From the NCBI RefSeq assembly GCF_947331815.1, contig NZ_OX373462.1, positions 1,847,376 through 1,911,375 of the forward strand: a stretch of DNA of 64,000 nt, in the 5' to 3' direction. Made by a program: the position numbers and the translations under genes. Below, piece after piece: positions 1 to 64,000 of the stretch (its first letter is position 1; each line of letters opens with the position of its first letter). The DNA comes from Cyanobacterium sp. uoEpiScrs1. Lineage in GTDB: Bacteria; Cyanobacteriota; Cyanobacteriia; Cyanobacteriales; Microcystaceae. Under the pieces are notes generated by a model, which was given only the letters and a program-made list of their open reading frames with translations, was not told where the DNA came from and searched no databases.

Positions 1-873
1 CTTAACAATGGAGATATTGTAGAAATTATCACGCAGAAAAATGCCCATCCTAGTTTAGACTGGCTTAATTTTGTAGTAACTCCCAGTGCCCGAAATCGTA
101 TTCGTCAGTGGTATAAACGATCACACAGAGACGAAAATTTTGCTCGAGGACGCGAGATGTTAGAAAAAGAATTAGGTAAAAGTGGACTGGATGCTTTATT
201 GAAATCTGATCCCATGCAAAGTGTCGCTGAACGCTGTAATTACCAGTCAGTTGAAGACTTACTAGCAGCCTTAGGATATGGAGAAATTACTCTTAATCAA
301 GTCGCTAACAGACTCAGAGAAATTACTGTTAAGACTCAAGAAGAAAAAGTATCCGATGATAAAACTCAATTTTCTAATTCTTTTCCACTTGCTTTTTGTC
401 CGGTTAAACAAAATAAATCTCCAATTATGGGCGTTGAAGGTTTAGTTTACAATATTGCTGGGTGCTGTCATCCTTTGCCTGGAGAACCCATTATCGGTAT
501 AGTAACAAGGGGAGCTAGAGGCATTTCAATTCACTGTCAAGGGTGTCCTAACGTAAATGATATACTCGGAGATCGCCTAATTCCAGTGCGTTGGAATTCT
601 ACGGAAAACAGTGGACATACCCAAACTTACCCAGTGGATATTTTTATTGAAGCCCTTGATCGTGTAGGAATACTCAAAGATATCTTATCCCGTCTTAGTG
701 ACAACAACATTAATGTTCGAAATGCTGGGGTACAGACCAGGCGTAGCCGGACTGCAATGATTAACTTACGAATTGATATCCGTGACCGTCAACAACTAGA
801 ATATGTCATCACTCAAATTCGGAATCTGAGTGATATCGTCAATGTTCACCGTGTCAATAATATGAAATCTTGA
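1..873 (+). CDS. Rel/SpoT-family (p)ppGpp synthetase/hydrolase, C-terminal part (5' truncated by window edge)
   Basis: The reading frame is open from base 1, so this is the last 290 residues of a longer protein; an internal ATG at 157 is not the start. The first residues (GDIVEIITQKN) are the end of a TGS domain. Around residues 145-185 is the conserved cysteine block with AGCCHPLPGEPIIGIVTRG, followed by CQGCPN. The last 80 residues form an ACT domain (VDIFIEALDRVGILKDIL). Long RSH enzymes make and degrade the alarmone (p)ppGpp during starvation; this regulatory half senses ribosome and tRNA status. The catalytic half lies outside the window, so whether both activities remain cannot be judged. 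crcB follows after 27 bases on the same strand. Confidence 0.93.
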   Translation, partial: LNNGDIVEIITQKNAHPSLDWLNFVVTPSARNRIRQWYKRSHRDENFARGREMLEKELGKSGLDALLKSDPMQSVAERCNYQSVEDLLAALGYGEITLNQVANRLREITVKTQEEKVSDDKTQFSNSFPLAFCPVKQNKSPIMGVEGLVYNIAGCCHPLPGEPIIGIVTRGARGISIHCQGCPNVNDILGDRLIPVRWNSTENSGHTQTYPVDIFIEALDRVGILKDILSRLSDNNINVRNAGVQTRRSRTAMINLRIDIRDRQQLEYVITQIRNLSDIVNVHRVNNMKS

Positions 874-900
874 CAATAAGTACTCTAAATACAATGGTTG

Positions 901-1293
901 ATGAAAAAAATGCAATTCTTACAATTTTTGATAGTATTTCTAGGGGGTGGCTTAGGTAGTTGTTCTCGGTATCTTGTAGTCCAAATTGTTAGTAGTGAGC
1001 TGGGACTCAAATATACCTTTCCCCTAGCGACACTTACCGTTAACATTGTGGGATGTTTTATTATTGGAATTTCTATCGGATTAACTGAAAGATTTCAACT
1101 TCACTCTAATTGGACATTGTTGTTAGCAACGGGATTTTGTGGGGGGTTCACAACCTTTTCTTCTTTCTCTTATGAGAACCATCTCTTGTTAAGGAACAAA
1201 GAATATCTATTAGGATTAAGCTATATATTAATTAGTTTACTTTGGGGGGGGACAGCAACTTTTTTTGCAATCTCTCTTGTGAGGAAAATTTAG
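901..1293 (+). CDS. crcB: Fluoride ion channel CrcB/Fluc
   Basis: A 130-residue, four-helix membrane protein of normal length for the family. The N-terminal GGGLGSCSRY, the TLTVNIVGCF segment with the conserved Asn, and GFCGGFTTFSSFS in helix 3 are the Fluc signature residues that line the pore and bind the central sodium. Fluc channels export fluoride as dimers in the cytoplasmic membrane. ATG at 901 is chosen; a TTG at 898 is in frame directly before it. The gene lies 27 bases after the rel stop and may be co-transcribed with it. No fluoride riboswitch was recognised in this short gap. A hairpin at 1469-1517 could end this transcript as well as that of def. Confidence 0.93.
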   Translation: MKKMQFLQFLIVFLGGGLGSCSRYLVVQIVSSELGLKYTFPLATLTVNIVGCFIIGISIGLTERFQLHSNWTLLLATGFCGGFTTFSSFSYENHLLLRNKEYLLGLSYILISLLWGGTATFFAISLVRKI

Positions 1294-1468
1294 AAAATAA
1301 TTTCTAGATCGCTACATACAAGATAAAAAGTATTCATAAAATCAATAAAGGGTAGATATGTCTTATATAACGCACAAAACAAAGAATTGTTGAGGAAATG
1401 CTGATGTTTGAAATAATACTTCAGTCAGAGGTTTATGATGAAAGAGAGATTCCTAGTAGCTACAATAA

Positions 1469-1517
1469 GGACAATTTTTGTGATCAAAATAGCCCTGTTG
1501 GGTCACAAAAATTGTCC
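1469..1517. terminator. 15-bp hairpin between convergent crcB and def
   Basis: Perfect inverted repeat: arms 1469-1483 and 1503-1517 (GGACAATTTTTGTGA and its complement), loop 19 bases. It lies 25 bases beyond the def stop on the minus strand and 175 bases after crcB, so it probably ends def and may serve both genes. Confidence 0.7.
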
Positions 1518-1542
1518 CTCGTCTGATGTGTTAGTCAACTAG

Positions 1543-2106
1543 TTATTTTACTGGCTTGATAGCCTGCGGAGAAAATCCATTTTTTTGTAGAGCTTCTGTT
1601 AACGCTAGACTATTGTCAACTCGATCAACAAACATTACCCCATTGAGATGATCTATTTCATGTTGAATAACCCGTGCTAATAAATCAGTTACTTGTCGCT
1701 TACATGGTTTGCCTTGTTCATCTTTAAAGGACACTTCAATTACTTCAGGACGAGTCACATCTAAATAAACTCCAGGAATACTTAAACAACCTTCTTCAAC
1801 CAGGGATAAATCTTTAGAAAAACTAGTGATTTTAGGATTAATTAAGACCATAGGTTGATTTGTGGAATCATTAGGGGCACAGTCTATAACAATTAATTGT
1901 TTATGAACCCCCACTTGAGGTGCAGCTAAACCGATTCCATAAGAACTATACATAGTTTGCAACATTTCTTTGACTAGTTTGCGAACAGAACTGTCCACTC
2001 TCGTAATACGTTTGGCGGATTGACGTAGAATGCGATCACCTAAATAGTGAATATCCAACGGAGGATTTTCTAATTTTTCTTTTTCTACAGCGATTACAGA
2101 AGTCAT
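1543..2106 (-). CDS. def: Peptide deformylase
   Basis: 187 residues with all three deformylase motifs: GIGLAAPQVG (about residues 58-67), EGCLSIPG (about 104-111) and QHEIDHLNG (about 148-156). The Cys of motif 2 and both His of HExxH bind the catalytic metal, and the Glu is the base. The enzyme removes the formyl group from the N-terminal Met of nascent proteins in the cytosol. The MTSVIAVEKEK N-terminal extension is of the cyanobacterial type. It lies 316 bases downstream of chlI on the same strand, so read-through is possible but not shown. A strong hairpin follows the gene. Confidence 0.96.
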   Translation of the reverse strand: MTSVIAVEKEKLENPPLDIHYLGDRILRQSAKRITRVDSSVRKLVKEMLQTMYSSYGIGLAAPQVGVHKQLIVIDCAPNDSTNQPMVLINPKITSFSKDLSLVEEGCLSIPGVYLDVTRPEVIEVSFKDEQGKPCKRQVTDLLARVIQHEIDHLNGVMFVDRVDNSLALTEALQKNGFSPQAIKPVK

Positions 2107-2422
2107 AGGACTTTTAGCAGAGCAGTGGTTGGGCGATTCCCTAATTAACCTTGATCTTAACGAATTTTTTTAAGTTTAGCTCGACTATGCTCCTAGATAG
2201 ATAACGAGAAATAACAATAGATAATTTATGACACAAACACAGAACTTGCAAATCTTTAATTCATCTAATTTTATTGTAAGAGAGAATATCTTCAAAAGAG
2301 ATTCAGGACCTTTTTGCTAATTTCCATTTAAACTAGATTTATGTTATAAACTTTAAACTTACTTGACAGTTCTTAAAACTAATCTCGACTCGAGGCTACT
2401 TTTTGTATAATTTTATCCTATT
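2107..2422. other. Gene-free spacer between chlI and def
   Basis: AT-rich and without a coding-looking frame or a clear terminator. It must hold the def promoter if def is not read from chlI. I see no repeat or RNA gene. Confidence 0.5.
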
Positions 2423-3499
2423 TTAATATTCTTCCGTTTCTAAGCCAAACACTTGGTTAAAAACCTTGTTAACTTTGCAACCAGAATCAATAGTTTCAAG
2501 GGGATCTTTACGAAGTCGGTGACGTAAACATAATACAATGGTACGACGAATATCACTTATAGTGACATCTGTCCGTGCCTCTAGAGCGGCTAACGCTTTA
2601 GAGGCACGGTTAGCAACAATATCTCCCCTCAGTCCATCTACATCTAGTATCGAGCAAACTTCAGAAACTTTAATCCGCAAATCATAGTCGATATTAACTT
2701 GTTTGAGAAGTTTTTGGGCTCTAACTAAGTTATTCTGAAGTTCTTCTTGCTGTAATCGACATTCATGATGAAATTTTTGTGGATCTTGGTCGAATTCCGA
2801 GCGTTGCTCTACAATTTTTACTCTCAGCTCTGGTTCCTTAATGGTATGAATTTCTGCATGCATTCCGAAACGATCAAGCAATTGAGGTCGCAATTCTCCT
2901 TCTTCTGGGTTTCCTGAGCCAATTAGGACAAACCGCGCAGGATGACGCACAGAAATCCCTTCCCGTTCTACTGTATTCCAACCACTAGCTGCTGAATCAA
3001 GAAGAACATCTACAAGGTGATCATCGAGGAGGTTAACCTCATCTACGTAGATGATACCACGATTGGCTGTAGCCAAGAGTCCAGGTTCAAAAGCTTTTAC
3101 CCCTTCTGTGAGGGCTTTTTCAATATCGATTGAACCACAGACTCTATCTTCGGTAGCGCCTAAAGGAAGATCCACCATCGTAACTTTTTTCTTAACGACT
3201 TGAAGAGAAATATTTTCTTTCAGTTGTTGACGGACATAATCACTCATTAAGTCAGGGTCATCGGGGTCAGAGTTAAAGGGATCATCAGCTACCACATTAA
3301 TTTCGGGAAGTAAATCTGCTAATGCACGAATAGTAGTAGATTTTCCGGTTCCACGATCACCCATAATCATTACACCACCGATTTTAGGGTCAATGATATT
3401 GAGCAGCAAAGCCAATTTCATCTCTCCCTGACCGACAATGGCAGTGAAAGGAAAAACAATGCGATGAGTTCTTGTAGGTGCCTCAAGGATTGAAGTCAT
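2423..3499 (-). CDS. chlI: Magnesium chelatase ATPase subunit I
   Basis: 358 residues, the usual length of cyanobacterial ChlI. The AAA+ Walker A is GDRGTGKST (about residues 47-55) and Walker B is [15 protein letters not shown] (about 149-163); the sensor region [19 protein letters not shown] and the C-terminal helical lid are present. With ChlD and ChlH it inserts Mg2+ into protoporphyrin IX, the first step of chlorophyll synthesis after the heme branch point. The gene has no visible inactivating change, which implies that chlorophyll synthesis is still under selection. It is transcribed away from a 1.1-kb spacer. acsF, for a later step, lies about 13 kb away. Confidence 0.97.
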
Positions 3500-3782
3500 G
3501 AGAGTTACCTAAAGTTTTGTTTGATGCAGTTTGACATAACCATCATTTAGTCAACACTCTCTATTGTGCCATATCGTCATAAGTATCAGGGAAATGGAAG
3601 ATATCAAAAATAAACTAATAATATTTTTTATTTCAGTCCAATTTAATAAATTGTCATATTTCAATGTCCCAAAAATTTAAAAATTATTACATATAAAATT
3701 AAGGAAGTTGTAGAGTAAAAATGTACTCAATGTAGAATATATTGCTTAGTTTATGACAATATGTTCTAGAGTTATTTATATC

Positions 3783-3884
3783 ATGACTACTATCCAGCTA
3801 ATTCCAGACCTAATGGTCTTCGCCCATTTTGTATGTAATATCATTGAGATTATGATCACAGAAATAAGAAAAATATATAGCTAA
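3783..3884 (+). CDS. Candidate 33-residue small protein, unknown
   Basis: ATG at 3783 opens 33 codons (MTTIQLIPDLMVFAHFVCNI...) ending at TAA 3882-3884. The first two thirds are clearly richer in G+C than the surrounding DNA, as in real genes of this window. The stop codon touches a strong hairpin, the same layout as at several certain genes here. An in-frame ATG at 3753 would give 43 residues. The sequence has one weakly hydrophobic stretch and does not match petG, petL, petM or the small photosystem I subunits as I know them. No good ribosome-binding site is visible. It may be a real small protein or the tail of a decayed gene. Confidence 0.3.
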   Translation: MTTIQLIPDLMVFAHFVCNIIEIMITEIRKIYS

Positions 3885-3921
3885 AGTAATTAGTTTTGTT
3901 TTTTGCAAGACTAATTACTTT
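3883..3921 (+). terminator. Hairpin with T-rich tail after the candidate small ORF
   Basis: Arms 3883-3894 and 3910-3921 (AAAGTAATTAGT and its complement), extended inward by about four pairs and followed by TATTCG. No established gene ends here; the only candidate is the 33-codon ORF whose stop overlaps the left arm. Confidence 0.5.
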
Positions 3922-4563
3922 TATTCGTGCCTTTTATTACATAAAAATTATGTTTTTTGTTACTAAGCTTAGTTAACAAGTATAGAGTTTTAATCGTGTG
4001 CTATTTTTTCTAGGTACTGGTAATGCAGCAAGATAAAATATTGAAGTTCTATCATTTATATTTATCCATATAAGACTATTTACTAATTATAATTCTATTT
4101 TTATCTCTTCAGATTAGTCATAATTATTCAAGACTTTAGGTCTATCAAGATAGATATTTGTTTGTATTGAATGAACTTGGTAGTTATATATATGTAATTA
4201 CAATAGAAGTTTACTGATTACAGCAAGAAATAGATATATTAGCTAGCTTTAATTAATAGTTAAAAATTTACAGTTAATATCCAAATAAACAAATATTTAT
4301 CATTATCATGGTTATTTTTTTGTATAACTTTAAACTAGGTCAGTTTCAATAAAATTATTGGTACAGTATTTGCTATCCAAATTATAAACAAACACTACAT
4401 TAATATCAATATATTTCATGAGGAATTCAAATATTATTGGATACTTTATAGTTGAATTTGACCATACTATGACAAACTACTCTTCAAAGTTATGGTACTT
4501 ATAATCTTAATGAAATTATTTTTCTCAGTTGTCTGAATTATATTTAGCAAACTCTTAGAAATG

Positions 4564-4610
4564 ATAAAACCTAAGTAAGATAGACAAAGTCTATCTTACT
4601 TAGGTTTTAT
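4564..4610 (-). terminator. 22-bp perfect hairpin directly after the minus-strand gene
   Basis: Arms 4564-4585 and 4589-4610 pair perfectly with a three-base loop (AAA). The right arm abuts the TAA stop at 4611-4613, so on the minus strand the stem begins immediately after the stop codon. Confidence 0.8.
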
Positions 4611-4973
4611 TTAAAGAGAATCTTGATATATTTGTCGTTTTCTAACAGGAATTATTAAGGAAGTTCCTTCCCCGACAGGAGGATAGATCTGTATTTTTCC
4701 GCGCTCAGTAAAATTTTGTAAATAATACCCTAGAATTGCAACACGTTTAAGAATACGTAAATTAGTTGAATGATCAGGACAGGTAATTACTAAAGTTAAT
4801 ACATTAAGGGAACTGGTAAGATACCATCCACACTGGGACAATAAGGTTTGGAGTGAGCAATCGCAAGATTCATAGAAATGTTGACCGATGATTTCATCAA
4901 GTCTCCGTTGCAGTCCGAAGTCCGTCGTACTTTGCATAGGTAAGTCTTCGGGGGGAAGGAAGGGAGTGTTCAT
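4611..4973 (-). CDS. Hypothetical protein, 120 residues
   Basis: I do not recognise the family. The frame has the codon pattern of the certain genes here, ends at a perfect 22-bp hairpin and starts with ATG, so it is probably real. The protein begins MNTPFLPPEDLPMQSTTDFG and has no membrane segment or signal peptide. Its C-terminal half (YLQNFTERGKIQIYPPVGEGTSL, then IPVRKR) looks like a small alpha/beta domain. Two Cys (ESCDCSLQTLLSQCGW) lie close together. It is likely a cyanobacterial conserved protein of unknown role. Spacers of 1.1 kb and 0.9 kb isolate it, so neighbours give no clue. Confidence 0.7.
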   Translation of the reverse strand: MNTPFLPPEDLPMQSTTDFGLQRRLDEIIGQHFYESCDCSLQTLLSQCGWYLTSSLNVLTLVITCPDHSTNLRILKRVAILGYYLQNFTERGKIQIYPPVGEGTSLIIPVRKRQIYQDSL

Positions 4974-5855
4974 GAGAAGTATGAGTTAGATATCGGTTAT
5001 CTTCTCTATTATCTAATGTTGATGGACACTTATGAAAAATAATATAGAAAAAGATATAAAAAAAGTTATTTTTATTTAATATATTTCTTTAAATTTAATG
5101 TGATGATTTTATTATTTTCAGAAAAAATATCAATAAGTTAAGTATAAACCCATAAAATTACCGATATTTATGAAATCTAAATATAACCGTCTATATAAAA
5201 TTAATTATATTGGTAATTAATTTTATATAGCTAGCTTTTAAAATATTTAACTTAATTAAGTTGTTTTTTAATGGTAAATATCACAAATACCTTGATTATT
5301 AATTCTGTCACGACAATGACAATTCAAATATTGCTCTAAGAACACTATTTTCTAATAATAAAAAAAATAAAATTTTTACTCAGTCTTTTATAAAAATATT
5401 CTTCACTTTAGACATGTTTGTGATTTGTTTACTATTTTGTTATTTGCCAACTAATTATATACATAACTAGACTTATTTTAAAATAAATTGATACTTATAA
5501 GTTCAAAAGTAAGTAGCTATAGGTTAAAATCTTATTGAGTTAAAGTTTGTGTCTAAATAACAATTATAATATTTATTTATATCCACTTCTTAGAGGAAAA
5601 ACAAATCAGAACTGTTGTGAATATAGATAAAAAATTTTTTATTGCATGTAATGATTTGAATTTTTATCTATTAGCTATTGTTTTCTTTCACTGTTGAAAT
5701 ATAAGGTTAATCTATAATTGACAATATTTCTCTTGTGGGTCTAGCACTTTATCTCCTTTTGCCTTCTTAAATGAGTTTAGGTGATAGTTCATCGTGAAAG
5801 TTTGAGAGTTTTGCAATACAGTGGTAAGAGTTCAAATAATTACTGCTTAAAATCT
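4974..5855. other. Gene-free spacer with an orphan hairpin
   Basis: About 0.9 kb of AT-rich DNA between two divergent genes. It must hold both promoters. A 17-bp perfect inverted repeat lies at 5191-5230 where no gene ends. Nothing else coding is visible. Confidence 0.5.
5191..5230. repeat. Orphan 17-bp perfect inverted repeat
   Basis: Arms 5191-5207 and 5214-5230 (CTATATAAAATTAATTA and complement), six-base loop TATTGG. It lies between divergently transcribed genes, so it cannot be the terminator of either. It may be a leftover terminator of a lost gene or end a small RNA. Confidence 0.55.
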
Positions 5856-6635
5856 ATGACTCAATCTATCAAAAATAAAAATTTATATTCCCGTTCTGAA
5901 AAGAACCCTATTATCATTGCTCAAGACGTGGAAAAATGGTACGACAATAACTTTCATGTGTTGCGGGGAGTCAGTCTTCGGGTTAATCCTCAAGAAGTAG
6001 TGGTCATTATGGGACCATCAGGGTCAGGTAAATCTACTTTTATTCGCACTTTTAATGCCTTAGAGTCTTATCAAAGGGGTAATGTCATCGTTGATGGCGT
6101 AGAACTTTCTCATGACCTTAAAAATATTGAAACTATTCGTCGGGAAGTAGGTATGGTGTTTCAGCAATTTAATCTATTTCCCCATCTAACAGTACTTAAT
6201 AATGTTACTCTGGCTCCTATCTGGGTTCGTCGCCAAAAAAAAGAAAAAGCAGAGGTGATAGCAATGCAGTTACTTGAGAAGGTAGGTATCCTCAAACAGG
6301 CACACAAATATCCAGGTCAACTATCAGGAGGACAACAACAACGAGTAGCGATTGCCCGCGCACTAGCTATGCAACCCAAGATTATGTTATTTGATGAACC
6401 AACTTCAGCCTTGGATCCAGAAATGATTAAAGAAGTGTTAGATACTATGCGAACTTTAGCCAAATCTGGGATGACTATGGTCTGCGTCACCCATGAAGTA
6501 GGGTTTGCAAGGGAAGTTGCTGATCGTGTAGTTTTTATGGATGGAGGGAAAATTGTTGAAGTGGCGACTCCTGAAGAATTTTTTAATAACCCTAAAGCAG
6601 AAAGATCCCAACAATTCTTATCTCAGATTTTATGA
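5856..6635 (+). CDS. Amino-acid ABC transporter ATP-binding protein (GlnQ-like)
   Basis: 259 residues from ATG 5856, the usual GlnQ/BgtA size; an in-frame GTG at 5781 would add 25 poorly supported residues. Walker A is GPSGSGKST (about 53-61), followed by [17 protein letters not shown] (Q-loop), [15 protein letters not shown] (signature), Walker [15 protein letters not shown] and the switch His in [15 protein letters not shown]. These are typical of polar amino-acid uptake ATPases. The protein would energise import at the cytoplasmic membrane, but no permease or binding-protein gene is next to it: 0.6-0.9 kb empty spacers flank it. It must work with subunits encoded elsewhere, or be left over from an operon. 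Confidence 0.92.
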
Positions 6636-7280
6636 TTTTAATAGCATTATTTTGCTCTAACAACCAACCAAATAATAATTAAGTGGATAACCTATAAAGT
6701 TGAGCAAATTTTTATAATGTGACCTCAATTAAATTCAAAAATATAGTTATTGTTGCTAATGTCTGCACAAAAGATTTAATGGAATTACAGTATTAACTTA
6801 AATAGTTATTACTAATAGTTTAGATTATAATATTTTTAACAGCATCTAGAGACAAAGTAAATTTATATTTCTTTATAGATTGAGGATGGATACTAGCAAG
6901 TATATAGTCATATATTTTTGCCCCTAGTTTATAAATTTATTTAATATGAACATCACTTTAATTTTGATTAGTTATTTAAGAACATATTTGTATTACCCTA
7001 CCATAGGGAATAGAAAATAACTAATCAAAATGTTACTAAATGGCACTGTATATAAACACTACTAAATATTAGACTAAGAAGTTATTATTTATGCCCATTG
7101 CAGCATAATTCAAATAATAATTGATTAAAAGAATAATTTGTAGATTGATAACCTTTACCAATTAAATCTAAATTATCAGTTCCATATAAATAAGATAATT
7201 AACGTAAGGTTATTCTCGTGTTCTCTGTCTCCTAATAAACAATAAACTAGATAAAGAATTATAGAAAGAGTGTAAAGTGA
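6636..7280. other. Gene-free spacer with nested hairpin
   Basis: 645 bases, AT-rich. It contains a 17-bp perfect inverted repeat (6961-6977 with 7015-7031) enclosing a smaller stem. The thrS promoter should lie near 7150-7270. No coding frame is evident. Confidence 0.5.
6961..7031. repeat. Nested inverted repeat, 17-bp outer stem
   Basis: Outer arms 6961-6977 and 7015-7031 (ATTTTGATTAGTTATTT and complement). The 37-base loop holds a second small stem (CCCT/AGGG around 6996-7008). It is 325 bases past the ABC gene and 250 before thrS, so it belongs to neither in an obvious way. Confidence 0.5.
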
Positions 7281-9113
7281 ATGGTTAACCAGTCTACTAC
7301 TGACCTTGAAGTATCCCCGGAAATCAATCCGATTAAACTCCCCCGTACCAGCGAGTCTGATAAAGTCAAGCGTATTCGCCATACAACTTCCCACATTATG
7401 GCTATGGCAGTTCAGAAACTTTTCCCTAAAGCCCAAGTGACCATTGGACCTTGGACTGAAACGGGGTTTTACTATGACTTTGATATTCCTGAACCTTTCA
7501 CTGAACAGAATCTCAAGGCCATTAAAAAAGAAATGGTTAAAATCATAAAACGTAAACTTCCAATCATCTGTGAAGAAGTAACTCCAGAGGAAGCGAAAAA
7601 ACGTATTACTGAGCTTAAAGAACCCTATAAACTCGAAATACTTGAAGGACTTAAACCCCCTATTACCCTTTATTATTTGGGAGATCAATGGTGGGATCTT
7701 TGCGCAGGACCCCATGTAGAAACTACTGGAGATATTAATCCCAGAGCATTTGATCTCGAAAGTGTAGCCGGAGCTTATTGGAGAGGAGATGAAACAAAAG
7801 CACAACTACAACGTATTTATGGAACTGCGTGGGAAACCCCCGAACAATTAGCTGAATATAAACGACGCAAGGAAGAAGCGCTAAAACGAGATCATCGTAA
7901 ATTAGGTAAAGAATTAGGGTTATTTATCTTCTCTGACTCCGTAGGACCAGGTTTACCACTATGGACTCCGAAAGGGACTATAGTTCGGTTTACTTTAGAA
8001 GATTTTCTAAGAAAAGAACAAATTAAACGAGGTTATCTTGGAGTAGTAACCCCTCATATTGGTCGGATTGATCTCTTTAAGACTTCAGGTCATTGGCAAA
8101 ATTACAAAAATGATATGTTTCCTATGATGGCAGAAAATGCTGAGGAAGCAGCACAAGAAACGGGGTTTGTTCTTAAACCAATGAATTGTCCTTTCCATAT
8201 CCAAATTTATAAAAGTGAGTTGCGCTCTTACCGTGATTTACCAATTAGGTTTGCAGAATTTGGCACAGTTTATAGATATGAACAGTCGGGCGAATTAGGA
8301 GGATTAACTCGCGTTCGTGGGTTTACTGTTGACGACTCTCATTTATTCGTCACTCCTGATCAATTAGATACAGAATTTTTGAATGTGGTCGACTTGATTC
8401 TTACTGTTTTTAAAAGTTTGCAACTAAATAATTTTAAGGCTAGATTAAGTTTCAGAGGTGAGGAGTTAGATAAATATATTGGGTCTAACGAAGTTTGGGA
8501 AAAATCTCAGAATGCTATTCGTCGCGCAGTACAAACTTTAGAAATGGACTATTTTGAAGCGCCGGGAGAAGCAGCTTTTTACGGTCCTAAATTAGACTTT
8601 ATCTTTCAAGATGCTTTAGAAAGAGAATGGCAATTAGGAACAGTTCAAGTTGACTATAACTTACCTCAACGATTTGGATTAGAATATATAGCAGAAAATG
8701 GAACTCGTCAACGTCCAGTTATGATTCACAGAGCCCCATTTGGCTCTTTAGAAAGATTAATTGGTATTCTAATTGAAGAGTATGCTGGAGATTTTCCTTT
8801 ATGGTTATCTCCTATCCAGATACGTATTTTACCTGTCAGTGATGTTCAATTAGATTTTACTAAAGAAATAGTAAATAAAATGCAAAAATTAGGCATTCGC
8901 GCAGAAGCAGACACTTCTAGAGAAAGGTTAAGTAAAATGATTCGTAATTCTGAAAAACAGAAAATACCTGTGATGGCAATTGCAGGCGCAAAAGAAGTGG
9001 AGTCTAACAGTTTAAGTATTCGGACTCGTACATCGGGTGAATTGGGAGTAATGGAAGTTTATGAAGTTATAGAAAAGTTAACTGAAGCTATCACTAATTG
9101 TACTAATTTTTAA
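7281..9113 (+). CDS. thrS: Threonyl-tRNA synthetase
   Basis: 610 residues. The N-terminal TGS domain of E. coli ThrS is absent, as in other cyanobacterial enzymes of this length. The editing domain shows HTTSHIMAMAV (about residues 34-44) and CAGPHVETTG. The class II core shows KPMNCPFHIQIYKSELRSYRDLPIRFAEFGTVYR (motif 2 region), FTVDDSH and the motif 3 region MIHRAPFGSLERLIGILIEEYAG. The anticodon-binding domain follows (PIQIRILPVSD). It charges tRNA-Thr in the cytosol and hydrolyses mischarged Ser-tRNA. A short hairpin follows at 9120. The gene stands alone between spacers. Confidence 0.97.
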   Translation: MVNQSTTDLEVSPEINPIKLPRTSESDKVKRIRHTTSHIMAMAVQKLFPKAQVTIGPWTETGFYYDFDIPEPFTEQNLKAIKKEMVKIIKRKLPIICEEVTPEEAKKRITELKEPYKLEILEGLKPPITLYYLGDQWWDLCAGPHVETTGDINPRAFDLESVAGAYWRGDETKAQLQRIYGTAWETPEQLAEYKRRKEEALKRDHRKLGKELGLFIFSDSVGPGLPLWTPKGTIVRFTLEDFLRKEQIKRGYLGVVTPHIGRIDLFKTSGHWQNYKNDMFPMMAENAEEAAQETGFVLKPMNCPFHIQIYKSELRSYRDLPIRFAEFGTVYRYEQSGELGGLTRVRGFTVDDSHLFVTPDQLDTEFLNVVDLILTVFKSLQLNNFKARLSFRGEELDKYIGSNEVWEKSQNAIRRAVQTLEMDYFEAPGEAAFYGPKLDFIFQDALEREWQLGTVQVDYNLPQRFGLEYIAENGTRQRPVMIHRAPFGSLERLIGILIEEYAGDFPLWLSPIQIRILPVSDVQLDFTKEIVNKMQKLGIRAEADTSRERLSKMIRNSEKQKIPVMAIAGAKEVESNSLSIRTRTSGELGVMEVYEVIEKLTEAITNCTNF

Positions 9114-10157
9114 ATTTATGGGTGAGTAATACTCACCCTATATTAACCAACTCAATCATTAACTAGTTTAAAAATTTTTAAAATTTAAAAATCTGTAATG
9201 TAAGCACAAAAAATATAATAATAAAATTTAGTCGCAAATCATAGGTTTGCAAGAAGCTGTTACATTAGAAGAATATATTTTTTATTTATAACTTTAGATG
9301 TATAGATAATTTTTTCTATTATCAAATCTTACTTGATCTAGATAAATTATTTTTTTATTTTTTTTAAAACACTTTTTATCTTAGTTTATTTATATTCTAA
9401 TATTTATCAACATTGTCTCATATAATTTTTGTCTTTTACAAGCATATAATCTAGTTTTTTAAAAAAGTTATTGTTGTTCTTTATAAGAACTTTGATTGTT
9501 ATCTATTTTTATTTTTATTATATGTTTAGTATTAATAATTACAGTATCGTTTCTTTGCTATTTTTAACCGTAAATTTAAAATATCACGACTAATTTAGAG
9601 GAATTGTATATTTTGATTTTTTATATATACTTTATACTACTCACATAACAAATAACACCATATTTAAACTCATGAAGTAAGCAAGTAAATAAGCTATAAA
9701 TTAATGATCAAATCACAACGATTATTTCGTTTAAATGATATAAAAATATAGATAAGTATATAGCTTGATTTTAAACGGCAATATCTATAATTTAATACAA
9801 TCTTTCTAGAGTTTATTAAATTAATTTTCTGTGCAATTATCATAATAATATGAGTATTGTCTTCTTTTCTAGTCTTTTTTCTTATCTCTTAAGCTATCTT
9901 GATATCTTTTATTGTATGTTTAAACTATAAGTTTATGAGTCCGTCTATACAAAGTTAGTTTTATAGAAAGCAGTCGTTCTTATTTACCTTATAGTTGCAT
10001 ATATATTCTATCTCTAGAACTTATAAATTAAACTATCATGTATATCTTCATCATTGTATGTAAAAAGACAATGATCTTGAACTCAGTGCAATGATAGGAT
10101 TGTAAGTAGTTAGATATCTCTAACCGTAATCATTAACTATTTAGTATAGAATTACCA
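9114..10157. other. 1-kb gene-free spacer between thrS and cysS
   Basis: Very AT-rich, many stops in all frames, no coding-like patch. Besides the thrS hairpin I see one 8-bp stem (10050-10057 with 10068-10075, ATCATTGT/ACAATGAT), about 80 bases before cysS, which may be in its leader. Confidence 0.5.
9120..9138 (+). terminator. Short hairpin after thrS
   Basis: GGGTGAGT (9120-9127) pairs with ACTCACCC (9131-9138) across a three-base loop, seven bases after the thrS stop. No long T-tract follows. Confidence 0.6.
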
Positions 10158-11600
10158 ATGACATTAACTATATATAATACTCTAACTCGTAAAAAAGAAA
10201 TCTTTAAAACTATTGAAGACAAAAAAGTACGAATGTATTGTTGCGGGATCACTGTTTATGATTATTGTCATTTGGGTCATGCCAGGACCTGTATGGTATG
10301 GGATGTAGTTCGGAGTTATTTACAATGGCGGGGTTATGATGTAACTTATATCCAAAATTTTACGGATATTGATGATAAAATTCTTAATCGGGCGGATAAA
10401 GAGCGATCATCAATGGAATCAGTTTCTAAAAAGTTTATTGAAGCCTATTTTGAGGATATGGAACGTCTTCATGTCAAACAGGCAGATGCTTACCCTCGTG
10501 CAACTCATACCCTCAATGGTATTCAAAACTTAGTGTCCCAACTCAAACGAAAAGGCTATGTTTATGAATCAGGTGGAGATGTTTACTACTCGGTACGACG
10601 TTTTCAAAATTATGGGAAACTCTCAGGGCGCAAATTAGAAGATTTGCAAGTAGGTGCCAGTGGCAGAGTGGATTTAGAAGAGACCGAAACAGCCAAAAAG
10701 AAAGATCCATTCGATTTTGCAGTCTGGAAAAGTGCGAAGCCAGGGGAACCTTCTTGGGAATCTCCATGGGGAAAAGGCCGTCCAGGATGGCATATTGAAT
10801 GTTCTGCAATGGTTTTAGAATATCTAGGGGAAACTATCGATATTCATGTGGGAGGAAGTGATCTAATTTTTCCTCATCATGAAAATGAAATTGCGCAGTC
10901 AGAAGCAGTAACAGGAAAACCCTTAGCTCGTTATTGGATGCACAATGGCATGGTGAAAGTGGAGGGAGAAAAAATGTCTAAATCATTAGGGAATTTCATC
11001 ACTATTCGGGATTTATTAAGTGAAATAGATCCAATGGCAATACGATTGTTTATCCTGCAGGCACATTACCGCAAACCTGTAGACTTTACTGATGAAGCAT
11101 TGAAAGCAGCAACCAATGGTTGGTTTTCTCTTAAAGAAGGGTTACTTTTTGGATATCAATACGGAACTCAACTAGGCTTTTCCTCTGCAATGTCTTCTCC
11201 TATCTTAAAACAAAAATTCCAAGAAGTAGTTGATGATGACTTCAACTTCGCAGGTGGGTTGGCGATATTATTTCAAATTGCTAAAGAATTACGCAGAGCA
11301 GGAAACATTTTAGTACACCAAGGAAACATAGATACTCCATCTCAAATATTAGAAGAAAAATGGAAAACTTTATTAGAATTAGCACAAGTTTTAGGACTAG
11401 AAGTTAATAAAAATGAGTATAAAAAACAGTCACAAAATATGTTAAGTAATACAGAAATTGAAGATTTGATAGAACAAAGAAAAAAAGCTCGTAATAACAA
11501 GGACTATGACCAAAGTGACCGTATTAGAGATAAGTTAAAGGATCAAGGTATTATCTTAGTTGATAAAACTGAAGGTTTCACAAATTGGTATCGTAGATAG
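10158..11600 (+). CDS. cysS: Cysteinyl-tRNA synthetase
   Basis: 480 residues, full length. Class I motifs are present: HLGHARTCMVWD (HIGH region, about residues 36-47) after the zinc-ligand region MYCCGITVYD, WHIECSAMVLEYLG with the second zinc Cys, IHVGGSDLIFPHHENEIAQSE, and KMSKS (about 273-277). The C-terminal helical anticodon-binding part is lysine-rich (EDLIEQRKKARNNKDYDQSDRIRDKL), as usual. It charges tRNA-Cys in the cytosol. The gene is isolated by 1.0-kb and 1.4-kb spacers and followed by a hairpin. Confidence 0.97.
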   Translation: MTLTIYNTLTRKKEIFKTIEDKKVRMYCCGITVYDYCHLGHARTCMVWDVVRSYLQWRGYDVTYIQNFTDIDDKILNRADKERSSMESVSKKFIEAYFEDMERLHVKQADAYPRATHTLNGIQNLVSQLKRKGYVYESGGDVYYSVRRFQNYGKLSGRKLEDLQVGASGRVDLEETETAKKKDPFDFAVWKSAKPGEPSWESPWGKGRPGWHIECSAMVLEYLGETIDIHVGGSDLIFPHHENEIAQSEAVTGKPLARYWMHNGMVKVEGEKMSKSLGNFITIRDLLSEIDPMAIRLFILQAHYRKPVDFTDEALKAATNGWFSLKEGLLFGYQYGTQLGFSSAMSSPILKQKFQEVVDDDFNFAGGLAILFQIAKELRRAGNILVHQGNIDTPSQILEEKWKTLLELAQVLGLEVNKNEYKKQSQNMLSNTEIEDLIEQRKKARNNKDYDQSDRIRDKLKDQGIILVDKTEGFTNWYRR

Positions 11601-13027
11601 GCTAAAGATATTGATAACATTTGAAAAACAAATTATCAATTAATAACAAATATTAAATATTACTAGATAATTTGAGAGGGTATAATTATGAAAAAAAATC
11701 AATGTTATTATGAATAGTATGAGCTGATAGACAAATTAATAACGTAAAAAAATAATAGTTTTATTTGTAGTAGCTTAAAGAAAAACAAAGTTTCTGGGTA
11801 AAAAGAGCTAGTATTCTATCTACTATAGAATCAAAATAGCGACCTTATACCATTTAATCGCAGATGTTTTAATTTATTCAAATTTTATTTAGGTAGATGT
11901 TATAGGAATTAAGATAGATAAATTATCTTTTTTGGTAAAGAAATGTTATAAAAAAACTATTTTACTAACGAGAAGAGTAAGTACTACATTAGTTGAATAA
12001 TCTTAAACTTATCAAATGTATAAATAAAGTCTATAGTTTAACTATAATTTATAAAAAATATGGACTGTTTAAAGAACAAAGATTGTCAACTATTATCGCA
12101 TTGTCTCTATTTTGTTTGCTTAATAGCTTCACTTAATTTTTGGAAATATCGTTTGTTGATTAATTATTATTGTTACCAAACATGCTGATGTAAGCCTAAA
12201 TCAAATAAAGACTTACAACTTTTAGAATTTTAAAAAAAATAAGGCAAAGACTCAGTTCTTATAGGGATTAAGCTTTTGCTATAATTATGTTTTAAATTCA
12301 GATCACATAAAAATGTTGATCACTAATATTGACCTTGACTATAGAGTATATCCATTGTTCTATTGGCAATTATTACTTTTTAACTCTGTTATTAGTCCAT
12401 TTTAGGATACCTGATATCATCAACATTATCTATACAAGAATTTATAGTTAATTATATATGGGTGAAGTAAATATCAACTGTCACACTAATTTTATTGAGT
12501 CAATAAAAGCTCAGTACACCTGTATAAACTACAGTCTATTTACTATGATTTTGGAATGACTGTGAGCACATCTATGGATCTTCTTTACAGATGAAATGAT
12601 ATGTCTAATAAATCATGATGAGCATCAACTTTTTTGTAGCAAAGTTGAAGAAATAATCTATTGGTTCTCAAGTAATAAGTCAAGTCTCTATAATTATAGG
12701 GTATAGTAATAGTATTTGATAGAAAGAGTTGATCTGTAAAAAACTAGAAATTACAAAGTAAAGAAGATTTCGATCTATATAACACATCTCTAATAAAAGA
12801 ATAGCAATCTAGTTCAACGACTGGAAGTTTTATTTTGTAACTCTCTGTAGTTAAAAATTTTATTTTTTATAAAAGTTAAGCTTTCACAGGAATAAAACAC
12901 TATCAAAATAAAATTATCGGAAGTTGTTGACTCCTAACCTATCAAATCTAGTCTAGAAGAGCTCTAAGTTTTTAGAGATTTTATTCTTAGCCTTTATTCA
13001 GTCGAGATGATATCGTGATTGAAATTT
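11601..13027. other. 1.4-kb gene-free spacer downstream of cysS
   Basis: No frame that I would call a gene. A stretch around 12550-12710 stays open on the plus strand for about 46 codons with a somewhat protein-like composition and may be a gene remnant, but I cannot name it. A weak 6-bp stem lies at 12962-12977, past the end of the minus-strand membrane gene. Confidence 0.45.
11611..11639 (+). terminator. Hairpin after cysS
   Basis: TTGATAA (11611-11617) pairs with TTATCAA (11633-11639), with an inner TTTG/CAAA stem; it begins ten bases after the cysS stop. Confidence 0.5.
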
Positions 13028-13258
13028 TTAGCCGTGGGTTGATTCTTTAGTAGTTTTATTGTTGAGTCTATCAATTATAAAAATAGGAATTGCTAAGATA
13101 GCGAGCTTAAGAATCCAAGGTGCAACAATTAAAGTTAAGAGAGTAGACACAGTAGCAGTGCATCCCATGGCTGCCCTAAAAACATCTTCTTTAGCATTAA
13201 AGCTGAGAAAAACAGACACTGAAGCAATCGTCAAAGTAATTAAAGCAAATATAAGCAT
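13028..13258 (-). CDS. Small membrane protein, 76 residues, unknown
   Basis: Two hydrophobic helices (LIFALITLTIASVSVFLSF near the N-terminus and LTLIVAPWILKLAILAIPIF in the middle) with a short charged C-terminal tail (DRLNNKTTKESTHG). Codon use matches certain genes and the frame is much richer in G+C than the flanks. An in-frame TAG directly precedes the ATG, so the N-terminus is fixed. I do not recognise the family; the size and build resemble conserved small cyanobacterial membrane proteins. ribE lies upstream on the same strand, 573 bases away, with a relatively G+C-rich leader between. Confidence 0.7.
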   Translation of the reverse strand: MLIFALITLTIASVSVFLSFNAKEDVFRAAMGCTATVSTLLTLIVAPWILKLAILAIPIFIIDRLNNKTTKESTHG

Positions 13259-13831
13259 CTACGTGTTTTTACCTCATTAATGTTCTATAGGTTGTCTTGC
13301 GTTCCTTCAGTTTCCCTAACTTACTTCCGTCTCTTCACAACCTCTTTCTGTTAGCTATGTCGAGATGAACGATGATGTGCCGAATTTCATCTCTTACTAA
13401 GCTACATAAGTTTCAACACAAATGTCAACTCCTGGTAAAAATTTATTATTTTTTTTCAGTTTAGTTAGATTTTTATTGAGAATAATAGTCAAAAAGCGAA
13501 TCTGAAAGCAGACTATTTGAAGACGCAATATTAAAATCTATCTATTAATAAGTACATAAATTTAAAATAAGGTCAAAAATCCAAAGTAGAAAGGGTTTTA
13601 TATGAAGGGTGATTGTCAATAGATTGGATAGTCTATAAATTCAGCTATTAATAACACTTGAGTAATAATTGTTTGGGAATATTATTAATAGACAATTGTA
13701 AGATTCCCAAGGAGTGGAAGATAGCAAAAAAATTATGATTTTTAAATTTAAAAGATGCTCTATAGGTAATACACTAATTGCCAGACTATAACTACAATCT
13801 CATATTTATAATTAGAATCTTGTTTGGATAA
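13259..13831. other. Spacer between ribE and the small membrane gene; G+C-richer leader
   Basis: Bases about 13280-13430, read on the minus strand, are clearly richer in G+C than other spacers here and lead directly into the small membrane gene. They contain only short frames, so a structured 5' leader or a small RNA is possible. The remaining part, toward ribE, is AT-rich and featureless. Confidence 0.4.
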
Positions 13832-14521
13832 CTAGATATAACCATGTTTTGAAAGAAAGATTGGATTAATATCTTGATCAGTTGGATAAGAATTTGAAGA
13901 TTGTCCTAATAATCTGGCAACGTATTTACCTAATATATCTCCTTCAATATTTACCCAGTCCCCGCTCTTAAGATAAGAGAGATTAGTTTGACTATAAGTA
14001 TGGGGAATAACTGCAACTTTAAACCAATGCTCTTTAGAATTATATTCAGCAATTGTTAAACTGATACCATCGACTGCCACACTGCCTTTAGGCAAAAGAT
14101 ACCGTTCAATATTTTCTTGCCAATGTCTTAGAAGAGAAGGAGGGGCGGCAAAGAACATCTCCCAAGATTTTTCAGTAGTGATCATCTCTACAAAACAACC
14201 TACTCCATCAACATGTCCAGTAACAAAATGTCCACCTAGTTTGCTACCAACGCGTAAAGAAGATTCTACATTGACATAACTGGCAGTTTGAACTTGTTTA
14301 CCTAGAGTTGTTCTCTGTAGAGTTTCTGGAGAAGCAGTAGCTATAAATCCATCAGAGGTTATCTCTTCAACAGTCAAACAAACTCCATTAATAGCTACAC
14401 TATCTCCCAGGGCGAGGTCCATCCAGGTATCGGTTGTCCTACCATCTTTTAGAGAAAGAATAAAGCGATCAGCTCCATGTGGACGCATTGTACCAAGGCC
14501 TTGAATTAATCCAGTGAACAC
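13832..14521 (-). CDS. ribE: Riboflavin synthase alpha chain
   Basis: 229 residues starting with the diagnostic MFTGLIQ (GTG start codon at 14521). The family's two lumazine-binding repeats are visible: repeat 1 with DSVAINGVCLTVEEI and GSKLGGHFVTGHVDG, repeat 2 with GSVAVDGISLTIAEY and the end YLKSGDWVNIEGDILGKYVARLL. It converts two 6,7-dimethyl-8-ribityllumazine molecules to riboflavin, the last step before FMN/FAD. No other rib gene is nearby. The symbol ribC is also used for this gene in other species. Confidence 0.95.
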   Translation of the reverse strand: MFTGLIQGLGTMRPHGADRFILSLKDGRTTDTWMDLALGDSVAINGVCLTVEEITSDGFIATASPETLQRTTLGKQVQTASYVNVESSLRVGSKLGGHFVTGHVDGVGCFVEMITTEKSWEMFFAAPPSLLRHWQENIERYLLPKGSVAVDGISLTIAEYNSKEHWFKVAVIPHTYSQTNLSYLKSGDWVNIEGDILGKYVARLLGQSSNSYPTDQDINPIFLSKHGYI

Positions 14522-15228
14522 GACTCTTCAAAAATAACTTTTAGATCTGTTTGTATCTTTTCTTGAGATCATTATAATCGATCTAAGCGGTTGGTAAATT
14601 TTAGTTAAAGTAAATCTACAAAATCAAGTCCAGTTAAAACTTTAATTTTATAGCGAAGATACGCAAGTCAATATACTTTATAAAACTTAAAAACATTCAG
14701 GACACTTTTAACCTGATATTTATAAAATATTACTTAGTTCTGAACTGTATTTTGATATTGAGCTATATAATCACTATACTTTATTTATAAATTTTTTAAT
14801 AAATTTAAGAAAAATTTAAGAAAAGTAAACTACTTTAAGTAAGAACATTTATTTAACTGTTGTTTATCGACTGATTGGAATGTAAGATAAATTTATAATG
14901 TTACTAGTAATATATTTACTAAGGACTCAATTTAAAATAGTCTTCTCTTAGTTTATCTTATTACAATCTACTATGATCTTTTTAAAATAAACACATAACA
15001 TTAAGATAGCAATACTCTGTAAATTACCTTTAATTACTTAATCATACTCGATAAAGGTAACTTTACTAGATTAGGAATATACTACTCGAGAATAGATCAA
15101 ATGACAATAGAAAGAATTAGTGTTGACTAAGTTAATGCAGAACATTTATTCGAACAATGAGATTAGAATAATTACAAAATACCGAAGAACAATAACAGGG
15201 TTAAAATACAAAACCCTATCTATTTAGA
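14522..15228. other. 0.7-kb gene-free spacer
   Basis: AT-rich and without a coding-like frame. A weak hairpin (GGGTT/AACCC around 15198-15214) lies just past the end of the next minus-strand gene and may terminate it. The ribE promoter must lie near 14522-14650. Confidence 0.5.
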
Positions 15229-15534
15229 TTAAAATTCAGCAAAAGGAAGACGACGAGTTGGCCTTTGAACATCTCCTAATCGACTATCATTGATTTCTAA
15301 GGTATTGTTCAGTTTTTCAATCTTAGTTTGATAAGCATCTAAACCCAGTCCATTGGAATTGTAGGGTTCTGCTTGCGTGTAATCTGCATACCTACCCCCA
15401 ACAGACCAATTCCAATCGCTAAGAATTCTAGGTTCAACTTTGCCAAGATCCTTAGCTGAAGGCTCTGTTTCAGAGGCGATTACAGTTGCTATCAGAGAAA
15501 AAATTAAGCTAATCGATAACAAAATAATTTTCAT
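15229..15534 (-). CDS. Small secreted protein, 101 residues, unknown
   Basis: Begins with a clear Sec signal peptide (MKIILLSISLIFSLIATVIAS, cleavage probably after the ASE region). The mature part is about 80 polar residues (SDWNWSVGGRYADYTQAEPY..., then TKIEKLNNTLEINDSRLGDVQRPTRRLPFAEF). It has no Cys and no motif I recognise. Codon use fits a real gene. A periplasmic or thylakoid-lumen location is inferred from the signal only. It is divergent from acsF with 323 bases between; a functional link is not shown. Confidence 0.7.
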   Translation of the reverse strand: MKIILLSISLIFSLIATVIASETEPSAKDLGKVEPRILSDWNWSVGGRYADYTQAEPYNSNGLGLDAYQTKIEKLNNTLEINDSRLGDVQRPTRRLPFAEF

Positions 15535-15857
15535 GGCTATGTAGTCATTTTCTTTATTTTTAATGTGAAATAATTTACTTTTACCTCTAGAAAGTTTAAG
15601 ACGAACGGCAAAATGTCTACTTCCCCTAAACGGGTGAGATTAAGGAACGCTCTTAACTGGTTTTTATTACTTTTGTCTTAAAAAGTTCTCAATTGATTAA
15701 AATAGCCATTAAATTTTAGTTAACATCCAGTATTAATTACATTTATTTACGAGATTAAAAATAGCGCTAAATATTAGCATTCTGTAACACTTCATATAGC
15801 CAAAGAGGTGCCTTTGGCTATATATTTTTATATGACTATTCAGTTGTATAAAGGGTC
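15535..15857. promoter_or_regulatory. Divergent promoter region upstream of acsF, with hairpin
   Basis: 323 bases between divergent genes. A 12-bp perfect stem (15794-15805 ATATAGCCAAAG with 15812-15823, six-base loop) followed by ATTTTTA sits 35 bases before the acsF start. Both flanking genes begin here, so the hairpin is in the acsF leader and could act as an attenuator; that is inference. Confidence 0.5.
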
Positions 15858-16937
15858 ATGGTCAATACATTAGGTAAAGTTACTCCAACACAAGTAGGAT
15901 CAACAACTAAAGTCCCTGTCAAAGAAACTCTTCTCACCCCGCGTTTTTACACAACAGATTTTGAAACTGCTGCAAATCTATCTCTGACAGAACAAGAAAG
16001 AGAATTAAACGCGATGTTGACGGAGATGAGAAAAGACTACAATCGTCAACATTTTGTCCGCGATGAAGAATTCAATACAGGTTCTTGGGACCATTTAGAC
16101 GAAGTAGTAAAAAAAGGATTTATCGAATATCTTGAACGATCTTGTCTCTCGGAATTTTCTGGGTTCCTTTTGTTTAAAGAACTTTCCCGAAAACTGAAAG
16201 GACGTAGCCATGTCTTATCAGAAATATTTCACTTGATGGCGCGGGATGAGGCGCGTCATGCTGGATTTTTAAATAAGGCAATGGCTGACTTTAACTCATC
16301 TCTAGATTTAGGGAAAATAACGAAAACCCGTACCTATACCTTTTTCCCTTTAGAATGGGTCATTTATACTGTCTATCTATCTGAAAAAATTGGATATTGG
16401 CGTTATATTATTATTTTTAATCATCTAGAAAAACATCCTGAAAAGAAATTTTATCCTATTTTTAAAAAGTTTGAGAATTGGTGTCAAGATGAAAATCGTC
16501 ACGGGGACATTTTTGCCGCATTGTTACGCTCTCAACCTAAACTGTGGAACACTTGGCAATCCAGATTATGGAGTCGTTTTTTCCTCTTATCTGTCTTTGT
16601 GACTCATACCTTGACCGTTCATGAAAGAACTGATTTTTATGAGTCTTTAGGATTAAACGCCACAGAATTTGATCAAGAAGTGATTCGTAAGACGAATCAA
16701 ACATCAGCACGAGCATTCCCCAGTATTCTTGATGTGGATAGTCCTGAATTTTATCCTCGTTTACAACGATGTTCTGAGCGTAACTTAAAGATGAAAGCTA
16801 TCGGAGAAAGTGATGCTCCTAGAATTGTAAAGTTTTTAAGTAAATTGCCGTTAATTATTGGAATCATTGGAGATTTGTTGCGAATTTATTTGCTTAAACC
16901 TATAGATGCAGAAGCCTTACGAGGAACAATTTATTGA
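15858..16937 (+). CDS. acsF: Mg-protoporphyrin IX monomethyl ester (oxidative) cyclase, aerobic form
   Basis: 359 residues, full length for AcsF/CHL27. The diiron motifs are present: FLLFKELSRKL, then ARDEARHAGFLNKAMADF (ExxH), and CQDENRHGDIFAALLRSQP (second ExxH). The enzyme forms the isocyclic ring of chlorophyll using O2, after Mg insertion by the ChlIDH complex. Being the O2-dependent type, it needs oxygen in the same cell. No disruption is visible, which together with chlI argues that chlorophyll is still made. A hairpin in the leader and a 12-bp terminator at 16963 frame the gene. Confidence 0.97.
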   Translation: MVNTLGKVTPTQVGSTTKVPVKETLLTPRFYTTDFETAANLSLTEQERELNAMLTEMRKDYNRQHFVRDEEFNTGSWDHLDEVVKKGFIEYLERSCLSEFSGFLLFKELSRKLKGRSHVLSEIFHLMARDEARHAGFLNKAMADFNSSLDLGKITKTRTYTFFPLEWVIYTVYLSEKIGYWRYIIIFNHLEKHPEKKFYPIFKKFENWCQDENRHGDIFAALLRSQPKLWNTWQSRLWSRFFLLSVFVTHTLTVHERTDFYESLGLNATEFDQEVIRKTNQTSARAFPSILDVDSPEFYPRLQRCSERNLKMKAIGESDAPRIVKFLSKLPLIIGIIGDLLRIYLLKPIDAEALRGTIY

Positions 16938-16962
16938 TTTTTTATCCTAATAGGCTTAATTT

Positions 16963-16996
16963 TCTCTAGATACGTTTCCTACTGCGTATCTAGAGA
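16963..16996 (+). terminator. 12-bp hairpin after acsF
   Basis: TCTCTAGATACG (16963-16974) pairs perfectly with 16985-16996 across a ten-base loop, 25 bases after the acsF stop. Confidence 0.7.
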
Positions 16997-17124
16997 TGTC
17001 AGTGAAAGAACTAGAAGTAATCAAACTAGTTTTATGATCAGATTTTTGTCTCTAATATCTAATTGTGGAACTCTAAGGGATAATAAAAATTAAAGTAAAT
17101 TAATCTGGCAATATAAATCAAAAA

Positions 17125-17898
17125 ATGGATATTATCCCTGCAATCGACATTCTTGATGGACGTTGTGTCCGTCTTTATCAAGGTGATTACAAACAATCCC
17201 AAATCTACAGTGAAAATCCAGTGGAAATAGCCCACCGATGGGCAGATCTTGGGGCAACATGTCTTCACCTAGTAGACCTCGATGGGGCTAAACAAGGAAC
17301 CCCTGTTAATCTAACTACTATTGAAAGTATTGTGAAATCTGTTGCTATCCCTGTTCAAGTAGGAGGAGGATTACGCAGTAGTCCTAGTATTGCTCAACTC
17401 TTAGCTTTAGGAGCTTCTACTGCGATTGTGGGAACTATTGCAGTAGAAGCTCCCACTTTAGTCCAAGAATTATGTCAAGAATTTCCTGGAAAAATTGCTG
17501 TAGGTATCGATGCACGTAATGGAAAAGTAGCTACACGAGGATGGTTAAAAACCTCAGAAATATTAGCAACAGATCTTGCCCAACAAATGGTAGGATTCGG
17601 GGCTACATCTATTATTTATACCGATATTCATCGGGATGGAACTCTAGTTGGTCCTAACTGCAAAGCCCTACGAGAATTGGCAAGTCACGTTGAGATTCCA
17701 GTTATTGCATCGGGGGGAGTAAGTTCTTTGACTGATTTATTAGGGTTACTTTCTTTGGAAGCTTTGGGAGTAAAGGGTGTAATCATAGGAAAGGCCTTAT
17801 ACACAGGGAATCTCAATTTGGCAGAGGCCCTTCGGGCTGTTGGTCCTGGACGTTGGCAAGATATTCCTCCTAATTTGGAATCTTCGGCTTTAGGATAA
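17125..17898 (+). CDS. hisA: Phosphoribosylformimino-AICAR ribotide isomerase (HisA)
   Basis: 257 residues, TIM barrel. [13 protein letters not shown] at the N-terminus carries the first catalytic Asp, and [14 protein letters not shown] (about residues 127-140) the second. Phosphate-binding segments QVGGGLRS and IASGGVSS are intact. HisA catalyses the fourth step of histidine synthesis in the cytosol. The last residues ([21 protein letters not shown]) are typical of cyanobacterial HisA. It is 187 bases after acsF and 144 before rbfA, on the same strand as both. Confidence 0.96.
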
Positions 17899-18042
17899 TC
17901 CTTCAATTGAGTAAAATCAATAAGAATTATCTTGCCTAATCAGAACAGTAATATGTTGATATCTTTAGAGACAATAGAGTTGTCAACTTGGGACATTCTG
18001 CCTAGATTTTGTCCCATAATTTCAGAATAGTAGAGGACAATA

Positions 18043-18435
18043 ATGGCTACCAGTCGTCGAGTTTCTCGCGTTTCCTCATTGATAAAACGTGAAGTTAGTC
18101 AAATGTTACTCCACGATATCAAAGATGACCGCGTGGGGATGGGAATGGTTAGTGTTACATCAGTTGATGTATCAGGAGACTTACAATATGCCAGAATCTT
18201 CGTCAGTATTTACGGGAGCGAACATGCTCAACTGGAAACCATGGCTGGACTACAATCGTCCGTAGGATTTGTTCGTCGAGAATTGGGACAGCGAATGCGA
18301 CTACGACGCACTCCGGAAGTGATCTTCCTTCAAGATCTTTCCTTAGAAAGAGGAAATCAAATGGTTCATCTGCTCGATCAAATTAAGGAAACTCTTCCTG
18401 AGGAAAATGAACTCGACCAAGAGGAGAATAATTAA
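18043..18435 (+). CDS. rbfA: Ribosome-binding factor A
   Basis: 130 residues with the KH-like RbfA fold signature: [28 protein letters not shown] at the N-terminus, then [23 protein letters not shown] and [34 protein letters not shown]. It binds the immature 30S subunit during 16S rRNA 5'-end maturation and in cold adaptation. The acidic tail ([12 protein letters not shown]) is common. Only five bases separate its stop from the GTG of the next gene, so the two are almost certainly one transcript; rbfA followed by a GH3 gene is a common cyanobacterial arrangement. Confidence 0.95.
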
Positions 18436-18440
18436 CCACT

Positions 18441-20063
18441 GTGACTAACTTATCATCCCATTGGACCAACGAAACCCTTAAACAACAAATTGGACAAATG
18501 ATAGTGGTTCGTGCATCTGGTCATCTATTTGATCAGCAAATTCGTTATCCTACTTGGGAGGCTCCTAATGCTCAATTACACCATTGGTTACAAACCTTGA
18601 ATTTAGGAGGAGTTATATTATTGGGGGGTACTGGGGCCGAATTGTCTCTAAGGACCCAACAGCTACAACAGTGGTCAAAGACTCCCCTGTTGATAGCTGC
18701 TGATATTGAAGAGGGCGTGGGACAAAGATTTTCAGGAGCTACCTGGTTTCCTCCCCCAATGGCGCTAGGGTCTATTGCCAAACGAGACTTAGGTCAAGCG
18801 ATCAGATGTGCGACTCAAATGGGTGTAACTACCGCTCAAGAAGCTCTCTCTATTGGGATTAATTGGATCTTGGCTCCCATAGTCGATGTTAATAATAACT
18901 CAGAAAATCCGGTAATCAATATACGGTCTTTTAGTAATGATCCTGAAATTGTTAGTCACTTAGCAACAGCGTTTATAGACGGGGCTAAAACCTATAAAGT
19001 TTTAACTACTGTTAAGCATTTTCCCGGACACGGAGATACTAGTACAGATTCTCATCTAGATTTACCAATCATACCTCATAAAATGAGTCGACTGGCTGAG
19101 GTGGAATTAGTTCCTTTTAAAAAAGCAATAGAGGCTGGTATCGATAGTGTTATGACCGCTCACTTGTTGATTAAGGCTTGGGATGAACAAAAGCCCGCAA
19201 CTCTTTCTAAAAAGATCCTAACAGGTCAACTACGAGAAAAGTTGGGTTTTGAAGGGCTAATTGTTACTGATGCTTTAGTAATGGGAGGAGTAGCTAATTA
19301 TGCTTCTTCTGAAGAAGTGGCGGTGATGGCGGTGGAAGCAGGTGCTGATATTTTATTAATGCCTAATAATCCTGAAAAAACTATTGAAGCAATTTATCAA
19401 GCGGTAGAGTCAGGGCGCATTACTTCTGAGAGAATTGAAGCCTCTCTAGCTAGAATTTGGCATGCTAAACAAAAAACATCGACTACTTTTTATTCTTTCG
19501 ATAATCAGCCTCTATCTTCCTTAAATCAATTATCTCAACCTAGGGCTAAACAAACAGTTACTCATGTTCTCCAATATTCAGGGGAGAAAGGAGGAAACTT
19601 ACCTCTAAAGAGTAAATACAGACGACGCAATTTAATTGTAGTGGATGATCTACTTAATTGTAATTTTTTAGATCGTCAGACCCCTGCTGTCATTATCCCT
19701 GAACGGCTAGGATATAATTTACAATTAGTTGACGAAAATACTCTCAATTTTGTCTTAGAGGATAATCGTAAAACTCTATTACAAGTATTTGTTAGAGGAA
19801 ATCCATTTCGGGGAAATGCAGGATTAACTGATAGAGCACAGAAGACTTATAAAAAATTATTAAAGTACAAGATAGTTAAGGGATTAATTGTTTATGGGAG
19901 CCCTTATGTTAAGGATTGGTTTCTTAGCGAGACTAAGGTTGTCAAAGAGAATTTACCTTGGGTATTTTCTTATGGACAAATGACAGAAGCCCAGAATATA
20001 TCTTGTAATACATTATTTGGGCTATCGGAGATTTCATGCAATCTAAAGGACACTTTTCTTTAA
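18441..20063 (+). CDS. Family 3 glycoside hydrolase, beta-N-acetylhexosaminidase type (NagZ-like)
   Basis: 540 residues, GTG start five bases after rbfA. The N-terminal TIM barrel carries DIEEGVGQRF and the NagZ hallmark KHFPGHGDTSTDSH (about residues 190-203), whose Asp/His pair is the acid/base of GH3 N-acetylglucosaminidases, followed by the nucleophile region VTDALVMGGVANY. The last 190 residues form an extra C-terminal domain absent from short NagZ. The likely substrate is cell-wall GlcNAc-anhydroMurNAc during peptidoglycan recycling. No signal peptide is seen, so it should act in the cytosol. Annotation as a generic beta-glucosidase is possible but less well supported by the motif. Confidence 0.88.
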   Translation: MTNLSSHWTNETLKQQIGQMIVVRASGHLFDQQIRYPTWEAPNAQLHHWLQTLNLGGVILLGGTGAELSLRTQQLQQWSKTPLLIAADIEEGVGQRFSGATWFPPPMALGSIAKRDLGQAIRCATQMGVTTAQEALSIGINWILAPIVDVNNNSENPVINIRSFSNDPEIVSHLATAFIDGAKTYKVLTTVKHFPGHGDTSTDSHLDLPIIPHKMSRLAEVELVPFKKAIEAGIDSVMTAHLLIKAWDEQKPATLSKKILTGQLREKLGFEGLIVTDALVMGGVANYASSEEVAVMAVEAGADILLMPNNPEKTIEAIYQAVESGRITSERIEASLARIWHAKQKTSTTFYSFDNQPLSSLNQLSQPRAKQTVTHVLQYSGEKGGNLPLKSKYRRRNLIVVDDLLNCNFLDRQTPAVIIPERLGYNLQLVDENTLNFVLEDNRKTLLQVFVRGNPFRGNAGLTDRAQKTYKKLLKYKIVKGLIVYGSPYVKDWFLSETKVVKENLPWVFSYGQMTEAQNISCNTLFGLSEISCNLKDTFL

Positions 20064-20331
20064 TTAACAACTATTTTAAAAAATTGGCTGCATAATATAT
20101 TTAATTTATGAAAAACAACTAGAATTTATCTGAACGGACACATTTTTTACTTTGTTCACAAACAGTTTTGTTAGTTATAGCGCTCAAGTGTACAATTTGT
20201 TATCCCGGTGCTGTATCAACGAATCAAATGAATTACTGTTAGGAAGCAATAGTCCCTTTAAAGAATTGGGAGTCTTCTCTTCAGCATTGCCATACCACTA
20301 ACCAAAAATTGGCAACCGTAATTATAACATT

Positions 20332-21395
20332 ATGGATGTCAAAGCATCTGTTACCTTTGAGGCTGGTAAACCTCTCAGTATCGAAACAGTACAAGTCTAA
20401 GGACCAAAAAAAGGGGAGATTTTAGTAGAAGTTAAAGCTACTGGAGTTTGTCACACTGATGCCTATACCTTATCCGGGAAAGATCTTGAAGGTCTCTTTC
20501 CCGTCATTCTCGGACATGAAGGGGTAGGAGTTGTGGTTGAGTTAGGGGAGGGGGTAACCAGCCTCAAACCAGGCGATCATGTTATACTACTCTGTGTCCC
20601 TGAATGTCGTCAGTGTAAATACTGTTTAAGCCTTAAAACTAATCTATGTCAGGCAATTCGTTCAACTCAGGGACGGGGAGTTATGCCTGACGGTACCAGC
20701 CGTTTCTCCATAGGCAAAAAGTCCATCTACCACTATATGGGAACTTCTACTTTTGCTAACTACACTATAGTTCCAGAAATTTCGCTAGCAAAAATTCGTA
20801 AAGATGCCCCTTTCGAGAAGATTTGTTACATTGGCTGTGGGGTAACAACGGAAATTAGTGTAGTAGTCAATACAGCTAAGATTGAGCCTGGTTCTAATGT
20901 AGTAGTGTTTGGGCTAGGATGCGTTGGCTTGAATGTGATCCAAGGAGCGAAAATAGTTGGAGCTAATGGACGTTTGGCATACCCCATTTCGTTAATCCCA
21001 CGGAAATTGATGGTGATTTAGTAGGACACTTAGTAGAGTTAACTAAAGGAGGAGCAGATTATAGTTTTGAATGCATTGGTAATGTTAAAGTTATGCGACA
21101 AGCTTTGGAATGTTCCCATAAAGGTTGGGGCGTTTCTGCCGTTGTGGGAGTAGCCGGTGCAGATGAAGAGATTAGTACTCGTCCATTTCAATTGGCCACC
21201 GGACGAGTCTGGAAAGGAAGCGCATTTGGTGGTGCAAGAGGACGTACAGATGTTCCTAAAATTGTTGATTGGTATATGGATGGTAGAATTAACATTGATG
21301 ATTTAATCACCAATATCATGCCTTTGGAAGAGATTAACAAGGCGTTTGATCTAATGCAAAGGGGTGAATCTATCCGAAGTGTTATTACATTCTAA
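20332..21395 (+). pseudogene. frmA: Broken glutathione-dependent formaldehyde dehydrogenase (class III alcohol dehydrogenase)
   Basis: The remnant keeps nearly the whole FrmA/AdhC sequence: [40 protein letters not shown], the structural-zinc Cys cluster PECRQCKYC, and GRVWKGSAFGGARGRTD at the end. Two lesions kill it. Codon 23 is TAA (20398-20400), where relatives have Glu. At 20968-20984 a deletion removes about 20 residues of the NAD-binding domain and shifts the frame, so the tail ([15 protein letters not shown] from 20985) is in another phase. Everything between still reads well, so inactivation is recent. The intact enzyme oxidises S-hydroxymethylglutathione. An internal frame 20533-21021 should not be annotated as a functional protein. 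Confidence 0.93.
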
Positions 21396-21469
21396 AAATT
21401 AATGAGTCAATAAGTTAAAGTCTCGAAATTAAATTCCCAAAAAATTGATTACACCAAGAATACATATAA

Positions 21470-22237
21470 TTAACTGTCTTTTGACTCCTGTTTTTTTAAC
21501 TCATCTTCAGGAATATGTTCTAACATTCTCTCTATCAGATCTTGCATGACAAAGTTTTCATTTCCATTCCAACGTTCTAAAGTTTCAATGTGTTTCATTT
21601 TCAGGGCAAGGTTGAGAACCTCTATACCTCCACCGTGTATATTAATACTCAATTCCTCAGTTTCAGGTAAAGGAAGTTTGCTCTTTTCTTTGAAATAAGT
21701 ATCAATTGCTGCACTTCTCTTTTCAGGATCATCATGTTGATTTTCAATTTCCATTAACTCTTTTTCTAAAAGTTCAGCATTACGGATACAAACATCATCT
21801 CGCTCAAAGAAATCATCATAATTAGGTATAGAAAGTTGAGTATGAGGGGGGGTAGTAAACAATTTATTAACAATTCGTAGTCGAGTAGGTTCGGCTACCC
21901 GCCAGTTAATTCTTTTAGTAAAAAAATTAAGAGCCTTAATCACTCGTTCAAAAGAACGCAATTCTAATAACATTTCTCGATCAGTCTTAAAAATAAAATA
22001 GCCTATAATAATTGGATGTTTTTCTTTAGGGATTTTGTTATATGAAATTTCAAACTTTATTTTTTCTGCTTCAGCTTTATAGAACCAAACCCAGCACTTA
22101 CGTGCTGGGTCATACTCCACACATTTCAGTTTCTTAAAAACTCCTAAAATAGTTTTTTTATTAGTAACTTTGTAGTAAATTCTTACTGGTTGAAAAGGTT
22201 CTCCGGTGATGTTTGTGACTAGCAATTCTTCTGACAT
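21470..22237 (-). CDS. Hypothetical protein, 255 residues
   Basis: A soluble protein with no signal peptide or membrane helix. It starts MSEELLVTNITGEPFQPVRIYYKV and has an N-terminal half of mixed beta character and a C-terminal half rich in Glu/Lys helices ending EHIPEDELKKQESKDS. Several Trp/Tyr-rich segments (KCWVWFYKAEAEKIKFEI) suggest a folded domain. I do not recognise the family; length and codon use support a real gene, probably conserved among unicellular cyanobacteria. It is convergent with the frmA remnant, with 74 bases between them and no strong terminator there. Confidence 0.75.
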   Translation of the reverse strand: MSEELLVTNITGEPFQPVRIYYKVTNKKTILGVFKKLKCVEYDPARKCWVWFYKAEAEKIKFEISYNKIPKEKHPIIIGYFIFKTDREMLLELRSFERVIKALNFFTKRINWRVAEPTRLRIVNKLFTTPPHTQLSIPNYDDFFERDDVCIRNAELLEKELMEIENQHDDPEKRSAAIDTYFKEKSKLPLPETEELSINIHGGGIEVLNLALKMKHIETLERWNGNENFVMQDLIERMLEHIPEDELKKQESKDS

Positions 22238-22927
22238 AAATCAATTCAAAGTTGATTGTTGATAATTAATAGTTGGTGCTTGATTTGTTACCGTATTCTG
22301 ATGATATCAGGTTGTATCCATATACGTCAACAATGATACGATTTGGATTATATACAACATTGATAGGTATTTAGTTTTAGAACAACTATTTTAGAATAAT
22401 CAATAGTCTTTATCTTTTTTTATAGTATTCAGTAGAATATGTTATACTAATTTACATCTATCTAACTGTATTCATGTCTATTCTAAGACAAATGTTTTTT
22501 GTATTAGTTTTTTAATATATTCCATCTCTTTTATTACTATATATAAACTGAAAAAATATTCTTAGACAAAATAGCAACATTTCATTAATTTATTTTATGT
22601 TAAGCTACATTTAGCTAGAATTTTATTCTATTAATTTATAAATTTGTTTACTGCTAGATTCTTATTTATTTTATTTTAATCAATGAATTTAATATCTTCT
22701 ACTGTGTTATGTTGCTTAAACAGCATACAACTATATCACTGTAGTAATATAGTTGTATTATATGTCTATTTTGTTAATATATTTATCTAAAACTGAGTTA
22801 AGTTAATTACAAATAAACTTATACAAAAATTAATTAAACTCTTTATATTTTTATAGTACAAAAAGTATTTACAATTTTAAATACTTCTATTTGATTGTTT
22901 GTTACAAGTTTCAAGAAAGTTTTTACC

Positions 22928-23009
22928 TCAAGACAAACCATTATAAATAAAATCAAAAAAAATTAGAGTTATAATTTTTTTTGATTTTATTTATAATGGT
23001 TTGTCTTGA
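22928..23009. repeat. 38-bp perfect inverted repeat
   Basis: Arms 22928-22965 and 22972-23009 pair without a mismatch; loop GAGTTA (six bases). The right arm begins TAATTTTTTTTGATTTTATT and ends GTTTGTCTTGA. It is the longest stem in the window. It lies 69 bases beyond the rlmN stop on the minus strand, but rlmN already has its own terminator at 23040-23074 in between, so its job is unexplained. Confidence 0.85.
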
Positions 23010-23039
23010 AATTAATTTAATGCCTATTATTCTCTTGGT

Positions 23040-23074
23040 AAATTAGTAGCAGTATTAAATGCTGCTACTAATTT
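23040..23074 (-). terminator. 13-bp hairpin after rlmN
   Basis: AAATTAGTAGCAG (23040-23052) pairs with 23062-23074; nine-base loop. It starts four bases after the rlmN stop on the minus strand. Confidence 0.75.
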
Positions 23075-23077
23075 ATT

Positions 23078-24103
23078 TTAAAACGAGTCTGAATATCGTA
23101 ACTGTCCACAAGCAGCGTTAGCTTCTAATCCTCGTGAATAGCGAATACTAACAGCGATTTTTTGTTGTTTAAGAATATTGACAAAAGTTTGAGTTTTATC
23201 CTGACTAGGACGTTGATAGTTAGCTCCTTCAATAGGATTATAAGGTATCAAATTAACATGACTTTGAAATCCCCGTAATTTATTAGCTAATTCAATAGCA
23301 TGATAAGAAAAATTATTAACTCCCTCTAACAAGATATATTCAAAAGTTATTCGCCGTCGAGTGATTTCAACATATTTCCTGCAATCTTCTAATAATTGCT
23401 TTATGGGATAAGAGCTCGCACTGGGGATTAATTTTTCTCGCAAGGCTTGGTTAGAAGCATGAAGACTGATAGCAAAAGTAACTTGCAGGTGCTGGTTAGC
23501 TAATTTAATAATCTTTTGAGGCAGTCCTACAGTAGAAATAGTCAATGATCGCTGACTAATCTGCATATCTTGATTAAGAATTTTTATAGCGGAGATTACC
23601 GCTTCGAAGTTAAGTAACGGTTCTCCCATTCCCATGAAGACAACATGACTTACTCTCCGCTGAAAATCTTTTTGAACTGTTAAAACTTGATCCACGATTT
23701 CATGAGCTTTAAGATTACGATCATAGCCTCCCTTTCCCGTAGCACAAAAGTTGCAAGCCATGGGGCACCCTACCTGAGAAGAAACACAAACAGTTAGACG
23801 TTTAGTGGTGGGAATGCCAACAACTTCAATAATTAAGCCATCATCAAGAGATAATAAATATTTTCGAGTATTATCTTGAGAAATAGTACGATATTTGATT
23901 TTTGAACGACCAACAGGATAATTTTTCAGTTTTTCACGCCAAGTCTTTGGAAAAATATGGATTTCCTCTAGAGATCGTGCCCCTTTTTGATACAACCACT
24001 GATGAAGTTGTTTGCCTCGATAAGCTGGTTGTCCCTGTTGTTGTGCCCAATAGGTCAACTCTTCTAAAGATTTACCTAGAAGAGTTTCTTCTGTTGAAAT
24101 CAT
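23078..24103 (-). CDS. rlmN: Dual-specificity RNA (adenine-C2) methyltransferase RlmN
   Basis: 341 residues, full length. The radical-SAM cluster motif is CPMACNFC (about residues 115-122, CxxxCxxC). [15 protein letters not shown] and STVGLPQKI are family signatures, and the C-terminal catalytic Cys is in ANAACGQLR. The enzyme methylates C2 of A2503 in 23S rRNA and A37 of some tRNAs, using two SAM. It acts in the cytosol on newly made RNA. The N-terminal accessory domain ([24 protein letters not shown]) is intact. Divergent from remA-gmk with 629 bases between. Confidence 0.96.
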
Positions 24104-24732
24104 TGGCTAATATCTATGAATTATAAATCTATGAATTGTAAAAATTACACCCTTTGAGTGTATCGTGCCATTCTGTAAGCTTTTTACTCACCACGAAAAA
24201 ATAATCTAAGTAATTGTACAATGTGACGGATAAAACAATTTTATACTCAAAAACTGTTTATAAAAGAATTAAAGTCACATTTCATCGATATAAAGTAAGA
24301 TTTGTACAATTCTGTCCTAGAATAAAGTAATTATTTGTTGATAACAAAGACAATCACTTTATTGTATTTGTATTTCTAGCAAAAATTTCTCTTGACTACA
24401 ATTATCTTTCCGATACTGATATAAATTTTACAAAAACAAAGTTATCGTTAAGAGAATATTGATATCAAGACAACAATATATAATCCTATATATATGTTGA
24501 ATATAGTAATTTTTAGAAAAAAATGACGGTTATAGGGAATCATAGCCACCATATTTATGGCATAACACAGAGATTACCTAAGACAATTAGGGAAAAAATT
24601 ATGAGAAAAAGGTAAAAAAACTGAAAAATAAATGGTTATATAGGTTTTGACGTTGTAAGTCTTGATTTTTATCGATACCATTAGTAATGGTGGTTTATCA
24701 ATTACTTCTCACACGGTACGTCCGTTAAAATT
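24104..24732. other. 0.63-kb divergent spacer between rlmN and remA
   Basis: Must contain both promoters. A 6-bp stem ACCATT/AATGGT lies at about 24678-24692 in the probable remA leader, followed by ACTTCTCACAC at 24703-24713. No gene seen. Confidence 0.45.
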
Positions 24733-25002
24733 ATGGAAAATATACAACTGATCAACATTGGGTTTGGGAACATCGTTTCTGCTAATCGAGTGATCGCAAT
24801 TGTTAGCCCTGAATCAGCACCTATTAAGCGTATTATTACCGATGCGCGTGATCGAGGACAACTTATCGACGCTACTTATGGACGCCGAACCCGCGCAGTA
24901 ATTATGACTGATTCAAGTCATGTGGTACTTTCAGCTATTCAGCCAGAAACCGTTGCCCATCGATTCGTCGTCAGCAAAGACACTCATGTTAACGGTAATT
25001 AA
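24733..25002 (+). CDS. RemA-like DUF370 regulator
   Basis: 89 residues. [62 protein letters not shown] is the DUF370/RemA core nearly in full. In Bacillus RemA is a DNA-binding activator of matrix genes that forms multimeric rings; the role in cyanobacteria is not well established. It sits 14 bases before gmk, an arrangement conserved in many bacteria, so the two form an operon. The G+C-richer codons and intact core imply strong selection. Confidence 0.9.
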
Positions 25003-25016
25003 AGGTAAAATTCCCC

Positions 25017-25580
25017 ATGCCATCAGGACAGCTTATAGTACTGACGGGGCCTAGTGGAGTTGGTAAAGGGACGCTCGTTCGTTCCTTACTAGCACGCCAT
25101 AATGACCTTTATTTGTCTATCTCTGCTACTACCCGTTCTCCTCGTAGAGGAGAGATAGATGGAAAAGATTACTATTTTGTTACACGTTCCCAATTTAAAA
25201 AGATGATCGACCAGGGAGAATTATTAGAGTGGGCAGAATATGCTAACAATTGCTATGGTACTCCTCGTTTTGATATAGAAAAAAAACTTAACTCAGGGAT
25301 AAAAGTATTATTAGAAATTGATGTAGTAGGAGCAAGAAATATTAAACAAACTTTTCCTGATGCTCTCAGAATTTTCGTTCTACCTCCATCTTTAGAGGAA
25401 TTAGAGCGCCGTCTGAGGGGACGAGACAAGGACTCACAAGAAGCTATTACTTGTCGTCTAGAACAAGCTAAAAAAGAATTGATAGCTAGCAGAGAATTTA
25501 ACCACATCATTGTTAATGATAACCTAAGTCAATCATTGCAAAAGTTTGAAAATATTATTTTTGCTATTGAGTTAAATTGA
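25017..25580 (+). CDS. gmk: Guanylate kinase
   Basis: 187 residues. P-loop GPSGVGKGT (about residues 10-18); GMP-binding residues in TRSPRRGEIDGKDYYFV and EWAEYANNCYGTP; lid segment ELERRLRGRDKDS. It phosphorylates GMP to GDP with ATP in the cytosol, so it is essential for GTP, RNA and DNA synthesis. It overlaps no other gene and is 14 bases after remA. In some cyanobacteria psaJ and psaF are next to gmk; here 0.9 kb of non-coding DNA follows instead. Confidence 0.97.
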   Translation: MPSGQLIVLTGPSGVGKGTLVRSLLARHNDLYLSISATTRSPRRGEIDGKDYYFVTRSQFKKMIDQGELLEWAEYANNCYGTPRFDIEKKLNSGIKVLLEIDVVGARNIKQTFPDALRIFVLPPSLEELERRLRGRDKDSQEAITCRLEQAKKELIASREFNHIIVNDNLSQSLQKFENIIFAIELN

Positions 25581-26502
25581 GGGTAAGTCAATTGTATATT
25601 CCTAACATTATGGACTTAATTTGTTTGTCGGTTTTATTTAAAGAATAAAGTCTCTACCTCAATATCGTCGTTTTTCAGCATTCAGTGTTTGCTAGGGATT
25701 TAGTAGCTAAATTCTTAGTGATAGTGGAAGTGTAATATTGATTTCACTGCATAGTGATAATTATCACGCCAAAATCTAAGACTTTAGCAATCAAAGAACT
25801 ATTAACTTTACTACCTTATTATGTTTATAGTTGAATAATATAATTTCTTTTCTTTCATAAGAATTATCTTGTTTGTACGAAGAAATTATTATCATATACG
25901 GTTAATATATAAAAATATTTAAGAAGATATTATGAAATCTAGTCCATAATAATTTCTATCTGCTATCAAGGATATTAATCAATAATATTGATACAAACCA
26001 ACAATGTAGTTTACAAAAATTTCTAAATTTTTTTATAAAATTTAATACTTACAGAATAAACTTTATAAAGTCAAAAATATAAACATACATTCTAGTCGAT
26101 ACTTAGTTATTGACTGTAAAGTTCGTGATAGTACAAAATGTATAAAAATTTTGATAAGTTAATTATTATCAGGTGATTATCTGATTAATGGAATGTTGTC
26201 ACAGACTAAGAAAGTATCTCTCTAACACAAAAAGAAAAGCAATACTAATTAACATAAAATAAACTTTGCACCTCCTAGCAAACTTTTTTAGATAATTCTT
26301 AATCTTTTACAAAATTGATGAAAGTAATAAGTCACCCCTGCAAAAAACAAATCCACCGATAACTTTTTCTGTATTTTAAATTATCTGAGGTGGTTTACTA
26401 CTGGAATTACCAATGATTAGTACTACTTTTCGATATTAGAATGTAATAGCATACCAGATTAGCTAATTACCAATAATGAGAGTATTCATTATTGGTAATT
26501 AG
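25581..26502. other. 0.92-kb gene-free spacer after gmk
   Basis: No reading frame of note. The first 200 bases are a little less AT-rich and could be an eroded gene; I could not align them convincingly to anything. The htrA terminator hairpin closes the region at 26454-26511. Confidence 0.5.
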
Positions 26503-26511
26503 CTAATCTGG
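26454..26511 (-). terminator. 26-bp perfect hairpin overlapping the htrA stop codon
   Basis: Arms 26454-26479 and 26486-26511 pair perfectly, loop GAGTAT. The last nine bases of htrA, stop included, lie inside the stem, so coding and termination share the same bases. Confidence 0.8.
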
Positions 26512-27750
26512 CAATATTCCAACTTTAATATTTAAATTTAGCAAGTTTCCATTTCGTTCAATTTGTAATTGTAACGTCTCCCCAACTTTGGCTTTTTCCA
26601 CAGTTTTTTGCACTTCCCCAGGATTATTTAGGAGATGTTCCCCAATCCCTTGAAGAACATCTCCTGCTTTTAATCCTGCTTGCTCAGCAGGGGAATCGGA
26701 CACAACTTTGGTAATCAACACCCCTTGATCTGTTGTGAGATTCAATCCTTGGCTTTCTTGTAGTTTTCTTTTAATCTCAGGTGTGATTTCTACCATTTGA
26801 ATTCCTAAGAATGGGTGTTCTACTTTCCCATGTTCAATTAATTCATTAGCAATTCTTTTTGCTTTATTAATAGGAATTGCAAACCCAATCCCTTGCGCAT
26901 TTTGAATAATAGCGGTATTTATGCCAATGACTTGTCCGTCAGAATTAAGTAAAGGTCCCCCTGAATTACCAGGATTAATTGCTGCATCGGTTTGGATAAA
27001 TTCAATTCGTTTATCACGTACTCCAACTTGAGAACTCAATCGTCTTGTTGCACTAATAATTCCAGTTGTGACTGTATTATCCAGTCCTAGAGGATTGCCA
27101 ATCGCAATCGCCCATTCTCCTACCTGAAGATCATCGGAATTTCCTTGTTGTACTTTAGGTAAATCATTGGCCTCAATTTGAATGACAGCTACATCTGTTA
27201 AAGTATCAGTTCCTAACACTGCACCTTCAAACGTGCGACCGTCTTTTAAAGTAACAGTTACCTCTTTTGTACCTGCAACAACGTGGGCATTAGTAAGAAT
27301 TTTTCCATCCTTGCTTAATATAAAGCCCGACCCTGTCCCCCTTTCAATTTTTTCCTGCGGAACTCCGGGAATTTCAGATCTAAAAAAGCGGCGAAAAAAT
27401 GGATCATCAAAAACCAGAGGAATCTCATTTGTGACTGTTCTAGAGGCATCAATACGAACAACAGCAGGCCCTACTTTATTAACAACATCAGTTACAAAAT
27501 TTCCGTTATTTTGAGAGAGAATAAATTGCTCAGAAGATTCATCAATCTGAGATTTTTCAATCTGAGATTTTTCTGTTAGTTCACTATTTTTTGCTAAGAA
27601 CTTAGTTTTACTTATAGTAAAAGTTCCCCCAGCACCTATTATAATTCCTAATAAGATTAAAGAAAGATAGGTTAAAGATGTTCTTAAAATATAATTTTTA
27701 TATTTATTAGTAGGGTGTGAATGATCGATGTCCAGTGTATCGTTTTTCAT
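26503..27750 (-). CDS. Membrane-anchored HtrA/Deg-family serine protease
   Basis: 415 residues from ATG 27750; a TTG 42 bases upstream is in frame but less likely. One transmembrane anchor (LTYLSLILLGIIIGAGGTF, about residues 27-45) is followed by a short repeat (EKSQI twice). The trypsin-like domain has the full triad: His in TNAHVVAG, Asp in TDVAVIQ, Ser in GNSGGPL. One PDZ domain ends the protein (LITKVVSDSPAEQAGLKAGDVLQGI). Like cyanobacterial HtrA/HhoA/HhoB it should degrade or refold damaged proteins in the periplasm or thylakoid lumen. Which of the three it corresponds to cannot be decided from the sequence alone. Confidence 0.94.
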   Translation of the reverse strand: MKNDTLDIDHSHPTNKYKNYILRTSLTYLSLILLGIIIGAGGTFTISKTKFLAKNSELTEKSQIEKSQIDESSEQFILSQNNGNFVTDVVNKVGPAVVRIDASRTVTNEIPLVFDDPFFRRFFRSEIPGVPQEKIERGTGSGFILSKDGKILTNAHVVAGTKEVTVTLKDGRTFEGAVLGTDTLTDVAVIQIEANDLPKVQQGNSDDLQVGEWAIAIGNPLGLDNTVTTGIISATRRLSSQVGVRDKRIEFIQTDAAINPGNSGGPLLNSDGQVIGINTAIIQNAQGIGFAIPINKAKRIANELIEHGKVEHPFLGIQMVEITPEIKRKLQESQGLNLTTDQGVLITKVVSDSPAEQAGLKAGDVLQGIGEHLLNNPGEVQKTVEKAKVGETLQLQIERNGNLLNLNIKVGILPD

Positions 27751-28433
27751 AATAAATTTGACCCCTGATAGTTCGATAGTTATATAGTCCAATATTGTAA
27801 ATAGTTTATTGTTTAAATAATCGCAAACAAAATAAGGACTGCTTACTGTCTAAGTATAGTAAGAACTATCTCAAGAATGTAACTCAATTCTAACAGATAA
27901 TATATAGAGTGCAACTTAAAACATATATACAGCACCATAGCAATATATATATGTACTACTATTATGCCAATTTTAAAAAGATTTTAAGACTATAAGTATC
28001 AAAATTTGACAATACTAAGAATAGATTCACATTTGTTAAATAGAAAACATTTTTATAATAAAAATAGATGCTTATACTTTTATTATTTTTATATCGCCCA
28101 ATCATTTTTTAAAAACTATATTTAACTTAGCTATTCAACAGTTTAAAATATTATTGTTTTTAGATTTAAGCAAAAATTATACTAAAAATACATGAATTAA
28201 CTTATCTTGTAAATATTAATCTATATAATAGAGTAGCTTTCTAATAAGTTAGCTAATTTTTGGGAAAATTAAATAACTAAAAAATAGTGTTAATTTAGAA
28301 ATTAGAGTTCTTATACTCACAATAATAAAAAGTCAATAATTTACTTCTACGTGTTCAACTTTTAACGATGTCAAGATTAATCAACTCTCGTATAATCGAT
28401 CAGAAAGCTAACACCAAGACACACGGAGCAAAG
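27751..28433. other. Divergent spacer between htrA and glgA
   Basis: About 0.68 kb, AT-rich, without a gene. It must hold both promoters. The G+C-richer 66 bases just before 28434 are in frame with glgA but probably are leader. Confidence 0.45.
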
Positions 28434-29867
28434 ATGCGGATTTTATTTGTTGCGGCAGAAGTCGCTCCTCTCGCAAAAGCTGGAGGTATGGGAGATGTAG
28501 TCGGTGCTTTACCAAAAGTTTTACATAAATTAGGATATGATGTACGAATTTTTATCCCCTATTATGGCTTTCTAGCTGATAAATTAGGAATTCCTCCGGC
28601 TCCTATTTGGCAAGGAAATGCCATGTTTCAAAATTTTGTTATCTATGAAACTACCTTGCCGAATAGCGATGTTCCATTATATCTATTTGGACATCCCGCT
28701 TTCACCCCCCGTCGTATTTATCATGGAGATGATGAATTTTGGCGATTTACTCTTTTTGCCAACGGAGCAGCTGAATTTGCTTGGAATTTTTGGAAGCCAA
28801 ATGTTATCCACTGTCATGACTGGCATACTGGGATGATTCCCGTTTGGATGCACCAAACTCCTGATATTAATACAGTTTTTACTATTCATAATTTAGCTTA
28901 TCAAGGTCCATGGCGCGGTTATTTAGAACAGATAACATGGTGTCCTTGGTATATGCAAGGAAACAACGTTATGGCTTCGGCCTTACAATTTGCTGGACGG
29001 GTTACCACCGTTTCTCCAACTTATGCTCAACAAATTCAAACAGCAGAATATGGAGAAAAATTAGAAAGTTTACTTTCCCATATTCATGAAAATATGGCAG
29101 GAATTCTAAACGGTATTGATGTGGAAAACTATAACCCAGCCACCGATAAGCTTCTGTATAAAACCTTCACAAAAGATACTCTAGAAAGACGACAAGCTAA
29201 TAAGATTGGACTACAAGAAGAAACAGGTCTAGAAGTGAATGGGAATATTTTATTGATGGGGATGGTGACTCGTCTAGTTGAACAAAAGGGAATTGATCTC
29301 GTAATACAGATTCTAGATCGATTTATGGCCTACACCGATGCTCAATTAGTCATTGTGGGGACTGGAGACCGCTATTATGAAAACCGACTATGGCAAATGG
29401 CCTCTCGCTTTCGCGGTAGAATGTCGGTACAACTTCTCTACAATGATGCTCTCTCCCGACGAGTTTATTCTGGTTCAGATGTTTTTTTAATGCCTTCTCG
29501 TTTTGAACCTTGCGGTATTAGTCAATTGTTGGCTATGCGTTATGGCTGTGTCCCCATAGTTCGTCGTACTGGTGGATTGGTGGATACGGTACCATTTTAT
29601 GATCCTATTAAAAACACAGGCACTGGATACTGTTTCGACCGTTATGAACCCTTAGATTTTTTAACTTGTATGATACGAGCTTGGGAAGGATTTCGCTTTA
29701 AAAAAGATTGGCAAAAACTTCAACAACGATGCATGTCCCAAAACTTTAGTTGGTATAAGTCTACCGCCGAATATATTCGGATATATAAATCAGTTGTGGG
29801 ACAGCCCCCTGAATTAAGCAAAGCTGAATACAATAAACTCAATTTCTTTAACGAGTCTATAAATTAA
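28434..29867 (+). CDS. glgA: Glycogen synthase (ADP-glucose)
   Basis: 477 residues from ATG 28434 (MRILFVAAEVAPLAKAGGMGDV), which places the ADP-glucose-binding KAGGMGDV at residues 15-22 as in other GlgA; an in-frame ATG at 28368 would add 22 residues of unlikely sequence. GT5 features include the GT-B C-terminal signature PSRFEPCGISQLLAMRYG with the catalytic Glu. It extends alpha-1,4-glucan chains of glycogen. It shares its donor ADP-glucose with GgpS, encoded 1 kb away. It converges on trxA, with a shared hairpin between. Confidence 0.96.
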   Translation: MRILFVAAEVAPLAKAGGMGDVVGALPKVLHKLGYDVRIFIPYYGFLADKLGIPPAPIWQGNAMFQNFVIYETTLPNSDVPLYLFGHPAFTPRRIYHGDDEFWRFTLFANGAAEFAWNFWKPNVIHCHDWHTGMIPVWMHQTPDINTVFTIHNLAYQGPWRGYLEQITWCPWYMQGNNVMASALQFAGRVTTVSPTYAQQIQTAEYGEKLESLLSHIHENMAGILNGIDVENYNPATDKLLYKTFTKDTLERRQANKIGLQEETGLEVNGNILLMGMVTRLVEQKGIDLVIQILDRFMAYTDAQLVIVGTGDRYYENRLWQMASRFRGRMSVQLLYNDALSRRVYSGSDVFLMPSRFEPCGISQLLAMRYGCVPIVRRTGGLVDTVPFYDPIKNTGTGYCFDRYEPLDFLTCMIRAWEGFRFKKDWQKLQQRCMSQNFSWYKSTAEYIRIYKSVVGQPPELSKAEYNKLNFFNESIN

Positions 29868-29877
29868 AATCAAATAA

Positions 29878-29912
29878 TTGATAGCGATTAAGTAATCATA
29901 ATTTGCTATCAA
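29878..29912. terminator. Bidirectional hairpin between glgA and trxA
   Basis: TTGATAGC (29878-29885) pairs with GCTATCAA (29905-29912) and weaker pairs extend inward and outward. It sits ten bases after glgA and five after trxA, so it can end both. Confidence 0.6.
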
Positions 29913-29916
29913 CAAT

Positions 29917-30234
29917 TTAAATGAGATCTTGTAAATGCTGAATCAGTTGAGATGCTTGAACCACTCCTTCAATACGCTCAACTGGATTACCATTTTTAAA
30001 CAAAACTAAAGTAGGTAGAGCTTGAATTCCGTATTGAGAAGATATTTCCGGATATTTATCGCTATCAATCTTTATAATCTGTAGACGATCTCTAAAATGA
30101 GTCCCGACCTGTTCTAAGATAGGACTCATCATTTTACACGGACCACACCAAGTCGCATAAAAATCAACCAACACAGGAACTTTGGAAGTGGCTAGCAGGT
30201 TTTTAAAACTAGAAAATTGCTTTTTAACTACCAT
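29917..30234 (-). CDS. trxA: Thioredoxin
   Basis: 105 residues with the active site WCGPCK (about residues 29-34), the cis-Pro region ALPTLVLF and the usual FYATWC context. A standard small thioredoxin that reduces protein disulfides in the cytosol, fed by thioredoxin reductase. It may be of m- or x-type; the sequence alone does not tell me. Convergent with glgA. Upstream lies a 0.6-kb region shared with the divergent ggpS. Confidence 0.95.
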   Translation of the reverse strand: MVVKKQFSSFKNLLATSKVPVLVDFYATWCGPCKMMSPILEQVGTHFRDRLQIIKIDSDKYPEISSQYGIQALPTLVLFKNGNPVERIEGVVQASQLIQHLQDLI

Positions 30235-30823
30235 AACTTTCCATTCTCTGATGACTAATGTGAAGATGTCCTTGTTTGAAAGTTCGAGCCCGGACCATTC
30301 CCCCAGATGGTAAGAGAGTTTACCATAATCATGTTAATTCTTTATGGTTTATTAACTATTTGCCCTTGTTGCAGGATTAGGAATGCTCCTAATTTATGCC
30401 TAAATATTTCATCCCCAACACTGTGAATTTATGTTAAAATACATCGCATAGATCTATGCAAAACAAATAAACAAATTAGGTTCAGGGTGTTTATTCTTCT
30501 GATTCATTATGAGGGTGAAGTAATAGAAAATCCTAAACCGAGTGAGTGAGTTGAGTCAATCAAAAGCTGTCCCTTACGTCAGGATTCATTAGTAACAAGA
30601 GTAGACCAAAACGACAAGCTTTAAATTCAATGTATGCGAGTATGCGACCGACTAATAAACTCAAGGAATACCTATTCAGGCGCATTTAGCCACAAAATAT
30701 ATTCTCTTTCTCCTGTAGGAGATGTAGGAGAAACAAACGCAAAAGTCTATATATCATTCATTGAGAGTCTGGAAAGCCAACAACTCGCGACAAACACTGA
30801 CTAGTAAAGATTAAAGATAGATT
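30235..30823. promoter_or_regulatory. Divergent trxA-ggpS region with long ggpS leader
   Basis: 589 bases that are less AT-rich than other spacers, suggesting retained regulatory sequence. A 7-bp stem with six-base loop (ATGGTAA, 30307-30313 with 30320-30326) lies near trxA. About 90 bases before ggpS the sequence can form either CTCCT/AGGAG (30710-30714 with 30717-30721) or TTTCTCCT/AGGAGAAA (30707-30714 with 30726-30733); the two are mutually exclusive. ggpS is salt-regulated in relatives, so a leader switch is conceivable. Confidence 0.45.
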
Positions 30824-32317
30824 ATGAAGTCATCTCTCGTCATTCTATACCACCGCGAACCTTACGATGAAGTGGTGGAAAATGGAAAGATCCACTACCG
30901 ACCGAAGAAAAGTCCCAATGGAATTGTACCAACCCTAAAAAACTTTTTTACTGATGTCCGTCAGGGGACTTGGATTGCATGGAAGCAGGTTAATCCTAAA
31001 CAAAGAGCTAAGTTTATAGAACAGGTTACTGTAGAAGAAGACGCAAGTTACACTGTTCATCGTATTCCCCTAAATGCTAATCAAGTTAAACACTTCTATC
31101 ACATTACTTCGAAAGAGGCTTTTTGGCCGATTCTCCATTCTTTCCCATCTCATTTTACAAGCGAGTCATCAGATTGGGAAAACTTTATGGAGATTAACCG
31201 TCTCTTTGCAGATGCTGCCTGCAAAGAAGCGGCTGATGATGCCTTAATTTGGGTCCATGATTATAATCTTTGGTTGGTTCCCTATTACATCCGACAGAAA
31301 ATGCCGAATGTTAGGATAGCATTCTTTCACCATACACCCTTTCCGGCAGTGGATATATTCAACATTCTGCCTTGGCGCGAAGCTATTGTGGATAGTTTGC
31401 TATGCTGTGACGTTGTCGGATTTCATATTCCTCGATATTCAGAAAATTTTGTAAATGTAGCTCGCAGTTTGCGAGCAGTGGAAACTGTCCAGAGAGAAAA
31501 AGTGGCTGGACACATGACTCCTGTGGGTATTGCTTTAGCTGAACCTGAACGAACTACAAAGCTGTCCTATAAAGGACAAATCGTTAATATTGATGCCTTT
31601 CCTGTGGGGACTAGCCCCAAAAATATTCTTGAAGTTCTGAACAAACCAGAAATTAGGATCAGACTTGAGCAGATCAAAGAAGAACTACAAGGGCGCAAGT
31701 TATTAGTTGCTGCTGGCAGAGTAGACTATGTCAAAGGAAATAGTGAGAAATTAGAAGCTTTTGGACGTTTATTAGAACGTCGTCCTGACTTACATGGTAA
31801 GATTAATCTTGTCATGACTTGTGTGCAACCTGCTACCGGAATGCGAGTGTATGAAACAGCTCAAAAGCAGATTGAACAGCTAGTAGGAAAAATCAATGGA
31901 CGATATGCCAAGTTTGATTGGACCCCCATCCGACTGTTTACTCAACCTCTGCCATTAGAAGAGCTTTTCTGCTACTATCGTGTCGCCGACATTTGTTGGA
32001 CAACTCCTCTGCGAGATGGCTTAAACCTAGTAGCAAAGGAATATATTGTTGCTCATGAAGGTAAAGATGGGGTGTTAATTCTCTCTGAATTTGTTGGAGC
32101 TGCCATTGAACTTCCTCAAGCGATTTTGACTAATCCATACTCAATTGATCGCATGGATCAAGCAATGGAAGAAGCTTTAGCCATGTCTCCTGAAGAACAA
32201 AAGGAACGAATGACTAAGATGTACGAAACTGTGACAACCTATGATGTCGGCTATTGGGCAGACCGTCTGTTTAAGTTGTTTAGGGACATGAAACACGAAA
32301 CTGTCCCAGAAAAGTGA
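30824..32317 (+). CDS. ggpS: Glucosylglycerol-phosphate synthase
   Basis: 497 residues, GT20 family like trehalose-phosphate synthase but of the cyanobacterial GgpS type (VILYHREPYDEVVENGKIHYRPKKSPNGIVPTL at the start in place of the OtsA glycine loop). Core segments include LIWVHDYNLWLVPYYIR, FFHHTPFPAVDIF, AAGRVDYVKGN and PLRDGLNLVAKEYI. It joins ADP-glucose and glycerol-3-phosphate to glucosylglycerol-phosphate, precursor of the osmolyte glucosylglycerol, so the organism or its host compartment is probably saline. The phosphatase partner ggpP is not in the window. glpD follows 145 bases on, same strand. Confidence 0.93.
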   Translation: MKSSLVILYHREPYDEVVENGKIHYRPKKSPNGIVPTLKNFFTDVRQGTWIAWKQVNPKQRAKFIEQVTVEEDASYTVHRIPLNANQVKHFYHITSKEAFWPILHSFPSHFTSESSDWENFMEINRLFADAACKEAADDALIWVHDYNLWLVPYYIRQKMPNVRIAFFHHTPFPAVDIFNILPWREAIVDSLLCCDVVGFHIPRYSENFVNVARSLRAVETVQREKVAGHMTPVGIALAEPERTTKLSYKGQIVNIDAFPVGTSPKNILEVLNKPEIRIRLEQIKEELQGRKLLVAAGRVDYVKGNSEKLEAFGRLLERRPDLHGKINLVMTCVQPATGMRVYETAQKQIEQLVGKINGRYAKFDWTPIRLFTQPLPLEELFCYYRVADICWTTPLRDGLNLVAKEYIVAHEGKDGVLILSEFVGAAIELPQAILTNPYSIDRMDQAMEEALAMSPEEQKERMTKMYETVTTYDVGYWADRLFKLFRDMKHETVPEK

Positions 32318-32462
32318 CGTTTATTGAATGGAGGATCACTAAAAAAAGTCATTTAGTTTTAGCTGGAGGACTTTTTCTTATTTTGACTTCTCTTCAATCT
32401 AACTAAGAATTGCTCTAATCTAATCAAGTAAGAATTGCTCTTGATGAGCTTAAACAAAAGGA

Positions 32463-34145
32463 ATGATGGTCATGCGAAATTTTAATGAGATTCAACAAGC
32501 GACTTATGATCTGATTGTTATCGGTGGTGGTGTAAACGGTGCTGGCGTAGCTCGAGATGCCGCTTTACGAGGATTAAAAACGATCCTTATTGAGAAAGGC
32601 GATTTTGCCTGTGGAACTTCGAGTTGGTCAACTCGTTTGATTCACGGAGGGTTACGCTATCTAGAATATTTTGAATTTCCTTTAGTACGAGAATCTCTAA
32701 GAGAAAGAGAAATTCTTCTCCATACCGCTCCTCATTTAGTTAAACCTTTACTACTAACTATTCCTATATATCGTGAACGCTCTCGTCCCTATTGGAAAAT
32801 TTGGGCGGGCATGATACTTTATGATATTTTCAGTGCGGATAAAACACTTCCTCCACATCGAATGTTGCCCCCCGCCCAATTTAAACAACTTTTTCCTTCT
32901 ATCGATTCAGATGGTTTGACTGGAGGAGCACAATATTATGATGGTCAAGTAACTTACGCAGAGAGATTATGTTTAGAAAATATTCTCTCTGCTAAAGCAG
33001 CTGGAGCGACAGTTCTCAGTTACGTTAAAGTAACTCAATTGCACCGTCAAAATAATAGAATTTCTTCTCTGACTTGTAAAGACTTTTGGACAGACCAGGA
33101 ATTTATAGTCAATGGCCATGATAAGTCAATAGTAATTAACATGGCAGGACCTTGGGTAGATTATGTATGCCAGTTGGGGATGAAAGATAATAAAGAAGCC
33201 CCCATAGGTAAAACAAAGAAAATTGGTGGAACAAAAGGTAGTCATATTATCGTTAATCCCTTTGTTGGAGCGCCTAGCACCAGTCTTTATGTAGAGGCTA
33301 AGTCTGATGGTCGTCCTTTCTTTATTGTACCTTGGGATGGAATGTATTTAATTGGAACCACAGATCAATCATTTAAAGGCAATCTTGATCAACTTAAAGC
33401 TGATGATGATGAAATTGACTATTTATTGAGAGAAACTAACTACATTATTCCTAATGCTCAACTTTCCCGTAAGGACATAAAATTCACCTATTCAGGAGTA
33501 CGTCCTCTTCCTAATGCTGAAGGGAAAAAGCCTGGCAGTATAACTCGCAAACATATTTTCTTCGATCATACTAAAGAGGGAGTAACTAATCTAATTTCTT
33601 TGATTGGAGGTAAACTGACCACTTATCGCCAAGTAGGCGAAGAAATAGTTGACTTGGTCTTCAAGCGACAAGGAAAACCTATTCCTCCTTGTCCAACAGA
33701 AAATAAACCTCTTCCGGGTTGTATTTTACCAGGTGATCCTCGTATGCAAGAAGTGCTAACGAAATACCATGATTGTGTTTCTAGCCATACTATTGATCAT
33801 TTGTTTTCAATGTATGGATCTAAAACTATAGATATTTTAGCATTGACAGATTCAGAACCGGATTTAGCTACGGTCATCGCCCCTGAACTCCCCGATATTA
33901 AAGCTCAAATCGTTTATGCAGTTCGTAATGAGCTAGCTTACACTTTAGTAGACATTATGCGTCGCCGTACCACTCTTGCTATGCATTCTGATTATGGAAT
34001 AGATTTACTACCAAGTCTAACGGAAGTTCTAAGTCTACATTGTGGCTGGGATGAACATAAATGTAATCAGGAAAAAGAGAGATATATTGACTACATAAAC
34101 AACAATTGTCTTCCTGATTTTGACTCTTTAAAGACATCTCTGTAA
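32463..34145 (+). CDS. glpD: FAD-dependent glycerol-3-phosphate dehydrogenase
   Basis: 560 residues. FAD-binding VIGGGVNGAGVARDAALRG is at about residues 19-37, followed by KGDFACGTSSWSTRLIHGGLRYL, a GlpD signature. VPWDGMYLIGTTDQSF and YSGVRPLP are further family segments, and an alpha-helical C-terminal domain follows. It oxidises glycerol-3-phosphate to dihydroxyacetone phosphate at the membrane, passing electrons to quinone. Position right after ggpS suggests joint control of the glycerol-3-phosphate pool: one gene uses it for osmolyte, the other returns it to central metabolism. ATGs at 32463, 32466 and 32472 compete as start. Confidence 0.95.
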   Translation: MMVMRNFNEIQQATYDLIVIGGGVNGAGVARDAALRGLKTILIEKGDFACGTSSWSTRLIHGGLRYLEYFEFPLVRESLREREILLHTAPHLVKPLLLTIPIYRERSRPYWKIWAGMILYDIFSADKTLPPHRMLPPAQFKQLFPSIDSDGLTGGAQYYDGQVTYAERLCLENILSAKAAGATVLSYVKVTQLHRQNNRISSLTCKDFWTDQEFIVNGHDKSIVINMAGPWVDYVCQLGMKDNKEAPIGKTKKIGGTKGSHIIVNPFVGAPSTSLYVEAKSDGRPFFIVPWDGMYLIGTTDQSFKGNLDQLKADDDEIDYLLRETNYIIPNAQLSRKDIKFTYSGVRPLPNAEGKKPGSITRKHIFFDHTKEGVTNLISLIGGKLTTYRQVGEEIVDLVFKRQGKPIPPCPTENKPLPGCILPGDPRMQEVLTKYHDCVSSHTIDHLFSMYGSKTIDILALTDSEPDLATVIAPELPDIKAQIVYAVRNELAYTLVDIMRRRTTLAMHSDYGIDLLPSLTEVLSLHCGWDEHKCNQEKERYIDYINNNCLPDFDSLKTSL

Positions 34146-34185
34146 TCAACGCCGATGTTCCAGGGAAGGGGAAGGCTTCTTAAAA

Positions 34186-34214
34186 ACTAACTATGCAACC
34201 TAGGTTTGGTTAGT
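34186..34214 (+). terminator. Hairpin after glpD
   Basis: ACTAAC (34186-34191) pairs with GTTAGT (34209-34214); the loop contains the palindrome AACCTAGGTT. A run AAATTTTATT follows. It begins 40 bases after the stop. Confidence 0.55.
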
Positions 34215-34259
34215 AAATTTTATTGACAAAGTTCTTCCCCCAACAGTTATCATCACAAA

Positions 34260-34469
34260 CTAAAAAATAAGCTGACTGAATACAGAATTTGGATTAGAGA
34301 CGGTAAAATCGGCCCATGCTCTTCGGGAGTCTGGCAGAGACGAGCCCTCAAGTGTTACATACCCAAAGGGTCGATTAGTCTGTGTCGGACTAACCGAAGA
34401 GCGACCTACTTGAACTGAAAAGTATAATAAACACGTTACTGTGCTAGCCAGTAGCAAACGTTCTAACAT
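34260..34469 (-). CDS. Small secreted or membrane-anchored protein, unknown
   Basis: 69 residues from ATG 34469 (MLERLLLASTVTCLLYFSVQVG...). The start is a good signal anchor. The rest (SSVSPTQTNRPFGYVTLEG..., then WADFTVSNPNSVFSQLIF) is polar and unfamiliar. The stretch is richer in G+C than surrounding spacers, which supports coding. An in-frame start at 34502 would put 11 residues before the anchor. It lies convergent to glpD and divergent from argB. No family recognised. Confidence 0.5.
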   Translation of the reverse strand: MLERLLLASTVTCLLYFSVQVGRSSVSPTQTNRPFGYVTLEGSSLPDSRRAWADFTVSNPNSVFSQLIF

Positions 34470-34960
34470 CTCACACCACCTAAAATCAATCGAGAAAAAC
34501 ACTTGGTTTTACGTTCTTGTCCTTAACTATCTAAAAGAAACTACCCTAGAATACTAACTGAACGCATCACGAGATAATAGACCAAGATGTTCTTATTATA
34601 AAGGCTGATGTCAGAAATTTAGTTTAAAATTATAGATTTTTATGACAATTTCTGTTGTGTCCTATGTTTTTACGATAGTACTATCACTGTAGACCTTTTT
34701 AAGGCTAATTTGTATTGTTTTGTAATCAAAATAAATTTCGTCTTCCGAGGGAAACACCCGGGTGAAGACGCATATTATTAACAATAATGTTCCCTAAAAA
34801 AATTATTGTTAATAGAAATGACTAGGTAAAGTTCTTCCATAAAATCTATAACACTAAATATCAACAATATTATTTAAGTAAAAAAATTTACGACTCACTG
34901 TTAAAACATTTGGGGTTAGTTGCTTTTTACTCTAAACTATTAATCTGGCTACGTTAACAA
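34470..34960. other. Spacer upstream of argB, holding a candidate structured RNA
   Basis: About 0.49 kb. A 12-base palindrome GATAGTACTATC lies near 34674-34685. The G+C-rich stem-loop at 34739-34770 and the 13-bp stem at 34776-34814 are described separately. The rest is AT-rich and must hold the argB promoter. Confidence 0.5.
34735..34816 (+). ncRNA. Candidate Yfr2-family (Cyano-1) small RNA
   Basis: CGTCTTC (34739-34745) pairs with GAAGACG (34764-34770). Inside, GGG-AAACA-CCC (34749-34759) displays GGGAAACACC in a small loop. A loop GGAAACA on a G+C-rich stem is the hallmark of the Yfr2 family of abundant cyanobacterial small RNAs. A second, 13-bp stem (34776-34788 with 34802-34814) follows six bases later, but without a T-tract. 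The G+C-rich island stands out from an AT-rich spacer. The call rests on motif and shape only; it could also be a leader element of argB. Confidence 0.45.
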
Positions 34961-34994
34961 ATGAGTATCGAAAATGAGTATCGAAAATGAGTAT
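34961..34994 (+). repeat. 13-base tandem repeat spanning the argB start, creating an overlapping short upstream ORF
   Basis: ATGAGTATCGAAA occurs at 34961 and 34974, and ATGAGTAT again at 34987. Because the unit is 13 bases, the copies are in different frames. The first ATG reads MSIENEYRK and stops at TGA 34988-34990, overlapping argB by 17 bases. Confidence 0.85.
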
Positions 34995-35882
34995 GTTGGA
35001 CAAGTGGAAGCCACCCGCGTCCGAGTTCTTAGTGAAGCTCTCCCCTATATTCAACAATTTGCCGGACGGACTGTTGTTGTCAAATATGGTGGTTCTGCTA
35101 TGAAAGACAGTTATCTTAAAGATAAAATTATCCGCGATATTGTTTTTTTAGCTTGTGTTGGTGTCCGTCCCGTTGTTGTCCACGGTGGTGGACCTGAGAT
35201 TAATACTTGGCTAGGAAAGTTAGGCATTGAACCTCAATTTAAAGACGGATTGCGTGTGACAGATGCAGCTACTATGGATGTAGTAGAAATGGTATTGGTT
35301 GGTCGAGTCAATAAAGAACTGGTTGCCCTAATTAATCAGGCTGGTGGTCAAGCGGTAGGATTGTGTGGCAAGGATGGTAACTTAATTAAGGCGCGTAACC
35401 TCGGCACAGAAGGTGTTGGTTTTGTCGGTGAAGTTAATCAAATAGATATAAGAATTGTCAATGCTTTGATCAATAGTGGTTATATTCCAGTGATTTCAAG
35501 TGTGGCTGCCGATCAAAAAGGACAGGCGCATAATATTAATGCCGATACGGTAGCTGGAGAGATAGCTGCATCTTTAGGAGCAGAAAAATTGATTTTAATT
35601 ACCGATACCCGGGGAATTCTCCAAGATTGCAAAGATTACTCTACTTTATTGACTAAATTGGATATTCAACAGGCTAGGGAATTAATTAATCAAGGTATTG
35701 TAGTAGGTGGTATGATTCCCAAAGTCAATTGTTGTATACGAGCACTTGCCCAAGGAGTGAGAGCTGCTCATATTATTGACGGGCGGTTCCCTCACGCTCT
35801 ACTGTTAGAAATATTCACCGATAAAGGGATTGGTTCAATGTTAGTTGCTTCGCACTCTAAGATTGGATCTGTTTTTGATTAG
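34974..35882 (+). CDS. argB: Acetylglutamate kinase
   Basis: 302 residues of the amino-acid kinase fold: [12 protein letters not shown] (nucleotide-binding Lys), [54 protein letters not shown] and a C-terminal GGMIPKVNC. It phosphorylates N-acetylglutamate, the controlled step of arginine synthesis. In cyanobacteria it is activated by the PII protein, linking it to nitrogen status. The start lies in a 13-base direct repeat that places ATGs at 34961, 34974 and 34987. Only 34974 gives the expected N-terminus in the long frame; 34961 opens a nine-codon frame ending at 34990. Confidence 0.96.
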
Positions 35883-36111
35883 TAAATCTTGATCGTAGTA
35901 ACCCTTATATATTAGCCTAGGGGCTCTTGCAAAAACTGAATAGATAAGCTACAATGAAGAATATGGGAATGCTTCTCTATTAATCTGTCTGTTAATTTAA
36001 GTCTATACAGCAACACTAATTTATAATCGTATATAAATTTATAATCACATATTAAGAAGCACAACCCGACGAGTATTTGTAAAATTTAGTAAACGCAAAT
36101 TAATTGAGTCT

Positions 36112-36330
36112 ATGACGCAACAAGTGGCCCATCCTATGGTGAAGTTTCAGCGTAAAGTCGCCTCACTCGTGGAATCCAAAGTACTTAAGCCGAACGATAG
36201 TCTATGGAAACTAGCCCTCCTGTATGGAGATCAATGGGGTTATTGGAAAGGAGAACTTTTAGAATTCGAATTTACCATGAGAGATACTGTCAGCGACGTA
36301 TTGAACGTAGAGGAGTGGGATGAAGAATAA
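36112..36330 (+). CDS. DUF4327 family protein
   Basis: 72 residues; MTQQVAHPMVKFQRKVASLVESKVLKPNDSLWKLALLYGDQWGYWKGELLEFEF is the DUF4327 sequence almost unchanged from other cyanobacteria. The family is small, soluble, essentially restricted to cyanobacteria and of unknown function. Conservation through genome reduction suggests an important role. It ends 42 bases before the ABC-F gene on the same strand, so the two may be co-transcribed. argB ends 229 bases upstream. Confidence 0.88.
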   Translation: MTQQVAHPMVKFQRKVASLVESKVLKPNDSLWKLALLYGDQWGYWKGELLEFEFTMRDTVSDVLNVEEWDEE

Positions 36331-36372
36331 TCATAAGAGGGAGTGTACTTCCTCTTCTAAGATATTATTTAC

Positions 36373-38301
36373 ATGACGATTTTTACACTGCGAGAGCTTA
36401 AGAAAAGCTTTGGTATCAAAACAATCCTTAATAATATTAGTTTTAGTCTCAATGAAGGAGATAAGGTTGGATTGATTGGAACAAATGGTTCCGGTAAGTC
36501 CACTTTGCTTAAAATCATTGCTCAACTAGAATTAGCTGATGGAGGAGATATATGGGTCAATACCGGAGCGAAGATCGTCTATCTGCCCCAACAACCTGAT
36601 CTAGATGAACAACTCACAGTCTTAGAGCAAGTCTTTACTAACTGTGGAGAACAAATGAAGTTAGTTCAGGAGTATGAGCGGCTCTCGAACCAAATAGCAC
36701 GCGAACCAAAAGAGATAGACACCTTAATGGCTCAGTTATCAACTGTTAGCCAACGCATTGATGCACTGGGAGCTTGGGAGGTGGAGACTAACGCTAAAAT
36801 CATTCTAAGTAGACTGGGCATTGAAGATTTTGAATCCAAAATTGCCGATCTGTCTGGAGGATACCGCAAACGTATCGCTTTAGCATCAGCTTTATTATCT
36901 AACCCTGATGTTTTGCTGATGGATGAACCGACCAACCATCTCGATGTTCTGTCGGTAGAATGGTTGCAGAGTTATTTAAATCATTATCAAGGAGCGTTAT
37001 TATTGATTACCCATGATCGTTATTTTCTTGATAAGGTAACCCATCGTATCTTAGAAATTGATCAGGGAGATCTTCATAGTTATTCTGGTAATTATAGCTA
37101 TTATCTGCAAAAAAAAGTTGAAGATCAAGTATCTCAATTAAGCAGTCAGCGTAAACAGGCAGGAATCTTGCAAAGGGAATTAGAGTGGCTTAAGCGAGGA
37201 CCAAAAGCTAGAAGTACTAAACAAAAAGCGAGGATTGATCGTATTAGAGATATGCAGGAGGTAGAATATAAGCAAGATCAAGATAAAATAGACATTTCTA
37301 CAATTAGTCGTCGAATCGGTAAGAAAGTTATTGAATTAAAGGAAGTTAATAAATCTTACGGTAAACGAACTTTAATTAAAGATTTCACTTATATTTTTAA
37401 TCCAGAAGATAGGGTAGGGATTATTGGACCCAATGGAGCAGGAAAATCAACTTTAATGAATATTATTATGAATCAGGTTACTCCTGATTCAGGAATAGTA
37501 GATATTGGAGCTACTATTCATCTTGGTTATTTCGATCAACATTCCAAAGATCTAATTGTTAATCAAAATGAACGAGTAATTGATCATCTCAAAAGTATAG
37601 CTGAGTTAGTTAAAACCACGGATGGAAATGTGATTACCGCTTCTCAAATGTTGGAACGATTTTTATTTCCACCGGATCAACAATATGTACCTATCTGTAA
37701 ACTTTCTGGAGGAGAGAAACGACGGTTATTTTTGCTACAAGTTTTGATGAGTTCACCCAATGTTTTAATTTTAGATGAACCCACAAATGATTTTGACGTA
37801 CAAACGTTAGCAGTTTTAGAAGAATATTTAGATAAGTTTAATGGTTGTGTAATTGTTGTCTCTCATGATCGCTATTTTCTGGACCGCACTGTTGGGACTA
37901 TCTTTTCTCTAGAATCTGACGGAACTATTAGTAAGTATCCGGGTAATTATTCTATTTACTTAGATTATAAAAGAGCTAAGGAGGAACAAGAAAAAGAAGA
38001 AGATAAAAAAAGAAAAAAACAAGAAGTTAAAACCAAAAAGGAGAAAGTTTATACTTTAAAAAAATTAAGTTTTAGTCAACCTCGTAAACTATCTTTCAGT
38101 GAGAAACATGAATATAAAAAACTTGAGGAAAAAATTTCAGAATTAGAAGCTAAAAAAGAAAATATTGAACAAATATTGTATGATAATCCTCCTAGTGACT
38201 TTACCAAAATGCAGAAATTAACAAAGGAATTAGCTCAATTAATTGAATCTATTGAAGTAGCTACTAGAAGATGGCTAGAATTGGCAGAGTTAGATAGCTA
38301 A
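36373..38301 (+). CDS. ABC-F family ATPase (Uup-like)
   Basis: 642 residues with two complete ABC domains in one chain and no membrane segment. Domain 1 has Walker A GTNGSGKST and signature LSGGYRKRIALASALL; domain 2 has GPNGAGKST and KLSGGEKRRLFLLQVLM. Both Walker B motifs read LLMDEPTNHLD or LILDEPTNDFD. The lysine-rich linker between domains (LKRGPKARSTKQKARIDR) is the ribosome-contacting P-site motif. The last 110 residues form a charged coiled coil as in Uup. ABC-F proteins bind the ribosome or act in DNA and ribosome maintenance; the exact role is unassigned. Confidence 0.92.
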   Translation: MTIFTLRELKKSFGIKTILNNISFSLNEGDKVGLIGTNGSGKSTLLKIIAQLELADGGDIWVNTGAKIVYLPQQPDLDEQLTVLEQVFTNCGEQMKLVQEYERLSNQIAREPKEIDTLMAQLSTVSQRIDALGAWEVETNAKIILSRLGIEDFESKIADLSGGYRKRIALASALLSNPDVLLMDEPTNHLDVLSVEWLQSYLNHYQGALLLITHDRYFLDKVTHRILEIDQGDLHSYSGNYSYYLQKKVEDQVSQLSSQRKQAGILQRELEWLKRGPKARSTKQKARIDRIRDMQEVEYKQDQDKIDISTISRRIGKKVIELKEVNKSYGKRTLIKDFTYIFNPEDRVGIIGPNGAGKSTLMNIIMNQVTPDSGIVDIGATIHLGYFDQHSKDLIVNQNERVIDHLKSIAELVKTTDGNVITASQMLERFLFPPDQQYVPICKLSGGEKRRLFLLQVLMSSPNVLILDEPTNDFDVQTLAVLEEYLDKFNGCVIVVSHDRYFLDRTVGTIFSLESDGTISKYPGNYSIYLDYKRAKEEQEKEEDKKRKKQEVKTKKEKVYTLKKLSFSQPRKLSFSEKHEYKKLEEKISELEAKKENIEQILYDNPPSDFTKMQKLTKELAQLIESIEVATRRWLELAELDS

Positions 38302-39586
38302 ATATTAGTGATTGTCTAGAAGATCATTATAAAAATGATATTAAAGATACTTATAGTTTTTAATTGTTATTTGTCAAAACAACTGTTACAGTCATAAGAC
38401 AATATAAGAATATTAAGATGGTTTTATATTTAAATAATAACTGTGATTTATTCTAATCTGTTATACTTTAAACTTGTACTAAAAAATAATTTAAATACTA
38501 TAAAGATAGTATAACAAAATCAGATACTAGAATTTGTTTGTAATCATTAATAGTACTTTAAATAAAAACTAAACAATAACAAAAGACTATGAATCATATA
38601 ATAAACAAAAAAGATAGAGTAAAATTAAACAATAAAAATTTAGTTATCTATTTATTAAAACAATGCTGAGACTTCAGTAAAATTTGATAGTCTATAAGCA
38701 GGTAATGTCACTAAAAAAGATGTGAATTCTATGTCTCATGAACTGGAAATAATATTAGAATATAGTCGCTATTAAATAGATAAATTATAATTAAACTTAT
38801 TTTAAAAAATCATTAAATAAAAAGACAAAATCAGAAAATAAATAATAACTTACCTATAAAATATTATTTAACTATTAATAGAAAGTAATAGAGATTTATT
38901 TACACCTTAATTATCTCAAATTTTAATTTATAAACAGGAACTAGGTATAGAAAAACTTGGATCCTCTGTTGCCTTAAATAATACTACTGCTGTAAAGAAA
39001 AACCTTGTATTAACAATAGAATATTTTTTATCAACATATGAATTTAAACAAACTTGAAAATTGGTAATTGTTGTAAATAATTACCCTAAATAATATTTAT
39101 TTATCTAGTTACACAAACTAATCATCATTTTATAAGTTAAAAATTTTTTATCTGTGCTAACTTTTAAAAAAGTAGGTTTTGCTTTTATCAAATAACTTCA
39201 AATAAGTATATTAAACATAATTAATTATCTCGACAATACACTAGCTAAAATAGAAATCAAAAATGATTTTTTATCATACTAGATATCATGACTATGATAG
39301 TTATCTTTTTTTATGTAAAAAACGTACTTATTCTTCAAAAGAACTATAAGATGATTAGATATTAAATTTTAGGTTAAAAAAATATAATTCGTCTTTCAAT
39401 TTTTTAGACTGTTTTTATATGCTAACTAGACTTGTCTTATTTTAGCTATCCTAACTTTATTAGTAGACTTTGAGATATTTTTTATCTCGACAATAAAATG
39501 TTATGACAGTTATTTCCCAAAAGTCTAATATATTCTGCTCCTTTATGGTGTAGGAGTCCTACTATGGAAACGGAGAAATATTAGAC
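38302..39586. other. 1.3-kb gene-free spacer
   Basis: Very AT-rich with stops in every frame. Both flanking genes end here (convergent), so no promoter is needed. That makes this length of empty DNA hard to explain except as eroded genes. Only the hairpin near 39514-39594 is evident. Confidence 0.5.
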
Positions 39587-39594
39587 TTAGGGAA
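39514..39594 (-). terminator. Hairpin overlapping the stop of the TPR gene
   Basis: AAGTCTAATAT (39521-39531) pairs with 39578-39588, extended by TTCCC (39514-39518) with GGGAA (39590-39594) past a small bulge; the large loop carries further short stems. The stop codon (39587-39589) is in the right arm. Confidence 0.65.
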
Positions 39595-40399
39595 TTGTAA
39601 TGTAAGGAAAAGATTTAGGAGTTAATTTATTCGATTGAGATTTTTCTATTTTAAGTACTTTTCGTTGCATAGTTGCTAATTGCCGTTCTAATCTATTTAT
39701 ACGACTGTGAAGCTGACTGACATCAGTTTGATAACGTTGCTTATTACGTTTTTGTAAAGTGACAATTTTTTCTTTGAAGATTGTTTGTTCTTTTTGTAAC
39801 TTATTCATGTCTCGGATAACAATTCTTTCTAACTGTTGAAGCCGTGACTTTTTTTCCCACAGACTAGATAATGTACCACTTAACCAGAAAAAACTGCTAA
39901 TACCCAGCAATAATCCTCCTAAACTAACAATAATCCCAATTGATATCCGTTTACGCAATTTTAAGTCCTTAGAAAACTGCTCTAATAAATTTAACGCTTC
40001 TTTACAATCAGGTTTAATAACAAGACATTGACGAATTCTAAAACGAACATTATTCTCATCTTCATAAGAATGTTTTTCTTGCCAACGTCCAATGTAGGAA
40101 CCAGCAAGACTAATTAACATCTCTAAATTAGAGGGATTAAAAACTACTGCTTCTTGAAGTTCTAATATGGCATCATCCCAGTGCTTCAGACTCATATAAC
40201 CTTGAGCGCGAACATAGTGATCATGAGATTGTTTTTGGGCAGCCTCAATTTCGTCAGGTTCAATACCAAGCTCTGCCGCAATTTTTTCTACTTCTCCTGT
40301 AGTAGGAATACGTTGACTCGACTGACTTAATTCAGTAACTCGTTGAATGTAGTTTTCAATGACACTACTGGAAACATTTTCAGAAAAAGTAGTCTTCAT
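39587..40399 (-). CDS. TPR-containing membrane protein with coiled coil, unknown
   Basis: 270 residues. Residues about 55-130 look like TPR helices (HDHYVRAQGYMSLKHWDDAILELQEAVVFNPSNLEMLISLAGSYIGR). A single transmembrane helix follows (ISIGIIVSLGGLLLGISSFFWL, about 174-195), then an outward or inward coiled coil (LQQLERIVIRDMNKLQKEQTIFKEKI...). This layout, TPR on one side and coiled coil on the other, suggests a scaffold. The N-terminal segment contains a helix-turn-helix-like ELGIEPDEIEAAQKQS. A conserved cyanobacterial type, but I cannot assign a function. Confidence 0.8.
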   Translation of the reverse strand: MKTTFSENVSSSVIENYIQRVTELSQSSQRIPTTGEVEKIAAELGIEPDEIEAAQKQSHDHYVRAQGYMSLKHWDDAILELQEAVVFNPSNLEMLISLAGSYIGRWQEKHSYEDENNVRFRIRQCLVIKPDCKEALNLLEQFSKDLKLRKRISIGIIVSLGGLLLGISSFFWLSGTLSSLWEKKSRLQQLERIVIRDMNKLQKEQTIFKEKIVTLQKRNKQRYQTDVSQLHSRINRLERQLATMQRKVLKIEKSQSNKLTPKSFPYITIP

Positions 40400-40551
40400 T
40401 TAAAGTTTCTCTCTTAAATTTTAGTTAGCTCGAGTCATTCGACACCAGGTGGGAAATCAAACCTGTGGGTAATGGTTTTCTATGTTGGTCGATTGAATGT
40501 AATTTCGTATCAATGTAAGATACCCGTTGTTGTCCGAGTTAATTGATTAAT

Positions 40552-41013
40552 TTAATCTGTGGCCATTGAGCGAATAATATCTCCTTGAGTTAATAGACCA
40601 ATAACTTTATTTCCTTGTTTGTTAACTACTGGTAAACGGCTAATATTCTTTTTGTGCATGATGTGGGCAGCTTCGCGCAGAGATTGAGAGGATTGAACTG
40701 ATATAGGTTGACTAGTCATCACTTCTCCTACTGTTTGTCCTAATACTTTATGAATCTCTTTTTCATAGCGTGCGGGATTTTGCAGATAGATAACACTATC
40801 TAAAATTACAATATAAGGAGATGCTTCGACTCCTGATTGTTGCCACATTAAATCAGTTTCAGAGATTATTCCAACAAGTTTACCTGCATCATTAACTACA
40901 GGTAGTCCACTGATATGTTTTTCCGCTAATAATTTGATCGCTTCTTTTAATGGTGTTTGTGGAGTCACCATTATAGGATTGGGAGTCATTACGTCTGCAA
41001 CAGTTTTTCTCAT
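40552..41013 (-). CDS. Tandem CBS-domain protein
   Basis: 153 residues from ATG 41013 (MRKTVADVMTPNPIMV); a TTG at 41052 is also in frame. Two CBS domains fill the protein: VADVMTPNPIMVTPQTPLKEAIKLLAEKHISGLPVVNDAGKLVGIISETDL, and after a linker VGEVMTSQPISVQSSQSLREAAHIMHKKNISRLPVVNKQGNKVIGLLTQGDII. A CBS pair binds adenosyl nucleotides and usually reports energy state to a partner; stand-alone pairs are common in cyanobacteria. The partner is unknown. It lies 152 bases upstream of the TPR gene on the same strand. Confidence 0.92.
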   Translation of the reverse strand: MRKTVADVMTPNPIMVTPQTPLKEAIKLLAEKHISGLPVVNDAGKLVGIISETDLMWQQSGVEASPYIVILDSVIYLQNPARYEKEIHKVLGQTVGEVMTSQPISVQSSQSLREAAHIMHKKNISRLPVVNKQGNKVIGLLTQGDIIRSMATD

Positions 41014-41145
41014 ACTTTCATCTGGGAGATCATTTGGCTGGTTGACTATCAACTTTACTTTATTGTAGGCATTTTCTAGGTATATCTTCAGATCTGGTTA
41101 TCAGATTGTTGCTTCTTGTTAGAAACGTTTTACCAGAAAAATAGA

Positions 41146-41208
41146 ATTAACTCTAAACATTTATTATGAAAATCAGTAACAATTTCCAAATAAATGTTTA
41201 GAGTTAAT
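41146..41208 (-). terminator. 18-bp hairpin after the DUF2062 gene
   Basis: Arms 41146-41163 and 41191-41208 (ATTAACTCTAAACATTTA and complement) pair perfectly around a 27-base loop. It starts 37 bases after the stop on the minus strand. Confidence 0.75.
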
Positions 41209-41244
41209 CTAATCTATGATTACTTATCTTGGGTTCTATAGTTA

Positions 41245-41796
41245 TCATTTTTGGTTAGCAATTTTACATGTTTTTTTCCAATCAAAAAACAATTTTAAAC
41301 CCAAAAAATAACTAATAAAAGAGCAAAAAATACCAACTATAAAACATCCTAAAAATAGGGTAACAATGTAATTTAACCCTGATTCAATTAACATTGACCA
41401 GGATTGCCAACCTTGCTGGAAATTTATTGGTAAAATTTTATCTTTAAATCCTAGCAATAAAAATTCACCTACTTTATAATTCAAGGTAAAAATAGGAATA
41501 TAAGTCAAAGGATTACTAATCCAAGTTCCAATAGCCGCAGCAAACTTATTTCCACGACAAATAATTGCTAGCAAAACTCCTATAACAGTTTGGAGTCCAA
41601 ATAAAGGAAAACACCCAGCAAATACTCCACAAGCTAATCCTCTAGCCATAAAATGTGGAGTTACTCGTAACCGACGAAACCGCAAATATAAGTAACGATA
41701 ATGTTTTCTTAAACGACAAAGCGGCAAAATTGTAAATCTATCTTCTTCCATTACCATCGACTTAATAGAGTAGCCATAATAGGTTTTTAAACACAT
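41245..41796 (-). CDS. DUF2062 membrane protein
   Basis: 183 residues. GLACGVFAGCFPLFGLQTVIGVLLAIICRGNKFAAAIGTWISNPLTYIPIF is the DUF2062 signature, with two or three membrane helices and a final one (LNYIVTLFLGCFIVGIFCSFISYFLG). The N-terminus is basic (RLRKHYRYLYLRFRRLRVTPH). The biochemical function of the family is not established. Starts at 41796, 41757 and 41751 are all ATG; the shorter ones would remove the unusual MCLKTYYGYSIKS. It is separated from the CBS gene by its own terminator. Confidence 0.88.
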   Translation of the reverse strand: MCLKTYYGYSIKSMVMEEDRFTILPLCRLRKHYRYLYLRFRRLRVTPHFMARGLACGVFAGCFPLFGLQTVIGVLLAIICRGNKFAAAIGTWISNPLTYIPIFTLNYKVGEFLLLGFKDKILPINFQQGWQSWSMLIESGLNYIVTLFLGCFIVGIFCSFISYFLGLKLFFDWKKTCKIANQK

Positions 41797-42260
41797 TTAC
41801 AAGCAATAATTGAATCACTATTTTCATGGTACTATCAATCTCTTTAATTAATCATAACAATCTTACAATATATAAGCTTAATTTTAAAAATCAATTAAGT
41901 CTCTGTATATTTAAAAAAAGTTAGATAAATATCTTTATTGATTATTCTTTAATATTATCAAATTGAGTATTGATGAAAGAAAAATCTATCGAAATAACTT
42001 ACCTTATATTTAATCTATTCTATAAGTACAAATTAAACTATATAGAATATTTTTTCATTGATAATGATAAATTTTTAGCAAAATATGATTAAATTGTGTT
42101 TCACATAATATTAGGCCTTGTACTAGGTTTTATGACTAACGTGTTGTTTGTTTTCTATTCTATAAAGATGCCATAATATTATAGATCTTTATTCAGAATG
42201 AGATAGTCTTATGGACTACCCAAAGATAGATATTACGTTGGCAAAGGAGTAAGCGAAAAA
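41797..42260. other. Divergent spacer between DUF2062 gene and crtR
   Basis: 464 bases, AT-rich, with both promoters. A good ribosome-binding site (AAAGGAG) sits 12 bases before the crtR ATG. Nothing else seen. Confidence 0.5.
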
Positions 42261-43145
42261 ATGCAGTCGGACCGGACCTCGCTGACAGTCCCCGAAGAAT
42301 ATCTTAAAACACCAGGTGGCTTCAATCCTAATGTCTCGATGTTTTTTAGCTCACTCTTACTGATTAGTCTTTCAACTTGCGGTTATTGGTTATGGAAATG
42401 GCCCAATTGGATTTGTTTTTTTTCTAATGTTCTAGCTCTTCATTTATCAGGAACAGTTGTTCACGACGCTTCCCATAATGCAGCCCATAATAATCGTATT
42501 TTCAATGTCATTCTAGGTCATGGTAGTGCACTAATACTGGGCTTCGCTTTTCCCGTATTTACACGGGTACATTTGCAACACCACGCTCATGTCAATGATC
42601 CTTACAATGATCCTGATCATTTTGTCTCCACCGGAGGTCCTCTATGGATGATTGCTGCTCGTTTTTTCTATCACGAAGTTTTTTTCTTTAAACGTCGTCT
42701 TTGGCACAAGTATGAGTTATTTGAATGGTTTTTGAATCGACTGTTTATATTGACGGTAGTTTTTTGGAGTATTCATTACGGATTTATCGATTATTTAATG
42801 CATTTTTGGTTTGTTCCTGCTCTGGTGGTCGGGATTGCTTTGGGATTATTTTTTGATTACCTTCCCCATCGTCCTTTCAAGGAACGTAATCGTTGGAAAA
42901 ATGCGAGGGTTTACCCCAGTCCTATTTTAAACTTAATGATTTTTGGACAGAATTACCACTTAGTTCATCACTTATGGCCATCTATTCCTTGGTATAAGTA
43001 CGAGCAGGCCTATAACGCGACCAAACTTCTCTTAGATGCTAAAGGATGTTATCAGTCTTTAGGACTGTTGAAGGGAAAAAACTTTCGTAGTTTTCTATAT
43101 GACGTCTTTTTAGGAATTCACTTTCATAACTTTCAGAATAAGTAA
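42261..43145 (+). CDS. crtR: Beta-carotene hydroxylase CrtR
   Basis: 294 residues, the membrane fatty-acid-hydroxylase type used by cyanobacteria. The three histidine clusters that hold the diiron centre are present: HDASHNAAH (about residue 68), HLQHHAHVNDP (about 104) and NYHLVHHLWPSIPW (about 230). Hydrophobic helices lie between. It hydroxylates beta-carotene to zeaxanthin (or myxol precursors) in membranes, using O2. The gene is intact, so xanthophyll synthesis remains. It has a strong ribosome-binding site and stands alone. Confidence 0.95.
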   Translation: MQSDRTSLTVPEEYLKTPGGFNPNVSMFFSSLLLISLSTCGYWLWKWPNWICFFSNVLALHLSGTVVHDASHNAAHNNRIFNVILGHGSALILGFAFPVFTRVHLQHHAHVNDPYNDPDHFVSTGGPLWMIAARFFYHEVFFFKRRLWHKYELFEWFLNRLFILTVVFWSIHYGFIDYLMHFWFVPALVVGIALGLFFDYLPHRPFKERNRWKNARVYPSPILNLMIFGQNYHLVHHLWPSIPWYKYEQAYNATKLLLDAKGCYQSLGLLKGKNFRSFLYDVFLGIHFHNFQNK

Positions 43146-43301
43146 GTAGTCATAGTAAAGCCAATCGCACCGGATGACAACTCATAAACGGCCAGTCCAA
43201 TAAACAACTAAAATATAAGCAACTTACATGCATAACTGATATACTCCTAAGTATGACCTATATAGGTATTTTGGAAAGTTTATCTGATAGGTGATAGGTC
43301 T

Positions 43302-44072
43302 CTAGATAGAAGTAAGAATAAAACGACGATTAATCGGTTGAACTGGGCGCGCGTTTAAGGGAAAAATTTGTTTAAATTGCTGAATTTGCATTAGAGAAAC
43401 TTCTAGTGGTTCCCGAAATACTATCCAATAGACAATCTCAGAACAAGGGGGAGTAGTCAGAGATCCAAAATACCGGTAGCTATCAAAGCTAGTTGGCAAC
43501 AATTTATCTAGAGAAATATAACGATCAGAAATTAATCTTTCGGTGCTTTTTCGAGATGGCATATTATCCCAGACCGACTGAAGAGTTTGATGTTCTTGTC
43601 CTTGTTTAAGAGGAACTCCTAAAACTGCAAGAGAACCTTGTTCATTGCGATGGACAAAATGAATTTCCATCGGGTAGTTTTTTCCATTGACAGTATGTTC
43701 ACTAGGATGATGGAAATGAAATTGCAAAAGCTCAAATTTTTGGTTATCAACACTAATAAAATTACCTGGTCCACTATTAACTTGAATTGTGTGACCATTA
43801 TTGATAATGCGCAGGGGAATCTCCTGATAAGAAACTTCTATGCGGCTAAGTTGAGATTCAATAGGAGACTGTAGATCAATAGGTGATTGTTGTTTTCCCG
43901 TTTTACAAACTCGGTATTCTTCAGAAATATCTCCCCATTGTTCAGGATGCCGGTAATCCCATTCAGTATGATTTTCTTTGCCAATAACTGCCAACAGAGA
44001 AGGAAAACTCAAACTAAAAGTCGTTCCTGCTAATCCCACGGGAATTGATTTGAGAAAAGAGCGTCGATCCAT
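43302..44072 (-). CDS. Alpha-type carbonic anhydrase, Tat-exported (EcaA-like)
   Basis: 256 residues. The N-terminus MDRRSFLKSIPVGLAG is a twin-arginine signal, so the folded, metal-loaded enzyme is probably exported to the periplasm. The catalytic domain has QQSPIDLQSP, zinc ligands His119 and His121 in QFHFHHPSEH and His138 in EIHFVH, and the closing GSLTTPPCSEIVYWIVF. It interconverts CO2 and bicarbonate. In free-living cyanobacteria external alpha-CAs are linked to the CO2-concentrating system. No carboxysome or RuBisCO gene is in this window, so its present role is open. Confidence 0.93.
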   Translation of the reverse strand: MDRRSFLKSIPVGLAGTTFSLSFPSLLAVIGKENHTEWDYRHPEQWGDISEEYRVCKTGKQQSPIDLQSPIESQLSRIEVSYQEIPLRIINNGHTIQVNSGPGNFISVDNQKFELLQFHFHHPSEHTVNGKNYPMEIHFVHRNEQGSLAVLGVPLKQGQEHQTLQSVWDNMPSRKSTERLISDRYISLDKLLPTSFDSYRYFGSLTTPPCSEIVYWIVFREPLEVSLMQIQQFKQIFPLNARPVQPINRRFILTSI

Positions 44073-44193
44073 AATCTAAATTGGTCTATCGGGACTATTC
44101 AGTCCTAATTATAGCGTCAATTACCCGATTGGTTAAATTTTAAAATAGTTCCCAACTAAAAATTAATAATTTTAACATTAGGACTGACAATCA

Positions 44194-45345
44194 CTACTTG
44201 TGTCGTCTGGATAAAAATGAAGGCAGGTCAATCTTACCTTGATCATGTGGTTTGTTGCAATTAATATCAAAACTAAAAGTAACAGAAGGCTGTACTGTCA
44301 ATTCTTGAGACATTGAAGTAACCATCTTATGAGAGTGAACATCATGGTTAGCAACACTTTTGGGATCAACATTAGCTGATATAGCTTTTGGATTTTCTTT
44401 GTTGAGTGATTCTTCCCCCTCAATCATTATCTGTTTAACAACTTCGGGTTTTTCTAAGGCTAAGGTGGGGAGCGTCTCAGTTGCTTTATCGAGATCTTCT
44501 AAAGAGGATAAAAGTTCAGACTGTCTTGGAGAGTTAGACGTAACTATCTGCTTAAGCAAAGTCTTCGGTTCTACTACAGTTGAAACTGACTCTGACACTT
44601 TTTGGGCTTTGGCTTTCTCTGACCAGCTGTTAATGGAAGTTATCTTAGGGGGAGAAATTTTAGTTGAACTAAGAGAATGAGAATTTATTGAAGGTTGAAC
44701 TTGCTTTTTTGTCGACTTACCCAAGCATTCATCCAAAGCTGCCTTATACTGTAGAGAATATCTCTGTTGTCGTTGCAACCTGGCTTGTAATTCTTCGACC
44801 TGTTTTTGACTATGCTCTAGTCGATTAGCCTTTTCCTGATAACGTTGCTTAAGTAAGGTACACTGACGTTCTACGTGAGCCAATTGGGACTGAGTCGTTG
44901 CCAATTTTTCTTGAAGGGTAGTTAATTCCTGTTGTTGTTGTTGAAACTGCTTTTGAGCAGTCTGAAATTGTGCTTTTATAGTATCGACTTGAGTGGTTTG
45001 TTGGGTAAGAAGGAAATCATTTCGACGCGCTTGTTGTCCCTGTTCTTGTAGCTGTTGTTGGGATTCAGCCAAGGATTGTTCTAATTGTACGATGCTCTCA
45101 AGTAGTTCCCTATTTTGTCCCCGTAGTTTTCGCGCAAGATTAAACCAATCCCGACTAGTGACAGGGTCGTTCTCAGGAGTGACCGAAATTTCTATAGTAG
45201 AGGGAGGAGAATCATTGACTTCGATGGGGGTAGTAGTCGGGGTGATTTGGGCACTGATAGTCTCAGACTGATTCAGTTGATCAGAAGTATTCTTTGGATC
45301 TGGATTACCGTCCAAGGGCATCTGAGGATGATTAAAGTTACTCAT
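44194..45345 (-). CDS. Coiled-coil protein, 383 residues, unknown
   Basis: A long Gln-rich coiled coil fills residues about 65-205 (QQLQEQGQQARRNDFLLTQ..., then LARLQRQQRYSLQYKAALDECLG). The flanks are low-complexity: an N-terminal Ser/Thr/Pro region (TTTPIEVNDSPPSTIEI) and a Ser/Lys-rich C-terminal half ending LPSFLSRRHK. No membrane helix or signal. Proteins of this shape are frequent in cyanobacteria and the YSLQYKAALDECL end is a recognisable conserved patch, but no function can be given. Antisense frames seen across it are artefacts of its composition. Confidence 0.82.
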   Translation of the reverse strand: MSNFNHPQMPLDGNPDPKNTSDQLNQSETISAQITPTTTPIEVNDSPPSTIEISVTPENDPVTSRDWFNLARKLRGQNRELLESIVQLEQSLAESQQQLQEQGQQARRNDFLLTQQTTQVDTIKAQFQTAQKQFQQQQQELTTLQEKLATTQSQLAHVERQCTLLKQRYQEKANRLEHSQKQVEELQARLQRQQRYSLQYKAALDECLGKSTKKQVQPSINSHSLSSTKISPPKITSINSWSEKAKAQKVSESVSTVVEPKTLLKQIVTSNSPRQSELLSSLEDLDKATETLPTLALEKPEVVKQIMIEGEESLNKENPKAISANVDPKSVANHDVHSHKMVTSMSQELTVQPSVTFSFDINCNKPHDQGKIDLPSFLSRRHK

Positions 45346-45455
45346 TAGAAATGGCGATATGGGCTGGCTCTGAATATATGGATAGATGGTCTAGAGCCAG
45401 ATTTAGTTTCCTTAATCGATTTAGTTGATTTTTGGCTTCTAGAGTCTCTATAAAA

Positions 45456-45845
45456 CTAACGGTTCATCTCGAATATATGAGACTTTGACTCTTTAGTCCT
45501 CGAATGATCATGGCCTTTGTAAGTATTGTGATTGTGAGGTTTAGACCTAATTTCTATAGATCCTAATTTTGACCGTTCTAAACTTAAGAGAGACATAGTT
45601 TCAACTCCAAAAGCAGCTATTCCCATGGAAACGGCTCCTGTCGCAATAGTTCCCATAGCTACTGCCCCAAATGAAATGAGCCCCATCGGGACAATTCCAA
45701 TAGCAATAATGCCCATGGGCGCAATGCCAATTGAGATATAACCTGTCGGGGTGATACCAATAGAGATAAGAGCAGTTTTTTGTTGATTACAAAAGCCTGT
45801 GGGTTGAACAGAAACGAGCTTTTTTTCTTCGACTGTTGAATCCAT
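45456..45845 (-). CDS. Ten-residue-repeat protein, unknown
   Basis: 129 residues from ATG 45845 (MDSTVEEKKLV); a GTG nine bases earlier is in frame. Residues about 26-85 are six consecutive ten-residue repeats: LISIGITPTG, YISIGIAPMG, IIAIGIVPMG, LISFGAVAMG, TIATGAVSMG and IAAFGVETMS (consensus xIxIGxxPMG). Regular Gly and Ile/Phe positions suggest a beta-solenoid or membrane-inserted beta structure; it is too Gly-rich for a standard helix. The tail is charged and His-rich (SKPHNHNTYKGHDHSRTKES). I do not know the family by name. Confidence 0.78.
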   Translation of the reverse strand: MDSTVEEKKLVSVQPTGFCNQQKTALISIGITPTGYISIGIAPMGIIAIGIVPMGLISFGAVAMGTIATGAVSMGIAAFGVETMSLLSLERSKLGSIEIRSKPHNHNTYKGHDHSRTKESKSHIFEMNR

Positions 45846-46762
45846 AGGTAACACTATTATAGTTGGATGTATTAGCGAGATTTATCTTAGCAAATGATCA
45901 CCAATATTCGTCAAAAGACAATATGTCAAACTTAAAGAGTATAGGACGTTTATTTTTTCGTATAAATATCAATACAGCAAAAGATATTTTGACCTTATTT
46001 AAAGGCTGTTACAATGTGTATTTTAAATTTCAACTAAAACAATATAAAAGCATTTTCTAATCTTTTACATTGTTTTGTAATTTCAACAAATCTTGAAGTA
46101 CAGAATAAATAGTCAATAAATAAAGATCTTAGGTCAAAATAGATGTTTGTTGTCTATGTTTAGACTTGCTAAATAAATTAGTTTTTTACTACTAAAATAG
46201 TAAAAAACTAATTTATGCTTGTTTCATTAGTTGCCGTCAATCAGCTTTATCTAAATAAATAACTTATTAATAGTACTCGTAACAGTTAACCTGTAAATTT
46301 TAAATTTTTTACTCTAACAGAAAAGTAATTTAATATTAGTTAATCTAATATTATTAGAATTTATTTAAAATAGACTAAGAATAGAGATAAACATTCTACA
46401 ATTATGATAATATTCTGGTTTTTTAGGTAGGTATTTTAAGATAAGAGAAATATTTTTTATTATTGATAATATTGCAATAAACAATGTTGTCAATAATAAA
46501 CTTAGTCATTTTATATAAGAAATAAAAGTCATATAATTTATTTTGCAAACTATTCATTATCTAAATAACTAGTTAAGATCCTTTTGTCAGAAAAAATTGA
46601 GAATTTCGGATCAAATAATCCAGACTTAGTTTCACTTTTTTTGAATAAAAAAATAGTATTTCTAGTTTTTTTTCTTAGTTTATATGTAAACTACAGATGT
46701 TAGATTTTGTTGATTTTGCGACTGACCATATCATACTAATGATATAACTGTAACAGGTTAAG
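45846..46762. other. 0.9-kb gene-poor spacer with an orphan hairpin
   Basis: A weak frame at 45924-46060 (MSNLKSIGRLFFRINI...) is possible but unconvincing. A 19-bp inverted repeat follows at 46173-46216. The remainder is AT-rich up to the GH116 gene. Both neighbours start here, so two promoters must be present. Confidence 0.45.
46173..46216. repeat. Orphan 19-bp perfect inverted repeat
   Basis: Arms 46173-46191 and 46198-46216, loop CTAAAA. The core ATTAGTTTTTTACTA contains T-runs on both strands, as in a bidirectional terminator, but no known gene ends nearby; the flanking genes both start on this spacer. Confidence 0.6.
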
Positions 46763-49180
46763 ATGAGCCCTATGAACATACCATTTTCTTTTCCTAATAT
46801 TCCTCATTGCACTTGGAAACGTCCTATCGGAAAAGGATGGGATAAGCCCTATACAGTACGAAAAGCTAGTAATTTAGACGATGGACCCAACCATGGAATG
46901 CCTCTCGGTGGATTTGGGGCAGGTTGTATTGGACGTTCCCCTTCTGGTGACTTCAACCTCTGGCACCTTGATGGAGGTGAACATACATTTGGGGACATTC
47001 CCGCCTGTCAGTTCAGTATTTTTGAACAGTGCGAAGGAAAAAATGCTAAAGCTTATGCTCTTTGTACGCAACCTCCTGAAGATGGAACTCTATCAACTTG
47101 GAATTGGTATCCCACAGAAAAAGGGACTTATTACGCTCTTTATCCTCGCAGTTGGTATGAATATAGAGATGTATTTGATAGTAAATTGATTTGTGAGCAA
47201 TTTTCTCCAATTATTCCGAATAATTACCAGGATACTAGCTATCCTCTTGCTATATTCGAATGGACCGCTCATAACCCTACGGACAAACCTATTACTCTCA
47301 GTATTATGGTAACGTGGCAAAATATTGTGGGATGGTTTACTAATGCGATTAAATCTCCTGAAATTATCGTTAGGGATGATGGTAGCCCCGAATATAGGTA
47401 TCAACCCCGATGGAGGCAAAGTACGGGGAATTTTAATCAATGGATGCGAGATAACTCTAATGTCGGGTTTATACTTAACCATATTCAGCCTCAAACTCAA
47501 GCGCAAGAAGGAGAAGGACAAATTTGTCTTGCTAGCATGATTGATCCCGATGTTGAGTTTTTTTATTTAGGGAAATGGGACCCCGAGGGGGATGGTTCAG
47601 AAGTTTGGGATAATTTTGCCACAAATGGATCATTACCGAATACTGAAGACGAAACACCGGCTAAACATAGGGAACAAATTGCTGCAGCTATGACCATTCG
47701 GTTTACCATTCATCCCGGGAGAACTAAAAAAATTCCTTTTGTTTTAGCCTGGGATTTTCCTATTACAGAATTTGCTCAGGGAGTGAAATATTATCGTCGC
47801 TATACTGACTTTTTTGGTCGTAATGGTAAGAATAGTTGGGCGATGATTAGAATCGCTTTAAAAGATTTTAATATTTGGCATAAAAAAATAGAAGAGTGGC
47901 AGTCTCCTATTATCACAAGAAGTGACTTTCCTGACTGGTTTAAAATGGCTTTATTGAACGAGTTATATCTACTCACTGATGGAGGAACTTTATGGACAGC
48001 CGCCTCAGAAAATGATCCCATTGGACAGTTTGGTGTTCTTGAATGTATAGACTATCGTTGGTATGAAAGTCTAGATGTTCGATTATATGGTTCCTTTGGG
48101 TTAATGATGCTTTGGCCAAGAATAGAAAAGTCAGTCATAGAAGCATTTGCCAGAGCAATTCCAACCTATGATGATACATCTAGAATTATTGGCTATAACC
48201 AAGCAAAGGCAATTAGAAAAATCAAAGGGGCAACTCCTCATGATTTAGGTGCTCCCAATGAACATCCCTGGAAAAAGACTAATTATACTAGCTATCAAGA
48301 CTGTAATCTATGGAAAGATTTAAGTAGTGATTTTGTTCTACAAGTGTATCGAGATTATCTACTAACACCAGGTAAAGATAAAAATTTTTTGGAGAAATGT
48401 TGGCCGGCAATTGTAGAAACTTTAGCTTATCTAAAGACTTTTGATTTAGATAATGATGGTATTCCGGAAAATTCTGGTGCACCTGATCAAACTTTTGATG
48501 ATTGGCAATTACAAGGGATAAGTGCTTATTGTGGTGGATTGTGGATAGCAGCCCTAGAGTCCGCTATTAAAATTGGCGAAATTCTTTTAGAAAATCCTCC
48601 AACTAATTTAAAATCGAAAATGAAATTAGTTAGTGACCATATCAAAGACTATAATCATTGGTTGCAACAATCTCGGTCAGTTTATCACAAGGCTTTATGG
48701 AATGGAGAATATTATCAACTAGATAGTGAAAGTGGTTCTAATGTAGTGATGGCAGATCAATTATGTGGTCAATTCTATGCTCGTTTGTTGAGATTACCTG
48801 ATATCGTTGAGGATAAGTATATCCAGTTAACTTTAAGCAAGGTTTATGATGCTTGTTTTCTAAAGTTTCAAGGGGGACAATATGGAGCAGCAAATGGGAT
48901 GAAACCAGATGGAACACCCGAAGATCCTGATTCAACTCATCCTCAGGAAGTTTGGACAGGAATTAATTTTGGTTTAGCGGCATTCCTTATACAAATGGGA
49001 CGTAAAGATGAAGCATTTAAGTTAATTGAAGTAGTGGTTAAACAAGTGTATGAAAATGGCCTACAGTTTCGTACTCCTGAAGCAATAACGGCTGTTGGAA
49101 CTTTCCGTGTGTGTCATTATCTACGTGCAATGGCTATTTGGGGAGTTTATGGTGTTTTATCTGATTTTAGTACTTTGTAG
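46763..49180 (+). CDS. GH116 family glycoside hydrolase (GBA2-type beta-glucosidase)
   Basis: 805 residues. The N-terminal half begins GMPLGGFGAGCIGRSPSGDFNLWHLDGGEHTF, a hallmark of the GBA2/GH116 beta-sandwich domain. The C-terminal (alpha/alpha)6 barrel has VLECIDYRWYESLDVRLYGSFGLMMLWP, the region of the nucleophile Glu, and ENSGAPDQTFDDWQLQGISAYCGGLW, the region of the acid/base Asp. No signal peptide, so cytosolic. Relatives cleave beta-glucosides, including glucosylceramide in animals. The natural substrate in cyanobacteria is unclear; a glucolipid or soluble glucoside is possible. Large for a reduced genome, so probably useful. A 14-bp terminator follows. Confidence 0.9.
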   Translation: MSPMNIPFSFPNIPHCTWKRPIGKGWDKPYTVRKASNLDDGPNHGMPLGGFGAGCIGRSPSGDFNLWHLDGGEHTFGDIPACQFSIFEQCEGKNAKAYALCTQPPEDGTLSTWNWYPTEKGTYYALYPRSWYEYRDVFDSKLICEQFSPIIPNNYQDTSYPLAIFEWTAHNPTDKPITLSIMVTWQNIVGWFTNAIKSPEIIVRDDGSPEYRYQPRWRQSTGNFNQWMRDNSNVGFILNHIQPQTQAQEGEGQICLASMIDPDVEFFYLGKWDPEGDGSEVWDNFATNGSLPNTEDETPAKHREQIAAAMTIRFTIHPGRTKKIPFVLAWDFPITEFAQGVKYYRRYTDFFGRNGKNSWAMIRIALKDFNIWHKKIEEWQSPIITRSDFPDWFKMALLNELYLLTDGGTLWTAASENDPIGQFGVLECIDYRWYESLDVRLYGSFGLMMLWPRIEKSVIEAFARAIPTYDDTSRIIGYNQAKAIRKIKGATPHDLGAPNEHPWKKTNYTSYQDCNLWKDLSSDFVLQVYRDYLLTPGKDKNFLEKCWPAIVETLAYLKTFDLDNDGIPENSGAPDQTFDDWQLQGISAYCGGLWIAALESAIKIGEILLENPPTNLKSKMKLVSDHIKDYNHWLQQSRSVYHKALWNGEYYQLDSESGSNVVMADQLCGQFYARLLRLPDIVEDKYIQLTLSKVYDACFLKFQGGQYGAANGMKPDGTPEDPDSTHPQEVWTGINFGLAAFLIQMGRKDEAFKLIEVVVKQVYENGLQFRTPEAITAVGTFRVCHYLRAMAIWGVYGVLSDFSTL

Positions 49181-49641
49181 TTCTTTTTTTTATGTAAAAA
49201 ACTTAAATTCTATTAAATTAGTATTAACTATTTTCAATTAAGGTTAGTTAATACTAATCTCTGTAATCAGAATTGTATTTTTACGTCGAAAATGTAAAGA
49301 TTTATTCTAAAACAGAAAATCTATTTTATGTCACTTTTTTGGACAAATAAAAAATCAATTCAGTTATAAGAATGAAACTTACTTTTATAGCTAGATTAGA
49401 GGAGAAACTAAAAGAGAAATTTTTACTTAACAGAAGAATAATCTGAATTAGTCTATATTTAAATCAATAAGGCAAAGCTGAGAAAAAATATTTTGATGTT
49501 CTTAAGCTAGATATTTTTTCTTTTTAAACCAAGACTTGTTAGAATCGACAGAACTCTTTCATTATCCGTCAATAGAGTATAAAAGAACTATTGGAAAGGA
49601 ATAGATAACCATAAATTTATGTTTGCGAGGAAATCATAACA
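49181..49641. other. Spacer between GH116 gene and first DUF4168 gene
   Basis: 461 bases, AT-rich, with the GH116 terminator and presumably the promoter of the next gene. A GAGGAAATC sequence precedes its ATG. No other feature. Confidence 0.5.
49217..49258 (+). terminator. 14-bp hairpin after the GH116 gene
   Basis: Arms 49217-49230 and 49245-49258 (ATTAGTATTAACTA and complement), 14-base loop. It lies 36 bases after the stop. Confidence 0.65.
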
Positions 49642-50166
49642 ATGTTTAAAAAACTACTCTTAGGAGAATATATCGGAGTATTACCTTTACTATTAGGAGC
49701 AGGAGGACTTCCAACGTGGAGTCAAACTGAGTTTCCTCTATTAGGAAGTACATTGAAACAGATGACTCAGGAGTATACTATTGTTCAGACTTTTAATAAT
49801 CCTACCGCAAAAGACTTAGAAAAATTTGCTCAAACTGTCAAAAAACAACGAAATTTAGCTCAAGATACTAAAGAAAAAATACTTGAAGTTCTTGATGGGG
49901 AAGGATTAAGTAGACAACGTTTTCGAGAAATAGCTCAACGAAAGAGTACTCTAGGAGTATCTATAGAAGACTTTTCAGATGAAGATTTTGAAAAGTTCAA
50001 GAATGTTTTCCCCAAAGTTAAAAAAATTGCTCAAGAAGATCTGCTTAAGCAAAAAAGATTAATAAGATCTCAAGGATTTACCATTCAGGAGTTTAATGCG
50101 ATCGCTACTGAAGTTCAAAATAATCCTTCTCTACAACGAGAAGTCCTTAGACTCATAAGAGACTAG
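49642..50166 (+). CDS. DUF4168 protein, exported (copy 1)
   Basis: 174 residues. The start (MFKKLLLGEYIGVLPLLLGAGG) is a signal-like hydrophobic stretch. The rest is helical: DLEKFAQTVKKQRNLAQDTKEKILEVLDGEGLSRQRFREIAQ and, at the end, IRSQGFTIQEFNAIATEVQNNPSLQREVLRLI, the typical DUF4168 pattern of FAxxV ... RFxEIA ... NPxLQxxV. Function unknown; periplasmic location inferred. The 3' end of the coding sequence forms the left arm of a 20-bp hairpin. It contains the only HIP1 octamer I noticed (50098-50105). A second family member lies beyond glgP. Confidence 0.85.
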   Translation: MFKKLLLGEYIGVLPLLLGAGGLPTWSQTEFPLLGSTLKQMTQEYTIVQTFNNPTAKDLEKFAQTVKKQRNLAQDTKEKILEVLDGEGLSRQRFREIAQRKSTLGVSIEDFSDEDFEKFKNVFPKVKKIAQEDLLKQKRLIRSQGFTIQEFNAIATEVQNNPSLQREVLRLIRD

Positions 50167-50192
50167 ATCTTGTATGAGTCTAAGGACTTCTC
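50138..50192 (+). terminator. 20-bp perfect hairpin enclosing the stop codon
   Basis: Arms 50138-50157 (inside the coding sequence) and 50173-50192 pair perfectly; the TAG stop at 50164-50166 is in the 15-base loop. TATACC follows rather than a T-run. Confidence 0.7.
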
Positions 50193-50441
50193 TATACCAT
50201 TGCTATTTTTAATTTAACTGGAAAATATGTAAGAAATATTTCAGTATATTTATTGATAACACAAATTTCTAATTATTAATTTAGAAAAAAATATTCGATA
50301 CTCTAACTTTCTCTCATTTAACTTCAATTTAGACTTGAACAAATCTTAACAATCTCAAGATTTGTTCAAAATAATTACAAGGACAACTCATTTTAAACTT
50401 AGAATCATATATCGTTTAATTAAGAAAGTAATACACAGCTT

Positions 50442-52931
50442 ATGAATGCATCTTTGTCCAAAAAATTTGCCACAGAAAATAATCCAACTAAATCAGAGAT
50501 AGAAACTCTCCAACGAGCAATATTCGATAATCTTTTTCACATTCAAGGAAAGTCTCCCGCTATTGCGACAAAAAATGATTTCTACATGGCTGTAGCTTAT
50601 ACTGTTCGCGATCACCTTCTTCAAAATTGGTTAAATACCATACAAACTAATTTTAAAGAAAATGTCAAGATAGTCTGTTACTTGTCAGCAGAGTTTCTAG
50701 TCGGTCCCCATTTAAGTAACAATTTAATCAACCTAGACATTGAAAACTCTATCTATAAAGCGGTAAAAGAATCGGGGCTTGATATTCAAGAATTAATAGA
50801 TACTGAAAAGGAACCTGGATTAGGTAGTGGAGGATTAGGCAGATTAGCTGCTTGTTATATGGACTCTTTGTCGAGCCTAGAAATCCCGGCTATTGGCTAT
50901 GGAATTCGCTACGAATTCGGTATTTTTAACCAAAAAATACGTGACGGTTGGCAAGTTGAAATTACTGACAAATGGCTACAACAGGGGAATCCCTGGGAGG
51001 TAGCTCGTCCTGAAGCTTCAGTTACTGTTAATTTCGGGGGGCATACAGAACCATATACTGATGAGTATGGAGTTTACCGAGTCCGTTGGGTTCCTGAGTA
51101 TGTGGTTAAAGGAATTCCCTACGATACCCCCGTGTTAGGGTACAAGGTTAATATTATCAACACCCTACGGTTGTGGAAATCGGAAGCATGTGAATCCTTT
51201 GATTTTCAACGTTTTGATTTGGGAGATTACTATGAAGCAGTCAATAGTAAGGTTAATTTAGAAAATATTAGCGCAGTTCTTTATCCTAATGATGAACCGA
51301 TTCAAGGGAAAAAATTACGGTTACAACAGCAATATTTTTTCGTCTCCTGTTCTCTACAGGATATGATTCGCACTCATTTGGGGAAAAATCCTAACCTAGA
51401 TAATTTTCATGAACAATGGGCTGCCCAAATGAATGATACCCATCCTGCTGTGGGAGTAGCTGAGTTGATGCGGTTATTAGTAGATATTCATCATTACGAA
51501 TGGGACCAAGCTTGGAAGATTGTTCAAAATACCTTTAGTTATACTAACCATAGTCTATTGCCTGAGGCATTAGAAAAATGGCCTTTGAGTGTATTTATTC
51601 AACTACTTCCTCGAATTGTAGAAATTATCTATGAAATCAATCAACGATTCCTTGAGCGTGTCCACATTAAATTTTTAGGGAATACAGAAAAACTTTCTAA
51701 CCTTTCTCTTATCGATGAAAGTGGGGCAAAATATGTCCGTATGGCTAATTTAGCCTGCGTTGGCTCTCATACAATTAATAGTGTTTCATCTCTACATTCA
51801 AAATTACTTAAAGAAACCGTATTGCGCGATTTTTATGAATTGTTCCCCGAAAAATTTATCAATGTTACCAACGGGGTTACTCCTCGTCGCTGGATAGTTC
51901 AAAGTAATCCTAGATTAACTCAATTAATTAAAGAAAAAATTGGGGATGATTGGATTAAACGTCTCGACAAATTACAGAAGTTAGAAGATTTTATAGATGA
52001 TTCGTCTTTTCGTCATCAATGGCGCATAGTCAAACGAGCAGTTAAGCAGGATTTAGCTGATTACATTCAAATAAACGGAGGTATTCAAGTTGACCCCACT
52101 TCTTTGTTTGATGTCCAAGTAAAGCGAATCCATGAATCTAAACGCCAACATTTGAATATCTTACATATCATCACCCTTTATAATCGTCTTAAGCACGATC
52201 CCAATTTGGATATTGTTCCTCGTACTTTTATTTTCAGTGGTAAAGCTGCTCCGGGGTATTTTATGGCTAAGAGGATTATAAAGTTAATTACATCGGTGGG
52301 AGATGTAGTGAATAATGATCCTGAGATCGGTAACAATTTAAAAGTCATCTTTCTTCCTAACTATAATGTCAGTCTAGGACAGCGGGTCTATCCAGCAGCT
52401 GATCTGTCAGAACAAATTGCTACTGCGGGGAAGGAAGTATCAGGAACAAGTAATATGAAATTTTCTCTCAACGGTGCGTTAACTATTGGAACTTTTGACG
52501 GTACTAATGCAGAAATTCAAGAGGCAGTAGCAAAAGAAAACTTTTTCCTGTTTGGGTTAACCAGTTCAGAAGTAAGCAAAGTTAAGTCCCAACAATATGT
52601 TCCGCGTCATTATTATGAGAAAAATGAGGAATTAAGAGGAGTTATTGATCTAATCAGTTCAGGATTCTTTTCCTACGGAGATTGTGACCTATTTAAACCA
52701 ATTATAGATAATCTATTGTATGATGACCCCTATCTTTTATTAGCAGATTACCAATCCTATATTGACTGTCAAGAAAAAGTAGATGAGGCATACAAGAACC
52801 AAGACTATTGGAGTCGAATGTCTATTTTAAACGTGGCACGAATGGGTAAGTTTTCTAGTGATCGCTCTATTCAAGAATATTGTGATCATATTTGGAATGC
52901 CAAACCTATTACTATCGAATTACAATCCTAA
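50442..52931 (+). CDS. glgP: Glycogen phosphorylase
   Basis: 829 residues, full length GT35. Key parts are YLSAEFLVGPHLSNNL, GLGSGGLGRLAACYMDSL, NDTHPAVGVAELMRLL, VTNGVTPRRW, VQVKRIHESKRQ and the PLP-lysine segment VSGTSNMKFSLNGALTIGTFDGTN (Lys about residue 672). It releases glucose-1-phosphate from glycogen, needed for respiration in the dark or during nitrogen fixation. With glgA in the same window the glycogen cycle has both a making and a breaking step. A cluster of stem-loops follows the gene. Confidence 0.97.
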   Translation: MNASLSKKFATENNPTKSEIETLQRAIFDNLFHIQGKSPAIATKNDFYMAVAYTVRDHLLQNWLNTIQTNFKENVKIVCYLSAEFLVGPHLSNNLINLDIENSIYKAVKESGLDIQELIDTEKEPGLGSGGLGRLAACYMDSLSSLEIPAIGYGIRYEFGIFNQKIRDGWQVEITDKWLQQGNPWEVARPEASVTVNFGGHTEPYTDEYGVYRVRWVPEYVVKGIPYDTPVLGYKVNIINTLRLWKSEACESFDFQRFDLGDYYEAVNSKVNLENISAVLYPNDEPIQGKKLRLQQQYFFVSCSLQDMIRTHLGKNPNLDNFHEQWAAQMNDTHPAVGVAELMRLLVDIHHYEWDQAWKIVQNTFSYTNHSLLPEALEKWPLSVFIQLLPRIVEIIYEINQRFLERVHIKFLGNTEKLSNLSLIDESGAKYVRMANLACVGSHTINSVSSLHSKLLKETVLRDFYELFPEKFINVTNGVTPRRWIVQSNPRLTQLIKEKIGDDWIKRLDKLQKLEDFIDDSSFRHQWRIVKRAVKQDLADYIQINGGIQVDPTSLFDVQVKRIHESKRQHLNILHIITLYNRLKHDPNLDIVPRTFIFSGKAAPGYFMAKRIIKLITSVGDVVNNDPEIGNNLKVIFLPNYNVSLGQRVYPAADLSEQIATAGKEVSGTSNMKFSLNGALTIGTFDGTNAEIQEAVAKENFFLFGLTSSEVSKVKSQQYVPRHYYEKNEELRGVIDLISSGFFSYGDCDLFKPIIDNLLYDDPYLLLADYQSYIDCQEKVDEAYKNQDYWSRMSILNVARMGKFSSDRSIQEYCDHIWNAKPITIELQS

Positions 52932-53030
52932 TCCCAAAACAATACTAGTATTAAATACTTAAACCCTAAATGGGAGTAACCTAACCGCTATTTACCATTA
53001 TTCTCATAAGTTGTTAAGGGAATGAAGGAA

Positions 53031-53324
53031 ACCTCGGAGAGGTATAAAAATGAACTTATCTTCAACAGTTAAAATAAATACTAATTTTAGCTGTTGACTT
53101 TTGCTATATCTAAAGTTTCTTTTAACAGAGAACTTTAGATATAAATAATCGATTGCGGAATACTATTCAATGCTCTCTAGATTTAGTTTCACTATCTTAA
53201 ACTAGCTCTTAAGTATACTTGACTGTGATCCAACGGAATAACTGGAATGATTAACGACCATAATAAGAAGCTTTCAAAGCTTCCACTAACAAATTAGATA
53301 TTTTTGACAAAAAATATCTAGTTT
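53031..53324. repeat. Cluster of five stem-loops after glgP
   Basis: In order: ACCTC/GAGGT (53031-53043), a 13-bp stem with one wobble pair (53063-53075 with 53084-53096), a perfect 13-bp stem (53105-53117 with 53131-53143), the palindrome GAAGCTTT-C-AAAGCTTC (53267-53283) and a 15-bp stem with one wobble (53291-53305 with 53310-53324). The first is 100 bases past the glgP stop. One may be its terminator; the rest suggest a structured RNA or stacked former terminators. Confidence 0.6.
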
Positions 53325-53897
53325 AAATCTTATGTAAGATAATTTTAATATATTTAAAAAATATTAAAAAAATTATAATTGAGTCGAGTTGAATCTATCA
53401 TAACAAATTTTTTATTAGTCTATTTTAGGACAATATTGTAATTTTTGTGTGTAAAAATATGCATAGTGTTTAGATTCCATGAAATATAACTAGATATTAA
53501 AAATATTTAATAAATTATTAATGTTAAAGTCAAGAGACATAAAGAGACTAATCAATAGACAATTATATTCGAATTAGATAAACTAACAATAAAGTGAGCT
53601 AACTGATTAAATTATTATCAGAATATTCAAAATAAATTACAGTTTAATTAATTATTTAGTACAAAAATGATACTGACAATATATTTGTGTTATCTTAACA
53701 TATAAGATTGATTAAAGTAGTATTATCTTTTAAGATTCATACCTAGGAAGTAAAAACTATTCTTTATTACATTATTTTCAACCTTTACTAGTATATTTTG
53801 TTGTTATTTGCATGTCAAATTTAATTATTATCTTAGTTGTTTAAATTACTTTTATAAAAACAATCAGTTTAAACACTATTTGTTTATTATATCATAA

Positions 53898-53931
53898 CTA
53901 TATTATGTTTATCATATTAAACATAATATAG
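53898..53931. repeat. Orphan 14-bp perfect inverted repeat
   Basis: Arms 53898-53911 and 53918-53931 (CTATATTATGTTTA and complement), six-base loop TCATAT. It is about 1 kb from any gene end. Confidence 0.55.
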
Positions 53932-54468
53932 CAAGAGTAAACCAATCTAGATAAAGACTATTTTTAGAACAAATTATAAAATAAAAATTATATAAATATA
54001 AGAAAATAGCATCTACGTTCTAATTTTTCTAGAAAATAAGCATTAAAAGAATCTAAATAAACTAAAAAATATTATATAGAGTGATTTAGTCTCAAATCAA
54101 AGGTATTTTTACTTAGTTCCTATCTGTGTAAATTAAAATATATAAATTACTTTAAATAAATTTAAGTTAAATATAAATAATATTTTTCTTAATTGTTTTC
54201 AAGTAATGGCGTTATTAAGATAGACTATACAGCTAATTATAGATAAATAAATTTTCATGACACATTATGGCAGAAACCTAATTTGCAAAAGTTATTATCC
54301 TACTATAGATACCAAACCAAACAAAGTTAAGACGCATAATTATAACAACTCTACAATATTATTGATTACAAGCTAGAGACTTGCAATTTTTAAGTTAATT
54401 ATGTTAGTCTCTGAAAAAAGTGGATACTTTTATATATTCATCAATAATCAATAAAATAAACTTGCCTA

Positions 54469-54957
54469 ATGTTTAAATTACTTTTGGCTGGAGGAATTAC
54501 AGGGATTTTATATTTATCTATATCCTTGCCTGTCTATGGTCAAATCGAAGCTAGAACTACTCAATTTTTTGAAGCTGATCATTCAGAAATTAGTCCTTTA
54601 GAACTGAGACAATTTGCTCAAATACTACAGCAATTTCAAGGAATTGATTATAGAACCCAACAGAGAATAGCAATGACAATAAAAAAAGGAGGACTAAGTT
54701 ACGAACGATTCATGGAAATTGGACAAAGTCATAACAACTATAATTATACGACTGGCCTTCAGGCTTCGTCAGAAGAACTAGATAAATTCCAGAAAACCGT
54801 AAGTAAAGTTGAAGAGGTTATCGTTAGTACAGAACAAAAAAAAGAACGCGTTATTCAATCTCAGGGGTTAGAAGTAAAGCGTTTTCGACAAATTGAAACT
54901 ATCATAGCTAAAGATTCTAAACTACAAAAAAAAGTACAACAGATGGTAGGTAACTAA
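54469..54957 (+). CDS. DUF4168 protein, exported (copy 2)
   Basis: 162 residues. Signal peptide MFKLLLAGGITGILYLSISLPVYGQ with a probable AxG-like cleavage site. The mature part matches the first copy in pattern: ISPLELRQFAQILQQFQGIDYRTQQRIAMTIKKGGLSYERFMEIGQ, then VIQSQGLEVKRFRQIETIIAKDSKLQKKVQQMV. Identity between the copies looks modest, so the duplication is old. Function unknown, location inferred as periplasm. It lies between a 1.5-kb empty region and petN. Confidence 0.85.
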   Translation: MFKLLLAGGITGILYLSISLPVYGQIEARTTQFFEADHSEISPLELRQFAQILQQFQGIDYRTQQRIAMTIKKGGLSYERFMEIGQSHNNYNYTTGLQASSEELDKFQKTVSKVEEVIVSTEQKKERVIQSQGLEVKRFRQIETIIAKDSKLQKKVQQMVGN

Positions 54958-55481
54958 ATATTTCTGAGTTACAAGTAACATTTTTACATATTTAGTATAT
55001 ACTAATGAATATCTTTTGTTAGGCAAAAATAATTAATCATAAAATTAACAACACTATTGAAAGCTGACAGACTTGATCACATTAATTAATTAAATTTGCA
55101 GATGGATTATGTGCTAATTAGTTTAAAGTCTATAGAGACTCAATCTTTTAGTTAATAACTATCACTGCTGTGAATAATGTAAAGGTAAATATTAATAAAT
55201 AATTCTCCACTCAATAGAGTAATCTCTAACTTTAACTATATTATTCATAATCTTAAAATAGATGAGCTTTAAAGGAATAATTTTATGATGAATTAATTAA
55301 TTATCCTGACAATCAGGTAATTGTATTAAAAACAATTAACTCTAAACTTTTTCCGTTAAACGATTTAAGATATTACGAGTTTGATACTTCCTCTCCCAGT
55401 ACTTCCATAACCCTACCTAAGATGAAGTATCATAGAATCTGTAATTTTGAACAAGTACATCAGTCACAGACATAAACAACT
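54958..55481. other. Spacer between DUF4168 copy 2 and petN
   Basis: 524 bases. The final 110 bases before petN are less AT-rich and probably hold its promoter. No further gene or strong hairpin is visible. Confidence 0.45.
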
Positions 55482-55571
55482 ATGGATATTTTGGCTCTCG
55501 GTTGGGTTGGTATTTTAGCTTTATTTACCTGGTCTCTAGCAATGGTTGTTTGGGGCCGTAATGGTTTCTAA
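55482..55571 (+). CDS. petN: Cytochrome b6f complex subunit 8 (PetN)
   Basis: 29 residues: [20 protein letters not shown] plus MVVWGRNGF, the PetN sequence almost letter for letter as in other cyanobacteria and plastids. A single transmembrane helix at the edge of the b6f complex, needed for its assembly or stability. It is easily missed because of its size. Its perfect preservation in an eroding region shows that the b6f complex is functional, passing electrons in respiration, photosystem I cycling or both. A 10-bp terminator lies 150 bases downstream. Confidence 0.96.
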
Positions 55572-55919
55572 AGAGTAGAAACAACGCCTATTTTCAATAT
55601 ATAGTCGCCCCAAGGTTATTAAACTTGGTTGATAGCGGTATTCTCTAGTTAATTAGTGTAAAGTAGCATAATTACTACCGTTAAGACTAAGATAAAAAAC
55701 AAGGCGATCAATCACTTACATAAGGGGAACAAATTTTTGTTCCCCTAATCTGTTAAACACAAAGCAATCTTTGTTTAATCTATGTATTTTTTGTCTTCGA
55801 TGATTAAAGTACCCAATAATAGGAACAGATTTTCAGTTTAAAAATTTAGGTACACTTTCGGCTTGTCGATAATTACTATGATGAAGGATAAGCCATAATC
55901 ATTAACAGTATAATCAAGA
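55572..55919. other. petN 3' region and trpS promoter
   Basis: 348 bases. The first 150, up to the terminator, contain small stems (CCAAG/CTTGG near 55603-55617) and are moderately G+C-rich, so petN has a long 3' UTR or is followed by a small RNA. The remainder precedes trpS. Confidence 0.45.
55723..55746 (+). terminator. 10-bp hairpin downstream of petN
   Basis: AGGGGAACAA (55723-55732) pairs with TTGTTCCCCT (55737-55746) around ATTT. G+C-rich base of the stem; nearest upstream gene is petN. Confidence 0.65.
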
Positions 55920-56930
55920 ATGTGCAAACAACGAGTATTATCAGGGGTTCAACCCACAGGAAATCTACATTTAGGTAATTATTTAGGAGCAATTAACAAT
56001 TGGGTAAAGATTCAGCAAAATTATGATAATTTCTTTTGTGTAGTAGACTTACATGCCATTACAGTTCCCCACAACCCTCAAATTTTAGCCCAGGATACCT
56101 ACACAATTGCCGCTCTTTACTTAGCCTGTGGCATCGATTTGGAGCATGCAACCATCTTTGTCCAGTCTCATGTAACAGCTCATAGTCAACTAGCTTGGCT
56201 ACTAAACTGTATCACTCCTCTCAGTTGGCTAGAACGAATGATACAGTTCAAGGAAAAGGCGCTTAAACAAGGAGAGAATGTCAGTGTCGGTCTACTCGAC
56301 TATCCTGTGCTGATGGCTGCCGACATTCTTCTGTACAATGCTGATTGCGTTCCCGTAGGAGAAGATCAAAAACAACATTTAGAATTGACTCGCAATATTG
56401 CTACCCGTTTAAATGATCAATTTGCGACTCCTGAGAGCCCAGTTGTGAAAATTCCTGAGCCTTTAATAAGAACTGAAGGTGCAAGGATTATGAGTCTAAC
56501 TGATGGTACACGTAAGATGTCTAAATCTGATCTTTCGGATATGAGTCGTATCAATTTATTAGATCCTCCTGAATTAATCATTAAAAAGATCAAACGCTGT
56601 AAAACTGATTCTATTCGAGGTCTAGAATTTGATAATCTAGAACGTCCTGAATGTAACAACTTATTAAAGTTATACGGTTTACTATCAGGTAAAACAAAAG
56701 AAGAAGTAATCTTTGAATGTCAAGGAATGGGATGGGGAAAATTTAAACCATTATTAAGTGAAACAACAGTAGAAGCGCTTAAACCTATTCAAATGAAATA
56801 TAAAGACATCATGGGTAATAAGGACTATTTAGAATCAGTTTTGAAAAAGGGAAAAGAAAAAGCTGAAGCTGTTGCCAACCAAACTTTAGAACGAATTAAA
56901 TTAGTTTTGGGCTATTTAGTACCTTTTTAA
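55920..56930 (+). CDS. trpS: Tryptophanyl-tRNA synthetase
   Basis: 336 residues, full length class Ic enzyme. VLSGVQPTGNLHLGNYLGAINNW carries the HIGH-type motif HLGN (about residues 17-20), and RKMSKSD (about 198-204) is the KMSKS loop. VPVGEDQKQHLELTRNIA is the tryptophan-binding region. It charges tRNA-Trp in the cytosol. Only 41 bases separate it from metF on the same strand, suggesting co-transcription. The tail (KEKAEAVANQTLERIKLVLGYL) is normal. Confidence 0.96.
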   Translation: MCKQRVLSGVQPTGNLHLGNYLGAINNWVKIQQNYDNFFCVVDLHAITVPHNPQILAQDTYTIAALYLACGIDLEHATIFVQSHVTAHSQLAWLLNCITPLSWLERMIQFKEKALKQGENVSVGLLDYPVLMAADILLYNADCVPVGEDQKQHLELTRNIATRLNDQFATPESPVVKIPEPLIRTEGARIMSLTDGTRKMSKSDLSDMSRINLLDPPELIIKKIKRCKTDSIRGLEFDNLERPECNNLLKLYGLLSGKTKEEVIFECQGMGWGKFKPLLSETTVEALKPIQMKYKDIMGNKDYLESVLKKGKEKAEAVANQTLERIKLVLGYLVPF

Positions 56931-56971
56931 AAACTACCTAAAAATCTTTAATCTTATCTATCATCATTCTT

Positions 56972-57883
56972 ATGATCAATCGTTTTCGACAAGCTATTCA
57001 AGACAAAGAATTTTTAATTACTGCGGAAGTGACTCCCCCCAAAGGAGGAAATCCTGTCCGTATGGTAGAGATGGCCCAACAACTCAAAGGGAGAGTTCAT
57101 GGGGTTAATGTAACTGATGGAAGTCGGGCTGTCTTGCGAATGTCTTCTATCGCGGCTTCAGCCTTGTTGTTGCAATATGGGATAGAGCCTATCTGTCAAA
57201 TGGCTTGCCGTGATCGTAATGTGATTGGACTACAAGCTGACCTAATGGGGGCTTATGCCCTAGGATTACGTAATGTTCTGGCGTTAACTGGTGATCCGGT
57301 TAACGCAGGTGATCATAAAAAAGCAAAGGCAATATTTGAGTTGGAATCTGTTAGGCTGCTCAAAATGATTGACAATCTTAACCGTGGGGTTGATTTTAAC
57401 AATAAATTTCTTCCTGATGATCCTCTGGATCTATTTGCTGGGGCAGCAGTTGATCCTCAATGTCCTAGTTGGTCTGGGTTACAGCGAAGATTCGAACGAA
57501 AATTAGCAGCGGGTGCACAATTTTTTCAGAGTCAATTGATTACAGATTTTGATCAATTAGATAAGTTTATGCATCAAATTGCTGCAGGAACAAACAAACC
57601 AATCTTAGCGGGGATCTTTCTTTTGAAATCGGCTAAAAATGCTAATTTTATTAATCGTAACGTTCCCGGCGTTAAAATTCCTGAAACAATTATTCAACGA
57701 TTGGCTAATGCAGAGGATGCTTTACAAGAAGGAGTTAAGATTGCTGCAGAACAAGTAAAACTGGCTAGAGAATTATGCCAAGGAGTTCATGTTATGGCTA
57801 TTAAACGCGAAGACTTGATTCCTAATATTTTAAATTTAGCAGGAGTTTCTCCTATTTCTTTTGAACAAGCTGTGATTAACTAA
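56972..57883 (+). CDS. metF: Methylenetetrahydrofolate reductase (MetF family)
   Basis: 303 residues, TIM barrel. FLITAEVTPPKGGNP has the catalytic Glu, NVTDGSRAVLRMSS and CQMACRDRNVIGLQADLMGAYALGLRNVLALTGDP form the FAD- and folate-binding barrel. GAQFFQSQLITDFDQL and ILAGIFLLKS follow. It reduces 5,10-methylene-THF to 5-methyl-THF for methionine synthesis. The sequence is of the cyanobacterial type and lacks the C-terminal regulatory domain of eukaryotic enzymes. Linked to trpS; ends at a terminator. Confidence 0.93.
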   Translation: MINRFRQAIQDKEFLITAEVTPPKGGNPVRMVEMAQQLKGRVHGVNVTDGSRAVLRMSSIAASALLLQYGIEPICQMACRDRNVIGLQADLMGAYALGLRNVLALTGDPVNAGDHKKAKAIFELESVRLLKMIDNLNRGVDFNNKFLPDDPLDLFAGAAVDPQCPSWSGLQRRFERKLAAGAQFFQSQLITDFDQLDKFMHQIAAGTNKPILAGIFLLKSAKNANFINRNVPGVKIPETIIQRLANAEDALQEGVKIAAEQVKLARELCQGVHVMAIKREDLIPNILNLAGVSPISFEQAVIN

Positions 57884-58584
57884 CTTAATATAAATTCTGG
57901 AGAAATAATGAATCTCTAGAATTTTTTAAAACCCTGTATTTATTCCTGAAAATTATTAAGTGTCCAGAGAAATAAATAAAATGTATCGTACTGTTTAACT
58001 GTAAAAATTTCTATTTTGATGCAAAATATATATGTTTAACAAATAAACACAAACAAATATAAGAATTATTTTATGAATTTAAGCTTTGCAACTGCTAAAG
58101 AACTTTTTGTTATGACATAAATCAATTTATATTATAACAAGAAGACAATATTTTTATTTGTCCTTTTCTAAAATTTAAATATTCCTGAAGCTATAGTATT
58201 TTTTCAAACAAAACTACCTTAGAGATGAACTGAAGAATACTGATGCACAAAATGTTGTTTTCTGAGAGAAAAAGCAAAAAATGTATATTAACCATTTATT
58301 TTGTTTGTATACTTTTGAACTTTTTTCTGTGTTGACTATAGGGGTTATTCTATAGAATAATAGTGAAGTGTAAATAAACAGAAAACTAGATGAGAAGTTT
58401 TATATATGTCTGATCAGTTTTTTTCTGTTTAAACTGTTTTTTATATTATTTTATCTAAAAAATTTGTAGTAGTTTTTGAAAAGAAAATATGCTACACTAA
58501 CTTTTGATTTAGCCCTAGAAATCTATTCATATTAAAGAGTCTTGGAATGAAAAAGCTATAATAATTATATTCGGTGTTAATAAT
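57884..58584. other. 0.7-kb gene-free spacer between convergent metF and tyrS
   Basis: After the metF terminator I see only AT-rich DNA with no coding frame and no strong hairpin for tyrS. Both neighbours end here, so no promoter is required. Confidence 0.5.
57892..57924 (+). terminator. 12-bp hairpin with T-run after metF
   Basis: AAATTCTGGAGA (57892-57903) pairs with TCTCTAGAATTT (57913-57924) with one G-T pair, then TTTAAAA follows. It starts nine bases after the stop and is a classic intrinsic terminator. Confidence 0.75.
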
Positions 58585-59808
58585 TTAAACTAATCTTACA
58601 AATCTTTTCTTTCCCACTTGCAATACCTTACCTTGAAGTTCTTCAGCACTTTTAAAACTTAAGTTAACGTCGGTAATACGATCACCATCTAGACGAACTG
58701 CACCTCCTTGAAGTTGTCGTCTTCCTTCTCCACTACTGTTACATAATCCACTGGCGTTCAAAACATAAAATAGTTTTGCAGGAAACTCTACCTTAGAGAG
58801 ATCATATTCAGCTACGACATCTATCGAGGTTACACTTCTTTTTTTCACTAATTCTTCAGCGGTTTTTTGGGCAGTCACAGCGGACTCAGTTCCATGGAAC
58901 TGAGAGACAATTTCAATACCCAATTGTTTTTGACAGTCTCTCGGATTTTTAGATAAATTCTCTAGAGAAACATTAGTTAGTAACTCAAAATAACTTTTGA
59001 TCACAGTGTCTGGAACTTTTTCTAACTTTGAATACATTGACAATGCATTTTCTTTCAATCCAACATAATTATTGAGAGACTTAGACATTTTTTGATGACC
59101 ATCTGTTCCTATTAAAATAGGTAATAATAAACCGAATTGAGGAGATTTTCCAAAATGTCTTTGCAAGTCTCTTCCTACAGCAATATTAAATTTTTGATCC
59201 GTTCCCCCTAATTCTATATCTGCATCAACCATCACTGAATCGTAACCCTGCATTAAAGGATATAAAAACTCATGGAGAAAAATAGGATTTTCTTGTTTGA
59301 ATCTTTCTGTAAATCCCTCTTTAGCTAACATCTGTCCCACAGTCATCGTTGCTAATAATTCTTGTATTTTAACTAAGTTTAATTCTTGCAACCATTCAGA
59401 ATTATAGCGAATTTCTAATCTTCCTGGAGTATCGAAATCAAGGATAGGAGGCAATTGTTCTAAATAGTTTTTGGCATTCTCCTTAACCTGTTTGTATGTT
59501 AATTGTTTCCTAACTTCTGATTTTCCTGTTGGATCGCCAATCTGTGCAGTGAAATCCCCTATAATTACTACAGCAGTATGGCCTGCATCCTGAAATGCTC
59601 TTAACTTTCGAAAAGGTATGCTATGGCCTAGATGAATGTCTGAACCTGTGGGGTCAATCCCTAGTTTAACTCTGAGAGGACGATCACATTTTTTCAAGTA
59701 TTGTTCAAGATTTTCTTCAAGATTATATGAATCGGGTTGATGAGGAAAAATCTCATGAGTCCCTCGATACAACCAGGCTAAATTTTTAGAAGGGATAATA
59801 AAAGACAT
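58585..59808 (-). CDS. tyrS: Tyrosyl-tRNA synthetase
   Basis: 407 residues. [21 protein letters not shown] has the HIGH-type motif HLGHS, followed by [28 protein letters not shown] carries [26 protein letters not shown] is the tyrosine and ATP pocket. The C-terminal 70 residues form an S4 RNA-binding domain ([25 protein letters not shown]). The length and the split HIGH/KMSKS spacing fit the TyrZ-like form common in cyanobacteria. Charges tRNA-Tyr in the cytosol. Same strand as the membrane protein upstream, 138 bases apart. Confidence 0.96.
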
Positions 59809-59946
59809 GCTGCGATTAAAAGTTACTAAAATTTCACCCTACATGATAGCCGACTATCAACTCATTAAGTTTAAAATTTACTGTTACGACCAACAACTTA
59901 GGATAAATAATCACAACTTTTAAATTAAAAAATAATCAATTAACGA

Positions 59947-61356
59947 TCAACGATTGAAAATATGATCTATAAAGTAAGGAATGGAAAACAATTGATTGTG
60001 TAAAATTTCTTTAATAGTAACAGCCTCCTCTGAAGGAATCATCCCTGATTCATACTGTAAAATTAATAAAACATTCCATCCCATTAAAAATAGAGTCACA
60101 CCCACTCCGATTAGTAGTGTTCTCTTGCAGGATAAATTATCCCAAAAAGCTGCTAATCCCCAGACAAAAATCAAACTACAATTTATAAACATTCTTCCCC
60201 CAAAACTTGAGCCTTGCCACCAACACCACCAAGAAGCAACTAAATAAACTTGTAATCCAAAAGCTAGTAAAAAACTTGTCACTAATATCGGTAATTTTTT
60301 ATAAACTAAAATCAAGCCAATAATGCTCAAAAATAACACAGGATGCCAAAAGAATAGCCCTCGATGTCCAGAAAATAACACATTGCCAATTTGAGGTCTA
60401 ATCCAGTCAAAACTAGACTCATACCCTTCAGCTCCCCCTTCTTCTAGATAAGGGATTTTAAAAAAACTACTATACTGCCATTGATAAATAAAAATTTGGG
60501 GAAGCTGCATTAAACAAGCTACTAATCCTATAACGGCTAATGGAGTAATGTCTGAAAATTGAATAATCCCTTTCCAGGAACTATTTCTACCAATTGTGTT
60601 AACTTTAACAAATCTATCAATTATTTTCCAAACAATCATAGTAACAGGAATGACAGCAAACAAAATATTTTGAGGACGAACGAATGCTCCTAATCCTAAA
60701 ACTAATCCTAATAAAATTTGTTGACGACGTTGTTTTACCCAAACTGTAGAAATACAAATATAAAGAAATAAAGAAATTAAAAATTGAGAAACAGCATGAG
60801 ACATAGAAACTTCTAGAGTAAGGTAAAAGCTCAAAGGAGAGGCAAACCAAATCCCTGCTATGGCTAAAATAGAAGCAGTTTGACTAAAAAATAACCGAGT
60901 GGCTTTATAGCAAACAATTAACCCCACAATGCCCAAGATAATGCTGCCTAGACAATAGAATAATTCATAGCTCCAAGTCAGTCCATTCGGCTCAATTTCT
61001 GCTCCACAAGCATTAGCAATTAAGGTTACAATATGTCCTAAAACAAAAAAAGGGGATAGAATCAATCCCAAACCCAAGGTATATTTGCTGTATTGAGGAA
61101 TAGCTTTATCTACACGAACACCCCCACCAAAATTAGACATAGAATGAGATAAATATTCATATTCATCGTAAATCCGAAGATCGCCATCAAAAATTAAGGA
61201 ACGTAGAGGTGTATAGTATCCTATTCCATCTCCGTATACACCAAACCCTATTAAGGCAAAATTCAATATAAAAATTACTAGAGTAATAATAACTCCTATC
61301 CAAAATAATTTTTTTACCCAACCTTGCCCTATATTTTGATCGGTCCAGTCAATCAT
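59947..61356 (-). CDS. Polytopic membrane protein, probable GT-C-type glycosyltransferase
   Basis: 469 residues with about ten to twelve hydrophobic helices. The first large loop, after helix 1, has YGDGIGYYTPLRSLIFDGDLRIYDEYEY, with an Asp pattern like the catalytic loop of GT-C (PMT/ArnT-like) enzymes that use polyprenol-linked sugars. Later FVRPQNILFAVIPV and WWCWWQGSSFGGRMFINCSLIFVWG also resemble that superfamily. A role in cell-envelope glycan or lipid modification is inferred; donor and acceptor are unknown. No glycan gene cluster surrounds it. It could instead be a conserved membrane protein of another function. Confidence 0.7.
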   Translation of the reverse strand: MIDWTDQNIGQGWVKKLFWIGVIITLVIFILNFALIGFGVYGDGIGYYTPLRSLIFDGDLRIYDEYEYLSHSMSNFGGGVRVDKAIPQYSKYTLGLGLILSPFFVLGHIVTLIANACGAEIEPNGLTWSYELFYCLGSIILGIVGLIVCYKATRLFFSQTASILAIAGIWFASPLSFYLTLEVSMSHAVSQFLISLFLYICISTVWVKQRRQQILLGLVLGLGAFVRPQNILFAVIPVTMIVWKIIDRFVKVNTIGRNSSWKGIIQFSDITPLAVIGLVACLMQLPQIFIYQWQYSSFFKIPYLEEGGAEGYESSFDWIRPQIGNVLFSGHRGLFFWHPVLFLSIIGLILVYKKLPILVTSFLLAFGLQVYLVASWWCWWQGSSFGGRMFINCSLIFVWGLAAFWDNLSCKRTLLIGVGVTLFLMGWNVLLILQYESGMIPSEEAVTIKEILHNQLFSIPYFIDHIFNR

Positions 61357-62605
61357 CTTTATATCCTAGTTAAATTTTTTGTGGTTCAGTTATAGATGAT
61401 ACCTGTTAAGGACACCATAAAAAAAATAATTCTACTGAACTTATTATGTGACAATAACCTATAAAGAGAAGAGAATAAAGAATATATTCCGAACTTATAG
61501 TTTCATGATACAGCTGATGACTTGTCCCCTTTTTAATTTAATTAGGTAATAATTATTTATACTGATTTTATTTAGTCAAGTATTGTTTTTTATGTCTAAT
61601 TAAGATAGATTTTGACTTTTATAAACTTAACTATATCTTAGAGTCGACAAGTTTGATATATTTTTTTATACATAAAAAGATAATTAATTGTATTTTTCTT
61701 GATTTTAATTAAAATAGCATTACCTTATCACACATATAACATCATCAACTAATATTATATTTATTTCTTATTTATTAAAAAAATTATGAATAAAAACTGA
61801 ATTACTTATTCATATAAAACATATAATAACGTAATATTGACAGAACAAACTGAAAAGAATTAAATAGAAATACAGCTAACTCAACAAAGTTATCCAAATG
61901 ACATCTCTCAAATATTATTTGAATATATAACAGCTAATCACCTTATTTTTTGCTAAATATAGAGTAAAAATATTTAATAAACAAAAATAAAAATTTTTAC
62001 TTAGAAAAGTTTTTAATAGTTCTAAAACTTTTCTTATAAAAACAAATAAATTTAATTGTAAACTAATTGGATTAAAAAAATTATAAGTTGTCGATTCTCG
62101 TTAATTATATTCAGTTTAAAAGAGTAATTGTTGGTTGTATTAATATGCTAAATGTTTTCCTGGATAGGTTAATTTTTACATTGCAAAGCAAAAAATATTA
62201 CGCCCACTTTTATGATTATCATCATAGAACTTATATACTTATATTTACAACAATCATGAATTTTATTTCATATTTAAATTTGATTGTCTTAACGTTCTTA
62301 TTTTCTTACTTCAATAGATTTTATTTATAGAATATAAGTTAAAAAGAAACTGATTTATTAAGATGTAAATTAATATATATAAATTTGAACCACATATATT
62401 ATAATAATGCATCTCTTTCAAAGTAAATTTATTTATAATTAATATTGGAGAGTGTTTATGATATTCAAAAATAAGTATAAAAGTTACTGTTATTATTAAA
62501 TCAACATTGATATTGTTGCTCATAACAATCTAAACTAATGAGATAGTTAATAGTTAAATCTTTTTAGAACTCTAACAGACTTATAGTAATTACTTTCGTA
62601 AAACA
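61357..62605. other. 1.2-kb gene-free spacer
   Basis: Very AT-rich; the longest frames (80 codons at 62088, 70 codons on the minus strand at 62523) have the composition of random AT-rich DNA and are left out. An 11-bp stem lies at 62003-62013 with 62024-62034 and belongs to no known gene. Both flanking genes start on this spacer. Confidence 0.5.
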
Positions 62606-63202
62606 ATGCCTAAGGTTTGCCAATCTCAATTAATTAAAGTCGCACAAGCTGGTAAGGTGGTTAGTTTTCCTACAGATACTGTCCCAGCTCTGGGAGTTAT
62701 ACCTAAATGTGCTTCCTTGATATTCTCTCTTAAAAAACGTTCTCTTAATAAGCCCTTAATTCTAATGGGAGCATCTACAAAAGATATCTGGCAGTATGTA
62801 AAAGGAACTCCCCAAGAGTTAGCTACTTGGCAACAAATAGCTAAACGTTATTGGCCTGGCTCGTTAACTTTAGTATTACCTGCTTCATCTTTAGCCCCAG
62901 CAACGATTAATTCTATTGATTCAAATACTATTGGCATTCGTATTCCTAAGCATAAAATTGCCCAAGAAATTTTAGCAAAAACGGGATGTTTGGCTACTAC
63001 AAGTTCTAATTTATCAGGATATCCTCCCTTAAAAACAATGACAGCTATTGCAACAACTTTCCTTGATGTCTACACTTTAGATGATAGCAAGCTGGCTTTT
63101 AAAGAAAAACATGCAAGTGGAATCCCCTCAACTGTTGTAAAATGGACAGAAAATGGATGGATAACTTTGCGACAAGGAAAAGTTGTGATTAATGAATTAT
63201 AA
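62606..63202 (+). CDS. L-threonylcarbamoyladenylate synthase (TsaC/YrdC/Sua5 family)
   Basis: 198 residues. KVVSFPTDTVPALGVIPKCASLIFSLKKRSLNKPLILM is the YrdC signature, with KKR and SLNKPL residues that bind the substrate phosphate and ATP. WPGSLTLVLPAS, NTIGIRIPKH and TTSSNLSGYPPL complete the domain. It makes threonylcarbamoyl-AMP from Thr, bicarbonate and ATP, the first step of t6A37 modification of tRNAs reading ANN codons. It is the short form without a Sua5 C-terminal domain. The gene stands alone. Confidence 0.93.
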   Translation: MPKVCQSQLIKVAQAGKVVSFPTDTVPALGVIPKCASLIFSLKKRSLNKPLILMGASTKDIWQYVKGTPQELATWQQIAKRYWPGSLTLVLPASSLAPATINSIDSNTIGIRIPKHKIAQEILAKTGCLATTSSNLSGYPPLKTMTAIATTFLDVYTLDDSKLAFKEKHASGIPSTVVKWTENGWITLRQGKVVINEL

Positions 63203-64000
63203 GTAGTAGAATAGATTCTAGATTTATCTAAAGATATTATTACTGTTCATAATTTTCTAAACTGAAATATTAGCATATACACTTTGTCTATCTAACTATA
63301 ATAATTAAATAAAGAGACAAATAACTTATAAAAACTAATCAATAATAAAAAACAATAAATATGTTGTTTTTAATACAAAATGACGTTGAGGCAAATAGAG
63401 TAAAAAACATCAAATTTATTAATAAAAATAGTTAAAAGATAGTTTTAAACTATTTATAAAAAAGTTAGCAGTAAGTACAATTTAAATTTAAATAAAATAA
63501 TATATTTTTACTTTTCAGTTATCTTTACTTTTAATATTGAACTACAATCTTGCTCTTTATTGTCAAATTTATATGAGTTTTTTGTGATTATATTCTCTTA
63601 CACATCCACCCAAATTTTAAGTAATTAAAATTTGAAGTTATATTTTCTTTTGTTTTAATATTGTCTTTCTATTCTCCTTATCGCTATGGATACAATTTGA
63701 AGTGGACAGTTAAAGTCAATAGTTTTTACTACTCTAATTCTACTAACCTAGTTTTTTAAAAATTTAATATTCAGCAATCACTCTGTTTCAACTACTTGTT
63801 TATACTATACTCGTGTGAGTTTATCTCCTTAGTAGCTAACAAATATTATTTGTTGTAAACGAGCATTGATTATTAAAAGTAATATGTGAATTATGCATCG
63901 CTTTCCGATATTGATTCACATATTCTTCTATGTAAAGTTATCGAAAAATTGGCTCGATTAACCGTATAAATTACTTATCTTATAGAGTCCTAAAAGGAGA
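63203..64000. other. 0.8-kb gene-free end of the window
   Basis: AT-rich. A weak 8-bp stem (AAATAGTT/AACTATTT, 63426-63433 with 63448-63455) is the only structure seen. The last 250 bases are slightly less AT-rich and may contain the promoter of a gene beyond the window. Confidence 0.45.

Follow-up and report, generated by a model that had tools for sequence, protein, structure and literature searches.

Quasipalindrome mutations, or short-range template switches, turn an imperfect inverted repeat into a longer perfect stem by copying one of its arms, according to the accessible parts of two reports (PMC8794818, PMC7202029), the first of which describes perfect stems made in a single event. 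Inversion of the loop is, in the accessible descriptions, an expected by-product of such mutations. Many long perfect inverted repeats are also found in the mitochondrial genes of nematomorphs, again in reduced genomes, and template switching is listed by the authors as a possible mechanism in the available part of their report (PMC6649704). A study of inverted-repeat frequency in endosymbionts made the same tie between inverted repeats and endosymbiosis that we see here, but its available text neither mentions template switching nor singles out long perfect stems (PMC10434271). A survey covering 118,019 genomes found perfect inverted repeats to be enriched at transcription ends, and its main text, as available, contains none of the strings “endosymbio”, “cyanobacteri” or “template switch” (PMC13155455). 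How long perfect hairpins originate, and what keeps them perfect, is an open question to which template switching is one proposed answer.

We investigated a hairpin with a perfect 38-bp stem near the end of rlmN in Cyanobacterium sp. uoEpiScrs1, which appears to be a nitrogen-fixing endosymbiont of a diatom, within an analysed stretch of 64,000 nucleotides (hereafter, the window). As judged from sequence comparison, this hairpin is likely to be the recent product of a template-switch (quasipalindrome) mutation that copied one arm onto the other, and it probably has no conserved function. Four observations underlie this reading: the stem is perfect, it is absent from three collinear sister genomes, only one of its arms has a match in the sister genome G001, and similar steps are seen at other hairpins in the window. 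The polymerase mechanism, the repeats that seeded the switch and the absence of a conserved function are what we infer.

Similar to the described quasipalindrome systems, an imperfect inverted repeat would here have become a longer perfect stem with a copied arm, and an inverted loop is seen between two of the sisters, G001 and G005. Unlike in those systems, the events are deduced from the comparison of sister genomes alone, and they concern stems 16-38 bp long, with a density of about 29-32 per 100 kb of non-coding DNA. The nematomorph palindromes lie inside protein genes, as far as the available text describes them (PMC6649704), whereas the endosymbiont stems lie nearly all outside open reading frames (ORFs; 45 of the 48 stems in 464 kb of this genome). 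With intrinsic terminators the rlmN stem has in common that it is a stable hairpin downstream of a gene; it differs in that it has no T-run, is not conserved in the sisters, and lies beyond a shorter hairpin that already stands at the rlmN end.

A literature search, with most subscription papers outside its scope, returned no paper that describes long perfect hairpins as characteristic of these endosymbionts. The strings “palindrom” and “hairpin” are absent from the available text of PMC5638926, PMC12903740 and PMC11637426, and two papers dealing heavily with UCYN-A, PMC11637426 among them, use “inverted repeat” for other things in the text available. The mechanism and the link between inverted repeats and endosymbiosis are already known; such a scale in these endosymbionts is unreported in the literature searched. 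With so many fresh cases and collinear sisters, one could measure how stems are born and lost, which polarity the process has and how stems are recruited at gene ends, and this bears on how genomes change as they become organelles. A word of caution also follows: the perfection of a stem in genomes of this kind should not by itself be taken as evidence of selection, even where paired changes accompany it.

The rlmN hairpin and its spacer

The original prediction described a perfect 38-bp stem with a six-base loop, and the description was confirmed. An inverted-repeat search paired 38 of 38 positions (arms 100% complementary and 6 nt apart), and among perfect inverted repeats with arms at most 200 nt apart this is the longest in the window. 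Folded as RNA, a 141-nt stretch reached -49.7 kcal/mol (z -10.8), which none of 200 shuffles equalled, and the DNA fold of the hairpin stretch gave -36.6 (z -10.75). It is a perfect stem longer than chance gives, as is expected of a template-switch product.

The hairpin sits in an 840-nt spacer that extends from rlmN, on the minus strand, to position 22237, where another minus-strand ORF starts, and the stem begins 69 nt from the rlmN end (23078). The shorter hairpin between them (Table 1) was given 14 of 14 pairs in one detection and 18 pairs at 94% in another. It had been predicted to be a 13-bp terminator belonging to rlmN; the gene end and the intervening hairpin are both there, but no T-run lies 3' of it on rlmN's strand, and a terminator scan called it on the plus strand only. 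The 38-bp stem is followed by no T-run on either strand and drew no call from the same scan; it lacks the combination of a hairpin and an immediate T-run on the transcribed strand that marks an intrinsic terminator. The loop had further been likened to that of the htrA hairpin. The letters of GAGTTA and GAGTAT are indeed alike, and only these two loops begin with GAGT among the 123 perfect stems of four genomes, but we read the resemblance as chance because in G001 the loop at htrA, AAGTAT, is nearly the same.

Table 1 Coordinates of the rlmN hairpin, its surroundings and other perfect hairpins in the window
Feature	Position	Strand	Remarks
Left arm of the 38-bp hairpin	22928..22965		Likely the old arm: matched by sister DNA (score 40 in the G001 spacer, collinear)
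Loop GAGTTA	22966..22971		From the inverted-repeat search and the sequence
Right arm of the 38-bp hairpin	22972..23009		Likely the new copy: no same-strand match in the sisters' spacers
Shorter hairpin just past the rlmN stop	23039..23075		Between rlmN and the 38-bp stem; a different hairpin occupies the aligned place in G001
rlmN, nearest gene ending at the hairpin	23078..24103	-	Radical_SAM and RlmN_N domains
22-bp perfect hairpin where gene 4611-4973 ends	4564..4610		Perfect over 34 pairs in G003, imperfect in G001 and G005
17-bp perfect hairpin in a spacer	5191..5230		Same class
26-bp perfect hairpin across the htrA stop	26454..26511		Loop GAGTAT; sisters have a shorter imperfect repeat (G001 loop AAGTAT)
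19-bp perfect hairpin in a spacer	46173..46216		Same class
20-bp perfect hairpin formed by the DUF4168 gene end and a copy of it	50138..50192		Sisters have a short imperfect repeat

A mobile-element (MITE-like) remnant, as the original prediction suggested, could account for an inverted repeat within a spacer, and several related copies would then be expected. The 161 nt around the stem matched the genome (a single contig of 2,483,960 bases) at one place, on its two strands. None of the 136 stems sampled from four genomes was related to the rlmN stem at E <= 0.001 (the best match comprised 15 letters, E 0.011); three pairs of these stems matched each other at that threshold, with the rlmN stem in none of them. 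Plasmid records, likewise, contained no match to the rlmN spacer. The mobile-element proposal thus found no support, and we regard it as extremely improbable.

The original prediction also considered a small RNA and a structure used in replication or recombination; a long and stable stem would suit either. No Rfam family reached its gathering score for the stem, and the matches below threshold were microRNA hairpin models, as expected of any long hairpin. Promoter-like sites numbered 6, compared with 9.3 in shuffles, and the sisters are without the stem. The computations gave these roles no backing, and they appear highly improbable.

Perfect inverted repeats can also originate as chimeras, and a fold-back during sequencing or assembly could yield one here. 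Such an artefact appears very improbable, however, given that the excess of hairpins described below is found in five other genomes too. In addition, if the genome belongs to the endosymbiont of the diatom Epithemia pelagica, PacBio HiFi reads were the basis of its assembly, and neither “amplif” nor “PCR” occurs in the available text of the corresponding report (PMC11167328).

Sister genomes and the proposed template switch

Three genomes placed in the same genus and taken to be diatom endosymbionts, G001 (3,072,807), G003 (2,794,318) and G005 (3,020,309), preserve the gene order of the window. None of them has a hairpin within 40 nt of the place aligned with the 38-bp stem. The original prediction had held that such a stem is either new or selected; this was the right fork, and “new” is the better supported branch, since the aligned place is without a hairpin in three collinear sisters. 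It had also named two signs that would mark the stem as a chance or transient palindrome, one genomic and one from RNA; the genomic one, absence of the stem from sister genomes, is what we found. A scan of the genome contigs returned 6 loci, the nearest being SU2 at 81%.

In the alignment, sister DNA covers the left arm and the loop side (in window sense), and most of the right arm has no counterpart. Mean identity to the sisters in a four-way alignment was 0.67 for the left arm and 0.51 for the right, in alignments that are uncertain because the spacers are only about half identical and AT-rich. When compared with the 1.1 kb past rlmN in G001, the left arm had a match (score 40) that was equalled in none of 1000 shuffles, which, for all arm-match P values given here, preserve base composition only and not neighbouring letters. 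This match lies 228-259 nt past the rlmN stop, at the collinear place. The right arm, on the same strand, scored 26 in G001 (P=0.32), with P=0.49 in G005 and P=0.67 in G003. The left arm matched G003 near the collinear place but weakly (P=0.22), and its best match in G005 was elsewhere (P=0.17). Regarding the flanks, the right one matched G003 (P=0.005) and, marginally, G001 (P=0.049), with P=0.16 in G005, and the left one matched none of the three sisters (P=0.68, 1.00 and 1.00). Against G001, then, the stem appears to consist of one old arm and one new copy, and G005 and G003 do not decide; as the left-arm match is individually significant in G001 only, the one-armed origin rests on G001, with positional support from G003.

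These comparisons suggest the following course of events. During replication, the nascent strand would have paired through pre-existing short inverted repeats, for which G001 offers candidates in rlmN sense: TCAAGAC and GTCTTAA as the outer pair, and AATT and AATT as the inner one, all picked out by reading. The polymerase would then have written one arm as the complement of the other before returning. The outcome would be the 44 nt of loop and new right arm that here separate the right flank from the left arm, where G001 has about 80 nt. Events of this kind seem frequent in the non-coding DNA of these endosymbionts. Most of the resulting stems seem to be lost or rewritten ahead of the point mutations that would mar them, and stems at gene ends can persist, probably as terminators.

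An ancestral stem that was lost from all three sisters would also fit the diverged sister spacers, as well as the one-arm remnants and short end repeats that G001 retains. We consider this very unlikely: repeated loss would be required, an old stem should have mismatches, and stems in the collinear regions are mostly unshared anyway (36 of 43).

Steps similar to the template switch proposed for rlmN can be recognized at other perfect hairpins in the window (Table 1). The cleanest parallel, as we read the sequences, appears to be the hairpin at the DUF4168 gene. Its first arm is the end of the gene, and its outer arm is a complementary copy of this coding arm; the three sisters nearly agree on a downstream sequence with a short imperfect repeat, which is replaced here by the complement of the coding arm. 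Before gene 15858-16937, a stem common to G001 and G005 shows a paired change and a loop that is inverted between the two (tattcg versus cgaata), as template switching would do. This stem (25448-25493 in G001 and 25265-25308 in G005, in the joined reversed collinear stretches) reaches the likely start codon of the gene.

Perfect hairpins in endosymbionts and relatives

In the samples taken, perfect hairpins abound in the non-coding DNA of these endosymbionts but are rare in the relatives. This frequency was not foreseen in the original prediction, whose interpretation was, overall, partly supported. In our main count, we searched genome samples for perfect stems of at least 16 bp with loops of 3-20. 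This genome had 48 in 464 kb, G001 26 in 220 kb, G005 27 in 220 kb and G003 25 in 200 kb. Two further genomes, G013 (1,443,806) and G021 (1,491,611), hereafter called the UCYN-A-like pair from their size, had 14 in 140 kb and 14 in 120 kb, respectively, and G006 had 0 in 160 kb. Shuffled controls averaged 0.0 such stems in all seven samples (mean of 2), and neither of two dinucleotide shuffles of this genome's 464 kb contained one. When loops up to 30 were admitted and mismatches allowed at a cost, the six hairpin-rich genomes, in the order given above, had 53, 29, 29, 26, 16 and 14 stems. Eight relatives, presumed from genome size to be free-living, had 0 to 2 stems per sample: under the same relaxed count, 0 in G006, 0 in G002 (240 kb), 1 in G011 (80 kb) and 0 in G018 (40 kb), and in further samples 0 in G034 (80 kb), 1 in G031 (60 kb), 0 in G038 (180 kb) and 2 in G029 (65 kb). 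G012 was left out, as one of its two 20-kb stretches reads as N. The two stems of G029 are one 17-bp hairpin near the starts of two contigs (L163, 484-527, and L164, 199-242), perhaps a repeat element.

Outside ORFs, the density was 29-32 stems per 100 kb in the four diatom endosymbionts and 45-48 in the UCYN-A-like pair; it was 0 in G006, G002, G011 and G018, whose non-coding DNA totals just 85 kb. In these figures, “non-coding” includes decayed and short genes, because length alone (90 codons) decided what was called an ORF.

Most stems are free of mismatches. Among 136 stems from the four diatom endosymbionts, 123 had none, 11 had one, 1 had two and 1 had three; a gapped detector gave 117, 17, 3, 1 and 2 stems with 0, 1, 2, 3 and 4 edits, respectively. 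Steady birth with mutational decay would lead us to expect stems that are perfect, with one mismatch and with more at 1 : 0.32 : 0.09, compared with the 1 : 0.09 : 0.02 that we found. Imperfect stems being too few, the removal or rewriting of stems seems to outpace mutational damage by a factor of about two to three; selection in favour of perfect stems could deplete imperfect ones as well. Combined with the stem density, these figures give a rough equilibrium estimate of the birth rate: one new long stem per about 25 non-coding substitutions.

To compare arms and to score sharing, we retained hairpins with flanking anchors and dropped those without, which left 33 and 43 hairpins of the diatom set, respectively. 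The two arms of the 33 hairpins differed in their identity to the sisters by 0.143, compared with 0.106 in control placements (nominal P=0.024), and 17 of the 33 had no arm difference above 0.15. For the 34 unshared hairpins of the UCYN-A-like pair, the difference was 0.189 versus 0.135 in controls (nominal P=0.013). Across four collinear regions, 7 of the 43 hairpins were matched by a hairpin at the corresponding position in one or more sisters; counted by pairs, this amounts to 7/121, compared with 57/1961 in the control. The UCYN-A-like pair, which is collinear over the sampled stretches, shared 12 of 46 tested hairpins (6 places), two edge hairpins having been dropped. One of the shared stems comes after what reads like a GroEL C-terminus.

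Position relative to genes bears on whether the rlmN stem is a selected RNA element, such as a second rlmN terminator, a 3'-end stabiliser or a two-way transcription block. The stem starts 69 nt past rlmN. In this genome, hairpins outside ORFs lie within 60 nt of an ORF 3' end more often than expected (11/50 versus 5.4 expected, nominal P=0.019) and seldom within the same distance of a 5' end (1/50 versus 5.4 expected). Similarly, all 12 shared hairpins of the UCYN-A-like pair lie within 100 nt of an ORF 3' end, compared with 14 of the 34 unshared ones. Within 60 nt of 3' ends, G021 had 12 of 29 hairpins versus 4.9 expected, which is nominally significant, and G013 had 8 of 26, which is not; within 100 nt, G013 had 13 of 26 (nominal P=0.026). 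The 60-nt enrichment was, however, not significant in the three sisters of this genome (3/28 in G001, 0/27 in G005 and 4/25 in G003). Moreover, the rlmN stem is in no sister, has no T-run on either strand and was not flagged by the terminator scan, and what has a counterpart in G001 is the shorter hairpin at the rlmN end (in one mapping direction only). Taken together, a selected element is unlikely.

We read these sequence data as suggesting that stems are made in non-coding DNA regardless of function, and that those serving as terminators are retained. The shared UCYN-A-like stems resemble terminators in their position by gene 3' ends, and most stems are otherwise lineage-specific. The stem near rlmN is placed in the function-blind class because it is unshared, lies 69 nt from rlmN and has no T-run.

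Repair genes and neighbouring observations

Several repair genes were surveyed as possible sources of the hairpin excess. Loss of SbcCD was rejected as the cause: sbcD exceeded its family cut-off in each of 39 genomes, and sbcC had matches in all 39 and was over its cut-off in 32, this genome among them. Exonuclease VII (xseA) was found in 9 of 24 genomes, a draw outside which G021 fell, and was absent from this genome, G001, G003, G005 and G013. Its loss was rejected as well, since the hairpin-poor G006 and G011, and others, are likewise without xseA. RecJ was found in all 24 genomes.

RNase HII was found in 31 of 39 genomes and was absent from the six hairpin-rich genomes and from G029 and G038. 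In a class-wide draw, 286 of 289 genomes had it, the exceptions being this genome, G029 and G297. According to the available text of one report, none of these endosymbionts has RNase HII (PMC12903740), and that of another states that yeast lacking RNase H2 acquires more arm-extending quasipalindrome mutations when transcription is high (PMC3820800). Loss of RNase HII may contribute to the excess, but it is insufficient alone, because G038 (0/180 kb) and G029 (2/65 kb) lack the enzyme yet are hairpin-poor. Weak selection in endosymbionts is the other candidate cause. A broader and rather doubtful scenario would combine the two. In two N2-fixing endosymbiont lineages, loss of RNase HII and weak selection in small populations would allow template switching to turn short inverted repeats into long perfect hairpins, about one per 25 non-coding point substitutions; those at gene ends would be recruited as terminators, and the rlmN stem would be a fresh product.

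The three genomes G029, G038 and G297, all without RNase HII, are cyanobacterial genomes of 3.8-4.8 Mb. Within the window, a putative zinc-type alcohol dehydrogenase (named by reading; 20533-21395) is split into two ORFs, 20533-21021 and 21093-21395, the second of which matches the G003 region in broken pieces only. The neighbouring 21470-22237 is an open minus-strand ORF of 255 aa that has no Pfam match; it has piecemeal matches with 40-57% identity in G001 and G005 and none in the G003 region. Farther away, at 13296-13373 on the minus strand, the window contains a Glutamine riboswitch aptamer (RF01739, 51.3 bits).
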